From assembly GCA_029268045.1 (NCBI GenBank), contig JAJUHF010000001.1:1-64000 (forward strand): a stretch of 64,000 bases of DNA. Direction: 5' to 3'. The notes beneath the pieces were generated by a model, which did no database searches, was not told where the DNA came from, and worked only from the letters and a program-made list of their open reading frames with translations. The stretch is from Anseongella ginsenosidimutans. Its GTDB lineage: Bacteria; Bacteroidota; Bacteroidia; Sphingobacteriales; Sphingobacteriaceae. Shown piece by piece: positions 1 to 64,000 of the stretch. The position numbers and the translations under genes were made by a program. Each line of letters opens with the position of its first letter. The first letter of the stretch is position 1.

Positions 1-1
1 G

Positions 2-1012
2 GATTACCGGTTCTGCTGGCTGCGCGATACGTTTTATGTGCTCACCGCATTTAACCACATTGGCCATTTTGAGGAAATGGAGCGGTATTTCCATTACATG
101 GCGGATATTTCGGTCCGGCATGTGGAGCGGTACCAGCCTTTGTACACGGTAACAGGCGGGGATAAATTGGACGAAAAATTTCTTGACCTGGAGGGTTACC
201 TGGGCAATCAACCCGTACGGATCGGCAATCAGGCAAGTGAACACATCCAGAACGACATTTACGGACAGGTAATTATTTCGCTGTTACCCTTATATGTGGA
301 CAAACGCTTTGCGCTTTCCGAGCGGACCGATTCCTACAATTGGATCAGCAACAACCTGCATAAAATGGAACGACTGGTCAACGAAGCCGATGCCGGGCTT
401 TGGGAATTCCGGAACCTGAGTCAGGTGCATTGTTATACGAACCTGTTTCACTGGGCTGGCGCTTCGGCCGCTTACAAAATTGCCTGTTTTATCAAAAATG
501 AGGATCTGAAGGACCGGGCGCTGAAGCTGCAGAAGCAGGCTTCGGCCAATATTGAAAAGTGCTACGACAAGGAACGGAAAGTCTATACCCAGGCAATAGG
601 AACGGATCATCTGGATGCCAGCACGCTCCAGTTGATTATGATGCATTACCTTGATCCGGCATCTGAAAAGGCCCAAGATCATCTGAAAGGGCTGGAAAAG
701 GAATTGAAAGCCCCCGGAGGCTTATTCTACCGTTACAAACACGTGGACGACTTCGGGAAGCCGGAATCCACCTTCCTGATCAGCGCGTTCTGGTATGTGG
801 AAGCGCTGGCCTGCGTGGGCCGGTTGGATGAAGCCATGGAAGCGTTTGACAACCTATTGAAATACAGCAACCACGTGGGGCTGTTCAGCGAAGACGTCCA
901 TTACGAGACCGGCAGCCAATGGGGGAATTTTCCGCAGGCCTACAGCCACGTAGGGCTCATGAACGCGGCCTACCGCATCGCAAGGAAATTGGACCGGCCG
1001 AATTTCTTCTAA
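2..1012 (+). CDS. Glycoside hydrolase family 15 (glucoamylase/trehalase-like), C-terminal part; 5' end outside window
   Basis: Frame is open from nt 2 (DYRFCWLRDTFYVLTAF...). GH15-like motifs WLRD, EFRNLSQVHCYTN and LFSEDVHYETGSQWGNFPQAYSHVGLMNAA. Confidence 0.88.
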   Translation, partial: DYRFCWLRDTFYVLTAFNHIGHFEEMERYFHYMADISVRHVERYQPLYTVTGGDKLDEKFLDLEGYLGNQPVRIGNQASEHIQNDIYGQVIISLLPLYVDKRFALSERTDSYNWISNNLHKMERLVNEADAGLWEFRNLSQVHCYTNLFHWAGASAAYKIACFIKNEDLKDRALKLQKQASANIEKCYDKERKVYTQAIGTDHLDASTLQLIMMHYLDPASEKAQDHLKGLEKELKAPGGLFYRYKHVDDFGKPESTFLISAFWYVEALACVGRLDEAMEAFDNLLKYSNHVGLFSEDVHYETGSQWGNFPQAYSHVGLMNAAYRIARKLDRPNFF

Positions 1013-1035
1013 AAAAGGCCGGCTGGGATTGAAGC

Positions 1036-3216
1036 CTATTTGGCGGCGGCCAGTTGGAAAAGGATCCGCCGGGCGTCCTTGTAGGTGGGTATGGAGTATT
1101 TGGCTTCCGATATCTTATTGCCCACCTTCACGGTAATGGCCCGCTCGGGCAATGCGCGAAAGGTATATTCGTCGGTGTAATCGTCTCCCAGGGCCACAAT
1201 GAAGTCGTAATCGTCTTCCTCGAGCAGGAAAACCGCCGCCTTCCCCTTGTTGATCAGATTGCTCTTCACCTCGATGACTTTCTCACCCTGAAGGATTTGC
1301 AGTTCTCGGTCTTCGGCAAAGAATTTAAGGTTATCCTCCAACTCCATGGCCCGTTGTTCTCCCAGTCCGCTTTCTACTTTCCGGTAATGCCAGCTTAACG
1401 AAAAGCTTTTCTCCTCGATAAACGCGCCGGGTGTCCGGTCGGTATAGTTCTCCATCACCGGCATGATTTCCCGCTTCCAGTCGTCGCTGAGGCCATGGTA
1501 TCTTTTCCAGCTCTGGTTGTGTTTCTTGGTCCAGGCACCGTGCTCGGCAATGATGTCCAGCGGCAAGTGGCCGAACCATTCATCCAGGGTTTCATACATG
1601 CGTCCGCTGATCAGGATCACCCGATTGCGCTCATCCTGGAGCAGCTGATCCAGCAGGTTGAACAGCTCCTTGTCGGGTCTGGCTTTGAGGGGATCGACAT
1701 TAAATCCTACCAGGGTGCCGTCATAATCCAGAAAGATGATTCTCCGCCGGGCAGCCGTGTATTTGTTCAGTATTACATCGAATGTAGTGCTCGTGATTTG
1801 CCTGGTTGCCAGCGATCGTTGCATATTTTTTATTTCCTTCAGTCGCTCCATGAATAATTTAACCCAATGATTGATGTTGAACTTCTCGACGGTTTTACGC
1901 ATCGCGCACATCCGTTCTTTCTGCTCGCTTTCCGGCATCTCCAAGGCCTCCAATAAAGCGTTGGCCAAGCCCCGGACATCGTTGGGGTTGATGATCAGCG
2001 CTTCGGACAGCTCCTTGGACGCGCCCGCCATTTCACTGAGGATCAAGACGCCTTTCTGATCGATCCGGCTGGCTACGTATTCCTTGCTTACCAGATTCAT
2101 TCCATCACGCATGGGCGTTACCAGGCATACCTGGGCGGTCTGGTACAGCGCCGATAGCATTTCCACGGGAAACGAACGATAGAAATAAAAGACCGGCTGC
2201 CAGCCCAGCGTCTGGTTCCGGGCATTGATGTCGCTCACCAGACGGTCTATTTCCTCCTTCAATTCCCGGTATTGCGGCACTTCATCCCGGGAGGGCACCA
2301 CCACCATCAGCAGCGACACTTTCTCACAATACGATTTGTTCTGTTTCAGAAAGAGGTCGAATGCCTGAAGCCGTTGAAGAATTCCCTTGCTGTAATCGAG
2401 CCGGTCAATGGAAAGGATCATCTCGGCGTCACCGGCGGTTTTTCCAATCCGCTTGATATTGCTCCTGGTCCGGGGAAGCATCGCGATCTCGGTAAACTTC
2501 TCGTAGTCGATTCCCATGGGAAACGCGTCCACCACCACCGGCCGGTTATGAACCGTCAGGTGGTTGGCCGTGGAGCTCAGCCCCATGATCCGGGTCACCG
2601 AACTCATGAAGTGACGGATATCGTCGTAGGTATGGAACCCGATCAAGTCCGCGCCAAGCACTCCTTCCAGCAGGGCTTCCCTCCAGGGGATCTGCCGGAA
2701 TATTTCGTAGGAAGGGAACGGGATATGCTGGAAATAACCAATGCCTATATCGGGTAATTTTTCGCGAAGCAGGAAGGGCAGCAACAACAATTGATAATCG
2801 TTGATCCAGACGGTATCCCCCTTCTCCGCCAATTGCAGCACGCTTTCGGCGAATTTCCGGTTTACCTGCTTGTATGCTTCCCAATACCGATGTTTATACT
2901 GCGCGTAGGAAGGGACATAATGACAGATAGGCCACAGAATCTCATTCGAAAAGCCCTCGTAATAATCGTCAATTTCTTCCCGGGTAAGAAAGACCGGGTA
3001 GAGATGCATTTCTTTCAGTTCGGCCCGGACCTTGTCCTGCGCTTTTTTGTCCTTGACGATCTTGCCTGGCCAGCCGATCCATACATTTCCGGCGCCTTTG
3101 TAAACAGAGCCCAGGCCGGTGGCCAAACCACCTTCGCTGGGCTTATATATTGTCTCGCCGCGTTTTACCTGTATTTTGACAGGCAGGCGATTGGATACAA
3201 TAATTGTTTTGCTCAT
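1036..3216 (-). CDS. otsAB: Bifunctional trehalose-6-phosphate synthase / trehalose-phosphatase (OtsA-OtsB fusion)
   Basis: N-terminal GT20 (IIVSNRLPVK..., WINDYQLLLLPFLLR, DRLDYSKGI) and C-terminal HAD phosphatase (IIFLDYDGTLVGF, ALGDDYTDEYTF). ATG at 3216 preferred over the longer upstream start in the ORF track. Confidence 0.93.
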   Translation of the reverse strand: MSKTIIVSNRLPVKIQVKRGETIYKPSEGGLATGLGSVYKGAGNVWIGWPGKIVKDKKAQDKVRAELKEMHLYPVFLTREEIDDYYEGFSNEILWPICHYVPSYAQYKHRYWEAYKQVNRKFAESVLQLAEKGDTVWINDYQLLLLPFLLREKLPDIGIGYFQHIPFPSYEIFRQIPWREALLEGVLGADLIGFHTYDDIRHFMSSVTRIMGLSSTANHLTVHNRPVVVDAFPMGIDYEKFTEIAMLPRTRSNIKRIGKTAGDAEMILSIDRLDYSKGILQRLQAFDLFLKQNKSYCEKVSLLMVVVPSRDEVPQYRELKEEIDRLVSDINARNQTLGWQPVFYFYRSFPVEMLSALYQTAQVCLVTPMRDGMNLVSKEYVASRIDQKGVLILSEMAGASKELSEALIINPNDVRGLANALLEALEMPESEQKERMCAMRKTVEKFNINHWVKLFMERLKEIKNMQRSLATRQITSTTFDVILNKYTAARRRIIFLDYDGTLVGFNVDPLKARPDKELFNLLDQLLQDERNRVILISGRMYETLDEWFGHLPLDIIAEHGAWTKKHNQSWKRYHGLSDDWKREIMPVMENYTDRTPGAFIEEKSFSLSWHYRKVESGLGEQRAMELEDNLKFFAEDRELQILQGEKVIEVKSNLINKGKAAVFLLEEDDYDFIVALGDDYTDEYTFRALPERAITVKVGNKISEAKYSIPTYKDARRILFQLAAAK

Positions 3217-3260
3217 TGAACGGCTCCTGGTTGTGGTTATATGCAAATATGGTGCCCATT

Positions 3261-6191
3261 TCAAAACTGCCAGATTTGCACCGGGCCCAGCAAGCCCGAT
3301 TCCAATAATCCCCATTCCTCCCGGATGGTGATGTTGGTTTGGGTGTACCGTTTCTCCGGTGGAAGTCCCCGGTCGCCCACCAGGCGGTTTCGCCAGCTGT
3401 TGATGACTTCAATCTCGAGCCTATTATTCCGCTTTTTCAATAAACCGGATACATCGACGCTGAAAGGAGGTGTCCAAACCACGCCCAGGTCCTTGCCGTT
3501 CAGTGTGACCCGGGCAATGCCCACGTCCTTGACCGCGTTCAGCTGTAAACGGAGCGACCCCTTCCGGGGACCGTCGTACCGGAAGCGCTTACGATAGATG
3601 GCTGCGCCGGAATAATGGCGGATCCCTTCCTCGGGCCGGGCCGTCCAACTGACCAGGGAATCGAAGCGTACCTGGGCCGGACCTCCCCAGTCGAGGCCAA
3701 ATTGCACCTCCCAGTTTCCCTGAAGTGTTTTCAGCAACTTCGCCTCCGCGGCCGGGTCTTTCCCCAACGGTTGCGGTTTTTCCGGAAGAGGTTTTCTGAA
3801 TACGACAAAGCAGGAGCCGTAAGGCATGAAGGTAACCGGCACGGTAATCCTTCCGCTGTCTGCGCGCCATACAGGCGCCGGACGGACTTCCCCGGTCACC
3901 GGGTTCCAGAATTCGGGCAGCCGGTCACCGACCCGGAAGGTAACCTCCACCGACTGGCCTTCCCTGCTGCCGCTGCGGATAAAGTAGTAATCCAGGTCAC
4001 CCTGCCGGTGATGGATGTAGCCAAAGGGCTGGATCCGCAAGCTGGATCCGGACTCCGGTTGCGGTTCGGGCCTGAACTCACAATCCGGAAGTATCCGGTT
4101 TTGGATCAGCCATTCCCGGGCGGTGTAACCCCACGCAACCGTCCCTTTACCCAGTTTCCGTCTTCCTTTAACCGAACCGGCCGTCCCCCACAATGCATTG
4201 GCTATTGTGGCCAGCTCCTTCTCCGATCGGGGATATCCGACCAGACTGACGGTTTTCGTTGTTTTCGGGCCCAGGACGGTCGCCCCCGCCTGGACCAGCT
4301 CATACACTTTACGCAGTGCGTCGAGCGAGAGTACGGCGTGATCCGGTAAAACCAGCAGGCGGTAACTCATTCCATGCGGGAGCGTGAGCCTCCCTTCGAT
4401 CGTACTCAGCGACAGCAGGCGGTCTTCATTGATCAGATCGTAATCAAAACCCGGCAGCGCTCCGGCGGGATCGCTGTCTTTCAGCGTGGCGACGTTGGGC
4501 ACGTGATCGCCGTAATAATACAGTACATCGGCCACAAAAGTCCCCTGCTGCATCATGTACTGACAGCGCGCCATGTAATCGAAAAAGGCGTCGGCATATT
4601 TCCACCAGGTGATGTTGGGATTAAAGTGGGTTCCGGCAAAGTATTCCTGTCCGGGAATACCCATTTCGGGGGGCGAGCTGGTAAAGGTATGTAAAAAGGC
4701 CAGATTCAGCCCCTCGGAAACCGAATAATCGAAACTGGGTTTCATATCCTGCCAGATGACATCATCCCAATGCTTTCCAATGGTTGTAAAACCTTCGGCG
4801 CCCACCAGGCGCTTATTGTAAATATGGGCCGCGCTGGCCGCCTGCTTTACGAAAAAACGCTGTACCGGCGCCGGCCTATGGGCCGAAGGGGACCAGAATT
4901 CGCTCATCATGATCTCACTGTGCCTGTAATTGTTTAACCCATCAAAAGGGCCGGCATGGGGCCCGGCTGACTCCGGCTGGATTCCGATCCCATAGGCGGC
5001 TGCTTTCTCCGCAAAAACCCGGTAATGATTATCGGAAATGCATTCGCCGATCGTTTTCCTGAAATCGGCCAGAAAACGGTTGCTTTCCTCGCGACTGCCG
5101 ATGATTTTGCCCGCAATCACCGGAAGCCAGGGCAGTACGTCATAGCCCCTCCGATCCCTGAATTCTTTACGGAAGCCTTCGGTCCAATTGATTCCCCCCA
5201 ATTCCCAACTATCGGTTTGCAGATACTTCAACGTGGTCCCTGCCAGGGGGCCGATGCGGTCCAGCATGGGCTTTACCCACGTATTCCAATAGCGGGTAAA
5301 GTGCTGCTCATTCATATAATCGAGCACCAGGCCCTGCCAGGCTCCGCTTGAGGTGGAGACATGCGAGCCATTGTTCGTGTACCCGAAACGAAGCACGATC
5401 CATCGGCCGGCCGGAACGGCCCAGCGCAATACCCCTTCCCCATCGGTTGAATCGCTCAGATCGACAACTTCGGTTGGCCTTGCATGGGCTTTTTGGGAAT
5501 TCCCGTCCCGCGCTCCGGGAGAACCCTCATCCAGAAGATGCCGGGTGTCGGCCGCGGAGAAGGCTGCTTCGTCAAAAGCCGCTTTGTGCCGCAGATTATG
5601 AACCGGAGCGATGAATGAGGTATCGTCCCGCCGAAAAGCCAGTACGGCAATGTCGCGGTAAAAATCAAGGCGGGCGGGTGGGCGGGGGAGCACTATTTCA
5701 GCAAACTGCCCACCCTGCAGCTCGGTTTCGGACCAGGTTAGGTGCTTGGCCGACTCCTGGGGTGTGACGTCGGGCCCTCCTAGGTTCCAGCCGCTTTGGA
5801 TGCTGGCGCTCAGCACAAGGCCCAGCCGGTTCGCCTCTTCCACCGCAAACTGGAACAGGTCGAGCCAGGCCGGCGAACCAAAGGTGGGTCCCTCGGGTAC
5901 CGGTCCGTTTCCGCGTTGATCGTGCCCTCCGGCATCGAAAATGCACGCTCCGCTGAAACCCTTTTCCTTCATGGCCTCCAGATCCCGCGTAATGGATGTT
6001 TTGGTGACATTTCCATTCAGCCACCACCACCAGCAGCGGATGCCGTACCTGGATGCGGGCCGCGCGAAATCCGTTTCGGAAATCGCTTCCGGAATCGGCG
6101 CTTGCTGTGCAGACGCCGGTTGAAAAAACAAACCAGAAAAAACCGCCACCAGAAGGACGGGAAGTCGAAAATCAGGCATTCGTAGGTTCAT
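3261..6191 (-). CDS. GH106-like glycosyl hydrolase (putative alpha-L-rhamnosidase), exported
   Basis: Signal peptide; RCWWWWLNGNVTKTSITRDLEAMKEKGFSG motif typical of GH106; C-terminal GH2-like sugar-binding fold (LGVVWTPPFSVDVSGLLK). Confidence 0.8.
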   Translation of the reverse strand: MNLRMPDFRLPVLLVAVFSGLFFQPASAQQAPIPEAISETDFARPASRYGIRCWWWWLNGNVTKTSITRDLEAMKEKGFSGACIFDAGGHDQRGNGPVPEGPTFGSPAWLDLFQFAVEEANRLGLVLSASIQSGWNLGGPDVTPQESAKHLTWSETELQGGQFAEIVLPRPPARLDFYRDIAVLAFRRDDTSFIAPVHNLRHKAAFDEAAFSAADTRHLLDEGSPGARDGNSQKAHARPTEVVDLSDSTDGEGVLRWAVPAGRWIVLRFGYTNNGSHVSTSSGAWQGLVLDYMNEQHFTRYWNTWVKPMLDRIGPLAGTTLKYLQTDSWELGGINWTEGFRKEFRDRRGYDVLPWLPVIAGKIIGSREESNRFLADFRKTIGECISDNHYRVFAEKAAAYGIGIQPESAGPHAGPFDGLNNYRHSEIMMSEFWSPSAHRPAPVQRFFVKQAASAAHIYNKRLVGAEGFTTIGKHWDDVIWQDMKPSFDYSVSEGLNLAFLHTFTSSPPEMGIPGQEYFAGTHFNPNITWWKYADAFFDYMARCQYMMQQGTFVADVLYYYGDHVPNVATLKDSDPAGALPGFDYDLINEDRLLSLSTIEGRLTLPHGMSYRLLVLPDHAVLSLDALRKVYELVQAGATVLGPKTTKTVSLVGYPRSEKELATIANALWGTAGSVKGRRKLGKGTVAWGYTAREWLIQNRILPDCEFRPEPQPESGSSLRIQPFGYIHHRQGDLDYYFIRSGSREGQSVEVTFRVGDRLPEFWNPVTGEVRPAPVWRADSGRITVPVTFMPYGSCFVVFRKPLPEKPQPLGKDPAAEAKLLKTLQGNWEVQFGLDWGGPAQVRFDSLVSWTARPEEGIRHYSGAAIYRKRFRYDGPRKGSLRLQLNAVKDVGIARVTLNGKDLGVVWTPPFSVDVSGLLKKRNNRLEIEVINSWRNRLVGDRGLPPEKRYTQTNITIREEWGLLESGLLGPVQIWQF

Positions 6192-6212
6192 CTAATTGGC
6201 AGAGCTCCTCGC

Positions 6213-7937
6213 CTATCGTCCTTGCCAGGCCGGATTCTGCGGCAGCTCTACGTCTTTATTTGTATCGATAACTGTTTGCGGAATGGGCCATACATTGTAA
6301 TCAAAGGTCAGCGTGGATTGGGCTTCCGGCCAGAACGCATACTGGCGGATCCGGTCAACGGCAATACTTCCACCCATCCGAAGCAAGGTATTCCACCGGC
6401 ATTCCTCGTAAACCAGTTCACGCGCTCTTTCATCCAGGATCAGGCTGAAATCATCGTCCAGGTCAGCTGCCGTAACCAGGTAAGTACAAGCCGCGCGCTT
6501 CCTAAGCAGGTTGATATCCGCAGCAGCGCCTTCCTTATTTCCCAGCCGCTGCTTCGCTTCGGCACGTAACAGGATCGTTTCGGAAAGACGGATGAAATAA
6601 TCGTCGCGGAATAAATTGCTTCGGTTCTCACCTTCGTCCAGGCCTGTGTATCTATCGGTTGCAATCTTACAGGATACCGGATAGCATAGGCTCCGGTTCA
6701 CCGTGTTGGTTGTTTCATCGGAGCTGCCTTCGTAAATTTCATTCCATGGCACCGGAAGCCCGAAATAAGGCGATCCGGGAACGTTTCCAATAAATGTCCT
6801 CCGAAAAACAATATCTGAGTTCCGCATATCGTCAGCCCATTTATCCTCATAAATGACGTCCCGTGTATACATGGTGGGTATTACCTGCGCAATGCCCCGC
6901 CCACCCACGTCTTCCAGGGTCCCGGTCAGGTGATCTTTGGCGCCATCGCGGAATACCGGTCCGTAGGTTCTGGAATAGGGCAACTTGGACTTGCCGTCCT
7001 CGGCGCGATAGGCCGCGTAATCGATCTGCAATGCCCATATGCATTCCCTGTTACCATCCTGATAATCGACATTCCCTTCCTGAAAGAGATCCCAGTAAAC
7101 ATTCCCCTGCGCTTCATCCTTTCGTGTGCCGAACCGGTCTTCCATCAGGGAGTAAATTCCTCCATCAATCACCTTATTCCCATAATTGACCGAATTGGTG
7201 TACGCCTCCTGAGCTTCCCCACCTTTTCCTTCCTGGTCAAGTTGGATTCCCAGGGCAAGGTATAACTGACAAAGGTTATGCTGCGCCGCGCCCCGTACGA
7301 GTCTTCCCCCCTGGCCGGTGGTTTCGGGCAGGTCATTTTCGATCGCGAGCAGCTCGTCAATCGCAAACTGGTAAGTTTCCACGCGGGTGGCCCGTTGAAA
7401 ATCGTAGCGCGGGGTGGTAGTCACTTCGGTAACCAGCGGCACGCCTCCAAAGAGTTCCCCCAGATTCCGATAAGCATATGCCCTGAAAAACCGCGCCTGG
7501 GCAATGGCGTACTGCTTTTCTTCTTCCGAAGACCAGCTTATTTTCGGTAGTTCGGCTGCGGCGATAGCCAGGTTGGCTTTCGAAATCATTTGGTACCAGG
7601 TACTATAGATATTGTAAAAAACGTTGTTGTCCGGATTGATGATCCCGTAATTATTGAATGTATTGCCTCGCCGGATACTGGGCACGTCGTACATATCGGT
7701 TCCATTCCCCCGGAATACGAAAATCCAGCCTTCCTCAGAAGGATTGGCCCATAGATCACGTAATTGCGAATACATCGATATAAGAACCTGATCTACCTGC
7801 GCCGAGGTAGAAAAGGCATTATCCACCGTATAAAAAGTGGAAGGACGTTCCGTAAGGAACTCCTTATCTGATTTGCATCCATGGATCATGGAAAGGGTCA
7901 ACAGGACGCATAGTGTATTCTTTAGCTTTTTCATCAT
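6213..7937 (-). CDS. RagB/SusD family nutrient uptake outer membrane lipoprotein
   Basis: Lipoprotein signal (LTLSMIHGCKSD); SusD-like repeats (ARFFRAYAYRNLGELFGGVPLVTE; LSETILLRAEAKQRLG); adjacent to SusC. Confidence 0.93.
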   Translation of the reverse strand: MMKKLKNTLCVLLTLSMIHGCKSDKEFLTERPSTFYTVDNAFSTSAQVDQVLISMYSQLRDLWANPSEEGWIFVFRGNGTDMYDVPSIRRGNTFNNYGIINPDNNVFYNIYSTWYQMISKANLAIAAAELPKISWSSEEEKQYAIAQARFFRAYAYRNLGELFGGVPLVTEVTTTPRYDFQRATRVETYQFAIDELLAIENDLPETTGQGGRLVRGAAQHNLCQLYLALGIQLDQEGKGGEAQEAYTNSVNYGNKVIDGGIYSLMEDRFGTRKDEAQGNVYWDLFQEGNVDYQDGNRECIWALQIDYAAYRAEDGKSKLPYSRTYGPVFRDGAKDHLTGTLEDVGGRGIAQVIPTMYTRDVIYEDKWADDMRNSDIVFRRTFIGNVPGSPYFGLPVPWNEIYEGSSDETTNTVNRSLCYPVSCKIATDRYTGLDEGENRSNLFRDDYFIRLSETILLRAEAKQRLGNKEGAAADINLLRKRAACTYLVTAADLDDDFSLILDERARELVYEECRWNTLLRMGGSIAVDRIRQYAFWPEAQSTLTFDYNVWPIPQTVIDTNKDVELPQNPAWQGR

Positions 7938-7955
7938 CGTTTGATTTGGTACGGA

Positions 7956-10900
7956 TTAAAAACTGACATTAACTCCCAGGGAATACGTGGAGAGTACGGG
8001 CGGAACATTGTCCCTGATCCGGGCCCCCGTTTCCGGGTCGCCTCCGTACCAGTTGGTGAACGTGCCCAGATTTTTTGCAGTGAGAAACAATCTCAGATTA
8101 CTGATCCGGGCTGTCTGCATCCAGGGTTGCCGGAAAGTATAGGATAGCGTCACGTCCTGAACCCGTACGAAGCCGCGCGATTGCAAGGCCAGGTACCGGC
8201 CATCACCGGCAAAATACGCAGAAGGATATACATTGCTGGGATTCTCTGGCGTCCAGTACGGTTTATACGTCATATTATCATTGAACCGTCCGGTTCCCGA
8301 GGTCATGTAAGCCGCCGTATTACTTCGCAAATAGTGATTATTTCCTCCAAAATTACCGGTGACCATCACATACAATTCAAATTGCTTGTATGATAAACTA
8401 TTCGCCAGACTCATCCGGAAGTTCACCTTGTCGTAGCCCAGAATCTGCCTGTCGTCAGCCGTGATCCCCGGCACACCGTCCGTATCCTTGTATTTCGGAG
8501 CGCCCGGGGCGGCACCGGTGAGTTCCATGTATTCCACATCGTCTTCCTGAACGATGCCGTCCTGTACATAGCCGTAGATAGCTCCCAGGGAGTGTCCGAT
8601 AAACAAGTTGTTGGAAATATCGTCGTCCTCTTTGCCGTCCCCGTCGTTGTCTTCGCCGTATAATTCCACCAGCTTGTTGTTGTTTTTCCAGAAGGTAAGC
8701 GCCGTATTCCAGTACCAATCCTGCGTCTGCACATTCACGCTTCGCACGGTTAGTTCAATACCTTGGTTGTCAACCCGGCCCATGGATGTTTTAATTGTTT
8801 TGAAGCCCGTCATTACCGGGATGTTTCGTGTGAAAATCTGATCGCGCGTTTGGGAGAAATAGATATCCAAGTCTACAAAAAGTCGGTTATTCAACCAAGC
8901 GGACTCAAAACCGGTATTCCATGATTCGGTCGTTTCCCAACCCAGGTCGGCATTTCCCAACGCGTTCTGGTACAAACCGTACTGGATGACGCCCGGTTGA
9001 TCGTAAAATTGGTAACGCACGCCCCCACTGGCCGAATTCGCGACCGTGGAAAGCGTTCCATAGGGGTCAATGCCCTGATTTCCATTCTGCCCCCAGGAAA
9101 ATTTGAGTTTCAGATCATCCAGTGAGGAAAAATTACGCATAAAGTCCTCGTTGGAAATTCTCCAAGCGATACCGGCTGCAGCGAAATTGCCCCATTTATT
9201 ATTTGCTCCGAAAACAGAGGCGCCGTCCCTGCGATAGGAACCGGTAAAATAGTATTTATTGTCAAGGGAATAGCTGACCCTGCCCAGATAGCCCACATTC
9301 GTGGCCTCGTACGCGTCGAGATCCGTCCGCTGCACAGTGGCCTTGTGCAAGCCCCATCTTCCCAGGGCGGTATTTCCGTTCGATGCAAAATCGGACCCGA
9401 TCGAATTTACCATCTGATATTTCAAATAGTCGCGTGTGGCGACCAGGGTAACATCCAGCACATGCCGGTCAAAATCACGGCGGTAATTCAGGATATTGTC
9501 CACGACGTAACTCCTGGTTTTGTTATTGTTCATATTCCCGTTGGCATTAGTCAGAAAACCTTGTATCACACCGGGGTCGTAACGCTCGAGACCTTCGCCT
9601 TCTTGTACGTAGAAGCCTTCGTAGGTGAAGTTGGCGGATTGATTCCGGTCCAGGTTGGTGAGATAGTTTACCCGATAGCTCAACCCGTCTATCCAGGGGA
9701 TCGCGACTTCCATCCTTGCATTCAACCGGAAATTATTTCGGATATCCTGGTTGTCACGAAGTCCGTCCTCAACTCCCCAGAGGGGGTTGACACCCGATTG
9801 AGTATAGGGATATTTTTCCAGGTTGCCCTGATCGTCGCGGAACATAACGCCGTACGGGGACATTGTTTGAGCCTCCCCGACGTTTGCCGCGATTCCGGAG
9901 TAATCCCGTCTGGAAAAAGCAGCATCCAGCCCGAGCTCGAGCCAGTCGGCGATCTGGGTTTCCAGCTTTCCAAGCAATGAAACCCGGTTAAAATCGTCGC
10001 CGATGATCACTCCTTCATTATCATCATAAGAAGAAGAAAAGTAATAGTTAACCCGCTGGGCAGCACCTGACACGGAGGCCTGGTAGGTTTGCATCACTCC
10101 AGTCCGGGTAATTTCGTCAAGCCAAATAGTTTCCCGGCCCGCCTCGCGGTTGGCCAGCTCCCCGGGTTTCAGCCAGTTAATGGAACCTTCGCTATATTGA
10201 TTTCGAGCGTTTACCACTTCGATCCATTGTTCCCCTCTCATCATCACGGGTTGATTTTGCCATCGCTGAACTCCAGTTGAGGTATTCAAGGAAATCATCG
10301 GTTTGTCAGACCGGCCCCGTTTCGTGGTAATTGCGATCACGCCATTGGCTGAACGGGATCCGTAGGCCGCAGCCGAGGTAGCGTCTTTCAGAACATCCAC
10401 CGAAGCAATGTCATTCGGATTGATGTCATTCAGACTTCCCAGGTAAATGACACCATCCAATACAATCAGCGGATCGTTTGTTCCGCTTATCGAATTTTGC
10501 CCCCTGATCTGCATGCTGGGCTGCCCGCCGGCTGTATTGGTGGCCCCGATATCGAGTCCCGGGATGTTTCCTTTCAACGCTTCCAGCGTATTGGTGTTTG
10601 GCAAGAGCGCCACCGGCGACTCTTCCATCCGCAACGAACTGACCGATCCCGTAAAATCCTGCCGGCTGGTGGTCCCGTAGCCGATCACGACCACTTCCTC
10701 CAGCCCAAAGAAATCCGCTTCAAGAATCACATCGATAACGGTCCGGCTATTCACCGGGATCTCCTGTGTGGCGTAGCCGATCATGGAAACCAACAATACC
10801 TCGTTTCCGTCTGCCTGAATCGCAAAACGACCGTTTTCATCGGCCGACACCCCCATGGTCGTTCCCTTGACCTGTACATTCGCTCCAGGTAGTGGAAGAC

Positions 10901-11048
10901 CTGCCTTATCCGTCACCCGGCCTGTCACCTGGTTCTGAGTCGTCGCGGCCGTGCTTCCGGAATAGCCGGCGATGAGAAACAGGTTCAGGACGATCCACCA
11001 AACCCGTCTTGAGCACTGGTTGAGTAAGAATAAATGTTTCATATACAT
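7956..11048 (-). CDS. SusC/RagA family TonB-linked outer membrane protein (no STN domain)
   Basis: CarboxypepD_reg-like N-terminus (VTGRVTDKAGLPLPGANVQVKGTTMG), plug (VVVIGYGTTSRQDFTGSVSSL) and SusC C-terminal beta barrel. Confidence 0.95.
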   Translation of the reverse strand: MYMKHLFLLNQCSRRVWWIVLNLFLIAGYSGSTAATTQNQVTGRVTDKAGLPLPGANVQVKGTTMGVSADENGRFAIQADGNEVLLVSMIGYATQEIPVNSRTVIDVILEADFFGLEEVVVIGYGTTSRQDFTGSVSSLRMEESPVALLPNTNTLEALKGNIPGLDIGATNTAGGQPSMQIRGQNSISGTNDPLIVLDGVIYLGSLNDINPNDIASVDVLKDATSAAAYGSRSANGVIAITTKRGRSDKPMISLNTSTGVQRWQNQPVMMRGEQWIEVVNARNQYSEGSINWLKPGELANREAGRETIWLDEITRTGVMQTYQASVSGAAQRVNYYFSSSYDDNEGVIIGDDFNRVSLLGKLETQIADWLELGLDAAFSRRDYSGIAANVGEAQTMSPYGVMFRDDQGNLEKYPYTQSGVNPLWGVEDGLRDNQDIRNNFRLNARMEVAIPWIDGLSYRVNYLTNLDRNQSANFTYEGFYVQEGEGLERYDPGVIQGFLTNANGNMNNNKTRSYVVDNILNYRRDFDRHVLDVTLVATRDYLKYQMVNSIGSDFASNGNTALGRWGLHKATVQRTDLDAYEATNVGYLGRVSYSLDNKYYFTGSYRRDGASVFGANNKWGNFAAAGIAWRISNEDFMRNFSSLDDLKLKFSWGQNGNQGIDPYGTLSTVANSASGGVRYQFYDQPGVIQYGLYQNALGNADLGWETTESWNTGFESAWLNNRLFVDLDIYFSQTRDQIFTRNIPVMTGFKTIKTSMGRVDNQGIELTVRSVNVQTQDWYWNTALTFWKNNNKLVELYGEDNDGDGKEDDDISNNLFIGHSLGAIYGYVQDGIVQEDDVEYMELTGAAPGAPKYKDTDGVPGITADDRQILGYDKVNFRMSLANSLSYKQFELYVMVTGNFGGNNHYLRSNTAAYMTSGTGRFNDNMTYKPYWTPENPSNVYPSAYFAGDGRYLALQSRGFVRVQDVTLSYTFRQPWMQTARISNLRLFLTAKNLGTFTNWYGGDPETGARIRDNVPPVLSTYSLGVNVSF

Positions 11049-11192
11049 TAATTATTGTGGTTCGAAGGGGCTTCCGGTAAATTCCGGATTGTTATCTTTA
11101 TTGACATGATCGGGTTAGCAGGATTAAAGATAGTATGAATTTGTTCATAATTAAATACATATTCTGATATTTATTTTATAAAAATTGCCTGC

Positions 11193-12068
11193 ATGCAGAA
11201 TTACCATAAATACGTTTCGGTTAGCGAAGAGGACGAAGACTGGGGGCTTTACCTGGTTACCGCCGGACAGGCCCGCACCGACAAGGGCAGTCGCTATCCC
11301 GGAGGGGATCACCCGCGGGAATACCTTTTCAACTGGAATAGGGGACGGATTCTGAACGGACTCTATATTGTCTATGTGGCCAGCGGGAAAGGAATCTTCG
11401 AATCGGCCAATACGCCGGCCACCACCATCGGGGAAGGCACCTGTTTTCTTTTATTGCCTAACGTCTGGCACCGCTACAGGCCGGATCCGCATTACGGATG
11501 GCGCGAATATTGGATTGGGCTGCGGGGCAGCATCCTCCAGGATTGGATTGAAAAACAATGCATCCCGGCTGATAAAACCCTCTATCATACGGGAGTGAAC
11601 CATGAGCTTACTTCGCTTTTTAAAAACATCCTGGATTGCATCCAGCATAACCCGCCCGGGTTGCAACCGCTTGTTACCGGTATGGCGCTGCAATTGCTCG
11701 GAATAGTGCTTGGCACGGAAAAGAAGCAGTTGCCGCAAACCATCGAACAGAAGATTGAGTGGGCCAAGTCCTTTATCAACGACCATCTCGAACAGGATAT
11801 CCGCGGACCGCAACTGGCCAAGGAGTTGGCAATCAGTTATTCACTTTTCAGGAAACAATTCAAAAACCTTACAGGGAAGTCTCCTGCCCAATATCATCTG
11901 GACAAACGAATGGAGAAAGCGGGCGAATTTCTTTCCACTACCCGTTTATCGATAAAAGAGATCGCGTCGATCATGGGCTTCGATTCCATCTATTATTTTT
12001 CCAGGGTATTCCGGTCGCGATCCGGTCTTAGCCCGACCGCCTACCGGAAAAAGCATTTTCTCCATTAA
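11193..12068 (+). CDS. AraC family transcriptional regulator
   Basis: N-terminal cupin-like sensor; C-terminal AraC HTH (KRMEKAGEFLSTTRLSIKEIASIMGFDSIYYFSRVFRSRSGLSPTAYR). Divergent from SusC. Confidence 0.92.
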   Translation: MQNYHKYVSVSEEDEDWGLYLVTAGQARTDKGSRYPGGDHPREYLFNWNRGRILNGLYIVYVASGKGIFESANTPATTIGEGTCFLLLPNVWHRYRPDPHYGWREYWIGLRGSILQDWIEKQCIPADKTLYHTGVNHELTSLFKNILDCIQHNPPGLQPLVTGMALQLLGIVLGTEKKQLPQTIEQKIEWAKSFINDHLEQDIRGPQLAKELAISYSLFRKQFKNLTGKSPAQYHLDKRMEKAGEFLSTTRLSIKEIASIMGFDSIYYFSRVFRSRSGLSPTAYRKKHFLH

Positions 12069-12087
12069 GACTGCGCCCTGGTCCGGA

Positions 12088-13263
12088 TTAAGGCGTGGTG
12101 CCTTCGTTGTAAAACACGTACAAACCGTCTTTGCCGGCTACTACGATGTCCAGACGGCCCGTATTCCGAAGGTCGGCGGTCGAAAACGAGAGCCCGGCCC
12201 CCTTCCCCACGCCTAACGGCCCGTAACTGATAACCTGTTTGGAGAACGACTCCCCGTTCCATTTGAAATAGTAAAGACCCAGCAAATCGTCTGCTCCGGG
12301 ATCCCCTCCATTATGTGCCCGGTACCGCTTGCCGGTTAACAGCTCGCCTTGCCCGTCTCCATCCAGATCCACCCATTGCATGGTATGATATTGGGAATTG
12401 AAGGGATCGATCGGGTGTTTGACCCAAGCCCGGTTCCCTTTCGAATCGACGGTTTGTTCATACCAGTCAAGACCGTAATCATGCCCCTGGCCTACGATGA
12501 TATCCATTTTCCCATCCTGATTCACATCAACCAGGAGAATGGGAAGGCTGGCGCCTCCGAAATCGAATTCCTCATGCAATACCCACTTCCCGGTCAAGGG
12601 GTCTTCGGGGGCTTCGAGCCAACCGTTACTGATCACAAAATCCCCCCGGCCGTCACCGTTGACGTCCCCGAAACCGAGTCCGTGCCCCTGATTGGCTGCA
12701 ACGACTACTTCCTGGAACCGGCCGGCGGCCCGCCCCGTGCCGTCGCGTAGCAACTTGAAAAACCGAAGCGGATGACCCGGTGTATTGGGAACAATCTCGA
12801 TATGACCGTCTCCATCAATGTCCCAGCCCATGGTGCCTTCCACATTCCCGGTTTCCCCGATAATATGCTGTTTCCATTCCTGGTCGTCGCCCGGGTTTTC
12901 GTGCCAGCGTACGCTGTTGCTGAACCAGCTTCCGGTCACATAGTCCATCCGGCCGTCGCCGTTGACATCCAAGGGGATGTTGGAGAAATCATCCCAGTAT
13001 TCACCATAAGGTTTTACCGGACCGATGTAATGTTTCCGAATAAAATTCGGGCCTTCATACCAGTAGGCTCCCGAAACCAGGTCGGATATCCCGTCACCAT
13101 TTACATCAAACACGCCCACGGACTCATAGCTTTCCGATGCAATCTGCACTTTTGTAAACCGAACCGGGCCCAACGGCTTCTCCTGGCCCTGGGTTTCGCC
13201 AATCGGCACCATCGCTGCAGCTAGCGCAAATAGGAAAAGGGTCTTACTTTTCATGCTGATCAT
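12088..13263 (-). CDS. FG-GAP/VCBS-repeat exported protein
   Basis: Repeated DVNGDG.xD motifs (DVNGDGISDLVSG, DVNGDGRMDYVTG, DVNQDGKMDIIVG, DLDGDGQGELLTG); signal peptide. ATG at 13254 also possible. Confidence 0.8.
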   Translation of the reverse strand: MISMKSKTLFLFALAAAMVPIGETQGQEKPLGPVRFTKVQIASESYESVGVFDVNGDGISDLVSGAYWYEGPNFIRKHYIGPVKPYGEYWDDFSNIPLDVNGDGRMDYVTGSWFSNSVRWHENPGDDQEWKQHIIGETGNVEGTMGWDIDGDGHIEIVPNTPGHPLRFFKLLRDGTGRAAGRFQEVVVAANQGHGLGFGDVNGDGRGDFVISNGWLEAPEDPLTGKWVLHEEFDFGGASLPILLVDVNQDGKMDIIVGQGHDYGLDWYEQTVDSKGNRAWVKHPIDPFNSQYHTMQWVDLDGDGQGELLTGKRYRAHNGGDPGADDLLGLYYFKWNGESFSKQVISYGPLGVGKGAGLSFSTADLRNTGRLDIVVAGKDGLYVFYNEGTTP

Positions 13264-16200
13264 TTTTGTGTCAGAAGATATGATAATAAGCTATCGAACT
13301 CTTCCTGTGAGAGCACTTCACCGAAATTGCCCGGCATCAAGGTAAATTCAGAGGCTTCCTGCGAGGCAATATTTGATTTGGCGACCGCAAATTCCGCCCC
13401 GGTCACGTCGGCGAAAATAATCGTCTCCCCTTCTTCCCGTCTGAACAGGCCGGTGAGCGTTTTTCCATCGCGGGTTTTTACAATATAGTTGCGGAACGAT
13501 TCGGAGACATTCCTGTTGGGGTCGAGGATTTTTTCCGCCAGCGCGTTCGGACCCCAGTTTCCAATACCGGTCAGCTGCGGACCGATCATGCCGCCTTCTC
13601 CATTGAGCTGATGACAGGGTGAGCAGTGGAGCGCAAACAGTTTTTTTCCTGCGGCGACCATGTCGTCGTCTTTCGGGGCTTTGCTGAAATTAACCATCCG
13701 GGTCCACAGCAAGGCTTGCTTTTCTTCGCTCACGGGCGGGATATCGGCCGTGAGGGATTCGTATTTCTCCTGCTGTTGGGCACTCAGATCGGACAGTCGC
13801 TGCTTGACCTGCGGATCCAGCAGGGTGCGCGGAAAAATCTCTCCTTTCTCAACTTTTTCGAAAATCAGGGCAACCCCGTTGGGAGCATTCGCCAACGCTT
13901 TGACGATTTCCACCTGCAGGGCGGCCGGCGCGTTGGGAACCGAAGCAAGCAGCTGGGTTACCTTCTTTCCGGGAAATTCGCCCAGGACAGCTGCAATCTG
14001 TTTTCTCAGTTCCAGATCGGTCGAGTCGCTCTTGAGCAGGTCCCCGGCAAGCGCGGCATGCTGTTCCCGATCCAGCTGCAGCAGGGAGCGTGTGGCGCTG
14101 ATCTTCACGTTTCGTTCGGTTTCCGGTTGCTGGAGCGCTCTTTTCAACGGATCGCTTAGTGCGGCCAGCCGTGCCTGTCCCACGTATTCGACAGCGAATC
14201 GCTGGCGCGCGATGTCCCGGTTTGATGCGTTGCCCGCGGGAGCAGACCCTTTGGGCGGAAAATAAGTATTGAGAATATCCCGGGCCAGGGACTCTCCCCA
14301 GGAGGACAGGGCCGGACCTTCTTTTACGCCGCGCTGCGCGATCCCCTGCCGGATCGCCGTAAAGGCGTTGAACGAGGCATCCATATCCTGCCCATGTGCC
14401 TTTCTGGCAGTGGAGATGACCGTTTCCAATGTGCTTTCCGGAATGAACCGGGCGGTATGTTCCAAGAAACGGGGAAGCTGCTCATTCGGAACGGTATGCG
14501 CTCCCAAATAATTGAACAGGAATATTCCCGCCTGGGGCGAATGAACGCCCGTTATCACGTCGGCCAAGGTGGAGGCCTGCCGGTCATCCCAGTCCTGTGC
14601 CACCACTTCCTTGACCAGCGGCTCGTTCCTCAACAGATTACGCAGACTGAGGCGGGTGGTATATAATAGGTGCGTATCGTAGTCCGGGATACGGTCCCGG
14701 AAGGCCAGCAGCTGTTCTACCGTATTTTTTTGCGGGTAGTTTGCAAGCACCTCGACCGCTGCGCGTTGCACGTGCGGATCGGCATCCTGTAATGCTTCGA
14801 GCGCCAGTTTATAGTGGTCTTCGCCGGAAGATTTCATTTCGGCCAGAATGCGCATCGCATGGATCCGGATGACGGGATCCTCATGCCGGGCCGCTTTCCC
14901 TGCCAGCTCGTTATCCAGGGCATCCAGACGGTACAGGGCCCACAGGGCGTGCACAAACTCCTGGGAACTGAGATCGGGATCCTGAACAAAGTTCCTCAGA
15001 GGCTGCACCGCCTCCTGACCCAAGCGCTCCACGAGCTCGTTTGCGATTTGAAGGCGGACCTTCAGGTTGCTGTGCCGGAAGCCTTCCAGCAATTCCTGGA
15101 TGCCTGCCTGGGTCCAATCTTTTACTTCCTGACTGTTTCCCTTATAGGTGATCCGCCAGATCCTGCCGCGGATGCGGTCCCGGGCGGGATGATCCAGTGC
15201 AACTTCATAATGCCCGATGATGCTATTGTAAAAATCGGCGATATACAAGGCGCCGTCCGGTCCAACCTTCACATCCACCGGGCGGAACCACGGATCTTCA
15301 CTCATAACCAGGTCCTGTTCCGCCTTGGCCGAGGGAGTGGACCCGTTAAATTCAAAACTGTATCGGTGAACCCGGCAAGTGACCACATCTCCGATAAAAA
15401 GATTCCTACGGAATTCTTCAGGGAATGCCTCTCCGGAATAATAGGCCATGCCCGCCAGGGCGGTGGATTCCTCGCCATGGGGCTTGGTATCGGGCGCAAA
15501 GCCAATTCCTTCCGGCCTTTTGCCGAAATGCGGATAGTCCGCTCCGCGGATCAGCTGATAAACAGGCGAAGAATGGCAATCTACCGAATACAGATACCCC
15601 AGTTCATCAAATGCCAGTCCGAAGGGGTTCACGCGACCAAAGGTCGTCTGTTCTACCCGGCTTCCATCGGGCCGGAACCGAAATGTGTTTCCCGACTCCA
15701 TGGTAATGGAATCCCCGTCTGTTCCAGCCACCGTAGAGCGATTGGTAAAGCCATGATCGGCATGGATCCAGCCATCGAAACCCCATGCGAAATTATTGAC
15801 CATCCCGTGGGTATCCCTGTATTGAAAAGGCCCCAGCAGGACCGAGGACCTGTCGGCCTTGCCATCCCCATCGGTATCGCTGAAACGATATACGTTGGGA
15901 ATGCTGTATGCGATGGCGCCATCGCGATAAGGCATGATCCCGATGGGAATGTTCATTGTATCGCTGAAATGAGTAAACTTATCGGCACGTCCGTCTCCAT
16001 CGGTATCTTCCAGTATACTGATCCGGTCCCTTCCAGGACCATCGGCAGCAAACGGATATTCGTACGACTGGGTAACCCACATTCTTCCTTTGGCATCGAA
16101 GGCAATGTTCATGGGTTTCCCGATATCGGGCTCGGCGGCATACAATTCAATTTCGAAACCCGGCGGCAATTTAAAGCCGAGCCGTTCTTCCTCCGGTGTG

Positions 16201-16334
16201 CGGGGATCCGTGGAACGAATGTGTTCGGAAAATTTCTCACCGCTGAACCGTTCCGCATCGTCCGTCTGTTGCGTGCCCGTGCAGCCCGAAAGCAGAAGCA
16301 GAAGAGAAACACAACCGATTCGTTGAAAATTCAT
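13260..16334 (-). CDS. PVC-type membrane-bound dehydrogenase-like lipoprotein: beta-propeller + HEAT repeats + C-terminal cytochrome c (CSPCH)
   Basis: LGFKLPPGFEIELYAAEPDIGKPMNIAFDAKGRMWVTQSYEYP...; HEAT repeats; CSPCHQLNGEGGMIGPQLTGIG; lipobox LLLSGCTG. Confidence 0.88.
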   Translation of the reverse strand: MNFQRIGCVSLLLLLSGCTGTQQTDDAERFSGEKFSEHIRSTDPRTPEEERLGFKLPPGFEIELYAAEPDIGKPMNIAFDAKGRMWVTQSYEYPFAADGPGRDRISILEDTDGDGRADKFTHFSDTMNIPIGIMPYRDGAIAYSIPNVYRFSDTDGDGKADRSSVLLGPFQYRDTHGMVNNFAWGFDGWIHADHGFTNRSTVAGTDGDSITMESGNTFRFRPDGSRVEQTTFGRVNPFGLAFDELGYLYSVDCHSSPVYQLIRGADYPHFGKRPEGIGFAPDTKPHGEESTALAGMAYYSGEAFPEEFRRNLFIGDVVTCRVHRYSFEFNGSTPSAKAEQDLVMSEDPWFRPVDVKVGPDGALYIADFYNSIIGHYEVALDHPARDRIRGRIWRITYKGNSQEVKDWTQAGIQELLEGFRHSNLKVRLQIANELVERLGQEAVQPLRNFVQDPDLSSQEFVHALWALYRLDALDNELAGKAARHEDPVIRIHAMRILAEMKSSGEDHYKLALEALQDADPHVQRAAVEVLANYPQKNTVEQLLAFRDRIPDYDTHLLYTTRLSLRNLLRNEPLVKEVVAQDWDDRQASTLADVITGVHSPQAGIFLFNYLGAHTVPNEQLPRFLEHTARFIPESTLETVISTARKAHGQDMDASFNAFTAIRQGIAQRGVKEGPALSSWGESLARDILNTYFPPKGSAPAGNASNRDIARQRFAVEYVGQARLAALSDPLKRALQQPETERNVKISATRSLLQLDREQHAALAGDLLKSDSTDLELRKQIAAVLGEFPGKKVTQLLASVPNAPAALQVEIVKALANAPNGVALIFEKVEKGEIFPRTLLDPQVKQRLSDLSAQQQEKYESLTADIPPVSEEKQALLWTRMVNFSKAPKDDDMVAAGKKLFALHCSPCHQLNGEGGMIGPQLTGIGNWGPNALAEKILDPNRNVSESFRNYIVKTRDGKTLTGLFRREEGETIIFADVTGAEFAVAKSNIASQEASEFTLMPGNFGEVLSQEEFDSLLSYLLTQK

Positions 16335-16443
16335 AAATCAATAGGATTAGGATCACAAAAAGCAAATATTCTGTTTTACGCGGGGCTAATCTTTGCGGAT
16401 ATTACCATAAAATAATACTATTTTGTCCATTTCGTCCTATTTT

Positions 16444-18600
16444 TTACTCCAAATTGGCAGTTTGCCGCTGCCAAAGCCGGTAGTACGGTCCCTTCTGTCC
16501 CAGGAGTTCGAGGTGCCGGCCTGTTTCAACTACTCCTCCCCGGCCCAGCACAACAATCCGGTCGGCCTCCTGGATGGCAGGTAAACGGTGCGTGATGATG
16601 AGGATGGTTTTGCCTTTGTCGCGAAGCGAAAAGAAGGTGTTCTGAATCCGGCTTTCAGCAACCGCATCGAGGGAAGCGGTTGCCTCATCCAGTACCAATA
16701 CCTGCGGGTTACGGTACAAAACCCGGGCAATGGCTACACGCTGCCGTTGCCCCCCGGAAAGACGCGTGCCCCCTTCCCCAATACCGGTATGCAGACCTAA
16801 AGGAAGGGTTTCGAGGAAATCCATCATTCCCGCGCCCTTGCATGCGTAGAGGACCCGCTCCATATCAGGCGCGTATTCGCCCATTGCAATGTTTTCCAGT
16901 AGGCTTCCGGGTAAAAGGTGGATTTGTTGGGGGACAATCCCTACGATCCGCCGCAGGCGCTGGGGATCGACGTGCCGGATATTCATCCCGTTGATCGTTA
17001 TCGTTCCCGATTCCGGAGCATATATTCCCAGCAACAGGGAAGACAAGGTACTTTTACCCGAACCGCTTTCCCCGACCAGGGCTGTAATTTCACCTTCCGG
17101 AATGCGAAGCGTCAGGCCCCTAAAGACGGGAGATCGCGTTCCGTACCGGAACGTAATGTTATTGAAACAGATGGGACCGGCTTTTTCGGGACTGAATTGC
17201 GCTTGGCGGCTTACCGAATCAGGCTCCAGATCCATGATCTCAAATAGCCGCCCTGCTGCAATCAGGGCATCCTGCAGCGTTTGGTTCATTTCCACCAAGC
17301 GGGCTACCGGCGCGGTGAAGTAATTCAGCAGCGTGAAAAAGGAAAGCAATTCGCCCGGTGTCATTTCCCTTTCCAGCACAAACGCTGCCCCAGCCCAAAG
17401 AAGCAGTACCTTGAACAGGGACGAAATAAACTCCGAACCGTTTCCTGCCCACAGCGCATTCAAAGACGATGCGTAGCTGGTCCGGAGAAAACGGACCAGC
17501 CCTGCCTCGGTTTTCATCCCGACGAAATCCTCCACTCCGGACTGCCGGATGGTTGACGCTGCCTGGAGGCTGCTGACCAGCTGGCTTTCCAGCTCCGCAC
17601 TTTCCTCCATGATCCGTCGCTGGGTTTTCCTGTTCAAACTGTTTGAAACAAGGTAAACCGATGCGTACAAGGGAACGATCAGCAGGATCAGAAGCGCCAG
17701 TTTCCAATAATAGGTAAACATAAGCCCGAAGGAAAACAGCAGCATGCACAGGTTTACCCCTACCCCCACCAGCACATCGTTGATAAATACTCTTATTTTG
17801 AACGCATCATTTACGCGCGAAACAAGCTCTCCGGTACGCATCGAGTCCACAAAGGATTGCGGAAGCCTGAATAAATGCCGGTAGTAAGCAAGAATCAGCC
17901 GGGCATCAATCAATTGTCCGCTTCGAAGCGTAAGTACCCCTTTTATATGGTTTATAAAGGCCTGTACAATCAACAAGACCAGCAGTACCGATCCCATCAG
18001 GTTCAGCAGATTGGTATTTCCTGAAGGCAAAACATGATCGATGATTTTCTGGACGAAAACCGACAGCGACAAGCCCAGCACAGTATAAAGGACAGCCCCA
18101 AAAAGCGCCTGCAATAGAATCGCACGGTGCGGTTTAAGCAATTGCAGGAAGCGAATCCAAACCGATCCTTCCATGTTGCCGGGCTGAAAACTTTCGGAAG
18201 GAACCAGTATCACCAGGACGCCGCTCCATTGTTCCACGAATCTTTCGCGCGGGACCTTATGGATCCGTCCATCCGCCGGATCCATGATCCGGATATACCG
18301 GGGCGAGACGCCGACGATCACCACAAAGTGAAAATAGCCCGCTGCGAGCACGACGTGTGCCACCGCCGGAAGCGGAATACGGCTTAAGCTTTCGTAGGAA
18401 CCCTTCACCCCTCTTGCGGAAAATCCCAGGCGTTGCGCTGCATCCAGCATACCCCGTACATTGGTTCCCCTGGAATCGGTGGAAGCATATGCGCGGACGG
18501 TTGCCAGGGGAACCCGAAGTCTGTAAAAGGCGGCTACCGAAGCAAGACACGCCGCGGCGCAATCGGTCCGGTCGTGTTGTTTAACCTTTATTCTTCTCAT
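16444..18600 (-). CDS. Peptidase C39 domain ABC transporter (bacteriocin/double-glycine peptide exporter-processor)
   Basis: C39 motif KQHDRTDCAAACLASVAAFY plus His/Asp motif (YFHFVVIVG...IMDPADG); Walker A GESGSGKST; LSGGQRQR; VLDEATASLD. Confidence 0.93.
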   Translation of the reverse strand: MRRIKVKQHDRTDCAAACLASVAAFYRLRVPLATVRAYASTDSRGTNVRGMLDAAQRLGFSARGVKGSYESLSRIPLPAVAHVVLAAGYFHFVVIVGVSPRYIRIMDPADGRIHKVPRERFVEQWSGVLVILVPSESFQPGNMEGSVWIRFLQLLKPHRAILLQALFGAVLYTVLGLSLSVFVQKIIDHVLPSGNTNLLNLMGSVLLVLLIVQAFINHIKGVLTLRSGQLIDARLILAYYRHLFRLPQSFVDSMRTGELVSRVNDAFKIRVFINDVLVGVGVNLCMLLFSFGLMFTYYWKLALLILLIVPLYASVYLVSNSLNRKTQRRIMEESAELESQLVSSLQAASTIRQSGVEDFVGMKTEAGLVRFLRTSYASSLNALWAGNGSEFISSLFKVLLLWAGAAFVLEREMTPGELLSFFTLLNYFTAPVARLVEMNQTLQDALIAAGRLFEIMDLEPDSVSRQAQFSPEKAGPICFNNITFRYGTRSPVFRGLTLRIPEGEITALVGESGSGKSTLSSLLLGIYAPESGTITINGMNIRHVDPQRLRRIVGIVPQQIHLLPGSLLENIAMGEYAPDMERVLYACKGAGMMDFLETLPLGLHTGIGEGGTRLSGGQRQRVAIARVLYRNPQVLVLDEATASLDAVAESRIQNTFFSLRDKGKTILIITHRLPAIQEADRIVVLGRGGVVETGRHLELLGQKGPYYRLWQRQTANLE

Positions 18601-19759
18601 ACGGATTCAGCCAGTCGTTTACATCGTCGAACAGCAGTTGGAATAGCGTCCGCCGGGTGACAGGAAATCGCGCCTGGAGCGTCATCCCCTGCTTCAATCT
18701 GCCCTGATATCCGTTCTTCAGCGCCAGCACCTTGTTTCCCAATTTACAGCGCACCTCAAAAAAGGGATTCCGGTCCGGGCCCTGGAATACATCCCCTGAA
18801 ATATCGGAAACCACGGCCTGTATCGCTCCCCACTGCCGGTAGTTGAACGCGTCGATCTGTAGGTGAACCGGCATGCCGCGCCGGATCAAACCGATGTCTG
18901 CGGGCGGGATGGCGATCCGGGCAAGGAGCCCCGAATCGGGGGAGAGGAGTACAGCCTGTTCCCCCTGATCAAAAAAAGCTCCCGCATGGAGGCCGTCCAT
19001 CTCCTGCAGGATCCCATCTGCCGGCGCGCGCACTTCGTATGATCCACGTTGGGTATGGAGCTTTTTTTCGGCTGAAGCCAATTGCTGGAGTTCCTGGCTC
19101 AGTTCATTCAGGTCAAGTTGCCAGCGGCTGCCCTGTTCCTGATATACTAAATTGAGGCGGTTATGCACCTCCTGAAACGCCATTCTGTGTTTATCAAATT
19201 CCATAGCCGCCACCACCCCCGCTTCAAACAAGTACTCGTAACGCTGGCAACTCGCCTCTGCTTCCCGTAATTCTTCATGGATCCCGCGTGCCCGCTGCTC
19301 GAACAGGTCGTACTGCCGGGCGTATACCGCCGACCGGAGCGGCCCGGGCGGGGTTAATTTTCTTTTATATATCCAGGCGGTCAGTTTTTTCAGGTCGGTG
19401 ATCCGGCCTTGTACAGCAGCCTTTTTTTGCCGGAGGTACACAAGATCCTCTTCAAGCAGGGAAGATTCCAGGGTAAACAACACGTCTCCTTTGGCCACGG
19501 CCTGATTTTCAGTCACGTGGACGGTTGAAACACGACCCGCAACGGGCGCCTTTACCCAGGTGCGCTGCCGGGAGCCGGTCAGGATACCGTTCCCTTTGAC
19601 AACGACCTGCACGGAAATAATAAGCAGCGCCCCTGAGGCAAGGACGAGACACAATAGCACGACCACATACAACAGCCCGGAACGTTTATCCATGCGTTTA
19701 AAATGATGCTCATAGGTATACTCCACCAGTTCGGCTGGCAGCATCCGTGTATTTTTCAT
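18581..19759 (-). CDS. HlyD family secretion periplasmic adaptor
   Basis: Single N-terminal TM, VKAPVAGRVSTVHVTENQAVAKGDVLFTLE lipoyl-like motif and coiled coil; 3' end overlaps the ABC transporter start by 20 nt. Confidence 0.9.
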   Translation of the reverse strand: MKNTRMLPAELVEYTYEHHFKRMDKRSGLLYVVVLLCLVLASGALLIISVQVVVKGNGILTGSRQRTWVKAPVAGRVSTVHVTENQAVAKGDVLFTLESSLLEEDLVYLRQKKAAVQGRITDLKKLTAWIYKRKLTPPGPLRSAVYARQYDLFEQRARGIHEELREAEASCQRYEYLFEAGVVAAMEFDKHRMAFQEVHNRLNLVYQEQGSRWQLDLNELSQELQQLASAEKKLHTQRGSYEVRAPADGILQEMDGLHAGAFFDQGEQAVLLSPDSGLLARIAIPPADIGLIRRGMPVHLQIDAFNYRQWGAIQAVVSDISGDVFQGPDRNPFFEVRCKLGNKVLALKNGYQGRLKQGMTLQARFPVTRRTLFQLLFDDVNDWLNPYEKNKG

Positions 19760-19774
19760 AGGTTCAGATGAGTT

Positions 19775-19806
19775 AAAAAGAGGGAGGCAGAAGCGCTGCC
19801 ACCCTC
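19775..19806 (-). terminator. Predicted intrinsic terminator between precursor-peptide genes and exporter genes
   Basis: Minus-strand GAGGGTGGCAG-CGCTT-CTGCCTCCCTC (11-bp stem, one A.A mismatch) followed by TTTTT. Confidence 0.78.
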
Positions 19807-19864
19807 CAGGTTTAGGAATGAACGGGTTTAAAGCTAGCCGCTCCTTAACCGGGAACCCGGACCG

Positions 19865-19969
19865 CTAATGGAATATCCGGTCCCAGTTCCGGAAAATTGC
19901 CAGGAACAGCAAAAAAGATAACACGACGATGAGCAGTGGATACCATTCGTTTTTCTTTAGAATTTTCAT
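19865..19969 (-). CDS. Small 34-aa membrane peptide (candidate immunity or accessory peptide)
   Basis: MKILKKNEWYPLLIVVLSFLLFLAIFRNWDRIFH: basic N-terminus, one TM helix; lies between the precursor genes and the terminator. Confidence 0.5.
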   Translation of the reverse strand: MKILKKNEWYPLLIVVLSFLLFLAIFRNWDRIFH

Positions 19970-19979
19970 CGTCCCAGAA

Positions 19980-20168
19980 TTAACAGGAGCATGCCGCACC
20001 ATTAGCCGCTGCATCGAACATGGCCGTGGGTATCCCATGGATGGCCGCCATCCCCAGGTACCTGAAAACCCGGCCAACATCGTATGCAAAGCCTTTTCCT
20101 CCGCCTAACTCTACGACCTCGGTATCTTTAAGTAGCTGTACTACTCCGTTTTCGATTAAGTTTTCCAT
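19980..20168 (-). CDS. Double-glycine leader bacteriocin-like precursor peptide (62 aa)
   Basis: MENLIENGVVQLLKDTEVVELGG|GKGFAYDVGRVFRYLGMAAIHGIPTAMFDAAANGAACSC; strong AGGAGG SD upstream; adjacent C39 exporter. Confidence 0.75.
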   Translation of the reverse strand: MENLIENGVVQLLKDTEVVELGGGKGFAYDVGRVFRYLGMAAIHGIPTAMFDAAANGAACSC

Positions 20169-20186
20169 TGTCTTCCTCCTGCCTGT

Positions 20187-20372
20187 TCAACGTTTACAGG
20201 CTCCCGACAGGCCTGCTTTAAAATTATCCCAATCGGCAATGATCTCCGTGAAAGCGGAAATACATACACCGGCACCAACAGCCGCCCAGAAAACCAGACC
20301 ACCATGACAGGAAATCATTTCATCCCGGGTCAGACCGACCAATCCGGCCGTATCAGTACTTGCGTTTTTCAT
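20187..20372 (-). CDS. Double-glycine leader class II bacteriocin-like precursor peptide (61 aa)
   Basis: Leader ...GLTRDEMISCHGG|LVFWAAVGAGVCISAFTEIIADWDNFKAGLSGACKR; Gly/Ala-rich amphipathic 36-aa core with two Cys. ATG 20372 preferred over the 20420 start in the track. Confidence 0.72.
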   Translation of the reverse strand: MKNASTDTAGLVGLTRDEMISCHGGLVFWAAVGAGVCISAFTEIIADWDNFKAGLSGACKR

Positions 20373-20521
20373 ATCAGTAAGTGTTGTTTCCGTGCCTACT
20401 CTGTTACAGGTTTTCGGCATCCCCTGCGAAGTGCTAACCGGTTCACGTCGTAACGTAAAGGTAGGAGGATCAGATTAAAGGTCCAAGAACTTTCTTAAAC
20501 CATTAGGTTTTAAATTATAGC

Positions 20522-20551
20522 TTTGAATTAAAAAGGAATCTTGCTATCTTG
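20522..20551 (+). promoter_or_regulatory. Bacteroidetes-type promoter for the XRE regulator
   Basis: TTTG (20522-20525), 19-nt spacer, TATCTTG (20545-20551), about 20 nt before ATG 20571. Confidence 0.55.
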
Positions 20552-20570
20552 TCTCGCAAAACTGTTTACC

Positions 20571-20798
20571 ATGAAAGACGAAGCCATTTGTACAAGCAGA
20601 GTAATTGTCAAACGGATTCGGAAGATCCGTGAATCGAAGCACTATTCCCAGGAGTTTATGGCCCGAAGACTGGGGATTTCCCAGGAAGCCTACAGCAGGA
20701 TGGAATTGAGTGAAACCACCCCCTCCATTAAAAGACTGTTGTCCATCGCCCAGATTCTGGAGATTACCCCGGACGAGCTGCTGTTTACCAGCTCATGA
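20571..20798 (+). CDS. XRE/HTH_3 family transcriptional regulator (75 aa)
   Basis: VKRIRKIRESKHYSQEFMARRLGISQEAYSRMELSETTPSIKRLLSIAQILEITPDELLF; divergent from the bacteriocin-like precursors. Confidence 0.85.
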   Translation: MKDEAICTSRVIVKRIRKIRESKHYSQEFMARRLGISQEAYSRMELSETTPSIKRLLSIAQILEITPDELLFTSS

Positions 20799-23700
20799 TC
20801 CTGAAATCCTCGAGCATCCCGTAGTCCAGTTGCTGATATTGCCTGCCCGGTGGGTAGCTGTCCGCATTCCGGAAAAGCCAGGGAGAAACCAGTCCTGGAG
20901 CAGGATTTTTATGGAAGGGTCCCAGGGTATTTTTCAGGCTTCCGACCACCACGACCTGCACCTGATTGGTTCCTTCCCGGACATAGGGTGAGATATCCAG
21001 CGTAAATGGTGGAGCAAAGCAGATTCCCGCCTCTTTCCCATTCACATGGACCACCGCCACGGTGCCTTTCCACTTACCGGGCTGAATCAGATAACGGGAA
21101 CCTTCCCGGACCGTAAAGCTTTTGGCGTAGGCTACCTGCTGTCCAAAAAATGGCATTCCCTGCGACCTCCAGCTTCCCAATTCCAGGGGAGCGGACCGGG
21201 TGATCCGGAATCCCTTGGCTGCCGCTTTCACCCCAAAATCGCCAAGGATATAAACCGGTTCGATTTCAGCATGGACCCGCATCGGATCGGCTACCAATGT
21301 CAGCTGGTTATTTCCGGCCCGGACTGCGCCGGTCAAATCGAATACGGCAAAGGACTTATCCAGCCACCATTGTCCCGGAATGGGAGACAAGGGCTTCCCG
21401 TTCAGGCTCACTTTCCATACATGGGGACGTTCCACCACGGCCTGGAGACCATTCAGATCGACGCCGTCATCTACCTGAAAATGATACGTTGCTGCAAAGC
21501 CGGTCCCTGTCTGGAAGGTATCACGGTCCAGGATATTTGTTTTGAACTGCACGGATGTATTCCACGGATTCCCGTTTGCAAAGCCATGGAATTTGAATAC
21601 CGTATCTGCCGCATGGTATACATGCAGATCCCGGAGCAGACTTGTTCCCAATTGGATGTCGCAGAAGTCAATCGTCAGGACATTCGGACCGAGCCGCTCC
21701 ACCTGGGTGGTTCCGGTAGCGACTTCCCTGAGATTGGAAGGTTGTGGCATATGATCCGGGAAACCCGTCCTCTTCTCCCGGCTGATAAAAAGTAATTGGT
21801 TGCCGGCGGGCGGAAGTTCAAAATCAATACGCGCGAAGCCCGCTTCGGTCACTACCGGATAACGGGAAATGTTCCCGGTCACGGCATCCAACAGCAGCAC
21901 GACATTTCCTTCGATCCGAACACGTCCGGTGGTCGGTTCGTCCATACTGGAATTGACGAGAAATACCAGCTGCCCATCGGTGAATTCACGTCGCTGATGA
22001 TACAGGTTCCCCCCCTCGACATATAAAAACTCGATTTTGGACGAGGCAAAATAGCCACCGAACAGATCCTTCAGCGGCCGGTTGTCCACCTCATCCCAGG
22101 CGGCCAAATCAAACCGGATCGCCTGCTGCTGCAGATCCGCTAACTTATCGCTGGCCGCACCATCGAGGAATTGAAGTTGCCCGAAAGCAAGCAGGGTTCC
22201 GCCCGCGCGGCAGAATTCCTGAAGCAATCCGAAGGTTGCCCTGTTCACGTTTTCCATACCGGGCGGGATAACCACCGTGGAATACGCTCGTTGGCCGATC
22301 ACAAACCGATCACCAACAACGGCGCCATGATCCTTTATGATGTTTTCGGAGCCGAGGTCAAAGCCGGCCTGCTTTTTTTCAAGAAAGGTGACAAAGCGTT
22401 GAAACTCCTCACCGATCTCCTGTCTGCGGGGATGTGGATTTTCGTATGCCGAATACATCCAGGCGGAGGTCGTGGGTTCCAGTACAAGCACGTGATTTAT
22501 CTGTTCCCCCATGGACAGCGCCAGCGATAAACGCGCGAAATATTGGTTGAGCGGATAATACCACGGCCACCACGGACTATGATAGGAGAAGGACTGCGGA
22601 TAGTCGTATTTCCGGGCGCCCTGGATGGTCATAAAGGATAGATGCTGATTCAAGGTGTTTACTCCCAGCACATACTCCCAGTCGCCCAACCGTTTCATAT
22701 CCATAAAGGTAAGCTCCCACCCGCCTCCGCCGTAGGTTTCGCTCAGTGTTCTTTCTTTCCCCAGCTGGTTGGCAACGCTCGCCAACTCTTTTACGGCCCG
22801 GATATTCCCGAACTGGGCCTGCGGGCTTTCTTCGTTGAACCGGTTAAAGAGCATGTCAATGCCGGGCCGCTGATGCCATGCGTACATGGCCATGTTGTCT
22901 CCCCCGTGGTTGGGGTTCGGCCAGCCGTGCTCCCAGTAATGCCCGGTCCATTCAAGACCCTTGCTTTCCGTGTAAGCATGCCAGGGTTTCGCCCAGCGGT
23001 CAATAAACAGCTGAAGCAAAACCTGATAATAGTTATGCCGTACCCGCTTCCAGTCCCCGGTTTCTTCGTAAAGACTGGGAAGATGGTTCCGCAGATCGTA
23101 ACCCCAAGTCTGCTGGAATAATTTAAAAAGATCGGGCGTCCACCGGATATTTCCGCGGCCCTGGACTTCAATATTGGGTTCATCGGTAAATAGGCCGGGA
23201 ACGAGCTTGCCGAATTCATCCCCGGCAACGCGCTCGTAACCTTCCATAGTCAGGTCAATGAACTTTTCGGTCACTCCCTCCATTAACAGATCCACATAAG
23301 AGAATCCGCCATACCAAGGCGAAGCGCGGTAGTTTTCTTTTGAGAACAAATAGAAATCACCCGGTTTCCCCTGCTCAGCTTTCAGGGAAGCCGTGATATC
23401 GCGGAATCCGCTGCCAGTCCGCCGCAGCACAATGAAATAATCCTCCGCATCGGCCGGAAGCGTGTCAGCTTTGGTCAGGTGCAGCATCTGGCCCTGATTG
23501 AAGGAGGATGGCATCTGGTCGGGGACATGCCCCCCGGCAAACCCGCTGGGATAGGAGTTTTCGTCGTAGATCCATACTTGCAAACCCAGTTCCCGGCCTT
23601 TTTTCAAGGTGTGTGCCACCAGACGGAACCATTCATCGGACAAGTACTCGGTGACCAAGCCAGGACGCGGGTGGATAAACACGCCTCCGAACGCGTTCTG

Positions 23701-23955
23701 GCTGAAGGCGTGCATCATGGTGTCGATCAGCTCGGTTGTTACCTCCGTATTCCAAACCCAAAGCGGCGCGCTTCCATATTCTTTTCCGGGAAATGCAAAT
23801 TGGCTGTGCAGGCTGGAAAACGAGTCTCGCTCCACAGGCTGGGGCGATGCGGCTTCCTCCGGCGAACCGGGCCGAACGATAAAACAGGACGCCATTCCGG
23901 TAGCCAGCAGGCCAATCATTGGTAAGAACCGGATACTCAAAAAATCAAACCTCAT
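20785..23955 (-). CDS. GH106-related/GH2-like glycosyl hydrolase, exported
   Basis: APLWVWNTEVTTELIDTMMHAFSQNAFGGVFIHPRPGLVTEYLSDEWF...; lipoprotein-like signal; C-terminal jelly roll. ATG 23955 preferred because a TAAATTTG -7-like box lies just upstream of it. Confidence 0.75.
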   Translation of the reverse strand: MRFDFLSIRFLPMIGLLATGMASCFIVRPGSPEEAASPQPVERDSFSSLHSQFAFPGKEYGSAPLWVWNTEVTTELIDTMMHAFSQNAFGGVFIHPRPGLVTEYLSDEWFRLVAHTLKKGRELGLQVWIYDENSYPSGFAGGHVPDQMPSSFNQGQMLHLTKADTLPADAEDYFIVLRRTGSGFRDITASLKAEQGKPGDFYLFSKENYRASPWYGGFSYVDLLMEGVTEKFIDLTMEGYERVAGDEFGKLVPGLFTDEPNIEVQGRGNIRWTPDLFKLFQQTWGYDLRNHLPSLYEETGDWKRVRHNYYQVLLQLFIDRWAKPWHAYTESKGLEWTGHYWEHGWPNPNHGGDNMAMYAWHQRPGIDMLFNRFNEESPQAQFGNIRAVKELASVANQLGKERTLSETYGGGGWELTFMDMKRLGDWEYVLGVNTLNQHLSFMTIQGARKYDYPQSFSYHSPWWPWYYPLNQYFARLSLALSMGEQINHVLVLEPTTSAWMYSAYENPHPRRQEIGEEFQRFVTFLEKKQAGFDLGSENIIKDHGAVVGDRFVIGQRAYSTVVIPPGMENVNRATFGLLQEFCRAGGTLLAFGQLQFLDGAASDKLADLQQQAIRFDLAAWDEVDNRPLKDLFGGYFASSKIEFLYVEGGNLYHQRREFTDGQLVFLVNSSMDEPTTGRVRIEGNVVLLLDAVTGNISRYPVVTEAGFARIDFELPPAGNQLLFISREKRTGFPDHMPQPSNLREVATGTTQVERLGPNVLTIDFCDIQLGTSLLRDLHVYHAADTVFKFHGFANGNPWNTSVQFKTNILDRDTFQTGTGFAATYHFQVDDGVDLNGLQAVVERPHVWKVSLNGKPLSPIPGQWWLDKSFAVFDLTGAVRAGNNQLTLVADPMRVHAEIEPVYILGDFGVKAAAKGFRITRSAPLELGSWRSQGMPFFGQQVAYAKSFTVREGSRYLIQPGKWKGTVAVVHVNGKEAGICFAPPFTLDISPYVREGTNQVQVVVVGSLKNTLGPFHKNPAPGLVSPWLFRNADSYPPGRQYQQLDYGMLEDFRIMSW

Positions 23956-24015
23956 GTTGCCTGGTATCAAATTTATCAAGAATCGCATAATTTAACTATT
24001 TTAGGAGTCTCAGCC

Positions 24016-24909
24016 ATGATCAGTTATTATAAATATCTTCCGGTAACACAAGATGCCGTAGACTGGGGTTTATGTGTCACTGCCGCGGGTTGCGGCCGCA
24101 TCGAGCATGCCGATACCTATCCCCGCCCCGACCATCCGGCACACCATTATTTTGACTGGAATAACGGCCGGGCGCTTCAGGAATACCAGTTGATCTATAT
24201 CCCCCGGGGCGCAGGAGTCTTTGAATCCGAAAGCGCCTCCCGGTTAAAGGTCGACGAAGGAACGATCATCTTCCTTTTTCCCAACGAGTGGCACCGCTAC
24301 AAACCCGACCCGGGTACCGGCTGGGACGAATACTGGGTGGGGTTCACCGGAAGCATTATGGACAACCTGGTGAAAAAGCGCTTTTTCGAACCGAAGCGCC
24401 CCTGTATGCCCATCGGGGTAAATGAACAGGTCGTGAGCCTTTTTGATCAGATCATCACCCACACAAAGGAAGAAAAATCCGGATACCAGCCGCTGATATC
24501 GGGCACGGTGGTCCATCTATTGGGGCTGGTCCATTCCATTTCCAGAGGGAATCGATTCGAAGACCAGCAATCCATGGTTGAAAATATGGTAAACAAAGCC
24601 CGCATTTTGCTCCGCGCGAATGTGGAACAGCAGATATCGCCGGAAAAGGTCGCCAACGAACTGGGACTAAGTTATTCCTGGTTCCGTAAAACCTTCAAAG
24701 CCTATACGGGAATTGCGCCTGGCCAGTACCTGATCCAGCTGAAGATTGAAAAAGCGAAAATGCTGCTTTCCGACCGATCGAAGTCTGTAAAGGAAATCGC
24801 CTATAATCTGAATTTTGATTCCAGCTTCTACTTTTCCAAGCTTTTTAAGGAGAAAACGGGCTTGCCGCCGGAAAAATACCGCAGGAAGATGTTCCCCCAG
24901 GAGAAGTAA
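24016..24909 (+). CDS. AraC family transcriptional regulator (paralogue of 11193-12068)
   Basis: AraC HTH (KMLLSDRSKSVKEIAYNLNFDSSFYFSKLFKEKTGLPPEKYR); N-terminal domain aligns by eye with the first AraC (YYKYLPVTQDAVDWGL / NYHKYVSVSEEDEDWGL). Confidence 0.92.
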   Translation: MISYYKYLPVTQDAVDWGLCVTAAGCGRIEHADTYPRPDHPAHHYFDWNNGRALQEYQLIYIPRGAGVFESESASRLKVDEGTIIFLFPNEWHRYKPDPGTGWDEYWVGFTGSIMDNLVKKRFFEPKRPCMPIGVNEQVVSLFDQIITHTKEEKSGYQPLISGTVVHLLGLVHSISRGNRFEDQQSMVENMVNKARILLRANVEQQISPEKVANELGLSYSWFRKTFKAYTGIAPGQYLIQLKIEKAKMLLSDRSKSVKEIAYNLNFDSSFYFSKLFKEKTGLPPEKYRRKMFPQEK

Positions 24910-24915
24910 CCTAAA

Positions 24916-24952
24916 ACAAACAAGGCTGTTCGGGAGAACAGCCTTTGTTTGT
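24916..24952. terminator. Bidirectional-looking intrinsic terminator
   Basis: ACAAACAAGGCTGTTC-GGGA-GAACAGCCTTTGTTTGT (one-nt bulge). On the minus strand it is followed by TTGTTTGTTTT. Confidence 0.75.
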
Positions 24953-25020
24953 ATGTAACCAAAACCTAACTTATGAGAAAAAAGTTTGCAAAAAGTCGTA
25001 ATGCGATTTGTCGTTCATTT
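24916..25020 (-). ncRNA. Candidate regulon-controlled small RNA or micro-ORF transcript (~100 nt)
   Basis: Minus-strand promoter (regulon box 25051-25070, 19-nt spacer, perfect -7 box TATTTTTG 25024-25031) ending at the 24916-24952 terminator. Contains a 15-codon ORF MNDKSHYDFLQTFFS (24971-25018). Confidence 0.4.
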
Positions 25021-25050
25021 TTTCAAAAATAACAGATCGCGAACTCCTAA

Positions 25051-25070
25051 CTATCCTGTAGTATCCTGCC
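25051..25070 (-). promoter_or_regulatory. Regulon direct-repeat box, copy 1
   Basis: CTATCCTGTAGTATCCTGCC (+ strand); period-10 repeat; -7 box TATTTTTG 19 nt away on minus strand. Confidence 0.7.
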
Positions 25071-25072
25071 TT

Positions 25073-26005
25073 TCAGTCTTGTTCTTCGAAGAAATCCGCA
25101 GGGACGCCGCGGACCCCGGGTTTAACCGAGAAAACACCGCCGCTTAAAGGAAACTCCCGGAGTTGATCCTCGTTGAGCCCCTGACGGGCAGTGGTTATAT
25201 ACAGAATATCCAGATTCTCACCCCCAAAGGCACAGGACGTCGTGTGCGGACCGGGTACGGTGATTTTTTGAAGCAACTTGCCGGTCATTGGATCCCAACG
25301 GGCTACGCAGGATCCGCCCCAATGGGCTACCCATAGTTTTCCTTCCTCGTCGATGGTCATCCCGTCGGGCGAACCCATATCGGACGGAACTTCCACAGCC
25401 ACCCGCGGCCGGCTTATTTCACCTGAATCGTGATCGTAATCGAAAGCCATCACCTTTTGGGTCGGAGTATCCACGTAGTACATTGTTTTCCGGTCGGCCG
25501 ACCAGACAATGCCGTTTGAGATGGTCACCTTGTCCAGCATCTGGTGGATGCTGCCGTCCCCGTCAACGCGATAAAGTGCCGCCTGCTGGTTCCCGGCCAT
25601 CGTACCCACCCAGAAACGCCCTGCTGGATCGCATTTTCCATCGTTATACCGGATCTTCGGATCCTTTTCGGCGTTCACCACGAATTCCATTTCGCCGGTG
25701 GCCGTATTTATTTTATGGACCCCATCCTGTAGGGCCACCAGGGCACCTCCTCCCCGGATCGGCACCACCGTCCCAACCTTCTGTCCCGTGGAGAGCAGAC
25801 GGTCCTGGCCCGTGGCCGGATCGTATATGTGCAGGGTTTTTCCCTCAATATCAACCCAATATAGTTTTTGTTCGATGGGATGCCAAAGCGCCCCCTCTCC
25901 CAGGGTGGCCTTTGCATCCAGTGCCAGGCGCACATCCTGTGCCCCCGCGGTTCCCGATGTCAGTGTAAGAATGACCATTAATAAGGATAAATGCCTGTAT
26001 TTCAT
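25073..26005 (-). CDS. SMP-30/gluconolactonase/LRE family protein (sugar lactonase), exported
   Basis: LGEGALWHPIEQKLYWVDIEGKTLHIYDP; RYNDGKCDPAGRFWVGTM; SNGIVWSADRKTMYYVDT; GSPDGMTIDEEGKLWVAHWGG. Confidence 0.92.
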   Translation of the reverse strand: MKYRHLSLLMVILTLTSGTAGAQDVRLALDAKATLGEGALWHPIEQKLYWVDIEGKTLHIYDPATGQDRLLSTGQKVGTVVPIRGGGALVALQDGVHKINTATGEMEFVVNAEKDPKIRYNDGKCDPAGRFWVGTMAGNQQAALYRVDGDGSIHQMLDKVTISNGIVWSADRKTMYYVDTPTQKVMAFDYDHDSGEISRPRVAVEVPSDMGSPDGMTIDEEGKLWVAHWGGSCVARWDPMTGKLLQKITVPGPHTTSCAFGGENLDILYITTARQGLNEDQLREFPLSGGVFSVKPGVRGVPADFFEEQD

Positions 26006-26062
26006 GAGTTAAAATAAATCCGTAGGGAAGATAAGGATAAATGTTTAATTTTGGTTTGTATC

Positions 26063-26797
26063 ATGCGGGGATATTCAGGACAACAACGGCTGCTGCTTGC
26101 AGCAGATTGCATTATTTTCGGGTTCGACGGACGGGATATCAAATTGCTGCTCATCCAACGGGGTTTTGAACCGGCGCGGGGCAAATGGAGTCTGATGGGC
26201 GGATTTGTCCAGCCGGGGGAAAGCGCCGACGAATCGGCGCACCGGATACTACGGCAATTGACCGGACTGGACGGCGTGTATATGGAACAGCTCCATACGT
26301 TCAGCGTGCCGGACCGAGATCCGGTGGAAAGGACGGTCAGTGTTGCTTACTTTGCGCTTATTGATATCAACAAATACCAACAGCAACTCAGCGATGAATA
26401 CCATGCCGAATGGTTTCACCTGAAAAAAATACCGGAGCTAATCTTTGATCACCGACAGATGGTGGAAATGGCACGTAAACGCCTCCAATACAAAGCCGCC
26501 CTCCATCCCCTGCTGTTTGAACTGCTGCCCGAAAAATTCACCATTCCCCAACTGATGCATCTCTATGAGGGGATTTACGATACCACCTTTGACAAACGGA
26601 ATTTCAGCCGTAAGCTGCTGTCCACCGGATTGCTCATCAAACAGGATGAGAAGGACAAAAGCAGTTCCCGGAAAGGTGCATACTACTATATTCTGGACCA
26701 GCAGCGCTATGCCCGGAATTTCCAGTCGTTCCTGCACTTCATACCCAACCCCGATCATTTACTGCGCGACGACACCGGGGCTCCTTCCCGGCTATAG
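26063..26797 (+). CDS. NUDIX-domain transcriptional regulator (NrtR/AraR-like)
   Basis: N-terminal NUDIX (GKWSLMGGFVQPGESADESAHRIL) fused to a C-terminal winged helix (FDKRNFSRKLLSTGLLIKQDEK...). TAATTTTG box (26046-26053) supports ATG 26063. Confidence 0.85.
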   Translation: MRGYSGQQRLLLAADCIIFGFDGRDIKLLLIQRGFEPARGKWSLMGGFVQPGESADESAHRILRQLTGLDGVYMEQLHTFSVPDRDPVERTVSVAYFALIDINKYQQQLSDEYHAEWFHLKKIPELIFDHRQMVEMARKRLQYKAALHPLLFELLPEKFTIPQLMHLYEGIYDTTFDKRNFSRKLLSTGLLIKQDEKDKSSSRKGAYYYILDQQRYARNFQSFLHFIPNPDHLLRDDTGAPSRL

Positions 26798-27586
26798 TTC
26801 TTTCAGGCGGATATTCCGGTACTCAACCTTCATCGGCGGGCCTACGTGTACCTGGGCCCCGAGGTACCCGCTTGACTTTCCGTTGACCGTGTCGTTATCG
26901 GTTACCTCGCTCATGAGTACGCCGTTCACATAGTGCTGGAGATGATTCCCTTTGGCTATAATGTGTATCTCGTTCCAGTCGTCCAGCTTCACATGTTCTT
27001 TCAGCGAATCGCTGCTACCCAGTTCTTCGGTCACCTCTGCCGGTGTCCAGGCGTTCCCCTTCACGTGCTCCTTCACCGCGCCCTCGGTGGGTGGGATAAC
27101 CACTTTTTGCCCGCGGTAAGCCAATGTGGTGCGTCCCCGTTCCTCGTAATTCTGGCCGGTATACCGGGCGGCGCCGTCAATATCGGCCTGGTACCCTTTC
27201 AAGGCGTGCGGGATATCCTTCAGCAATTCGCTGCGGTAATTCACCCCACTGTTCCCGCGCTCGGATATTCTGAATTCGGCTTTAAACTCAAAGTCGCCGG
27301 GGGTTCCCCCCTGCCAGATGATAAACGAATTGTTCTTCAGATCCACCCCGGGCTTGATCTCACCCACCAGGTTCCCGTTCTCGACCCGCCACAGACTGGT
27401 ATCCCCTTCCCATCCTGCAAGACTTTCTCCATCAAAAATACGGACGAATCCCGCTTCCAGGGCGCCCGTCTCCGTGGAATCCTCCTCCTGGCCGCCGCCG
27501 CGTTGGGGTGCCGGGTTACACGAGGTGGTCAGTAGCAGGCATCCGGCTGCAATGACAGCAAGGCTTGAATTAAATTTCCGAATCAT
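26792..27586 (-). CDS. DUF1080 (3-keto-disaccharide hydrolase-like) lipoprotein
   Basis: FVRIFDGESLAGWEGDTSLWRVENGNLVGE...; GNSGVNYRSE; lipobox LLLTTSCNP. Confidence 0.88.
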   Translation of the reverse strand: MIRKFNSSLAVIAAGCLLLTTSCNPAPQRGGGQEEDSTETGALEAGFVRIFDGESLAGWEGDTSLWRVENGNLVGEIKPGVDLKNNSFIIWQGGTPGDFEFKAEFRISERGNSGVNYRSELLKDIPHALKGYQADIDGAARYTGQNYEERGRTTLAYRGQKVVIPPTEGAVKEHVKGNAWTPAEVTEELGSSDSLKEHVKLDDWNEIHIIAKGNHLQHYVNGVLMSEVTDNDTVNGKSSGYLGAQVHVGPPMKVEYRNIRLKEL

Positions 27587-27649
27587 ACGATCTCTCTGTT
27601 TAAATAAATGGGAGGCACGGCATACTTTGCGGCATGCCGTGCCGAATTG

Positions 27650-28810
27650 TTAGATATTGTTTGTTACGCCGGTATCCTTCCAGCTTTTGGACGCTGCCGA
27701 TTCCAAAACCGCTTCACATACTTTCTGGGTTTCCAGCGCATCACGGAATGTGGGCGCACACGGTTCACCGCTTTCCAGGCTCTTGAAAAAGTCGGCCACC
27801 TGGTGGATGAAGGAATGCTCGTAACCGATCCCCAGGCCGGGAACCCACCATTTATCCATGTAGGGCTGGTCGCCGTCGGTTACGTGAATGGACCGCCATC
27901 CCCTTACATTGGATTCGTCGCCGTGATCGAAAAACTCCAGGCGGTTCAAATCATGCAGGTCCCAGCGGATCGAAGCATGCTCGCCATTTATTTCAAACGT
28001 ATACAATGCCTTGTGTCCGCGGGCATATCGGGTAGACTCAAAAAGTCCCAGCGACCCGTTTGAAAAATGACAATGGAAAATACAGGCATCGTCAATTTTC
28101 ACCGCTTGCATCTGCCCGCTTTGGGTATGCATCCGTTCCTTAATGAACGTTTCGGTGACGGCTGATACGTCTGTAATCGCACCGTTCAGCCACATGGCCG
28201 TGTCGATGCAATGCGCCAGCAAATCGCCCGTAACACCGGATCCGGCCGCATCGGCATCCAGACGCCAGAGCGACTCCCCGCCCTGGGGCAGATCCGCGCT
28301 GATGGTCCAGTCCTGCAGGAAGTTCGCCCGGTAATGGAAAATCCGGCCGAGTTTGCCTGAATCCACGATCTGTTTGGCCAGGGTTACCGCCGGCAGGCGA
28401 CGGTAGTTATACCAAATGGTGTTCTTTACTCCCGCTTTCTCAACCGCTTCGACCATGGCCTTCGATTCTTCCATGGTGCGGGCCAGGGGTTTTTCGCAGA
28501 GCACCATTTTTCCGGCTTCTGCAGCAGCGATTGCAATTTCAGCATGCATGTTATTGGGGGCGCAGATGTCAATCGCGTCAATATCGTCCCGTGCGATCAA
28601 CGCCTTCCAATCCGTTTCAGCCGATTCATACCCCCATTGTTGGGCAAATGCGTTCACCTTCCCGGGATTCCGCGAGCATACGGCTTTCAAAACGGGGCGG
28701 TATTGCAGTTCCGGGAAGAAATTAGCGACCCGGTTGTAGCCGTTGGAATGGGTTCTGCCCATGAATCCACAGCCAATTAATCCGATTCTTATTTCCTTCT
28801 TATTTTCCAT
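27650..28810 (-). CDS. Gfo/Idh/MocA family oxidoreductase (cytoplasmic)
   Basis: [58 protein letters not shown]. Confidence 0.93.
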
Positions 28811-28829
28811 TTCGATTCTACTTTTTGTT

Positions 28830-29861
<1,032 letters not shown>

Positions 29862-29899
29862 AATTCTGGTTTTTTCAAATTTAACATTGCTTCATCCAA

Positions 29900-31105
29900 T
29901 CACAAAACGAGGTCGGGGTTATCCGGACCGAAATGTTTCAGCATGACAATCGGATCGCTGTCCGATGCGTTTACGATCCGGACGCCTTCCCGCGCAGCTG
30001 CTTCGCTGACGAAGAATTCATCGTTTGTTAATTGCCCGTAGCGAATCAGCGCCGGAGTTTCCACATTCCAGACCCCCATTTTTCCATGACCTTGCATCAT
30101 GATCATGCCGTAAGCCGCACTGTCCTTGATCACCACTTCGGCTCCGGGAAGCACAGTCAGCTCTTTTGCGCTGAATGCATCGGATTTATAGCATATCCAC
30201 TTTTCAATGTATCCGGCTGCTTCCATTTCCTCCAGAGGCCGGACCGGTATCGGTTCCATGAAACGATTCTCCATCATATTCGGATCCACGTTCAGTTCCC
30301 AATCCAACACATCCAGCAAATGATCCAGGTCACCGATCTTCTCTTTGGGCGTGCAGTTCCAGAGTAACTCTTCGGGAATGATCGCCTCGTTGACCAGCGA
30401 CTGGTACATCGCAAATACGTCGGAGGCCTTCTGCGGCTCGTAGGTGCAAAGACTTCCTGGAGCATGCAAAAGCCCGGGAGGAACGTCCCATCCTGTTCCG
30501 GGTTCCAAACGGAAAGCAGATGAATAATTGGTGATCTTGTTATCCCCTTTGGAAAAATTCGCCAGGCATTCCCGGATCTTCTCCCGGGGAGTACCCGGTT
30601 CGATCCCCATGAACGTATAAGGGAAGTCTCCGCCGTGGTTGTTTACCTGGGGCGGGAAATAATAGGCCTCCGGCTTGCCCAGTTGACCGGTGAGTGCAGC
30701 CATCTCATCGTTGTGGTGCACGTGATGCGGAAGCGGCCCCATGTTATCAAAAAATTTGGAATACATCGGCCAGCTTTTGTACTCGTTCCAAATCCGGTCG
30801 CCGATGAGCTTCCCCTGCAGTTCGTCCACGGCATCTTTCAATAGAAACTGCGTTTCCTTGGAGCCGTCCTTGAATACGATAAAACTCAAGCCCTCGAACT
30901 CTCCGGTCAGGGGTCCGTTCTGAGCTGGGGTGGTCGAAGAAAACCAGCGTTCGTCAATGCCGCCACGCGCTCCGCCCAGGACGTAATAATCGTCCGGATG
31001 AAGTTTTATTCTCCTACCGGGTACACAAAAAGATCTTGGAACCCAGTTGGGGGCTAAACGCACGATGCCTTCGCCTTGTTCCAGTGCTTTCTCCGCTAAA
31101 CTCAT
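29900..31105 (-). CDS. Cupin / class I mannose-6-phosphate isomerase-like protein
   Basis: MGPLPHHVHHNDEMAALTGQLGKPEAYYFPPQVN; GTGWDVPPGLLHAPGSLCTYEPQ; metal-binding cupin features. Confidence 0.65.
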   Translation of the reverse strand: MSLAEKALEQGEGIVRLAPNWVPRSFCVPGRRIKLHPDDYYVLGGARGGIDERWFSSTTPAQNGPLTGEFEGLSFIVFKDGSKETQFLLKDAVDELQGKLIGDRIWNEYKSWPMYSKFFDNMGPLPHHVHHNDEMAALTGQLGKPEAYYFPPQVNNHGGDFPYTFMGIEPGTPREKIRECLANFSKGDNKITNYSSAFRLEPGTGWDVPPGLLHAPGSLCTYEPQKASDVFAMYQSLVNEAIIPEELLWNCTPKEKIGDLDHLLDVLDWELNVDPNMMENRFMEPIPVRPLEEMEAAGYIEKWICYKSDAFSAKELTVLPGAEVVIKDSAAYGMIMMQGHGKMGVWNVETPALIRYGQLTNDEFFVSEAAAREGVRIVNASDSDPIVMLKHFGPDNPDLVL

Positions 31106-32172
31106 TGATTCATATTTTTATGGTTCAAAAATTCAGTAATTTCCTCCTCCGTGGTCAATAACGCGATCTCCAGATCGTATTCCCGCTGTTCTCCCGGTTC
31201 CAGGAAGATAAGTTCGTTGTTTTTTCTCGCAGCGGCCTGGCCAATGGCCGGATGGGTTCCCGGTTCCAGGCCGGTCACGTACTCTCCTTCACCCCAATGC
31301 TGCCAGTTGACCAGCCAGGGTAGCTGGCTTTTGGTAAACCGAAGCGCCAGCGCCATGCCCAGACGGGCATTGTACAGGCCGCAGGAGCAACGTCCGGAAG
31401 CATCGGGACGGATGTCAATGAAGGCTGCTTCTTCGCCAGCGCCCCGGTGCTCGGGAAGCGGGGCGGGGCATTTCCTGAAATCATTTCCTTCGCGGAAGAT
31501 CCGGTTGGCATCGCCCTGCTCGCGGGCTTGCCAGTTTCCTTCCCAGACAATGTCCGTTCCCTCATCTACCAATGGCCAGCCGAAATTGCAATGATATAGC
31601 AACATGTGAGGCGCCGGTGTATTTCCCCGGTTGGCCACCTCATCACGGATCCGGATAAGGGGTTTCCCCAGTTCACCGGAAATGGTGCGCCGAAGCTCCA
31701 GGCTTGGGCCAAAGGGCTGCGTTTCCCGCATAATTCCCGTAATCCGCATTTCGGTGCGTCCCGCCGCTGGATCGGGCTGAATCACCGATTCAATCACCGC
31801 CGGCGTATTGCTTATCAGACCGTGCAAGCCCCGCTGGCCGTATTCGTCTTCTTCCGGTCCTCCAACGTGCGTCAGCCCGCAAGTGGTGACCAGACCCCCT
31901 CCAAAGGTCCGGAGCCAGTTGAGGCCGCCCCCTGAAAAAGGCTGCGGCGAAGTGATCCCGCCGTGGCTCAGCCAGGCCAGGCTGTGTTGATTGTAAAATG
32001 CATCGGCAATATCCATGGCGCGATCCAGGACTACCTTGTAGCGCAAGCCCCCGCCGGTATTGATCCACGCGATGCGAGTACCCCGGCCGGGCCCGTTGTC
32101 CAGGACAGCCGTCTCAATGCCACCCACCTGGAAGGGGTTGGATATCTTCTGCTTCCAATCCTGCCTGTTCAT
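31102..32172 (-). CDS. DUF4432 / aldose 1-epimerase-like protein
   Basis: GPGRGTRIAWINTGGGLRYKVVLDRAMDIADAFYNQHSLAWLSHGG; LLYHCNFGWPLVDEG. Confidence 0.8.
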   Translation of the reverse strand: MNRQDWKQKISNPFQVGGIETAVLDNGPGRGTRIAWINTGGGLRYKVVLDRAMDIADAFYNQHSLAWLSHGGITSPQPFSGGGLNWLRTFGGGLVTTCGLTHVGGPEEDEYGQRGLHGLISNTPAVIESVIQPDPAAGRTEMRITGIMRETQPFGPSLELRRTISGELGKPLIRIRDEVANRGNTPAPHMLLYHCNFGWPLVDEGTDIVWEGNWQAREQGDANRIFREGNDFRKCPAPLPEHRGAGEEAAFIDIRPDASGRCSCGLYNARLGMALALRFTKSQLPWLVNWQHWGEGEYVTGLEPGTHPAIGQAAARKNNELIFLEPGEQREYDLEIALLTTEEEITEFLNHKNMNQ

Positions 32173-32185
32173 TTCTGCCTGTCGA

Positions 32186-34876
32186 TTATTCGGCGCTTGC
32201 CACCGGTGCTCCCTGAAATACTTCGTGGTCCTTGTTTCCGCCGGAAACAAGGTAAGCCATCAGGTCTCTCAATTCCTCTTCATTCAAGGAATTGATCAGA
32301 CCGGGCAGCATGACCGAAACCGTAGACGGCTTCGTGGAAACAACTTCCGATTTGGGAACTTCCTCAATCGCATCGGGCACAAATGGATTCTGCGATACCA
32401 TATACGCCTGGCTGGTTTCGTTCATGATCCGCCCCACGATGGACTTTCCGTTTTTAAGCTGCAACACAGTAGCCCCGTATTGGTCGGAAATGACCTTGCT
32501 TGGTTCGATGATGGCCTCCAGGATATCCCGGGGAGTAAACCGCGTTCCCAACTGGGTCAGATCCGGACCGGTGGACGCTCCTTCCCCTTGCATGGTATGA
32601 CAGCGGTTACAGCTGGTAGCCAGGTACATATTCCGGCCCCGTTCAAAGTCGCGTCCGGTAAGCTTTCCTTCCACTGCCGCCGTTGCTTCGTCAACCGTCC
32701 AGCGTCTGCCTGGTCCTTCAGGCCCTTTGATGTTGACCAGGTCGTTGCCCGACTTGTTCAGGAGGGAATCCCCCGAGATGCCTGCGTAATACGCTTTCCG
32801 GTCGGCCGGTACATTGGCCAGTGCCATTTGCCGGGCTTTGTCTATAAACCCAACGTAACTTCTTCCTCCCTGATACCCGAAAGCCTCTTCAAACCATTTG
32901 AAATATTGTTCCCGCAGCGCCGGGGTCCACCCGCTTTTCACGCGGCTCAGCACCGTCGCGTAATAGATCTGTCCGCCGGGGGGGACTTTTTCAAGCATTC
33001 CGGCCAGATCCAGACCGTATTGGGGGTTCCGCATGATCTTGTCCGAAATACCGGTCATGGCTTCGGTATCTTCACCGGATTCCGCTTTTTCCAGCAAGGC
33101 CAGGGTTTTTTCAATCACACCAGGCGCCTCCAGAAAAGCCAGAATTTTACTGAGTTCCTTATTTAACAGGGTCGAAGCGGCAGGATATAGCGGATCCAAC
33201 GCACTGATCAGCTGCGTTTTGACTCCGCCGGCCGGCTGACCCATCCGGTAAAGAATGATTTCATAGGCTCTCAGGAAACGCAACTGCTGCGCCTCATTTA
33301 ATTCCGAAAGGTCGGTATTCAGCAAAGTGGAAATCAACTGATCCCGCTGCGACGCATCCGAATGCCTCGCCAATGCAAGCAATGCCTCGGCCTGTATATC
33401 GGGGTCTCTTTCGGCCAGCGCCTTGTTCTGCCACAAATTCCGGGGCTGATGTTCCACCGCGATGCGGGCCGCGTAGCGCACAAAGCGGTCGGGATGTTTC
33501 AGGTGCTGCCAGGCAAAGTCGATCGCCTCCTGCCCTACTTCCCGATGATAGGCTTCCAATTTCCGTCTTAACTGGTTTTCCGGTGTCGGGTCGGGGAAAC
33601 TCAGCTCGGAATCCACGTCTTCCTTTCCCGTGTAATAGACGCGGTACAGATCCGACTGCAGGCCGCGGCCGCCGGTAAGGAAATAGAGCGCGCCGTCGGG
33701 CCCGATCATCCCATCGGTAAGCGGCAAGGGAATCCCGGAGAGAAACTCTTCCTGCGTGGCTTCATAGGATGCCCCTTTGGGCTCCAGGAATATATTGTAC
33801 ACAATCCCAAAACTCCAATCAAATGCAAACAGCGCTTTCCGGTATTTTTCCGGGAACCGGGCGTTCCGCGCGTGCAGAAAATTGGTAGGCGAACCCGGAC
33901 CGATATCCAGTGCAGGAGGAAGCACATCGGGATAGGACGAACCCAGTTTTCCGTTCCCCGTACGCCATCCGAACTCCGACCCGCTGGTCGCGTGGTAAAT
34001 CCGGGTAGGCCGGTACCAGGGAAGGCCAAAATCCCATTCCATGTCGGAATCATAGGCAAACAGATCGCCGTGCTCGTTAAATGTAATATCGTACGTATTT
34101 CGGTAACCCGCACTGATCAGCTCCCAGTGCGCCCCTGCGGAATCGGTCCGAGCGATCCAGCCGCCGGGTACGCCCCGGTCATTGGCATGCCCCCGGGGAT
34201 CTTTGATCTCCGGGAACAGATTATCGGTTTGCCAAACCTTCGGCAACAGGTATTCGTCCATCTCCGGCAGGTCGGTGTGGTTTCCGGCTACCACGTAGAG
34301 CGACACGCTGTCCGGCCCGATGATCACGCTGTGCGGACCGTGTTCTCCCTGCCCGTTCATTTCCTTCAGCAGGGTGATGCGGTCGTATTGATCGTCTCCA
34401 TCGGTATCCTGCAAGCGGTATAAACCGCTACCCCGAGCTAATTTATCATTGGCACGGTGATTCACCACCACGTAAAGGCTGTTGAACGCATACAGCAAAC
34501 CCTGTGCGTGACCGATCTGCAAATCCCCTTCCTTGACATCCTCCAGTTTGGGCATTTCCAGCTTCTCCACCTTGACCTGTACGCTGGAATCGGAACCAAT
34601 GGGCGGCAATTCCAGCCGATAAAGCGCTCCGTTTTGATCCGAAGCGATCATTCTGCCCTTGTTGTCGAAGGTCATGGATACCCAGGATCCCTGACCGTTG
34701 TCGGAGGGGCTGTAAATATGATCGGCGGTAAACCCGTCCTGAAGTTCCAGCTTGGCAACCCGGGGGTCCAGTGGCCGGTCTGATTTCTTTTGATTACAGC
34801 CGGTTGCGGCAAATGCCAGTATCAATGTGGAAAAAAGAAGACGACTTATTACACCTGTACAAAGGTTTAGATTCAT
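32186..34876 (-). CDS. PVC-type membrane-bound dehydrogenase-like lipoprotein with C-terminal cytochrome c (CNRCH)
   Basis: Beta-propeller (VSMTFDNKGRMIASDQNGALYRL...), HEAT-like middle, CNRCHTMQGEGASTGPDLTQLGTRFTPRDILEAIIEPSKVIS. Confidence 0.88.
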   Translation of the reverse strand: MNLNLCTGVISRLLFSTLILAFAATGCNQKKSDRPLDPRVAKLELQDGFTADHIYSPSDNGQGSWVSMTFDNKGRMIASDQNGALYRLELPPIGSDSSVQVKVEKLEMPKLEDVKEGDLQIGHAQGLLYAFNSLYVVVNHRANDKLARGSGLYRLQDTDGDDQYDRITLLKEMNGQGEHGPHSVIIGPDSVSLYVVAGNHTDLPEMDEYLLPKVWQTDNLFPEIKDPRGHANDRGVPGGWIARTDSAGAHWELISAGYRNTYDITFNEHGDLFAYDSDMEWDFGLPWYRPTRIYHATSGSEFGWRTGNGKLGSSYPDVLPPALDIGPGSPTNFLHARNARFPEKYRKALFAFDWSFGIVYNIFLEPKGASYEATQEEFLSGIPLPLTDGMIGPDGALYFLTGGRGLQSDLYRVYYTGKEDVDSELSFPDPTPENQLRRKLEAYHREVGQEAIDFAWQHLKHPDRFVRYAARIAVEHQPRNLWQNKALAERDPDIQAEALLALARHSDASQRDQLISTLLNTDLSELNEAQQLRFLRAYEIILYRMGQPAGGVKTQLISALDPLYPAASTLLNKELSKILAFLEAPGVIEKTLALLEKAESGEDTEAMTGISDKIMRNPQYGLDLAGMLEKVPPGGQIYYATVLSRVKSGWTPALREQYFKWFEEAFGYQGGRSYVGFIDKARQMALANVPADRKAYYAGISGDSLLNKSGNDLVNIKGPEGPGRRWTVDEATAAVEGKLTGRDFERGRNMYLATSCNRCHTMQGEGASTGPDLTQLGTRFTPRDILEAIIEPSKVISDQYGATVLQLKNGKSIVGRIMNETSQAYMVSQNPFVPDAIEEVPKSEVVSTKPSTVSVMLPGLINSLNEEELRDLMAYLVSGGNKDHEVFQGAPVASAE

Positions 34877-34938
34877 GTTGCTAATAATTTATTCTTTCGT
34901 TGGTTAGGCCATAAACATAGGACTTGCGCCTGGCTTAT

Positions 34939-34958
34939 CTATCCTGCTCTGTCCTGCC
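34939..34958 (-). promoter_or_regulatory. Regulon direct-repeat box, copy 2 (divergent region PVC gene / GntR-type regulator)
   Basis: CTATCCTGCTCTGTCCTGCC; minus -7 box TATGTTTA at 34912-34919 (19-nt spacer); overlaps the -33 position of a + strand TAATTTTG promoter (34974-34981). Confidence 0.75.
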
Positions 34959-35067
34959 GGGAACCGGTCCACATAATTTTGTCAAAGACAATTTTCACGT
35001 GAAATTTAGTAATTTCACAGAATTATTTAGCCTCCAACCAAAGAAGATGGAGGCTTCAGCATTTGTT

Positions 35068-36087
35068 ATGGAAGTACAATTTGATATCGAGTTTAAGGAA
35101 AACACCCCCAAGTATCTCCAGATCATTGATTCCATTATTCACGCCATTAGCAAAGGCAAATTGAAGCGTGGCGATAAAATTCCCTCCATTAACCAGTTCA
35201 GCGAAGAATTTCTGCTTTCAAGGGATACGGTAGAAAAAGCCTACCGCCAGCTGATCCGGGACGGGATTCTCACCGCGGTGAGGGGCAAGGGCTACTACAT
35301 CAACCGGGTGGATGTGGAAGCAGCCATCCGGGTACTGTTGCTCTTTAACAAAATAAGCAATTATAAAAAACAGATTTATAACGGATTTACCGATGCCCTG
35401 GGCCGAAAAGCTTTTGTGGACCTCCACATCCATCATTGCAATTCCGGATTATTCAAAAGCCTTATTCAGAACAGTGTGGGCGAATACCATTATTATGTGA
35501 TCATGCCGCACTTTTACGCGGGCCTGGAGGACGCCATGGAAGGCATCAGCCTGATCCCGCCCGAAAAGCTCATTATTCTGGACAAAGACATTCCATTGCC
35601 GGTCAACGACGTGGCCTGCGTTTACCAGGATTTTGAAAAGGACATTCTCTACGCCCTGAACGAGGCGGTTGATCTGATAAAAAAATACCGGAAGCTGGTC
35701 CTGGTCTTTCCGGCCATTGTTCCCTATCCGAAGGAGATCATCAAAGGGTTTCGTTTGTTTAGCATGCAACACAACATGGAGCATGAAATTATTCATGAAA
35801 TTGAAGAACATACGGAAATAAGGCGCGATGAAGCCTATGTGGTGATCGAGGAAACCGACCTGGTGAACCTGATCAAGAATTGCAAGGAGAAAGGGCTGCA
35901 CGTAGGCAAAGACCTGGGCATCGTTTCCTATAACGACACACCGCTCAAGGAAATTCTCCTGAATGGAATTACAACGGTCACAACCGATCATGAACTGATG
36001 GGCGAAACAGCCGCCCGTCTGATCCTGGAAAACCGCCGGGAGAAAATCAAGAATCCGTTCTACCTGATCCGAAGAAAATCCTTATAA
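35068..36087 (+). CDS. GntR-family winged-helix regulator with LacI-like periplasmic-binding sensor domain
   Basis: KYLQIIDSIIHAISKGKLKRGDKIPSINQFSEEFLLSRDTVEKAYRQLIRDGILTAVRGKGYYI, then a LacI-type effector domain ending DLGIVSYNDTPLKEILLNGITTVTTDHELMGETAARLIL. Confidence 0.9.
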   Translation: MEVQFDIEFKENTPKYLQIIDSIIHAISKGKLKRGDKIPSINQFSEEFLLSRDTVEKAYRQLIRDGILTAVRGKGYYINRVDVEAAIRVLLLFNKISNYKKQIYNGFTDALGRKAFVDLHIHHCNSGLFKSLIQNSVGEYHYYVIMPHFYAGLEDAMEGISLIPPEKLIILDKDIPLPVNDVACVYQDFEKDILYALNEAVDLIKKYRKLVLVFPAIVPYPKEIIKGFRLFSMQHNMEHEIIHEIEEHTEIRRDEAYVVIEETDLVNLIKNCKEKGLHVGKDLGIVSYNDTPLKEILLNGITTVTTDHELMGETAARLILENRREKIKNPFYLIRRKSL

Positions 36088-36933
36088 ACCGTGCTTCCGG
36101 CACATTTCCCGGATGAATTTCAAGCCGTTTTCGGCCATATCCCAAGGTTTGGAAAACTCCCGCCATACGCCGATGGAATTGGCGAAGTCGGGATCGTTCC
36201 GGGTGAACCCCTCAATGGTAAGCCAGCCTTTGTAGTTGATCCTTGCCAGGGCCGAAAACGTTTCATCCCAGGGAACGTGGCCACTCCCGGGCGTTCCCCG
36301 GTCGTTCTCACTGATGTGCACGTGATCCAACACCGGCGCGATGGTTTCGATGGCCGAAGCCAGTTTTTTTTCTTCAATATTGGCGTGATGGGTATCGAAC
36401 ATGGCCCGGACATTGGGATGGGCGGTTTTATTTACCAAATACAGGAGCTGGTCCATCGTGTTGCACAGGTAGCATTCAAATCGGTTAACCGCCTCGGGGG
36501 TAAGCACAATACCCGCCTGGGCAGCATGGTCTCCTGCTTTGCGGAGTATTTCCGCACTCCAGTCGTACTCCCGCTCGGTAGGCGCCTGTTTTGAAAAAAC
36601 CGTAAAGGCCGAATGGAACGGCCCGCAGATGATTTTCGATCCCAGGTCGTGGGCACGGTCGATAGTCCATTTGATCTTATCCAGGCCTTTCTCCCGCACG
36701 GCGGGCGATTCGTCAATCGGGTTTACATCGGGCCCGAGGACAAATACCGACGTGGTCTCCAGACCGAGCTCCCGGGCAAAATCCCCCATGCGCCGGTAGG
36801 CCGCTTCATCGGGCGCTGCAATCAAAAATTCGACCCCATCGTAACCCAGGCGGCGAAGCCGTTCAAGCTTGGGTTTTAATTCGTCCGAAACCATGGCCGA
36901 CCAGGCCAGTACATTAAATCCCATTTTATTCAT
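36082..36933 (-). CDS. Sugar phosphate isomerase/epimerase (TIM barrel), second paralogue
   Basis: LRRLGYDGVEFLIAAPDEAAYRRMGDFARELGLETTSVFVLGPDVNPIDES...; HPNVRAMFDTHHANIEE; VHISENDRGTPGSGHVPWDETF. Confidence 0.9.
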   Translation of the reverse strand: MNKMGFNVLAWSAMVSDELKPKLERLRRLGYDGVEFLIAAPDEAAYRRMGDFARELGLETTSVFVLGPDVNPIDESPAVREKGLDKIKWTIDRAHDLGSKIICGPFHSAFTVFSKQAPTEREYDWSAEILRKAGDHAAQAGIVLTPEAVNRFECYLCNTMDQLLYLVNKTAHPNVRAMFDTHHANIEEKKLASAIETIAPVLDHVHISENDRGTPGSGHVPWDETFSALARINYKGWLTIEGFTRNDPDFANSIGVWREFSKPWDMAENGLKFIREMCRKHGL

Positions 36934-38000
36934 TCCGCTTTCTTCTTTACAATTTCCCCGGGCATGATCAATGAATCCCAGCCCGCCAGATCGGAAGGTC
37001 TTACGTTTGCCTTATACCCGTCAAAACTGAATTTGGTGGGCTGGTAAGGACCGACAAAATCCACGTTGTTGTTTGGCTTAATCGCCTTCTCCATTCCGAC
37101 AGCCCAGAAGCACGCATTGATTACCATCCGGCGGAAGCCTTCGTTCTTCAGGTCTTCCGAAGCACCGTGAGTTGTGGCAAATACCCGGCCGCTGCCTCCG
37201 TTTTCGAGTTTATACTGGCGGACCCACGCCACGGGCAATAGCTCCTTGGTCTCGTCCGCCGGCGCATCCGGCTCCATACCGTTCAGCACCTGTCCGCGCG
37301 CCAGGACCGTCGCGCCCATTTTTTCCGGATAGGCCGTGTAGCCTCCGCTTTCCACGAACATATCCGAAACACCCCGTAAAATCGGGTGTGCTTCCTGCCC
37401 TTTTTCGATTACCAGACGGGATGCCTGCTCGTGGTTGGTACCGTAGTGGCTCACCCAGGTTTCACCCAGGATCAGTTTGCCAAAGCCGTTCTTCCATGCA
37501 GACCGCGGCCCGTTGTAATTATAGCTGTAGTGCGCCCAATCGGCATTTTCCAGGTTACTGAACGCATGCGTTGCGGTGCGAAAACCCACCACGGGTCCTC
37601 CCCGTTTCAAATAGTTGTCCACATGGCGCATCTGTTCGTCGGGAAGATTTAGAAAACGTGTAAAAATCACCAGAAGATCCGCATTTTCCAATACTTCCAA
37701 TCCCTTCAGGTTGGAACTTCCCGGCAGAATATACCCCTGCTCATCCAGGCCGAAAAGCACGGTGCAATGAAATCCATGCCGTTTGGCGAGAATACGCGCC
37801 AGGGCCGGAAGACTCTCCTCTGAACGATACTCATGATCGGACGCGATAAAGACTAGGTGCTTGCCTTTTCCAGGACCCCGTTTCCCTTGGTAATCAACGC
37901 GGTACTCCTGCAACTGCTGGCCCGATGCCGCCTGGAAACAAACCAGGATTCCCCATACGGCGGCCGCAAGCAGTTTGAAAGCGGTGGTTTTTTGTTTCAT
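36930..38000 (-). CDS. ThuA domain-containing exported protein
   Basis: KHLVFIASDHEYRSEESLPALARILAKRHGFHCTVLFGLDEQG; GPVVGFRTATHAF; VFATTHGASEDL. Confidence 0.88.
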   Translation of the reverse strand: MKQKTTAFKLLAAAVWGILVCFQAASGQQLQEYRVDYQGKRGPGKGKHLVFIASDHEYRSEESLPALARILAKRHGFHCTVLFGLDEQGYILPGSSNLKGLEVLENADLLVIFTRFLNLPDEQMRHVDNYLKRGGPVVGFRTATHAFSNLENADWAHYSYNYNGPRSAWKNGFGKLILGETWVSHYGTNHEQASRLVIEKGQEAHPILRGVSDMFVESGGYTAYPEKMGATVLARGQVLNGMEPDAPADETKELLPVAWVRQYKLENGGSGRVFATTHGASEDLKNEGFRRMVINACFWAVGMEKAIKPNNNVDFVGPYQPTKFSFDGYKANVRPSDLAGWDSLIMPGEIVKKKAE

Positions 38001-38074
38001 CCTTCTATTGATTTATGACCTCCCGAAATTCTCACTTCTTTCTACCTCCAAAGTATGACATAATGCAAGCAGGA

Positions 38075-38094
38075 CTATCCTGCCCTGTCCTGCT
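38075..38094 (-). promoter_or_regulatory. Regulon direct-repeat box, copy 3 (upstream of ThuA operon)
   Basis: CTATCCTGCCCTGTCCTGCT; minus -7 box TACTTTGG at 38048-38055 (19-nt spacer). Confidence 0.75.
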
Positions 38095-38121
38095 TTTCCA
38101 CCGGGCTCCGGATTACCCGGA

Positions 38122-41100
38122 TCAGTCCCCGCTGCCGGTGACCCGCAGGATCCCCTTCATCATCCGCCAGTGTCCCGGAAAGGTACAAATAAATGGGTAA
38201 TTTCCGTCTTGTGCGGGCGCGGTGAAATTCAGCCGGAAGGTTTCATCGGACCCGATCAAGGGCGTCCAGAAAAGTACGCCCGGGTTCTCGGGCACAAAAT
38301 GACGTTGGTAACCGTCTTCCGACAGCGCCATTTCGTCGGCCGCTTCCCCGACCGCCTCCCAGCTTCCCGGTTTTACGATCACCACATTATGCGCCATCTG
38401 ATCGTTGTTGGTGAAGATCAGGGTCACCGTCTTTCCCGCTGGGATTGGGATCGTATCCCGATCGTAACGCATTTTACCGGGCAGGGCGGAAAGATGGACA
38501 ACTACCTCTCCCGGTTCCGATTCGGGTACCGGCGAATTGTTCGTGGATGCCTGACCAGTATCGATTGACCGGTCCGGTCCGGCGAAAAGCGCCGGATTGG
38601 CGGCTCTGAACTGTTCAAAAGCCGCAACGCCGGTGAGGGAACCGATCTCTTCCGGTGAAAGGGGGGCTACGCCGTATCGGGCATGACGGGGGTCCTGGGT
38701 GATAAAACCGGGAACCTGCAATTGCTCCAGTGAAAGCAGGGGCCGGAAGAGAAAATCCGCCTTTTGAGGCTGATCCGACAGGAAATCAGGGTCTTCCCGG
38801 AACATCTTCATCCAAATGGGTTTTAGGTGTTTAAACGATTCAATCAAGGCATACCCGATGTAATCATCCACCGGCAACTCGGTCGCGGCCAGCAAAGCGC
38901 CCACCGCGGCTTCACTACGCAAATGGCTCAGGCCAATAATCGCCTGCAACCGCACCGGGGGGGCGGGATCGGTCGCCAGTTTTGCCAGCATCGCTTCCGC
39001 CTGAGGCAGTTCAGCTGCCCAATAATGGAGAACACGGGTAGCTGCCGCGCGCAAATGGGGATCCTCGGATCCAAGAACTCGTTTTAAAAGCGCTTTATCC
39101 GGCCGGTTGAACTGCTGATACACCCATAGGCCTTCAAGCAGATGCTGCCCGTATTCCGGATCGTTTGTATCCAATGCGCCAATCCAGTTTTCGAGTGCGG
39201 GCATCACTTCGTTTACCGGCAACTCGTTCAACCGCGTACGCGCCCGGTATCTTTCCCGGTCTTCATGTACTTTCAGGCGATCCAGGAGTTCCGGGATACG
39301 CAGTTGGGTCAGGTCCAACACCTCCAGCGAAGGGGTACCCTTGTGTGTGATACGCCAGATCCGGCCCCGGGACTTGTCGCGCAGCGGGTCGCGGAAACCC
39401 TGTTCCCCATGCTGGATAATCGGATCATACCAATCGGCCACATAGAGCGCGCCGTCCGGTCCGAATTTCAGGTCCACCGGCCGGAAGTTTGGGTCTTTGG
39501 ATTGTAAGATCGGTTCGGTTTCATCGGCAATGATCCCACTTCCCTCCCACCGGGGGACGTGTTGCCGCACGCCCTGAAAACCAATAAAGGTATTGAACAG
39601 GACGTTACCCTGCACATTTTCCGGAAACGCCCGGCTGGCTACCACTTCCATGCCGCAGGTTTTCGGTTTCACCGGGGTGGTAAGAAAATCGCGCATTCCC
39701 ATGTGCTTTTTAGGGTAGTCGATCGCTACGGTTAATGGAAGGGCGAAATAATTCATGCCCGTAGACACGTCCGCGATTAAATGGGTCCCGTTCCGGGTAA
39801 ATACCTGACCCCAGGGATTCGCATAAGGATATGATATGTAAGGCTCCAGCTTCATGGTCCGGGGTTCGTACCGCCAGGTAGTTCCATAAGCTCCCCTTCT
39901 GGGTCCATAAGGCGTTTCAATCTGGGAATGTAAAAAGGTGCCCATGTGCATGTACAAGGCCCCGTCGGGTCCCCAGGTATAGGCGCTCAGGGTATGATGA
40001 GAATCCTCTGTTCCGAATCCGCTCATCAGCGTTTGACGGTAATCGGCCCGGTCGTCGCCGTCGGTGTCTTTCATAAACACCAGATCGGGTGCCTGGGTTA
40101 AATAGACGCCGCCGTGCCCCAGTTCGAATCCCAGGGGAAGATACAGGCTATCGGCGAACACGGTATGCTTGTCTGCCCGTCCGTCCCGATCGGTATCTTC
40201 CAAAATAACCAGCCGGTCGTTGGGCGGATCGCCGGGTAAATAATGCGGGTAGGAAGGCATACTGGCCACCCACATCCTGCCCTTCGCGTCGAATGTGAAC
40301 GTCACCGGATTGGCAATCGGAAAATCCAGTTCCGAAGCGAAGAGCTCCACTTGGTATCCTTCCGGCAGTACAAACAGGGATTTGGCTTTCTCCAGTTCTT
40401 TTCTGGCTTGCGCAGGATCCGGCGTATGATCCGATGCCGCGGTTCCGCTGCCTTCGAAGCGGATGATCTCCCGGATCTTGGCCCGATCCGGCGTGGTCTC
40501 CGCTCTGCTGCCTTCCCAGATTACCTGATCAAGGCGGGACACCATACTATCGATCACCAGCGATTCGGCCGGCAGGGTCTGGCCTCCGGCCCATTCCCGG
40601 CGTCTGCCATATATGTATTCGCCATTCTGCGCTTTACTCCGGTAAAAGAAATGCTGATTTTTGGTTGCGATCGCCTGCCTCAGCAATTCGGAGTGGGCGT
40701 CTCCGGTCCAGCTTTGCACGGGCAGATCCAGAGCGGCCGCCATGAACTGGCTCACCAGCCGGTATCCCTTTTCATTCAGGTGGATTCCGTTGCTTGTTAT
40801 TGAATCCGGGCCACTGCCCAGGCGGGCTGTGGCATCGTAAACATCGATGAAAGGAATAGCCAGTTCGCGGGCCACTTGCCGCATTCCTTTCACATACAGA
40901 CGCAGGTTCCTGTTGTGCTCAGTCGGATCGGGGAGCATACCACCCAATGCCTCGTGAGCGATGGGTGAAACCAGTACAAGCTGGGGTCCGGAAGTACCGT
41001 TGTATTTTTGCTGCTGCAGATGCGAAAGCAGGTTCTTCAGATCGCGCTTAAACACCTCCAGGCTGTCCGGGCCATCAAATGCCTCATTCAAACCGAAACA

Positions 41101-41418
41101 AGCGAAAATATAATCGGCTTGCTGCTGCCGCAGGTGTTCGTCCAACGTACCGAAATTCATAGGCCGTACCTGCAGATTCACTTCATCGGCGCTCCAGGCA
41201 AGATTCCGGACCCGAAGCCGATGGTCCGGAAAACTTTGGTAAAGAAGTGTCTCAAAATAATTGTGCTCATGTAGGCGCTCGGCAAACGTATTACCGATAA
41301 ACACAATGCGGGCATCCTGTTTCGGATCCAGCTTAAAAACCGTTTCGATCTTGCCGCAGGATAGCAGCAATAACAGGCTCAGCCAGGCAAAGGGGACTTT
41401 AAATTGCGGGTGATTCAT
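38122..41418 (-). CDS. Multidomain lipoprotein: SGNH/GDSL hydrolase-like + PVC-type beta-propeller + HEAT repeats + C-terminal cupredoxin
   Basis: N-term DARIVFIGNTFAERL...FGLNEAF...GIHLNEKGYRL; middle LPEGYQVELFASELDFPIANPVTFTFDAKGRMWVAS; C-term IPAGKTVTLIFTNNDQMAHNVVI...YPFICTFPGHWRMMKGILRV. No CxxCH seen. Confidence 0.82.
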   Translation of the reverse strand: MNHPQFKVPFAWLSLLLLLSCGKIETVFKLDPKQDARIVFIGNTFAERLHEHNYFETLLYQSFPDHRLRVRNLAWSADEVNLQVRPMNFGTLDEHLRQQQADYIFACFGLNEAFDGPDSLEVFKRDLKNLLSHLQQQKYNGTSGPQLVLVSPIAHEALGGMLPDPTEHNRNLRLYVKGMRQVARELAIPFIDVYDATARLGSGPDSITSNGIHLNEKGYRLVSQFMAAALDLPVQSWTGDAHSELLRQAIATKNQHFFYRSKAQNGEYIYGRRREWAGGQTLPAESLVIDSMVSRLDQVIWEGSRAETTPDRAKIREIIRFEGSGTAASDHTPDPAQARKELEKAKSLFVLPEGYQVELFASELDFPIANPVTFTFDAKGRMWVASMPSYPHYLPGDPPNDRLVILEDTDRDGRADKHTVFADSLYLPLGFELGHGGVYLTQAPDLVFMKDTDGDDRADYRQTLMSGFGTEDSHHTLSAYTWGPDGALYMHMGTFLHSQIETPYGPRRGAYGTTWRYEPRTMKLEPYISYPYANPWGQVFTRNGTHLIADVSTGMNYFALPLTVAIDYPKKHMGMRDFLTTPVKPKTCGMEVVASRAFPENVQGNVLFNTFIGFQGVRQHVPRWEGSGIIADETEPILQSKDPNFRPVDLKFGPDGALYVADWYDPIIQHGEQGFRDPLRDKSRGRIWRITHKGTPSLEVLDLTQLRIPELLDRLKVHEDRERYRARTRLNELPVNEVMPALENWIGALDTNDPEYGQHLLEGLWVYQQFNRPDKALLKRVLGSEDPHLRAAATRVLHYWAAELPQAEAMLAKLATDPAPPVRLQAIIGLSHLRSEAAVGALLAATELPVDDYIGYALIESFKHLKPIWMKMFREDPDFLSDQPQKADFLFRPLLSLEQLQVPGFITQDPRHARYGVAPLSPEEIGSLTGVAAFEQFRAANPALFAGPDRSIDTGQASTNNSPVPESEPGEVVVHLSALPGKMRYDRDTIPIPAGKTVTLIFTNNDQMAHNVVIVKPGSWEAVGEAADEMALSEDGYQRHFVPENPGVLFWTPLIGSDETFRLNFTAPAQDGNYPFICTFPGHWRMMKGILRVTGSGD

Positions 41419-41457
41419 TCGATCTTGCTATGTTTTGGATTAACTACTGTGGCCGGC

Positions 41458-43080
41458 CTACCAATCCGGGTTTTGTTCCAACTTCGGATTTTTTTCGATT
41501 TCCCGTTGCGGAATAGGCATAAAGTACATTTTCTCCTGGAAAATGTAGGGGCCCTGTGTCACCGGCTTGGTTTCGTACGTATAGGAACCGTCGTCATGCC
41601 GGGTGATATGCATGGCATGAAAGCGCTTCCCATTCAATTTTTCAATGGCCGTTTTCCATCTTCGCAGGTCCCAATAGCGTTTTTGCTCGAAAGCGAGTTC
41701 AATGTACCGCTCGTGCCGGATCCGTTCCCTCATTTCTTCTTTGCTGAGGTTATCTGGCAACTGATAAGGATTTAAACCGGCCCGCTCCCGGATACGCTCC
41801 ACCGCCTCGTAGACGCTTTGATCGGGTGCCGCCAAGGCTTCGTTCCGGGCTTCCGCGTAATTGAGCAAAACTTCGGCAAAACGAAGTTCAAGCCAGTTCT
41901 GATCGCTCCCTGAGCCGCCATAATAATCCTTGTTGCTTTCATCCGTCCCTTTCCGCATTAAATAGCCTGTTATGGTGGCATAGGGTTGATTAATTCCATC
42001 GATCGGCGCTCCCACATACATGTACACCGGCAGCTCCTGGAATCCAAAGGTTGAGCCATTGACAATCAGCGTTGCATCGAAACGAGGGTCCCTATTCTGA
42101 TAGGGATTAGCCGGATCGTATCCCGACCCGGGTTCACCGATCGCTTTTCCATTTTTCATTTCAAAAGCATCCACGAACTCCTGCAGGGGACTTCGACGAA
42201 CAGCATCTTGCCGGGACCTGGAATCAGGCATGGCCCAGGAATCCCATCCATGCTCTCGGTACGGCCGTAGGAATTGGACACTGAACACCTCTTCCCGGTT
42301 ATTCTTTTCCAGCATAATGGTACGGAAATCTGGATGCAATCCGTATATCCCCGCATCAATCACTTCTTTATTGATTAGTGCCGCCTTTTCCCATCTGCTT
42401 TTGTCTCCTGTGGGGTTATATAAGGGGCTGGCCCAGAAAAGGCAAACTCTGCCCAGAAAAGCTTTTGCCGAATATTTATTGGCTTTCCCCACGTCAATGT
42501 TCACATCGCCATACGTTTCGGGCAACAGATCGATGGCCGATGTCAACTCGCTGATGATGAATTCAAAGCACTCATCGAGGCTTTTCCGTTCTACAAACAA
42601 ATCGTCAGCAAGCGATTGGGGTTCCGTAATAAGAGGGACACCTCCATACCTTTTTACCAGGTTAAAATAATGCATGGCCCGAAGGAACTTGACCTGACCC
42701 GTCAGTTCAGACCTGGTCTCCTCGTCCACTGGTGCGCCGTCTGCTTTACTCAGAAACATATTGGTTTTTCTGATGGCCGCGTAGGAGTAGTCCCAATTAT
42801 CCATGGGATTGTTATCGGGGAACCACTGGCCTTCTACCACGTTCCGTGGAGCGCCGCCCCAGTAGCTTCTGGATTCGTCGGCGATGTTGTCGTAGAGGTC
42901 GTGATCAAAAGAGGGCACATCGGCGTATAATTGATTGACAAACAACTGCATTAAAGCAGGGTCTTCAAACACATCTTCTTCCGGAATGGCATCGGGAGCC
43001 TGCCGGTCAAGGAACTCATCCTGACAGGCCGTCAGGCAGGACAGCCCGGTTAAAAACAAAATAATGTGGCGTGTTTTCAT
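41458..43080 (-). CDS. RagB/SusD family lipoprotein
   Basis: LTGLSCLTACQDEFLDRQAPDAIPEEDVFEDPALMQLFVNQLY; KFLRAMHYFNLVKRYGGVPLITEPQ; RFAEVLLNYAEARNEA. Confidence 0.93.
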   Translation of the reverse strand: MKTRHIILFLTGLSCLTACQDEFLDRQAPDAIPEEDVFEDPALMQLFVNQLYADVPSFDHDLYDNIADESRSYWGGAPRNVVEGQWFPDNNPMDNWDYSYAAIRKTNMFLSKADGAPVDEETRSELTGQVKFLRAMHYFNLVKRYGGVPLITEPQSLADDLFVERKSLDECFEFIISELTSAIDLLPETYGDVNIDVGKANKYSAKAFLGRVCLFWASPLYNPTGDKSRWEKAALINKEVIDAGIYGLHPDFRTIMLEKNNREEVFSVQFLRPYREHGWDSWAMPDSRSRQDAVRRSPLQEFVDAFEMKNGKAIGEPGSGYDPANPYQNRDPRFDATLIVNGSTFGFQELPVYMYVGAPIDGINQPYATITGYLMRKGTDESNKDYYGGSGSDQNWLELRFAEVLLNYAEARNEALAAPDQSVYEAVERIRERAGLNPYQLPDNLSKEEMRERIRHERYIELAFEQKRYWDLRRWKTAIEKLNGKRFHAMHITRHDDGSYTYETKPVTQGPYIFQEKMYFMPIPQREIEKNPKLEQNPDW

Positions 43081-43099
43081 TTCTTAATCTTATTACAGG

Positions 43100-46000
43100 T
43101 TAGAACGTCAGGTTTATTCCCAGGTTGAAGGTCCGCTGCTGAGGGTAATAGGTACCGTTGGGATTTTCTATTTCCGGGTCGAACATTTTAAGCTTATCCA
43201 ACAACAACAGATTGGTACCGGAAAGATAGATCCGAAGACGGTGTACGCCGAGGTTTTTTACCACCTGATCTGAAAACGTGTACCCGACATCGGCCGACTT
43301 CAGTCGAATGTAGCTGGCATCCCGCAAATAGAGGCTGGAATTGAGTGAGTTATTCGGATGTGCTCCCTCCCAGGGCCGGGGATATCGCGCATCGCGGTTT
43401 TCGGGAGTCCAGTAATCCAACAGGTCCACAAAGGTGTTCCGGGATCCGTTCATAAAGAAATCACGCGCCATGCCACTTAATAACCGGTTGACTTTGGTGG
43501 CACCCTGGAACAACACAGCGAAATCAAAACCTTTGATAACCCCACCGAAAGAGAGGCCCCCGATAACTTTGGGAGTGCTGTTATCCATCGAAATAATCGT
43601 CTGGTCGTTGGCATCCACTTTCTGATCGCCGTTAATATCTGCATATTTCACATCTCCTGGGCGCTGCCCTCCGTTGAATTGGGGGTAATGCATTTCCACA
43701 TCTTCTTCCGACTCAAAAAAACCAATGGCCTTATACCCGGTAATAAAGCCTAACGGTCTCCCTGTCTGCAACAAATAGTCCGGTATGTTGGCAGGCTCGT
43801 CGAGCGTAATCACCTTGCTCCTGGAAAAGCTTCCGTTCAGGGATACGTAGAAATTCAGGGCGCCCACCTGGTTCCGATGGGTGAAGGCTAATTCGATGCC
43901 TTTGTTATCTACTACCGCGTAGTTTTCCGCCGGCAACCCGGCGCCCAGGGTAGCAGGCACAGACCGGATACGTTTAAGTAGGATATCCGACGTGCGCTTA
44001 TAGAACAGATCCGCGATAAACTCCAGTTTCCCGTTCCAAAGGGTACCTTCCAGACCCAGATCAGCAATAGTAGCCGTTTCCCAAGTCACGTCGGGATTGG
44101 GCAGGATCCCCGGTGCGATACCGGTAAGCGCTTCGTTTCCGGAGACAATGGTTGCAGCACGGGAAAAAGTCTGCAAATACTGGAAGGTGGGTACCCGCCC
44201 ATTGTATACATTCCGGTCATTCCCTACCTGTCCGAGGGAAGCCCGTAGCTTCAGGTGATCGATGAAAGCGAGATTTTGCATATAAGGTTCCTCGCCCATC
44301 CGCCAACCCACGGAGACGGCGGGAAAAAACCCGTATTTCCTGTTATCGGGAAATGCTACCGAGCCGTCACGACGGAAAGAAGCCTCAAAAAGGTACCGCT
44401 GTTTATAGGCGTAATTGACACGAGCCACCGCGCTGCGACGGCCATCATTGAACGATCCTCCACCGCCATCTTTCTGTGCTTCCCCTCCAAAAATAAATTC
44501 ATCCAGGCCTTCCGCCGGGAAGTTGGTACGAAAGGCGTAAAAGTTATTGGATTTGGCGTCAAACTGCTCCAGCAAAAACAAACCGCTGAGTTCATGGTCT
44601 GCAAAGCTCCGCGTATATTCAAGCGACAGGTTCAACGTGGTTGTATTGTACTCGTCCAAGCCCTGATAAAGCGCTGTTTTCCCATTCCAGCCGCCATAGG
44701 GATAAATCTCCAGCGTATTCCCTTCTTCGTCCTGGCGGTTCATCAGAATGGGTACGTTGTAATTTTTATTGTTTGCATATTCCCTGCCGAACGAAGCTTT
44801 GCCCGATACCGACATTCCCGGCAGAAACGGAAGCGCTTGCTTCAACGAAAGCGTGGTCTGCAGAATATTCGTTTTTGTATTATTATAACCCGTTTTGATC
44901 TCCTCAACGGGATGTTGTTCGTGGGTATAATAGATTGTTCCGTCCGGATTGTAGGCCAAATCCATCGGATAGGCTGCTACGATGTCGTCAAAAATCGCTT
45001 CGGGCGAATAGGCGCTTTGCCTGCTGTCCCGGGTGGCAGCGTCGAAACTCGCAGAGATCGTCAGGTTGTCGTTTATGTTCGCGTCCACATTGGAACGGAT
45101 GGAATAACGCTGAAAATTGATCCGGTCGTACATTCCGTCCTGGTCCAGGTACCCCAGCGAAAGATAGTATTTAATGGCCTCAGATCCGCCGTTTACGCTG
45201 ATATTCTGTTGGGTCTGGAAAGACTGATCCTTAAGCGTAAGATCATACCAATCCGTCTCCGGGATTACTCCTCTGCGGATATCCTCCAACTCCTGGTCAC
45301 TGTATTGGGGAGGCTTTCCCATATTCTCCACCGCCACATTTTTAGTCACCGCGTATTGATACGCATTCAGCACATCGGGATACCGGGTCGGACTTTGCAA
45401 CCCTACGAAACCGTTATAATTGAACGTGGGTTTGCCTTCGCTGCCCCGCTTGGTGGTTACCAAAATCACCCCATTTGCAGCCCGTGAACCGTATACAGCC
45501 GTCGCCGAAGCATCTTTTAATATCGAGATACTTTCAATCTCGTTCGGATCGATATACTGAAAGTCGCGGACAATTCCGTCTACCACGATCAGCGCACTGT
45601 TATCGCCAAAGGTACTGGCGCCACGAATGGAAATACTTGAACCGGCACCGGGTTTTCCATTCCCCTTCACTGCAATCAGCCCCGGCAGCCTGCCTACCAG
45701 CGCATTGCTCACATTCGTTGCCGACGACTTGAGGATTTCATCGGCTTCGATGGTGGAAACCGAACTGGTCAATGTGATTTTTTTTTGGGTACCGTACCCC
45801 ACCACGACAACCTCCTCAAGGGCTTCCAGGTCCGGCATCAAGGCGATTGTTATCGTCTCTCCGACTTTCACTGTTACCTCTTGGCTCAGGTATCCGAGAA
45901 ACGAAACAATCAGGACCACTTCCGGTTCGTCTACGGCAAGTTCAAAATTCCCTTCCGTATCGGTGGCCGTGCCCTTCAAGGAGTTTTTAATCCGTACCGA

Positions 46001-46447
46001 TGCGCCGGGAAGCGGATCCGTCCCATTCGTTACTTTCCCAATGATCAGATTCTGGACCGCTTCCCGGTCCTCAGGGAGCTTATCCGCCGAACGGACCACC
46101 TCCGACGACTTGAATTCTTCTTCCTCCGCAAGGATGGCATAAACTTGAGGGGAAACACGTTCGAACCGCAAGCCGGCAGACCGCAAAATACGGTTTAGGT
46201 TTTCCTCCAGTTGAAGAGAGCGGTCCACATCCAAACGGGTTGACTTCCCCTCCAAGGTAGCGGCATCGTAGGAAAAAAAGACCTCGTGCATGAGTTCCAG
46301 GTCCTTGAGTAGGGTCCGTAGGTCCCGGGCATCGGGTTCGCCCTTTAGGCGCGTACTTTGCAATCCCCACTGGGCAGTCACCATACCGGGAAGCATCACA
46401 CCGATAAGCAACAAGGTAAATGTCCAGCTTCGTGTAATTGTTTTCAT
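43100..46447 (-). CDS. SusC/RagA TonB-linked outer membrane protein with N-terminal STN (signal-transducing) domain
   Basis: STN-like N-terminus (LKDLELMHEVFFSYDAATLEGKSTRLDVDRSLQLEENLNRILRSAGLRFERVSPQVYAI), CarboxypepD_reg, plug VVVVGYGTQKKITLTSSVSTI, barrel. Confidence 0.95.
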   Translation of the reverse strand: MKTITRSWTFTLLLIGVMLPGMVTAQWGLQSTRLKGEPDARDLRTLLKDLELMHEVFFSYDAATLEGKSTRLDVDRSLQLEENLNRILRSAGLRFERVSPQVYAILAEEEEFKSSEVVRSADKLPEDREAVQNLIIGKVTNGTDPLPGASVRIKNSLKGTATDTEGNFELAVDEPEVVLIVSFLGYLSQEVTVKVGETITIALMPDLEALEEVVVVGYGTQKKITLTSSVSTIEADEILKSSATNVSNALVGRLPGLIAVKGNGKPGAGSSISIRGASTFGDNSALIVVDGIVRDFQYIDPNEIESISILKDASATAVYGSRAANGVILVTTKRGSEGKPTFNYNGFVGLQSPTRYPDVLNAYQYAVTKNVAVENMGKPPQYSDQELEDIRRGVIPETDWYDLTLKDQSFQTQQNISVNGGSEAIKYYLSLGYLDQDGMYDRINFQRYSIRSNVDANINDNLTISASFDAATRDSRQSAYSPEAIFDDIVAAYPMDLAYNPDGTIYYTHEQHPVEEIKTGYNNTKTNILQTTLSLKQALPFLPGMSVSGKASFGREYANNKNYNVPILMNRQDEEGNTLEIYPYGGWNGKTALYQGLDEYNTTTLNLSLEYTRSFADHELSGLFLLEQFDAKSNNFYAFRTNFPAEGLDEFIFGGEAQKDGGGGSFNDGRRSAVARVNYAYKQRYLFEASFRRDGSVAFPDNRKYGFFPAVSVGWRMGEEPYMQNLAFIDHLKLRASLGQVGNDRNVYNGRVPTFQYLQTFSRAATIVSGNEALTGIAPGILPNPDVTWETATIADLGLEGTLWNGKLEFIADLFYKRTSDILLKRIRSVPATLGAGLPAENYAVVDNKGIELAFTHRNQVGALNFYVSLNGSFSRSKVITLDEPANIPDYLLQTGRPLGFITGYKAIGFFESEEDVEMHYPQFNGGQRPGDVKYADINGDQKVDANDQTIISMDNSTPKVIGGLSFGGVIKGFDFAVLFQGATKVNRLLSGMARDFFMNGSRNTFVDLLDYWTPENRDARYPRPWEGAHPNNSLNSSLYLRDASYIRLKSADVGYTFSDQVVKNLGVHRLRIYLSGTNLLLLDKLKMFDPEIENPNGTYYPQQRTFNLGINLTF

Positions 46448-46455
46448 TTTTATGT

Positions 46456-47307
46456 TTATTTAGGTTGTTCTTCCTTGCGGCGAAATTCCACCCTGTTCCC
46501 ATTGCATATGGCATCCAATTGATAGGTCTTCATCAGGGCCTTTAACAAAACCTGTGCGTTATCTGCGGGAAAAGTACCGTTGAACAGCCGGTTGCCCATC
46601 AGGGAATCGGGAAAGGAAACAGCCAGACCGAACTGATCCTCAATCTGTTGGCATACTTCCTTAAGGGGCGTATTGTCAAATAGAAGCTTCCCGTTTACCC
46701 AGGAAAAATACCGGGACGGATCCACCCTGGTTTTCATCGGGTGGCCCTCATTTCCTACTTTTGAAACCATTTCTCCCGGTACCATCCGGATCGCCGCCCG
46801 GTTTTCATATTGCAATTGCACGCTTCCCGAGTTCAACACCACGCGCTGTATTTCACCTCTTGCAAAAATATTGAATTCGGTCCCTAACACGCTTACCTGC
46901 ATCCCTCCCGGAGTACGGACAATGAAAGGCCGGTCATCCACCGTATGGACCACGGAAAACACAGCTTCTCCCCGGATTCTAGCCTGCCGCTTGCGGGACC
47001 ACCATGGATCGTTAAAACGCAGGGAAGAGTTTGAGTTCAATACCACACGGGAGCTGTCTGGCAGTATAATATGTTTCTGTTCCCCGTACCCCGTCGCATA
47101 CGTACGTTGAGAAGAGCGGCCTGAAATCCATATCGTTAGCAGTGCAGCCAGGACTACACTGGCCGCTGCAGCGAGCGTCCTTTTCCAGTTTATCTTAAGC
47201 ATCCCACTTCGTCTTACAGTGATTTGCCTTTTTTTTTCAATGGCATCCTGGAGACGGCTCCATTCCGTGTGGATCTCGTGTTCGTGCAGATCGTCCTCAA
47301 ATTTCAT
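46456..47307 (-). CDS. FecR family anti-sigma factor / transmembrane regulator
   Basis: TYATGYGEQKHIILPDSSRVVLNSNSSLRFNDPWWSRKRQARIRGEAVFSVVHTVDDRPFIVRTPGGMQVSVLGTEFNI. Confidence 0.95.
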   Translation of the reverse strand: MKFEDDLHEHEIHTEWSRLQDAIEKKRQITVRRSGMLKINWKRTLAAAASVVLAALLTIWISGRSSQRTYATGYGEQKHIILPDSSRVVLNSNSSLRFNDPWWSRKRQARIRGEAVFSVVHTVDDRPFIVRTPGGMQVSVLGTEFNIFARGEIQRVVLNSGSVQLQYENRAAIRMVPGEMVSKVGNEGHPMKTRVDPSRYFSWVNGKLLFDNTPLKEVCQQIEDQFGLAVSFPDSLMGNRLFNGTFPADNAQVLLKALMKTYQLDAICNGNRVEFRRKEEQPK

Positions 47308-47389
47308 ATGAGTCGTTTAGGAGGTCTCTGTAACCCATATGAATAAGAGGGAAGGTGTGCTGTTTTTGTAGTGTCGCTTTGAAAAAAAA

Positions 47390-47974
47390 TCAGGTAGACC
47401 AGTTTAGGATTCCGGTGGAAAGAGGTGCTGCAGAACCTGCCACATCCTTGCTTTGCAATTCTTTCCGCAAACTCTTGATGCCCTTGGACACCAGATCCCG
47501 CGCGGTTTGATATTCTATACCCATTACATTCACAATCTGGTCGTAACTCAATTCCTGGCCGTATCGGAGGTAAATCGCTTCCCGGCGTCGATGGGGCAAC
47601 TTATTAAAGGCTTCTTTGAATCGGCTATCGAACAGGAGCTGGGATTCCCTGATAACGAATTGGTCTTCCACCGAAGCTTGTTTGACTTCCGGGATATCGT
47701 CATTGGACAACCTGCTTGCCTGCGCGACTTGTATAATCCGTCTCCGGAAAGCTACCAAGAGATAGTATTTAACCTGTTTTACCGAAGGCAGACGCTCCCT
47801 TCGCTCCCAAAGGTCGAGGAACATTTCATGCAGACAATCCATGACCACTTCTTTATCTGCAAAAATGGTGAAGCCGTAGTTGTAGAGTGGACGATAATAC
47901 CGGTGATACAGATTCCCAAACGCCTCCATATCACCCGTTCTGAATGCGTCCCACAATTGGTCAGCCGTATCCAT
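47390..47974 (-). CDS. ECF RNA polymerase sigma-70 factor
   Basis: Sigma70 r2 (FGNLYHRYYRPLYNYGFTIFADKEVVMDCLHEMFLDLWERRERL) and r4 (LPHRRREAIYLRYGQELSYDQIVNVMGIEYQTARDLVSKGIKSLRKEL). Confidence 0.94.
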   Translation of the reverse strand: MDTADQLWDAFRTGDMEAFGNLYHRYYRPLYNYGFTIFADKEVVMDCLHEMFLDLWERRERLPSVKQVKYYLLVAFRRRIIQVAQASRLSNDDIPEVKQASVEDQFVIRESQLLFDSRFKEAFNKLPHRRREAIYLRYGQELSYDQIVNVMGIEYQTARDLVSKGIKSLRKELQSKDVAGSAAPLSTGILNWST

Positions 47975-48005
47975 GCACCCAATATGTCCAATTAGAGGAC
48001 ACCTG

Positions 48006-48025
48006 CCATCCTGTGCTGTCCTGCT
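48006..48025 (-). promoter_or_regulatory. Regulon direct-repeat box, copy 4 (upstream of ECF sigma/FecR/SusCD operon)
   Basis: CCATCCTGTGCTGTCCTGCT; minus -7-like CATATTGG at 47979-47986 (19-nt spacer). The weakest -7 match jointly with copy 5. Confidence 0.65.
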
Positions 48026-49302
48026 TAAATACCTATACTATAGGGTTTTCGGTATTTCTTTCCAAGCAATTTATTGGCGGCGCGGTTATTGGAACGCTCT
48101 TTAACGGGATCCCATTCCAGCGGGGTACCTAGCTTGTAGGCGATATTGGCCACGTTGCAGATCGAGGCAGACCGATGCCCTATTTCCACATCGCAAACCG
48201 GCAGCTCCCGCGTTTTGATACACTGCAACCAATCCTGATAGTGATTATCGCTTTTATACAGGCGCGTTTCCGTTGGCTTAATGGTCTGGGAGGCGATGGA
48301 CGCCGGATTGGTTTCCAGAAAGGACCGACTAACCTGAAGCTGCCCTTCGGTGCCGTTGAACTCGACCGCCCAGCCCCGATCGAAATCTTCGTGGGTCATG
48401 ACGACCCCGTTTTCATAGTGAAATTGCATCCCCCGCTTGGCGTTCCGATCCGGGGGCGGCACAAATGCCACCGGCCCTGAATGATCCATCTGAAGAGCCC
48501 ACTGGACAATGTCAAACATGTGCGCCCCCCAATCCGAAAGAATCCCCCCGCCGTATTCTTCGTAATACCGCCACATGGGGAAACCATCGAACGATGGCGG
48601 AGGAGCCATAACCGCGTTAAAGGGACGGGCAGGCGCCGGACCCAGCCAGGCGTCCCAGTCCAAACCTTCCGGACCGGGTTCGGCGGGAAGGTCGCAGGGA
48701 ACAGCAGGGTCCCCGACATTCACCCTGACCGATTGAACTTCCCCAATGTATCCGTTCACCACCAGCTCGCATGCATGCCGGAATCGTTCCCAGGAGCGTT
48801 GCATGCTGCCGGTCTGCAGGATCCGCCCGTGTTTGCGGGCTGCATTGGCCATGGCCCTTCCCTCTTGGACCGTATGCGATAAAGGTTTCTCACAAAACAC
48901 GTCTTTTCCCGATTCCATGGCCGCAATGGCCGGGATGGCATGCCAGTGATCGGGAGTCACAATGACGACCGCATCCACTTTTTCCAGTAATTCGTGATAG
49001 TCCGTGTGAGCGGTTGTCGCGTTGTAGGAGGGCCTGCCAAGCTTTTCCGCATACCGCGCATTCAATTGCTTTACAAAACGATCCAGTTTTTGCCGATACA
49101 CGTCGCAGGCGGCGGTCACCCGGCATTCATCCAGTTTCAAAAATTGTCCGGCAAGGCCATGGCTTTGCTTGCCGGTACCGATTATTCCCAAGGTTATCTG
49201 ATCGTTGGGTGCGGTGAAGCCCTTGCCGAGCACGTGTCGGGGAACGATCGAAAACAGGGTGGCCGAAGCCAGCGTGGATTGCAGGAACGTCCTTCTTTTC
49301 AT
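48025..49302 (-). CDS. Gfo/Idh/MocA family oxidoreductase with Tat-like signal (putative periplasmic)
   Basis: MKRRTFLQSTLASATLFSIVPRHVLG twin-Arg signal; ITLGIIGTGKQSHGLAGQF; DAVVIVTPDHWHAIPAIAAMESGKDVFCEKPLSHTVQEG. Confidence 0.92.
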   Translation of the reverse strand: MKRRTFLQSTLASATLFSIVPRHVLGKGFTAPNDQITLGIIGTGKQSHGLAGQFLKLDECRVTAACDVYRQKLDRFVKQLNARYAEKLGRPSYNATTAHTDYHELLEKVDAVVIVTPDHWHAIPAIAAMESGKDVFCEKPLSHTVQEGRAMANAARKHGRILQTGSMQRSWERFRHACELVVNGYIGEVQSVRVNVGDPAVPCDLPAEPGPEGLDWDAWLGPAPARPFNAVMAPPPSFDGFPMWRYYEEYGGGILSDWGAHMFDIVQWALQMDHSGPVAFVPPPDRNAKRGMQFHYENGVVMTHEDFDRGWAVEFNGTEGQLQVSRSFLETNPASIASQTIKPTETRLYKSDNHYQDWLQCIKTRELPVCDVEIGHRSASICNVANIAYKLGTPLEWDPVKERSNNRAANKLLGKKYRKPYSIGI

Positions 49303-49336
49303 TCTACCGGAGGTTTAGGTTTTTATTGCATAAATC

Positions 49337-50620
49337 TTAAAAGAGACCCAGATGCATGGCAGCCCCCAAGGCTGTACCCTCGTGAAACCCAAGCGATTCA
49401 ATGGACAGTCCGGGAAACTCCCGCCGCAGCATGGCGATGAACAGAGGGTTTTTACTGAAACCGCCATCTATATACAGTGTCTGGTGTTTCCCGTCGGTGC
49501 CGGCCGCCAGGCGGACTGCCCGCGCCTGCTTCTTTACCAGCGCCCGCATAAGGGTGGCGTACGCATGCCTGAACTCTTTAAACCGGCGCATATCCCATTG
49601 CTCGAAATCCTCGTCCAGTCCGTTGAGTTCCAAGGTGCTCCATTTTTCGACTTCTTCCCGGTCCCAGCCTATTATTTTGATTGCCGCGGGATGAAAGATG
49701 CTTTCCAGGCGCTTGAGCATTTCATCGTGATAATGTCCCAGGAAAAAGCGGGAAGCACGAACCGTCCCCCCCTGGGGAGTCATGAAATTCAGGCAATCCG
49801 CACGGAGCAGTTCCGGACTCAGCGCTTCGCGGGCATAGGGGTTGAGTGTAATACCCCAGGTACCGGTAGACAGCAGCATAAATGAGCTGGTTGCCCGCTT
49901 CCGATAGGGAATAAGCGCGGAAGAACTATCGTGCAGACCGGTTCCAATGGGCAGGTAATCGCCGCGGAACGGAATGGCGCCATTGAAGGGATCGGTCACC
50001 AGCGGGGGAAACAGCACATCCAGCTTCTCTTCCCTGACCCACCGGTGGTACTGGCCGGCGCTGAAATCCCATAAGCCCGTGTGGCAGCCCACGCTGGTAT
50101 ACTCCGAGCAAAGCTCCCCGCCAAGCAAATAGGAAAAATACTGCGGAAGGTGAAGCGAATACCTGATCTTCCTGAAAAGTTCCGGCCGCATGTATTTCAG
50201 CCAATAGAGCTGAAGTCCGGAATTCAGCATACCCAGCGGAGGGGAAGCGGTTTCGGTCGAAAACCGGATCTCATCCCCGTACTTGGCCCGAAACTCCGCA
50301 AGCAGCTTTTCAGGAAAAGGCTTGAGGTAATTATAGAGCCGGCCAAGGGGCTTTCCCTTTTCGTCCAGGTGCACAAAACTTGCACCGTAGGTTGTGAAGT
50401 TAAGCGCCCGGATGTCAAAACGGCGGTCGTCTTCCAGCTTCTTCCAGGTAGCCTGTACCCAATCGCTCACCTCCGCCAGATTTTCACAGGGGAAGCCGTC
50501 TTCGTCCGTGATTTCGTCAAATTGCCGGGAAAAAGAGTGTACCACCTGGTATTGCTCGTCGAAAAGCAATACTTTTTTATTCGTTTTACCTATATCAAAT
50601 ACTGCAATACAAGGAATCAT
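49337..50620 (-). CDS. FGGY-family carbohydrate kinase (likely rhamnulokinase by context)
   Basis: CIAVFDIGKTNKKVLLFDEQYQVV; LYIDGGFSKNPLFIAMLRREFPGLSIESLGFHEGTALGAAMHLGLF; inside the rha operon. Confidence 0.85.
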   Translation of the reverse strand: MIPCIAVFDIGKTNKKVLLFDEQYQVVHSFSRQFDEITDEDGFPCENLAEVSDWVQATWKKLEDDRRFDIRALNFTTYGASFVHLDEKGKPLGRLYNYLKPFPEKLLAEFRAKYGDEIRFSTETASPPLGMLNSGLQLYWLKYMRPELFRKIRYSLHLPQYFSYLLGGELCSEYTSVGCHTGLWDFSAGQYHRWVREEKLDVLFPPLVTDPFNGAIPFRGDYLPIGTGLHDSSSALIPYRKRATSSFMLLSTGTWGITLNPYAREALSPELLRADCLNFMTPQGGTVRASRFFLGHYHDEMLKRLESIFHPAAIKIIGWDREEVEKWSTLELNGLDEDFEQWDMRRFKEFRHAYATLMRALVKKQARAVRLAAGTDGKHQTLYIDGGFSKNPLFIAMLRREFPGLSIESLGFHEGTALGAAMHLGLF

Positions 50621-50630
50621 CGTGAATTAG

Positions 50631-51914
50631 CTACAATCCGGTGGCTTGCGACGACATGCCCCGTTCTTCAATCAGCCGCCGGCGGATGTTCAATTCCCGG
50701 AACAGCCCAATGGGGTCCAACGCGCCGCCCGACCGCAGCATGGCTTCTCTCACAAGCGGCCGGACATCGGTCCGGAACGCATCCTGAAGAAGCTGTTGTG
50801 CCCCCACCGCGTCGTTCTCCTGTTGGGCGACGGCCAGCGCCTCCCGGTCAATGAGCAGCGCCTGCGCGTAGGCGATCAGGATCGCTTCGACCGATTGCAG
50901 AAGATCTTCCAGCGGATCTTTCACATTATGGCTGGCGTCGATCATCCACGCATACGCATTGCTATCGCCTCCGGCAAGCCGGATTCCATCCACCAATTCG
51001 TTAAAGATAAGAAAAAGCAGATAAGGCCGGATGCTTCCCACGGTAAGGTCGTCGTCGCCGTACCGGGAATCATTGAAATGAAAACCGCCCAGTTTTCTTT
51101 CGTTGATCAAAATGCCTACGATCTGTTCCAGATTGGTATTGGGCAGGTGATGTCCCAGATCAACCAATACGTTGGCCTTTTCGCCCAATTTGGTGCAGAA
51201 CAGGTGAGACGTTCCCCAGTCCTGGATTACGGTCGAATAAAAGTTGGGTTCATACGGTTTATATTCCACCAGAAACTGCCAGTCTTCGGGCAGGGCTTCG
51301 TAAATTGCCTGGAGGCTTTCCAGCGTCCGGTTGAATGCCCCTGCGAAATTCTGCTGCCCAGGGAAACAGGATCCATCGGAAAGCCACAGGGAAAGCGCTT
51401 TGGAACCCAAAGCCATTCCGTGCCGGATCACTTCAAGGTTATGTTCCACCGCCTGACGCCGGACAGCGGGGGCGGTATGACTGAGTGACCCGAACTTATA
51501 GGAAAGTTCCTGACCGGGCTGATCCTGAAACGTATTTGAGTTTACGGCATCGAACCGGATCCCGAACGCAGCTGCCTGATTTCGGATCCTGGCCGCGTCT
51601 TCTGGAATATCCCAGGGGATATGCAGGGATATCCGTCCGCTGCTTCGGTTCAGTGCATGCAACAGTCCGATGTCTTCGATCTTCTGCTCCAAGTTGCCCG
51701 GTTCGCCTCCTCCGGGGAATCGACCGAAACGGGTTCCGCCCGTTCCGAGGGCCCAGCTTGGAATCGCTACCTGAAAATCCTGTAACCGGTTGATTAGTAC
51801 CTGTGTCCGGATTCCCTTATCGGAAAGCTCTTCTTCCAGCCGGGCTAGCTGTCGTGCATGTTTTACCCGGAACCGCTCATTGAAAGCGTCCAGCGCGTCT
51901 TTCTCGATGATCAT
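50631..51914 (-). CDS. rhaI: L-rhamnose isomerase (RhaI-type sugar isomerase)
   Basis: VAIPSWALGTGGTRFGRFPGGGEPGNLEQKIEDIGLLHALNRSSGRISLHIPWD; GGFHFNDSRYGDDDLTVGSI; operon context. Confidence 0.88.
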   Translation of the reverse strand: MIIEKDALDAFNERFRVKHARQLARLEEELSDKGIRTQVLINRLQDFQVAIPSWALGTGGTRFGRFPGGGEPGNLEQKIEDIGLLHALNRSSGRISLHIPWDIPEDAARIRNQAAAFGIRFDAVNSNTFQDQPGQELSYKFGSLSHTAPAVRRQAVEHNLEVIRHGMALGSKALSLWLSDGSCFPGQQNFAGAFNRTLESLQAIYEALPEDWQFLVEYKPYEPNFYSTVIQDWGTSHLFCTKLGEKANVLVDLGHHLPNTNLEQIVGILINERKLGGFHFNDSRYGDDDLTVGSIRPYLLFLIFNELVDGIRLAGGDSNAYAWMIDASHNVKDPLEDLLQSVEAILIAYAQALLIDREALAVAQQENDAVGAQQLLQDAFRTDVRPLVREAMLRSGGALDPIGLFRELNIRRRLIEERGMSSQATGL

Positions 51915-51928
51915 CCCGCAAAGCCCTT

Positions 51929-54040
51929 TTATCTGACGAAGGTGGCAGGAATCCCACCGTCCACATTCAATACGTTGCCCGTACTCTTCTTCAAAAGCCC
52001 GCTGACAAATGCGAATACCGCCCCGGCAATGTCCGCGGCAGAAATCGTCTCATTCAGGATGGTTCGCTTGGCATAGTAGGCCGGCAGTTCGTCAACGGTG
52101 ATCCCGTACGCTTTGGCCCGGCCTTCCGCCCAGCCGCTTTCCCAGATTTTGCTGCCTTCGATTACGGCGTCGGGATTGACTACGTTGACACGCACCTTGT
52201 CCGGGCCCAGTTCGGCGGCAAGCAAACGGGACATATGCAGTTGGGCCGCTTTGGCGGACCCGTAACCCACGTTATTGGGTCCGGACATGAGGGCGTTCTT
52301 GCTGGCAATATTAACAATATCGCCACCCATCTGCTGCTGCTTTAAAATGGCGGCCCCTTCTCTTGATACCAGGAATTGTCCTTTCACAAGCACGTCGTAC
52401 AGGATATCCCAGTCTTTCTCGGTCGTTTCCAGGAGGGATTTCGAAATGGATAATCCGGCGCAATTGACCAGGATATCCACTCCACCGTATTGCAGTTTGG
52501 TGATCTTGAGTGCTTCAGCCACTTTCTCGGCGCTGGTTACATCGGCGGGCGCAATGGCCGTCACATCCTTGCTGAATAGTGCATCAAATTCGGCTTTGGT
52601 ATCGACCAACGCATTCTCGTCAATGTCTGACAACACCACGCAGGCGCCTTCGGCCAGAAAGCGTTGGGCAATGGCCTTCCCGATCCCGCCCGATCCGCCG
52701 GTTACAAAGGCTACCTTTCTGGAAAGCGGCTTTTCCTGGGGCATCCGCTGCAATTTCGCTTCTTCCAGCAGCCAGTATTCAATATCAAAGGCTTCCTGTT
52801 CGGGCAGGGAGACGTAAGAGGAAACCGCCTCGGCTCCCTTCATCACGTTGATCGCGTTGATGTAAAACTCAGCCGAAACGCGGGTAGTCTGCTTGTCTTT
52901 GGCAAAGGCAAACATTCCCACTCCGGGATACAGAATGATTACCGGATTGGGATCCCGGACCGCGGGGCTGTTATCCCGCTTGCAGCGGTCGTAATAGGCT
53001 TGGTAATCTTTTCGGTACGCCTCAAACTGCGGACGCAGGTGATTGACTATTTCTTCGGGCGAGGCCTCCAGTTTCTCCAGAGGCAGATCCAGGACAAGCG
53101 GTCGGATCTTGGTCCGCAGGAAATGGTCGGGACAACTGGTACCCATGGGCGCCAGGCGCTCCAGGTCATGGCTGCCGATGAATTCGAGCACGCGGGGATC
53201 GTCGGTGAAATGACCGATCATGGCGCGTTGTTCGGAAGCAAGCCCACGCAGGTACGGGATTAAGCGGGCGGCCACGTCCCGCCGCTTGCCTTCTTCCAGG
53301 GCGGCCACCTTTTGCCCCCCGAAGACAGGTCGTTTCTTACCATAGTGTTCTTCCAGGTAAACAGCCGCCTTTTCGATGGTTTCCAGCGTGTTCAAATAGG
53401 ATTCGTAGGCGGTGTCTCCCCAGGTGAACAAACCGTGTCCCCCGAGCATGATGCCGCGAATACCCGGATTGTCCCGGACCGCCTGTTCCATCTGAAGCCC
53501 CAGGTCGAAGCCCGGACGCTGCCAGGGAACCCAGGCCAGCTCCCCGCCAAAAAGTTCGCGGGTAATGGCCTCGCCGTCTTTTGAGGCACAAATGGCAATG
53601 ATGGCGTCGGGGTGAAGGTGATCCACGTGCTTGAAGGGCAGGAAGGCGTGCAGGGGGGTGTCAATGGAAGGCGCCTTCGAATCCAGGTCATATATGCAAT
53701 GGTTGAACAATCCCACCATTTCGTCTTCAAATTCAATGCCCCGGTACCTCTTTTTAAGGTCGTGCAACCGGTCCAAATAAAGGCCGGCCAGCCCGTTCCG
53801 TTTGAGCGTCCCGAGGTCGCCGCCGGAACCTTTTACCCAGAGTACATCCACTTCGTTTCCGGTCAGCGGATCGATCTCCCGGGTTTTACAGCTTGTATTT
53901 CCGCCGGCGTAATTCGTAAGCCGAAGATCGGCCCCCAATAAATTGGAGCGGTAGAGCAACAGGCCGATTTCGTCATTTTCCAAAGCCTTCGCTTTGTTTT
54001 CATCCCATAGGTAGCTTACGTGTTTAAACTTTGTATCCAT
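51929..54040 (-). CDS. Bifunctional rhamnulose-1-phosphate aldolase / alcohol (lactaldehyde) dehydrogenase
   Basis: N-terminal class II aldolase (GGNTSCKTREIDPLTGNEVDVLWVKGSGGDLGTL) and C-terminal SDR (VAFVTGGSGGIGKAIAQRFLAEGACVVLSDID, YGSAKAAQLHMSRLLAAELG). Confidence 0.93.
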   Translation of the reverse strand: MDTKFKHVSYLWDENKAKALENDEIGLLLYRSNLLGADLRLTNYAGGNTSCKTREIDPLTGNEVDVLWVKGSGGDLGTLKRNGLAGLYLDRLHDLKKRYRGIEFEDEMVGLFNHCIYDLDSKAPSIDTPLHAFLPFKHVDHLHPDAIIAICASKDGEAITRELFGGELAWVPWQRPGFDLGLQMEQAVRDNPGIRGIMLGGHGLFTWGDTAYESYLNTLETIEKAAVYLEEHYGKKRPVFGGQKVAALEEGKRRDVAARLIPYLRGLASEQRAMIGHFTDDPRVLEFIGSHDLERLAPMGTSCPDHFLRTKIRPLVLDLPLEKLEASPEEIVNHLRPQFEAYRKDYQAYYDRCKRDNSPAVRDPNPVIILYPGVGMFAFAKDKQTTRVSAEFYINAINVMKGAEAVSSYVSLPEQEAFDIEYWLLEEAKLQRMPQEKPLSRKVAFVTGGSGGIGKAIAQRFLAEGACVVLSDIDENALVDTKAEFDALFSKDVTAIAPADVTSAEKVAEALKITKLQYGGVDILVNCAGLSISKSLLETTEKDWDILYDVLVKGQFLVSREGAAILKQQQMGGDIVNIASKNALMSGPNNVGYGSAKAAQLHMSRLLAAELGPDKVRVNVVNPDAVIEGSKIWESGWAEGRAKAYGITVDELPAYYAKRTILNETISAADIAGAVFAFVSGLLKKSTGNVLNVDGGIPATFVR

Positions 54041-54054
54041 TGTAAAACATGATT

Positions 54055-55113
54055 TTAATAAGTCAGGGAATTGCCGTATCCAACGATCACCACCGATAGA
54101 ATGATCACGACAATTCCGGTTAATATCGTGTTGAATGTTTTTCTGCTAACCCCCGCCCATTCTTTCAGAGCCATTCCCCATAAGTTGGATGCCAGGATGA
54201 TAAAGGCCATATGCAGTATCCAGGAACTGGCTCCGTTCCCCAATTTGCTTTCCCCCATTCCGTAAAAGAAAAACTGAAGAAACCAGGTCGTGCCGGCCAG
54301 CGCGGAAAACAGGTAGTTTCTTGCGAGCGGCGCGTTTGGGTTTACATAGTCCCGGAATGTTCTGTTTCGCGCATTCAGCATGAGACACCAAATCAGGTTG
54401 GTGGTGAGGCCTCCCCATAAAATAATCACAAAACTCACGTTATTCCGGAACAGGGGGTTGGCTCCGGCCAGTTCCGCCGCCTGGGCCAGGGGTTTACCCG
54501 CTTCGATCCCGTAATTGAAACAGGCGCTGAGGATCCCTGATACGATGGCTACTACCAGCCCTTTTCTTACCGAAAACTCGTTCCCCTGCCGCCTGTGCTG
54601 AGGGCTGTCCAGTTCTCTTTCCTTGCGGACCCCCGCTTTTCCGCATAGGTAAATCCCCAGCAAACAAACCGCCACACCGGCCAGCACCCATCTGCCCCCC
54701 ACGTGATGGAGCATGGCCGAAAACGTACCCTCGGTTTCTGTGGTAAATACATCGCGGTAAATCGGCGGAAGAAGGGCTCCGAAGGCGGAAGTAAAACCCA
54801 GTGCCACCGATTGGCCCAGCGATACCCCCAGGTAGCGTATGCCCAAACCAAAGGTAAGGCCCCCGATCCCCCAGAGGAAGCCCATGGCGTAGGTCCAGAA
54901 AACCACCTCGTCCGGGGAACTTCCGATGATTGCCATTAACCCGGGAACGGTTAACCAGGCTGCAATAAAAGGAACGATCATCCAGGAAAACAGTCCGCCC
55001 ACGATCCAGAAGCTTTCCCACGCCCAGTTTCTGACCTTTTTAAAAGGTATGTAGAAACTACCGGATGCAAAACCTCCGATGGCATGAAAAATAACTCCTA
55101 AAACTGCTCCCAT
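54055..55113 (-). CDS. rhaT: L-rhamnose/proton symporter RhaT
   Basis: GVIFHAIGGFASGSFYIPFKKVRNWAWESFWIVGGLFSWMIVPFIAAWLTVPG; 10-TM RhaT-like; operon context. Confidence 0.93.
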   Translation of the reverse strand: MGAVLGVIFHAIGGFASGSFYIPFKKVRNWAWESFWIVGGLFSWMIVPFIAAWLTVPGLMAIIGSSPDEVVFWTYAMGFLWGIGGLTFGLGIRYLGVSLGQSVALGFTSAFGALLPPIYRDVFTTETEGTFSAMLHHVGGRWVLAGVAVCLLGIYLCGKAGVRKERELDSPQHRRQGNEFSVRKGLVVAIVSGILSACFNYGIEAGKPLAQAAELAGANPLFRNNVSFVIILWGGLTTNLIWCLMLNARNRTFRDYVNPNAPLARNYLFSALAGTTWFLQFFFYGMGESKLGNGASSWILHMAFIILASNLWGMALKEWAGVSRKTFNTILTGIVVIILSVVIVGYGNSLTY

Positions 55114-55164
55114 ATACTACTGGTAATTCTCAAGGTGTAATGTTAAGAAGGAATCGGATGAAAA

Positions 55165-55184
55165 CTATCCTGTTCTGTCCTGTG
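55165..55184 (-). promoter_or_regulatory. Regulon direct-repeat box, copy 5 (upstream of rhaT operon)
   Basis: CTATCCTGTTCTGTCCTGTG; minus -7-like TAACATTA at 55138-55145 (19-nt spacer). Confidence 0.7.
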
Positions 55185-55195
55185 AACAGCGCTTG

Positions 55196-58100
55196 TTACC
55201 CTCCATTCTTTAGCCCGCGAAGGTAGGCGATCAGGTTGAGCAATTGGTTCTTTCCCATTGCTTCACCCAGTCCGGAAGGCATCAGGGAGTGTCCGTATGG
55301 TTTTCTGGATCTGACCTCGGAACGCGCTATCTGATGGGTCTGCCCTCCGATGACGCGTAATGAAATTCCGCTTTCGGTTTCGCCCGTCAGATAACCGGTC
55401 AGCGTGCGTCCGTCCCGGAGCGTAACGGTGTACCCTTCGTAGCCAAAATTGATCCCTTTATCGGGATGAAGAATCGCGTCGTAAAGCCCCTCCTCCGAAA
55501 GCTTGGCGCCAATGCCCGAAAGCTCCGGACCGAACGCGATCCCTTTTCCGTTTACGACATGGCAGGAACTGCACCAGGCGGTATACACGGCAGCTCCGGC
55601 TGAGGCGTCGCCCCGGAGCCCGAGCAAGGTGCTGACCGGAGGAAGCGCCTCGTCCCCTTTTTCCTCCCGGTAGAAAGCCCGTGCTCTTGCCAGAACGTCC
55701 GGCCGCCAGGCGGAGGAGAGCACTTCTTTGGCCAACGTATCGAACAGGGGAGGCAATTCATCCGATTCGGCTAGCCGCATGAGTCTGTCGCTCCCGGTCC
55801 AGGTTGCTCCCAATGAACTGACAGCCTGCCGGCGCAACGGCGCGCGGTAGGCCTCATCCAAAATGATCCGCTCCAATTCCCCAAATACCCGGTCGTCATC
55901 TGCCTTGGGTAATAGACGGATCAGAATCAATGCATGCCGCTCGTCCGCTTCCATCGCGGAACGGACCACATCCATCCGATCCATTTGGACGATCGTAGTC
56001 AGGGCACGTTCCCGCATTTCCTGTTCGTAGGTGGTGTCCAGCGCGATTTTCAGCAGCTCGGGGGATTTCTCCTGAAGATGAAATCGCGCAACCAGCTGGA
56101 TGTATTCCGGTTTGCCCTGCAAAACGCGCAAGCTTTCCTCCATGGTTTGCTTCATGGCCGGGGTGCGCGAAAGCCTGTCCGGGTCGACCAGCATCAGCGC
56201 ATAGGCGGCTGCTTCCGGGCTCGTCCCCTGTCCGCGTAGGAGTGAAAGAAGGGCTTGGTTTTTTTGCGAAGCCGGACTGAACTCGATCGCGCGGAAGAGC
56301 TTTCTTCTTTCCCTGTCTCCAAGCCTTTCGGCGGACGCCATGTCAACCAAAAGCGGCAGGGCTTTTGCCGATCGGGACCGCCAAACGATTTGACGCCCCT
56401 CCGGCGTGGCGGGGTCGCCGCCGCTTTCCAGCCAGGCTTCAAAACAGGCATCCGGGTCGTTGGCCGCGGCGATGCCCAATGCTTCCAAATACCAAGGATC
56501 ACTCCCGTCGTAATGGGCCGCCAGGCGCGCCCACAGGGCGGGCCGTTCCGGTACGTTGAGGTAATGCAGGCCAATCAGCGCAGCACGCCGGACCTCCGGA
56601 GAAGGATCGTCTGCCACGCGCTGGAGTACCTGCGCCAGCTCCATGTCCATTTGCCGGGCAGCGCGAATGGCCGTCGCACGGATCAACCCGTCGTCATCCC
56701 CGAGGGCCAGCTCAAGATACTGTGGCCCGTTCTCCGGGAGCTTGGCAAGCAGCCACAAGGCCCGCGCGCGCAGCCGGGGATCGGAAGGCGACGAAGCTGG
56801 ATACGCGCCCGAAGTAAAAAGCTCCTTTAACGCCGGTTCCGCTTGATTACCCAGGACATGCAATGCGGTCCAGCCAAGATACCGGAGGGATTGCGCCGGA
56901 CTGGCCAGGGCCGCGATCGCCGCTTCGGGCGTTTCGACCGAAACCCTTTCGGGGCGGTAGGCATGCCCCCGGGGAGCGATCCGGTAAATCCTTCCCCGTG
57001 CCACGTCGCCGGCACGATGCCCGCCCACACCCGGGTCATACCAGTCGGCTACCATCAGCGAACCGTCCGGAGCGGGACAAACGTCCACGGGACGGAACCA
57101 GTTATCTTCCCTTGAAAAAAGCAGATCCTTCCGGGTGGCCTCAAATCCTGCGCCGGCGGCACGAACCGGATAAATCCGGATAGCACCCTGTCCGGCTTCC
57201 GCGTGGATCAGCTGTCCCTGGTAACCGGCAGGCAACAAACTTCCTTCATAAATACACAGTCCCGAGGGTGATCCGGCTCCATTGACAAGCAGGTTGGGAA
57301 CTACTCCGGGATCGTCCTGATGCCAATGCCTGCGCGGAACGGAGTCCTCCCGGTTGATCCTCCACTCGGTCCAGCGCGCGCCGGTCAATTCATCGGTATA
57401 GCCGTAATTGCCGTACTCCATGACGAAATTGATGCGGGTACTCCGGTTCCCGTCGTCGTCGTTGTCGGATTGCCAGACCCGGCCGTAGGAATCCACCGCC
57501 AGCTCGTATGGATTCCTGAAATTATGGCCGATCACTTCCAGTTCCGACCCGTTGGGATTACAGCGGAAAGCCATACCTTGCCGATAAGGCGCGTCGCCTG
57601 CACGGATAGTCCGTCCCAGCGGGTCAAGCAGGGCTTGTCCGTCGGGACCCAGCAGTGTGTGCCCCTCATTTCCGAAATTAAAATATAATTTTCCGTCGGG
57701 GCCGAATACGAAGGCATGTACGGCATGATCATGCTGCAGCCCCCCGATGCCGGAAAAAAGCAAGGTAGTTGTGTCTGCTTTGTCGTCCCCGTCGGTATCG
57801 GTCAGCAGGTAAACGCCGGGACTACAGGAAACAACGACCTGATTGCCCAGTACCGCGATACCCATGGCCGCATTGATTAGGGTATCCTGAAAGAACACCT
57901 TGGCCGTATCGGCCTGGCCGTCTCCGTCCATGTCTTCCAGGATCACAATCCGGTCGCCTTGCTCCCGGTAAGGATTTTCGGTATTAAGCCAGTTCCGGTA
58001 GTTCCAGGCCTCGGTAACCCAAACCCGGCCCCGGGCGTCCACGTCGATATTGGTAGGATTACTCAGGAGCGGCTCACTGGCGAAAAGACGGACTTCGAGT

Positions 58101-58240
58101 CCGTCGGCAACTTCCAGCGTGGCCAGCGATGCCTCCGGTGAGTTCTTCCGGTCTTCCGCGGAACCAGCCGGATCAGACTCACAGGCAAACAAAACAAGAA
58201 TAGCAGGCAGAAGTAAAATGTAAAAATGACACTTATTCAT
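55196..58240 (-). CDS. PVC-type membrane-bound dehydrogenase-like lipoprotein with HEAT repeats and C-terminal cytochrome c (CSSCH)
   Basis: LEVADGLEVRLFASEPLLSNPTNIDVDARGRVWVTEAWNYRNW; HEAT repeats; CSSCHVVNGKGIAFGPELSGIGAKL. ATG 58240 preferred over the TTG at 58246. Confidence 0.9.
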   Translation of the reverse strand: MNKCHFYILLLPAILVLFACESDPAGSAEDRKNSPEASLATLEVADGLEVRLFASEPLLSNPTNIDVDARGRVWVTEAWNYRNWLNTENPYREQGDRIVILEDMDGDGQADTAKVFFQDTLINAAMGIAVLGNQVVVSCSPGVYLLTDTDGDDKADTTTLLFSGIGGLQHDHAVHAFVFGPDGKLYFNFGNEGHTLLGPDGQALLDPLGRTIRAGDAPYRQGMAFRCNPNGSELEVIGHNFRNPYELAVDSYGRVWQSDNDDDGNRSTRINFVMEYGNYGYTDELTGARWTEWRINREDSVPRRHWHQDDPGVVPNLLVNGAGSPSGLCIYEGSLLPAGYQGQLIHAEAGQGAIRIYPVRAAGAGFEATRKDLLFSREDNWFRPVDVCPAPDGSLMVADWYDPGVGGHRAGDVARGRIYRIAPRGHAYRPERVSVETPEAAIAALASPAQSLRYLGWTALHVLGNQAEPALKELFTSGAYPASSPSDPRLRARALWLLAKLPENGPQYLELALGDDDGLIRATAIRAARQMDMELAQVLQRVADDPSPEVRRAALIGLHYLNVPERPALWARLAAHYDGSDPWYLEALGIAAANDPDACFEAWLESGGDPATPEGRQIVWRSRSAKALPLLVDMASAERLGDRERRKLFRAIEFSPASQKNQALLSLLRGQGTSPEAAAYALMLVDPDRLSRTPAMKQTMEESLRVLQGKPEYIQLVARFHLQEKSPELLKIALDTTYEQEMRERALTTIVQMDRMDVVRSAMEADERHALILIRLLPKADDDRVFGELERIILDEAYRAPLRRQAVSSLGATWTGSDRLMRLAESDELPPLFDTLAKEVLSSAWRPDVLARARAFYREEKGDEALPPVSTLLGLRGDASAGAAVYTAWCSSCHVVNGKGIAFGPELSGIGAKLSEEGLYDAILHPDKGINFGYEGYTVTLRDGRTLTGYLTGETESGISLRVIGGQTHQIARSEVRSRKPYGHSLMPSGLGEAMGKNQLLNLIAYLRGLKNGG

Positions 58241-58340
58241 ATGCAAAGGTTTAGGCCGCGTAATACCTTATGCAGGAACCGGGAGCCCTGCCGGGGAGGT
58301 TTCTAACACCACCTCATCAGGGCACCCGCACGAGTTTCGG

Positions 58341-61292
58341 TTATAACTTGCGTTTTACCTGAACTTCTTCGTAGCCTTCAATGATATCACCCACTTTCAC
58401 ATCATTGAAGTTCTGGATATTCAAACCGCACTCGTATCCGGCGCTTACTTCCCGCACATCGTCTTTGAAACGTTTGAGGGAGGCCAGCTCGCCGGTATAC
58501 ACCACAACCCCGTCCCGGATCAGACGCACGTTGGTGTTCCGCGTAATTTTGCCGTCCAGGACCATGCATCCTGCAATGGTACCCAGTTTGGAAACCTTGA
58601 ATGTCTCCCTGACCTCCAGGTTACAAACAATCCGTTCCTCCACATCGGGCGCCAGCATTCCTTCCATGGCCGACTTGATTTCCTCAATGGCCTTATAGAT
58701 AACGGAATAAAGACGGATATCGATTTCTTCGTGTTCCGCCAGGCGGCGCGCCTGGGGCGAAGGCCGGACCTGGAAACCGACAATGATCGCATCGGAGGCC
58801 GAGGCAAGCAGTACATCGGATTCGGAGATCTGACCCACCGATTTGTGGATCACGTTGATCTGAATTTCTTCGGTCGACAATTTCAGCAGGGAATCGGCAA
58901 GCGCCTCCACGGACCCGTCCACATCGCCTTTCACGATCAGGTTCAGTTCCCTAAAGTTGCCGATGGCCAAACGACGGCCGATTTCATCCAATGTAATATG
59001 TTTCTGGGTCCGCAATCCCTGTTCACGCTGCAATTGCTGACGACGGGTGGCGATATCCCTGGCTTCCTGCTCGGTTTCCACCGCATTAAACCGGTCGCCC
59101 GCCTGCGGCGCGCCCTGCATTCCCAGTACCTGTACAGGGGTGGAAGGACCCGCCTTTTCAATTTTCTTTCCGCGTTCATTGAACAGCGCTTTGACGCGGC
59201 CGCTGTATTGGCCGGCCAGAATGGGCTCGCCCACGGTTAAGGTCCCGGCCTGAATAAGCACAGTGGTGACGACCCCGCGCCCTTTTTCCATGGCGGCTTC
59301 GATGACCGTACCAATTGCCTTTTTCTTTGGATTGGCTTTCAGGTCCTGAAGTTCTGCTTCCAGCAATACCTTTTCCAGCAGTTCATCCACACCCATACCC
59401 GATTTGGCGGATATTTCCTGGGCCTGGAATTTTCCACCCCATTCCTCCACCAGGATGTTCATTCCGGAAAGCTGTTCCCGGATCTTATCCGCGCTGGCTC
59501 CCGGCTTATCCATTTTGTTGAACGCGAATACCATGGGTACCCCCGCGGCCTGCGCGTGGTTGATGGCTTCAATGGTTTGGGGCATCACGCTGTCGTCAGC
59601 CGCAATCACGATAATCACCACATCGGTCACCTTGGCACCGCGCGCCCGCATGGCGGTAAACGCTTCGTGTCCCGGGGTATCCAGGAAGGTGATCTTGCGG
59701 CCGTCATCCAGCACCACTTCGTAGGCTCCGATATGCTGCGTGATACTGCCTGCTTCGCCGGCAATGACGTTGGCTTTCCGTATATAGTCCAGCAGGGAGG
59801 TCTTTCCATGATCCACGTGACCCATCACGGTGACAATGGGATGGCGGCTTACCAAATCTTCCGGATTGTCCTCTTCCTCCAGGAGATCATCCTGATCATC
59901 CGCGGTAATGAATTCCACATCGAATCCGAACTCGTCAGCAACAATGCTGATGGTTTCGGCATCCAGCCGCTGGTTAATGGAAACAAACAACCCCAGGCTC
60001 ATGCAGGTGGCTATGATCTGGGTGACCGAAACGTCCATCAGGTTGGCCAATTCGTTGGCAGTCAGGAATTCCGTTACCCGGAGCACCTTGGACTGCAATT
60101 CCCTTTCCTGCTGTTCTTCTTCCGCCACGCGGGCAATATCGTCCCGCTTTTGCCGGCGGAGACGGGCACGCTGCGCGAATTTGCCGGATTTTCCGGCCCC
60201 GCTCAATCGGGCCAGGGTGGCCTTAATCTGTTCCTGTACCTGTTTGTCATCCACTTCCTCCCGCTCTTTGCCTCGGCGATCCCGCGACCCGGTTTTACCC
60301 GGTTTGTTATCTTTCGTCTGATGCTGTCCCGCGCTTACCGGAGCAACCGTTCCCCGCTCGCGGCGCTTCCGTTTCCGCTTCCCTTTTTCCGGTTGTCCCG
60401 AGGAGGAGGCTACCGGTTTCGATTTTCTTTCCGCAGGGAGATCAATCCGGCCAATGACTTTCGGTCCGCTCAGGCGCTGCGCCGTAGCGCGGATTACTTC
60501 CCGTTTACCGGAATCTTCTTTTTCCTCCGGCGAATCGGCTGTGGGTTGGTCATCTGCGGTCTTTTCCGGAGAACCGGCTTTTTCCGCTGCCTGGGTTTCC
60601 GCTTCGGCCTCATCGGCCGCCTCGGCTGCGGGTTCGGCCTCGGCTTGTGGGGCTTCGGGTTCAGGCGCTGTCTGTTCCGGGGTGGCCGGATCCTGCACCT
60701 GCTCCGCCGGTTGTACCGGAGTCTCCCCGGCCTGCGTTTCAGCGGCTTCGGCTTGTTCGGCCTCTTCCGCTTTCTTTGCCGGGCGGGGCTTTTTGCCCAG
60801 GCTATCGAGGTCTATCTTACCAACTATTTTGGGACCGCTGGTCCTTCCGGCCGGTTCAGGAGCCGGAACCTCTTCCTTCTTCGCTTCCTGTTCTTCGGCC
60901 GGAGCTTCCTTCTTCTGCTCGGGTTCGGCTTGTCCTTTCCCGGCCAGGGGTTTCTCGGTCTTGGTAATGGTGGTGGAGGAAGCGGTGTTCTTTATTAGAA
61001 TTTCTTCCTGTTCTTCATCATCCCCGTTGGGCTTGGCCGCTTTCACCTCGTCAATGGAGACATCCTCCCGGCGCGCACGGCCAATATGGATCTGCTTCGC
61101 TTCCTCCTTGTATATCTTGTCGGTCTGATATTCCTTCAGGAGCAGCTGATACAGATCGTCCCCAATCTTCGTATTGGGTCGTGCCTCAACGGAGTATCCT
61201 TTGTCGCCGAGGTAGTCGACGATCGTTGTAATACTGACGTTAAGTTCCTTCGCTACTTTAAGTAATTGATATGTTTTCTTGTCTTCAGACAT
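58341..61292 (-). CDS. infB: Translation initiation factor IF-2
   Basis: [44 protein letters not shown]-domain and C-terminal IF2 domains; rimP-nusA-infB synteny. Confidence 0.98.
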
Positions 61293-61312
61293 TAGCAAAT
61301 TGATCTTCCTTT

Positions 61313-62551
61313 TTATTCTTCGAATTCTGCCCGCAAGATCGACAAAATATCCCGGATTGTTTCTTCCTCCAGGTCGGTTCGTTTTACGAGTTCTTCTATC
61401 GAAAGTGCGAGCACGCTTTTGGCTGTATCCAACCCGATTCCCTTCAATTCATCAATCATCCAGCCTTCGATTTCGTCCGAGAATTCATCCAGGTCCACGT
61501 CTTCATCGTCTCCCTCGGATTCACGGTACACATCGATCTCATAACCGGTCAGCTTTCCCGCCAGCCGGATATTGTGGCCACCGCGTCCGATGGCAAGCGA
61601 CACCTGGTCCGGTTTCAAATATACCGAAGCATATTTAGTTTCTTCATTGATCTTGATACTATTGATCTTTGCCGGACTCAATGCGCGCTGAATATACAGC
61701 TGAATATTGTTCGTATAATTGATCACATCAATGTTCTCGTTGCGGAGCTCCCGCACAATCCCATGGATCCGGGAACCTTTCATCCCCACGCAGGCCCCCA
61801 CCGGATCAATCCGGTCATCGTAGGATTCCACCGCCACTTTGGCCCGTTCACCCGGCTCCCGTACGATTTTCTTGATGGTGATCAGCCCGTCAAATATTTC
61901 AGGAACTTCCAGCTCAAAGAGACGTTCCAGAAACTCCGGAGCGGTACGCGACAGGATAATGCGCGGATTTCCGTTGATCATTTCCACTTTCAAAACAACC
62001 GCCCGGATGGTCTCGCCCTTCTTAAAGAAATCGGCGGGGATCTGTTCGGTTTTGGGAAGGATCAGCTCATTCTTCTTTTCATCCAGCAGGAGAATCTCCT
62101 TCTTCCATATCTGGTATACTTCGGCCGTAATGATTTCCCCTACCCGGTCTTTGTATTCCGTATAGATCGCGTCTTTTTCCAGTTCAAGGATTTTGGAGAT
62201 CAGGGTTTGCCGAGCAGCCAGGATAGCGCGGCGCCCAAAGTCTTCCAGCGTGATCTCATCAATGTAATCGTCACCTACCTCCAGGCTGTCATCCAGTTTC
62301 TTCGCTTCGGACAGCTCAATTTCAAGCGCATCATCCTCAGAAAAACCGTCGGCCATGACCTTGCGGGTCCGCCATATTTCAATATCGCCTTTATCGACGT
62401 TGAGGATAATGTCGCAGTTCTCATCGGTGCCGAATTTCCTCCTGAGCATACTCTTCACCACTTCCTGCAGCACACTTTCCATGTACGGCCTGTCTATCTT
62501 CTTTTCATCCTTAAAATCCTTAAAGGAATCTACCAGATTGATATTGCTCAT
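61313..62551 (-). CDS. nusA: Transcription termination/antitermination factor NusA
   Basis: S1/KH domains ([55 protein letters not shown]). Confidence 0.97.
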
Positions 62552-62580
62552 AATCTATGAATACAAAGAATACAAATTTT

Positions 62581-63033
62581 TCAGTTAATTGTCACTTTCG
62601 CTTCCGCTATTTCTGAAAATGGAAGTTCGGATTCGACCAGGATAAATTTTTTCCGGTCCGTTTTCCGTTTTTCCTCCAGCAAAATGCCCTCTTCCCTTAC
62701 CTGCACCAACCGGCCTTCGCGCCGGGTGCCGTCCTGCATTTTCAACGCCAGGGTACGCCCTGTGTTTTTAACAAACTGCCGGTTCAGCTTCAAAGGCATA
62801 TCCAAACCCGGGGACGATACTTCCAGTGTGTAAGCGTGATCGATAAGATTTTCTTCCTCGATGGCGCGGCCCAGGTGCCGGCTTATGTCCGCGCAGGCAT
62901 CGATGGATACGCCGCTGTCCCCGTCAATGAAGACCTGAAGCCGGTTTCCATGCAGCCGCACTTCCACAATAAACAGATCGGTTCCCGCGATCTTTTCTTC
63001 TATCAGCTCCGTGATCCGACGAATGTTGTCCAT
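62581..63033 (-). CDS. rimP: Ribosome maturation factor RimP
   Basis: LFIVEVRLHGNRLQVFIDGDSGVSIDACADISRHLGRAIEEENLIDHAYTLEVSSPGLDMPLK; operon position. Confidence 0.95.
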   Translation of the reverse strand: MDNIRRITELIEEKIAGTDLFIVEVRLHGNRLQVFIDGDSGVSIDACADISRHLGRAIEEENLIDHAYTLEVSSPGLDMPLKLNRQFVKNTGRTLALKMQDGTRREGRLVQVREEGILLEEKRKTDRKKFILVESELPFSEIAEAKVTIN

Positions 63034-63065
63034 TCCCTCCCTGTGTTACGCGCTACAGTACCGCT

Positions 63066-63093
63066 AATAAAAAGAGGGGACGCCCGTCCCCTC
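63066..63093 (-). terminator. Intrinsic terminator downstream of the M1 aminopeptidase
   Basis: Minus-strand GAGGGGAC-GGGC-GTCCCCTC followed by TTTTTATT. Confidence 0.85.
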
Positions 63094-63151
63094 CTTCCAG
63101 TTCCAAAAACGAGTGCAAATATAATAAAATATTTCTATAATATTTTAAAGT

Positions 63152-64000
63152 TCAACGCTTTTTGAGTGCTTTTTTCGCTGCAGCCTCTACCGCCGGAGAG
63201 GGGTCTTTTGCCGCCTTTTCAAACAAGGTTTTGTTTTGCTTTCCTCCGAAATGTTCGGCAAGGGCTTCTACGGCAAGCGCACGGACCAGGGACTTTTCAT
63301 CTTCGGTTGCCAGCCGGACCAGAACGGGACGCGCCTTCTCTTTGTATTCAGGGGAAAACCGGCTTACCAGATGAATGGCTCCCAGCCGGATGGCCCAGGT
63401 AGTTTCGTTATCGAGCGCGTCCAGCATCACTTCCTGCACCCGCGGATCCGCCGCCGTTCCGACCAGGTGTTGCAGCGCGCGGTATTTATCCATGTACAAG
63501 GGCGCATGGTAATATTGGAATACCCACTGTTCCAACGGCTTGTCTTCCCGGACCCGGGCAAGCAGCATCTTTTCCGCGTCCATATTCACCAGCTCCGGCT
63601 CCCGGGGCATATCCAATGTGAAGGTTTGCACCTGCTGATCAATAACCAGCTGTTTTCGCTCCACCTTTCCATCGAGGTAGAAATCAACCGCAAGCGGCAA
63701 CTTGTACAGCGGCCATTTCGATAGGTCCTGGGTCTGCTCCGTGCGGATAACGACTTGACCTGCCTCCGCATTCCAAGAAATCTTAAAATTCAGCTCAGGA
63801 TGCCCTTTATCCAGCATCCATTGATTAAAAAACCAGTTCAGGTCTTCGCCGGTCACCGCCTCAAAGGCCATTCGCAAATCGTGGATTTCCACGGTCTGGA
63901 AACGGTGGTTTTCCAGGTATTGCCTGAGGGCCTCGAAAAACGCTTCATCGCCCACATATTTCCGAAGCATATGTAGCACGCGGCCCCCTTTCTGATAGGT
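63152..64000 (-). CDS. M1 family metallopeptidase (aminopeptidase), C-terminal part with HEAT-like tail; 5' end outside window
   Basis: Frame open to window end (TYQKGGRVLHMLRKYVGDEAFFEALRQYLENHRFQTVEIHDLRMAFEAVTGEDLNWFFNQWMLDKGHPEL). Confidence 0.9.
   Translation of the reverse strand, partial: TYQKGGRVLHMLRKYVGDEAFFEALRQYLENHRFQTVEIHDLRMAFEAVTGEDLNWFFNQWMLDKGHPELNFKISWNAEAGQVVIRTEQTQDLSKWPLYKLPLAVDFYLDGKVERKQLVIDQQVQTFTLDMPREPELVNMDAEKMLLARVREDKPLEQWVFQYYHAPLYMDKYRALQHLVGTAADPRVQEVMLDALDNETTWAIRLGAIHLVSRFSPEYKEKARPVLVRLATEDEKSLVRALAVEALAEHFGGKQNKTLFEKAAKDPSPAVEAAAKKALKKR

Follow-up and report, generated by a model that had tools for sequence, protein, structure and literature searches.

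This locus raises the question of what a regulon-type promoter controls when no gene follows it. In the 64,000-nt stretch of DNA analysed here (the window), the minus strand between an AraC-family regulator gene and a convergent SMP-30/gluconolactonase gene (E-value 1.5e-87 to the family model) carries the box GGCAGGATACTACAGGATAG at positions 25051-25070, in which CAGGATA occurs as a direct repeat with a period of 10 nt. A first-pass annotation had described this box, its spacing to a perfect -7 box, a hairpin and a short open reading frame, and all of these elements are present exactly where it placed them. It had offered a small RNA, a micropeptide or the remnant of a deleted operon as possible readings. 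The genomic setting, in contrast, had been overlooked. The regulon box begins only a few nucleotides past the SMP-30 stop codon (25073) with no evident terminator in between, and therefore the unit is an internal-promoter unit inside the SMP-30 3'UTR. Moreover, the hairpin can also act as the terminator of the convergent AraC gene. The coordinates of all features are collected in Table 1.

Table 1. Features of the gene-less transcription unit and its neighbours in the window; G001 is a second genome of the same genus.
Feature	Position	Strand	Remarks
Regulon box core CAGGATACTACAGGATA	25052..25068	-	Direct repeat CAGGAYA, 10-nt period; same box before rhaT, ECF sigma, sugar dehydrogenase and other genes; kept in G001
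20-nt spacer	25032..25051	-	Length kept, sequence not: 8/20 (40%) identical to G001
-7 promoter box TATTTTTG	25024..25031	-	Perfect TAnnTTTG; TATATTTG in G001
sRNA gene, ~105 nt	24914..25018	-	5' end inferred from -7 box, 3' end from terminator; identical to G001 at 99 of 105 aligned positions; z of the fold, -3.5 and -3.2
Conserved 5' end AAATGAACGACAAAT	25006..25020	-	SusC complementarity not detectable
Unpaired segment GCAAACUUUUUUCUCAUAAGU, inferred seed	24969..24989	-	Complementary to SusC start-codon regions
Unpaired segment UUAGGUUUUGGUUACAUACAAACA, inferred seed	24946..24969	-	Complementary to SusC leaders 5' of the ATG
Terminator stem-loop	24922..24945	.	Can serve either strand; one copy each in the window's genome and in G001
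Identical run, 80 nt, window versus G001	24912..24991	-	No change in alignment; next longest run in ~3 kb is 23 nt
AraC-family regulator, convergent	24016..24909	+	PF12833, PF02311; candidate box reader
SMP-30/gluconolactonase gene, 3'UTR houses sRNA unit	25073..26005	-	PF08450

Further genes of the window encode a rhamnose isomerase, a bifunctional rhamnulose-phosphate aldolase/dehydrogenase, a GH106-type protein, FecR and SusCD. The SMP-30 gene is divergent from a Nudix-type regulator gene (26063-26797, plus strand; NrtR_WHD, AraR_C), which may control it; the upstream region of the SMP-30 gene itself contains no regulon box. Amid the rhamnose-related genes, a peptidase C39-containing ABC exporter and its HlyD-type partner (16444-19759, minus strand) look like a peptide export pair. 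Upstream of these two genes, a match to the Rfam DUF805b cis-regulatory RNA motif was found at 20393-20427 on the minus strand (46.5 bits versus a gathering score of 35.6).

Two genomes were available for the analysis of the promoter, that of the window (G000) and one from the same genus (G001, a single 4.32-Mb contig). The 20-mer box gave one match versus 0.00 expected from shuffled sequences. Regulon boxes were collected from 17 promoters in both genomes together. Copies of CAGGACAGnnCAGGAT(A/G) are located at 34940, 38076, 48007 and 55166 (-) of the window, with more elsewhere in the genome. The genes downstream of the 17 boxes include rhaT, ECF sigma factor genes, a cytochrome-type sugar dehydrogenase operon and several genes for large secreted or membrane proteins. 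RhaT is encoded immediately 3' of a box, followed by the rhamnulose-P aldolase/dehydrogenase and the rhamnose isomerase.

Matches to the motif TAnnTTTG were counted at every offset after the box in all 17 promoters. Offset +20 alone stood out, with a mean of 4.47 out of 6 matches and at least 5/6 matches in 10 promoters, whereas at all other offsets the mean was at most 2.82 and not more than one promoter in 17 reached 5/6. The complete motif at +20 (TATTTTTG and TATATTTG) was restricted to the two sRNA promoters. Hence, the regulon-type promoter of the first-pass annotation is beyond chance. Judged by their sequences, the 17 box promoters form a single class, to which the gene-less one belongs. 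The gene-less promoter shares with the rhamnose regulon of the genus the box and its constant 20-nt spacing to the -7 box, and the regulon has the L-rhamnose genes as co-members. The earlier suggestion that the unit is under the same control as the rhamnose genes thus gains support from the shared box and the fixed -7 offset, and we consider control of the sRNA by this regulon very likely.

The convergent AraC gene is, by its proximity, a candidate for the reader of the box. This assignment stays unproven because no relaxed box was found near AraC homologs in other genera. Several regulon boxes (L009, L011 and 48007 of the window) are located upstream of ECF sigma genes close to SusCD loci, and SusCD may thus be activated by the regulon in an indirect manner, via sigma factors. 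A conserved box (L012 and L072; G000:C106:5768 and G001:62387) precedes, far from the rhamnose cluster, the gene of a multi-spanning membrane protein of ~490-500 aa, which might be a transporter of the regulon that has escaped recognition.

The arrangement of the locus is kept in G001, with an AraC protein of 83% identity, the box and the convergent SMP-30 gene. The counterpart of the box core is found there at 638788-638804 on the minus strand and is identical at 16 of 17 positions; the -7 box is identical at 7 of 8. Third codon positions are only 53% identical in the AraC gene and 44% in the SMP-30 gene. The 80-nt identical run reaches ~40 nt past the hairpin, on the side that is included only in a minus-strand transcript. 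The first-pass annotation had called for an alignment of this interval in relatives, and the -7 box, the hairpin and the interval are indeed retained in G001. The small-RNA reading of that annotation is likewise supported by the conservation of box, -7 box, 20-nt spacing and the 80-nt stretch at the same locus.

Among 300 genomes of the family, the full unit was found only in the genome of the window and in G001. Some hairpins in other genera of the family (L094, L096, L113) resemble the terminator and have a near-identical GGCTGTTC-nnnn-GAACAGCC stem. A scan of 85,462 species genomes for an exact 20-mer, from which the own record was possibly excluded, returned just three Pelagibacter records, which we set aside as AT-rich chance matches, and viral contigs yielded no matches. 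As far as can be seen from these sequences, the sRNA is restricted to the genus.

In the predicted fold of the RNA, the 5' part (~70 nt) is weakly paired and the 3' part forms a terminator stem of ~16 bp (AAGGCTGTTC-TCCC-GAACAGCCTT), which is followed by a T-rich tail on both strands. No Rfam family matched the RNA at gathering score. The unit has three attributes of a stand-alone bacterial sRNA gene: its own promoter conserved across species, an intrinsic terminator at the 3' end and no conserved coding potential. We have little doubt that a conserved sRNA gene is present.

A hint at possible targets came from the unpaired segment. Read on the plus strand (AACCAAAACCTAACTTATGAGAAAAAAGTTTGC), it resembles a Bacteroidota translation start, and some weak short matches in other genera lie where SusC-like genes start (MRKKF...), an observation in favour of SusC targets. 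The SusC set consisted of 56 matches per genome in G000 and G001. Target scoring was based on duplex energies in fixed windows with dinucleotide-shuffled RNAs as controls, on start codons assigned by simple rules and with mRNA structure ignored; when the windows were of free length, the energies carried no information. Compared with shuffled RNAs, the start regions of 93 SusC genes yielded a z of -4.05, those of 113 other genes a z of -0.91. For 21 SusC ortholog pairs, none of 200 shuffles was as good as the conserved core (z about -5). Part of this signal is a generic start-region likeness, because 40 non-SusC ortholog pairs also reached a z of -2.3 (-2.6 when GC-matched). In a ranking of 664 G001 genes, covering ~0.87 Mb of that genome, the SusC genes had an AUC of 0.72 (p 4e-5), versus 0.56 for the shuffles (sd 0.05, maximum 0.64). 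They occupied positions 3, 4, 36 and 56 onward, and non-SusC genes shared the top.

The two unpaired segments matched different parts of the start region. Segment 24946-24969 was complementary to positions -50 to -1 of the SusC genes (z -2.6, 0 of 100 shuffles as good; other genes z -1.7), and segment 24969-24989 to positions -15 to +30 (z -2.0; other genes z -0.5), while the latter did not match the SusC leader. The segments thus pair with the parts of the start region in colinear order, as required for antiparallel pairing. The heptanucleotide AACCTAA is enriched in SusC leaders, with 13 instances in 93 genes versus one in 113 other genes, mostly at -17 to -22. The best conserved candidate target is a susC gene at G000:C7:42970-45945 (-) with its ortholog at G001:1348742-1351717 (-); the pairing energies across the start codon are -23.2 and -24.8 kcal/mol. 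This gene belongs to a cluster with ECF/FecR/SusCD, esterase, GDSL-lipase and alcohol-dehydrogenase genes. A near-perfect complement was not found at any susC start. For the complement of 24963-24983, neither genome contained a trans copy, whether exact or near-exact; the 15-nt version of this complement gave about as many matches as the control, none of them convincing. The complementarity is statistical and moderate, and we give slightly better than even chances to SusC start sites as the main targets.

Several other explanations have to be weighed against this reading. The open reading frame of the first-pass annotation, from ATG 25018 to the stop at 24971 (15 codons, MNDKSHYDFLQTFFS), could be a micropeptide gene, given that it is uninterrupted in the window and that conservation covers its first 15 nt. 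In G001, however, the frame reads ATG AAC GAC AAA TAG and ends after four codons, whereas the sequence downstream is kept base for base regardless of frame. Since the 80-nt run was preserved and the frame was not, we regard a micropeptide as very unlikely. The same comparison excludes the remnant of a deleted regulon operon, which would explain a regulon promoter without a downstream gene: the gene-less unit with its own terminator was retained at the same locus in G001, with 80 identical nt compared to 44-53% identity at the flanking third codon positions. An ordinary bidirectional terminator together with the SMP-30 3'UTR and a chance box would require no sRNA at all and would agree with a hairpin between convergent genes that is usable on both strands. 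It is improbable, given that box and spacing are not due to chance and were kept in G001 despite the diverged spacer sequence, and that the identical run goes well past the hairpin.

Two further explanations accept the RNA and differ in its target. Because the sRNA and the AraC mRNA overlap at their common terminator, the RNA might act in cis on the AraC gene that converges on it, either through an antisense overlap with the 3' end of this gene or through transcriptional interference, as a feedback within the regulon. However, most of 24946-24991 is located downstream of the AraC terminator and hence outside the expected AraC mRNA, and the conserved unpaired segment shows complementarity in trans instead; we attach little probability to this possibility. 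Alternatively, a real rhamnose-regulated sRNA could have a few specific non-susC mRNAs as its main targets, and the SusC signal would reflect the A-rich, AUG-containing make-up of start regions common in Bacteroidota. The non-SusC ortholog pairs, which also scored below the shuffles, are in line with this, as are the non-SusC genes among the top single genes and two genes (672001-673623 and 682431-683714 of G001) with z values below -5. SusC genes nevertheless exceeded other genes in every test, the GC-matched one included, and the colinear register was correct. We therefore consider this alternative unlikely, though a serious one.

Our preferred reading, which we hold to be somewhat more probable than its competitors combined, is that the sRNA belongs to the rhamnose regulon through its own box and -7 promoter and represses susC-type mRNAs by pairing with their start regions. 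L-rhamnose would induce the sRNA alongside the catabolic genes. The RNA, unstructured save for its terminator, would then use 24946-24989 to base-pair with susC-type mRNAs at their leader and start codon. This pairing would hinder ribosome entry, lowering the uptake of competing glycans during rhamnose use. In a wider and more tentative formulation, to which we give slightly less than even chances, a catabolic-sugar regulon encodes a trans-acting sRNA of FopS-independent origin that represses the translation of competing SusC proteins, such that the transcription factor for one sugar sets post-transcriptional priority over many polysaccharide loci. This would provide a concrete mechanism for sugar priority. 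The single-contig genome of G001 suggests a cultivable organism, in which case the claim is directly testable.

Like the L-rhamnose (RhaR) regulons described previously, the present regulon combines the same pathway genes with a direct-repeat operator (PMC3870299). In the parts of that study available to us, the motif period is 21 bp for AraC-type RhaR in Bacteroides and 10-11 bp for DeoR-type regulators, and an sRNA is not mentioned; the 10-nt period of the present box differs from the 21 bp of AraC-type RhaR. GibS of B. thetaiotaomicron is likewise linked to a monosaccharide, largely unstructured and pairs around start codons, but it is ~145 nt long, is most abundant on GlcNAc, has another promoter motif and targets a glucan-branching enzyme and a hypothetical protein (PMC7366714). 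DonS and other antisense RNAs of Bacteroides PULs are thought, according to the portion of PMC7366714 that cites Cao et al. 2016, to repress susC homologs while the cell favours a different carbon source. As described there, such RNAs are encoded opposite their target, whereas the present sRNA has AraC and SMP-30 genes as neighbours rather than an opposite susC and would act in trans.

The closest parallel is to the FopS sRNAs of B. thetaiotaomicron, which repress SusC translation by pairing beside the start codon and are antagonised by the RRM protein RbpB (PMC11697453). This family of Bacteroidaceae consists of 14 paralogs of ~65-70 nt with a seed in the 5' part and canonical, bile-salt-induced promoters (PMC11697453). 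The present sRNA yielded one strong match per genome rather than a multicopy paralogous family, no homology to FopS was found and the Rfam search was without a family at gathering score. Being a longer, single-copy RNA seen in one genus, with a putative internal seed and a rhamnose-regulon promoter, it is not classed as FopS here. In both cases susC-type mRNAs are over-represented among the predicted targets, here through a statistical and moderate complementarity to their translation-start regions; start-codon binding and the translation block were demonstrated for FopS-10 and are predicted here (PMC11697453). FopS-14 also derives from a 3'UTR, and an RRM-type protein exists in both systems (PMC11697453), the class of RbpB being encoded once in G000 and once in G001. 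All reports of post-transcriptional SusC control that we found in the literature are from gut Bacteroides. If our reading is correct, a single-copy sRNA in a sugar regulon outside the Bacteroidaceae would suggest that the targeting of SusC start sites by sRNAs is recurrent in the phylum.
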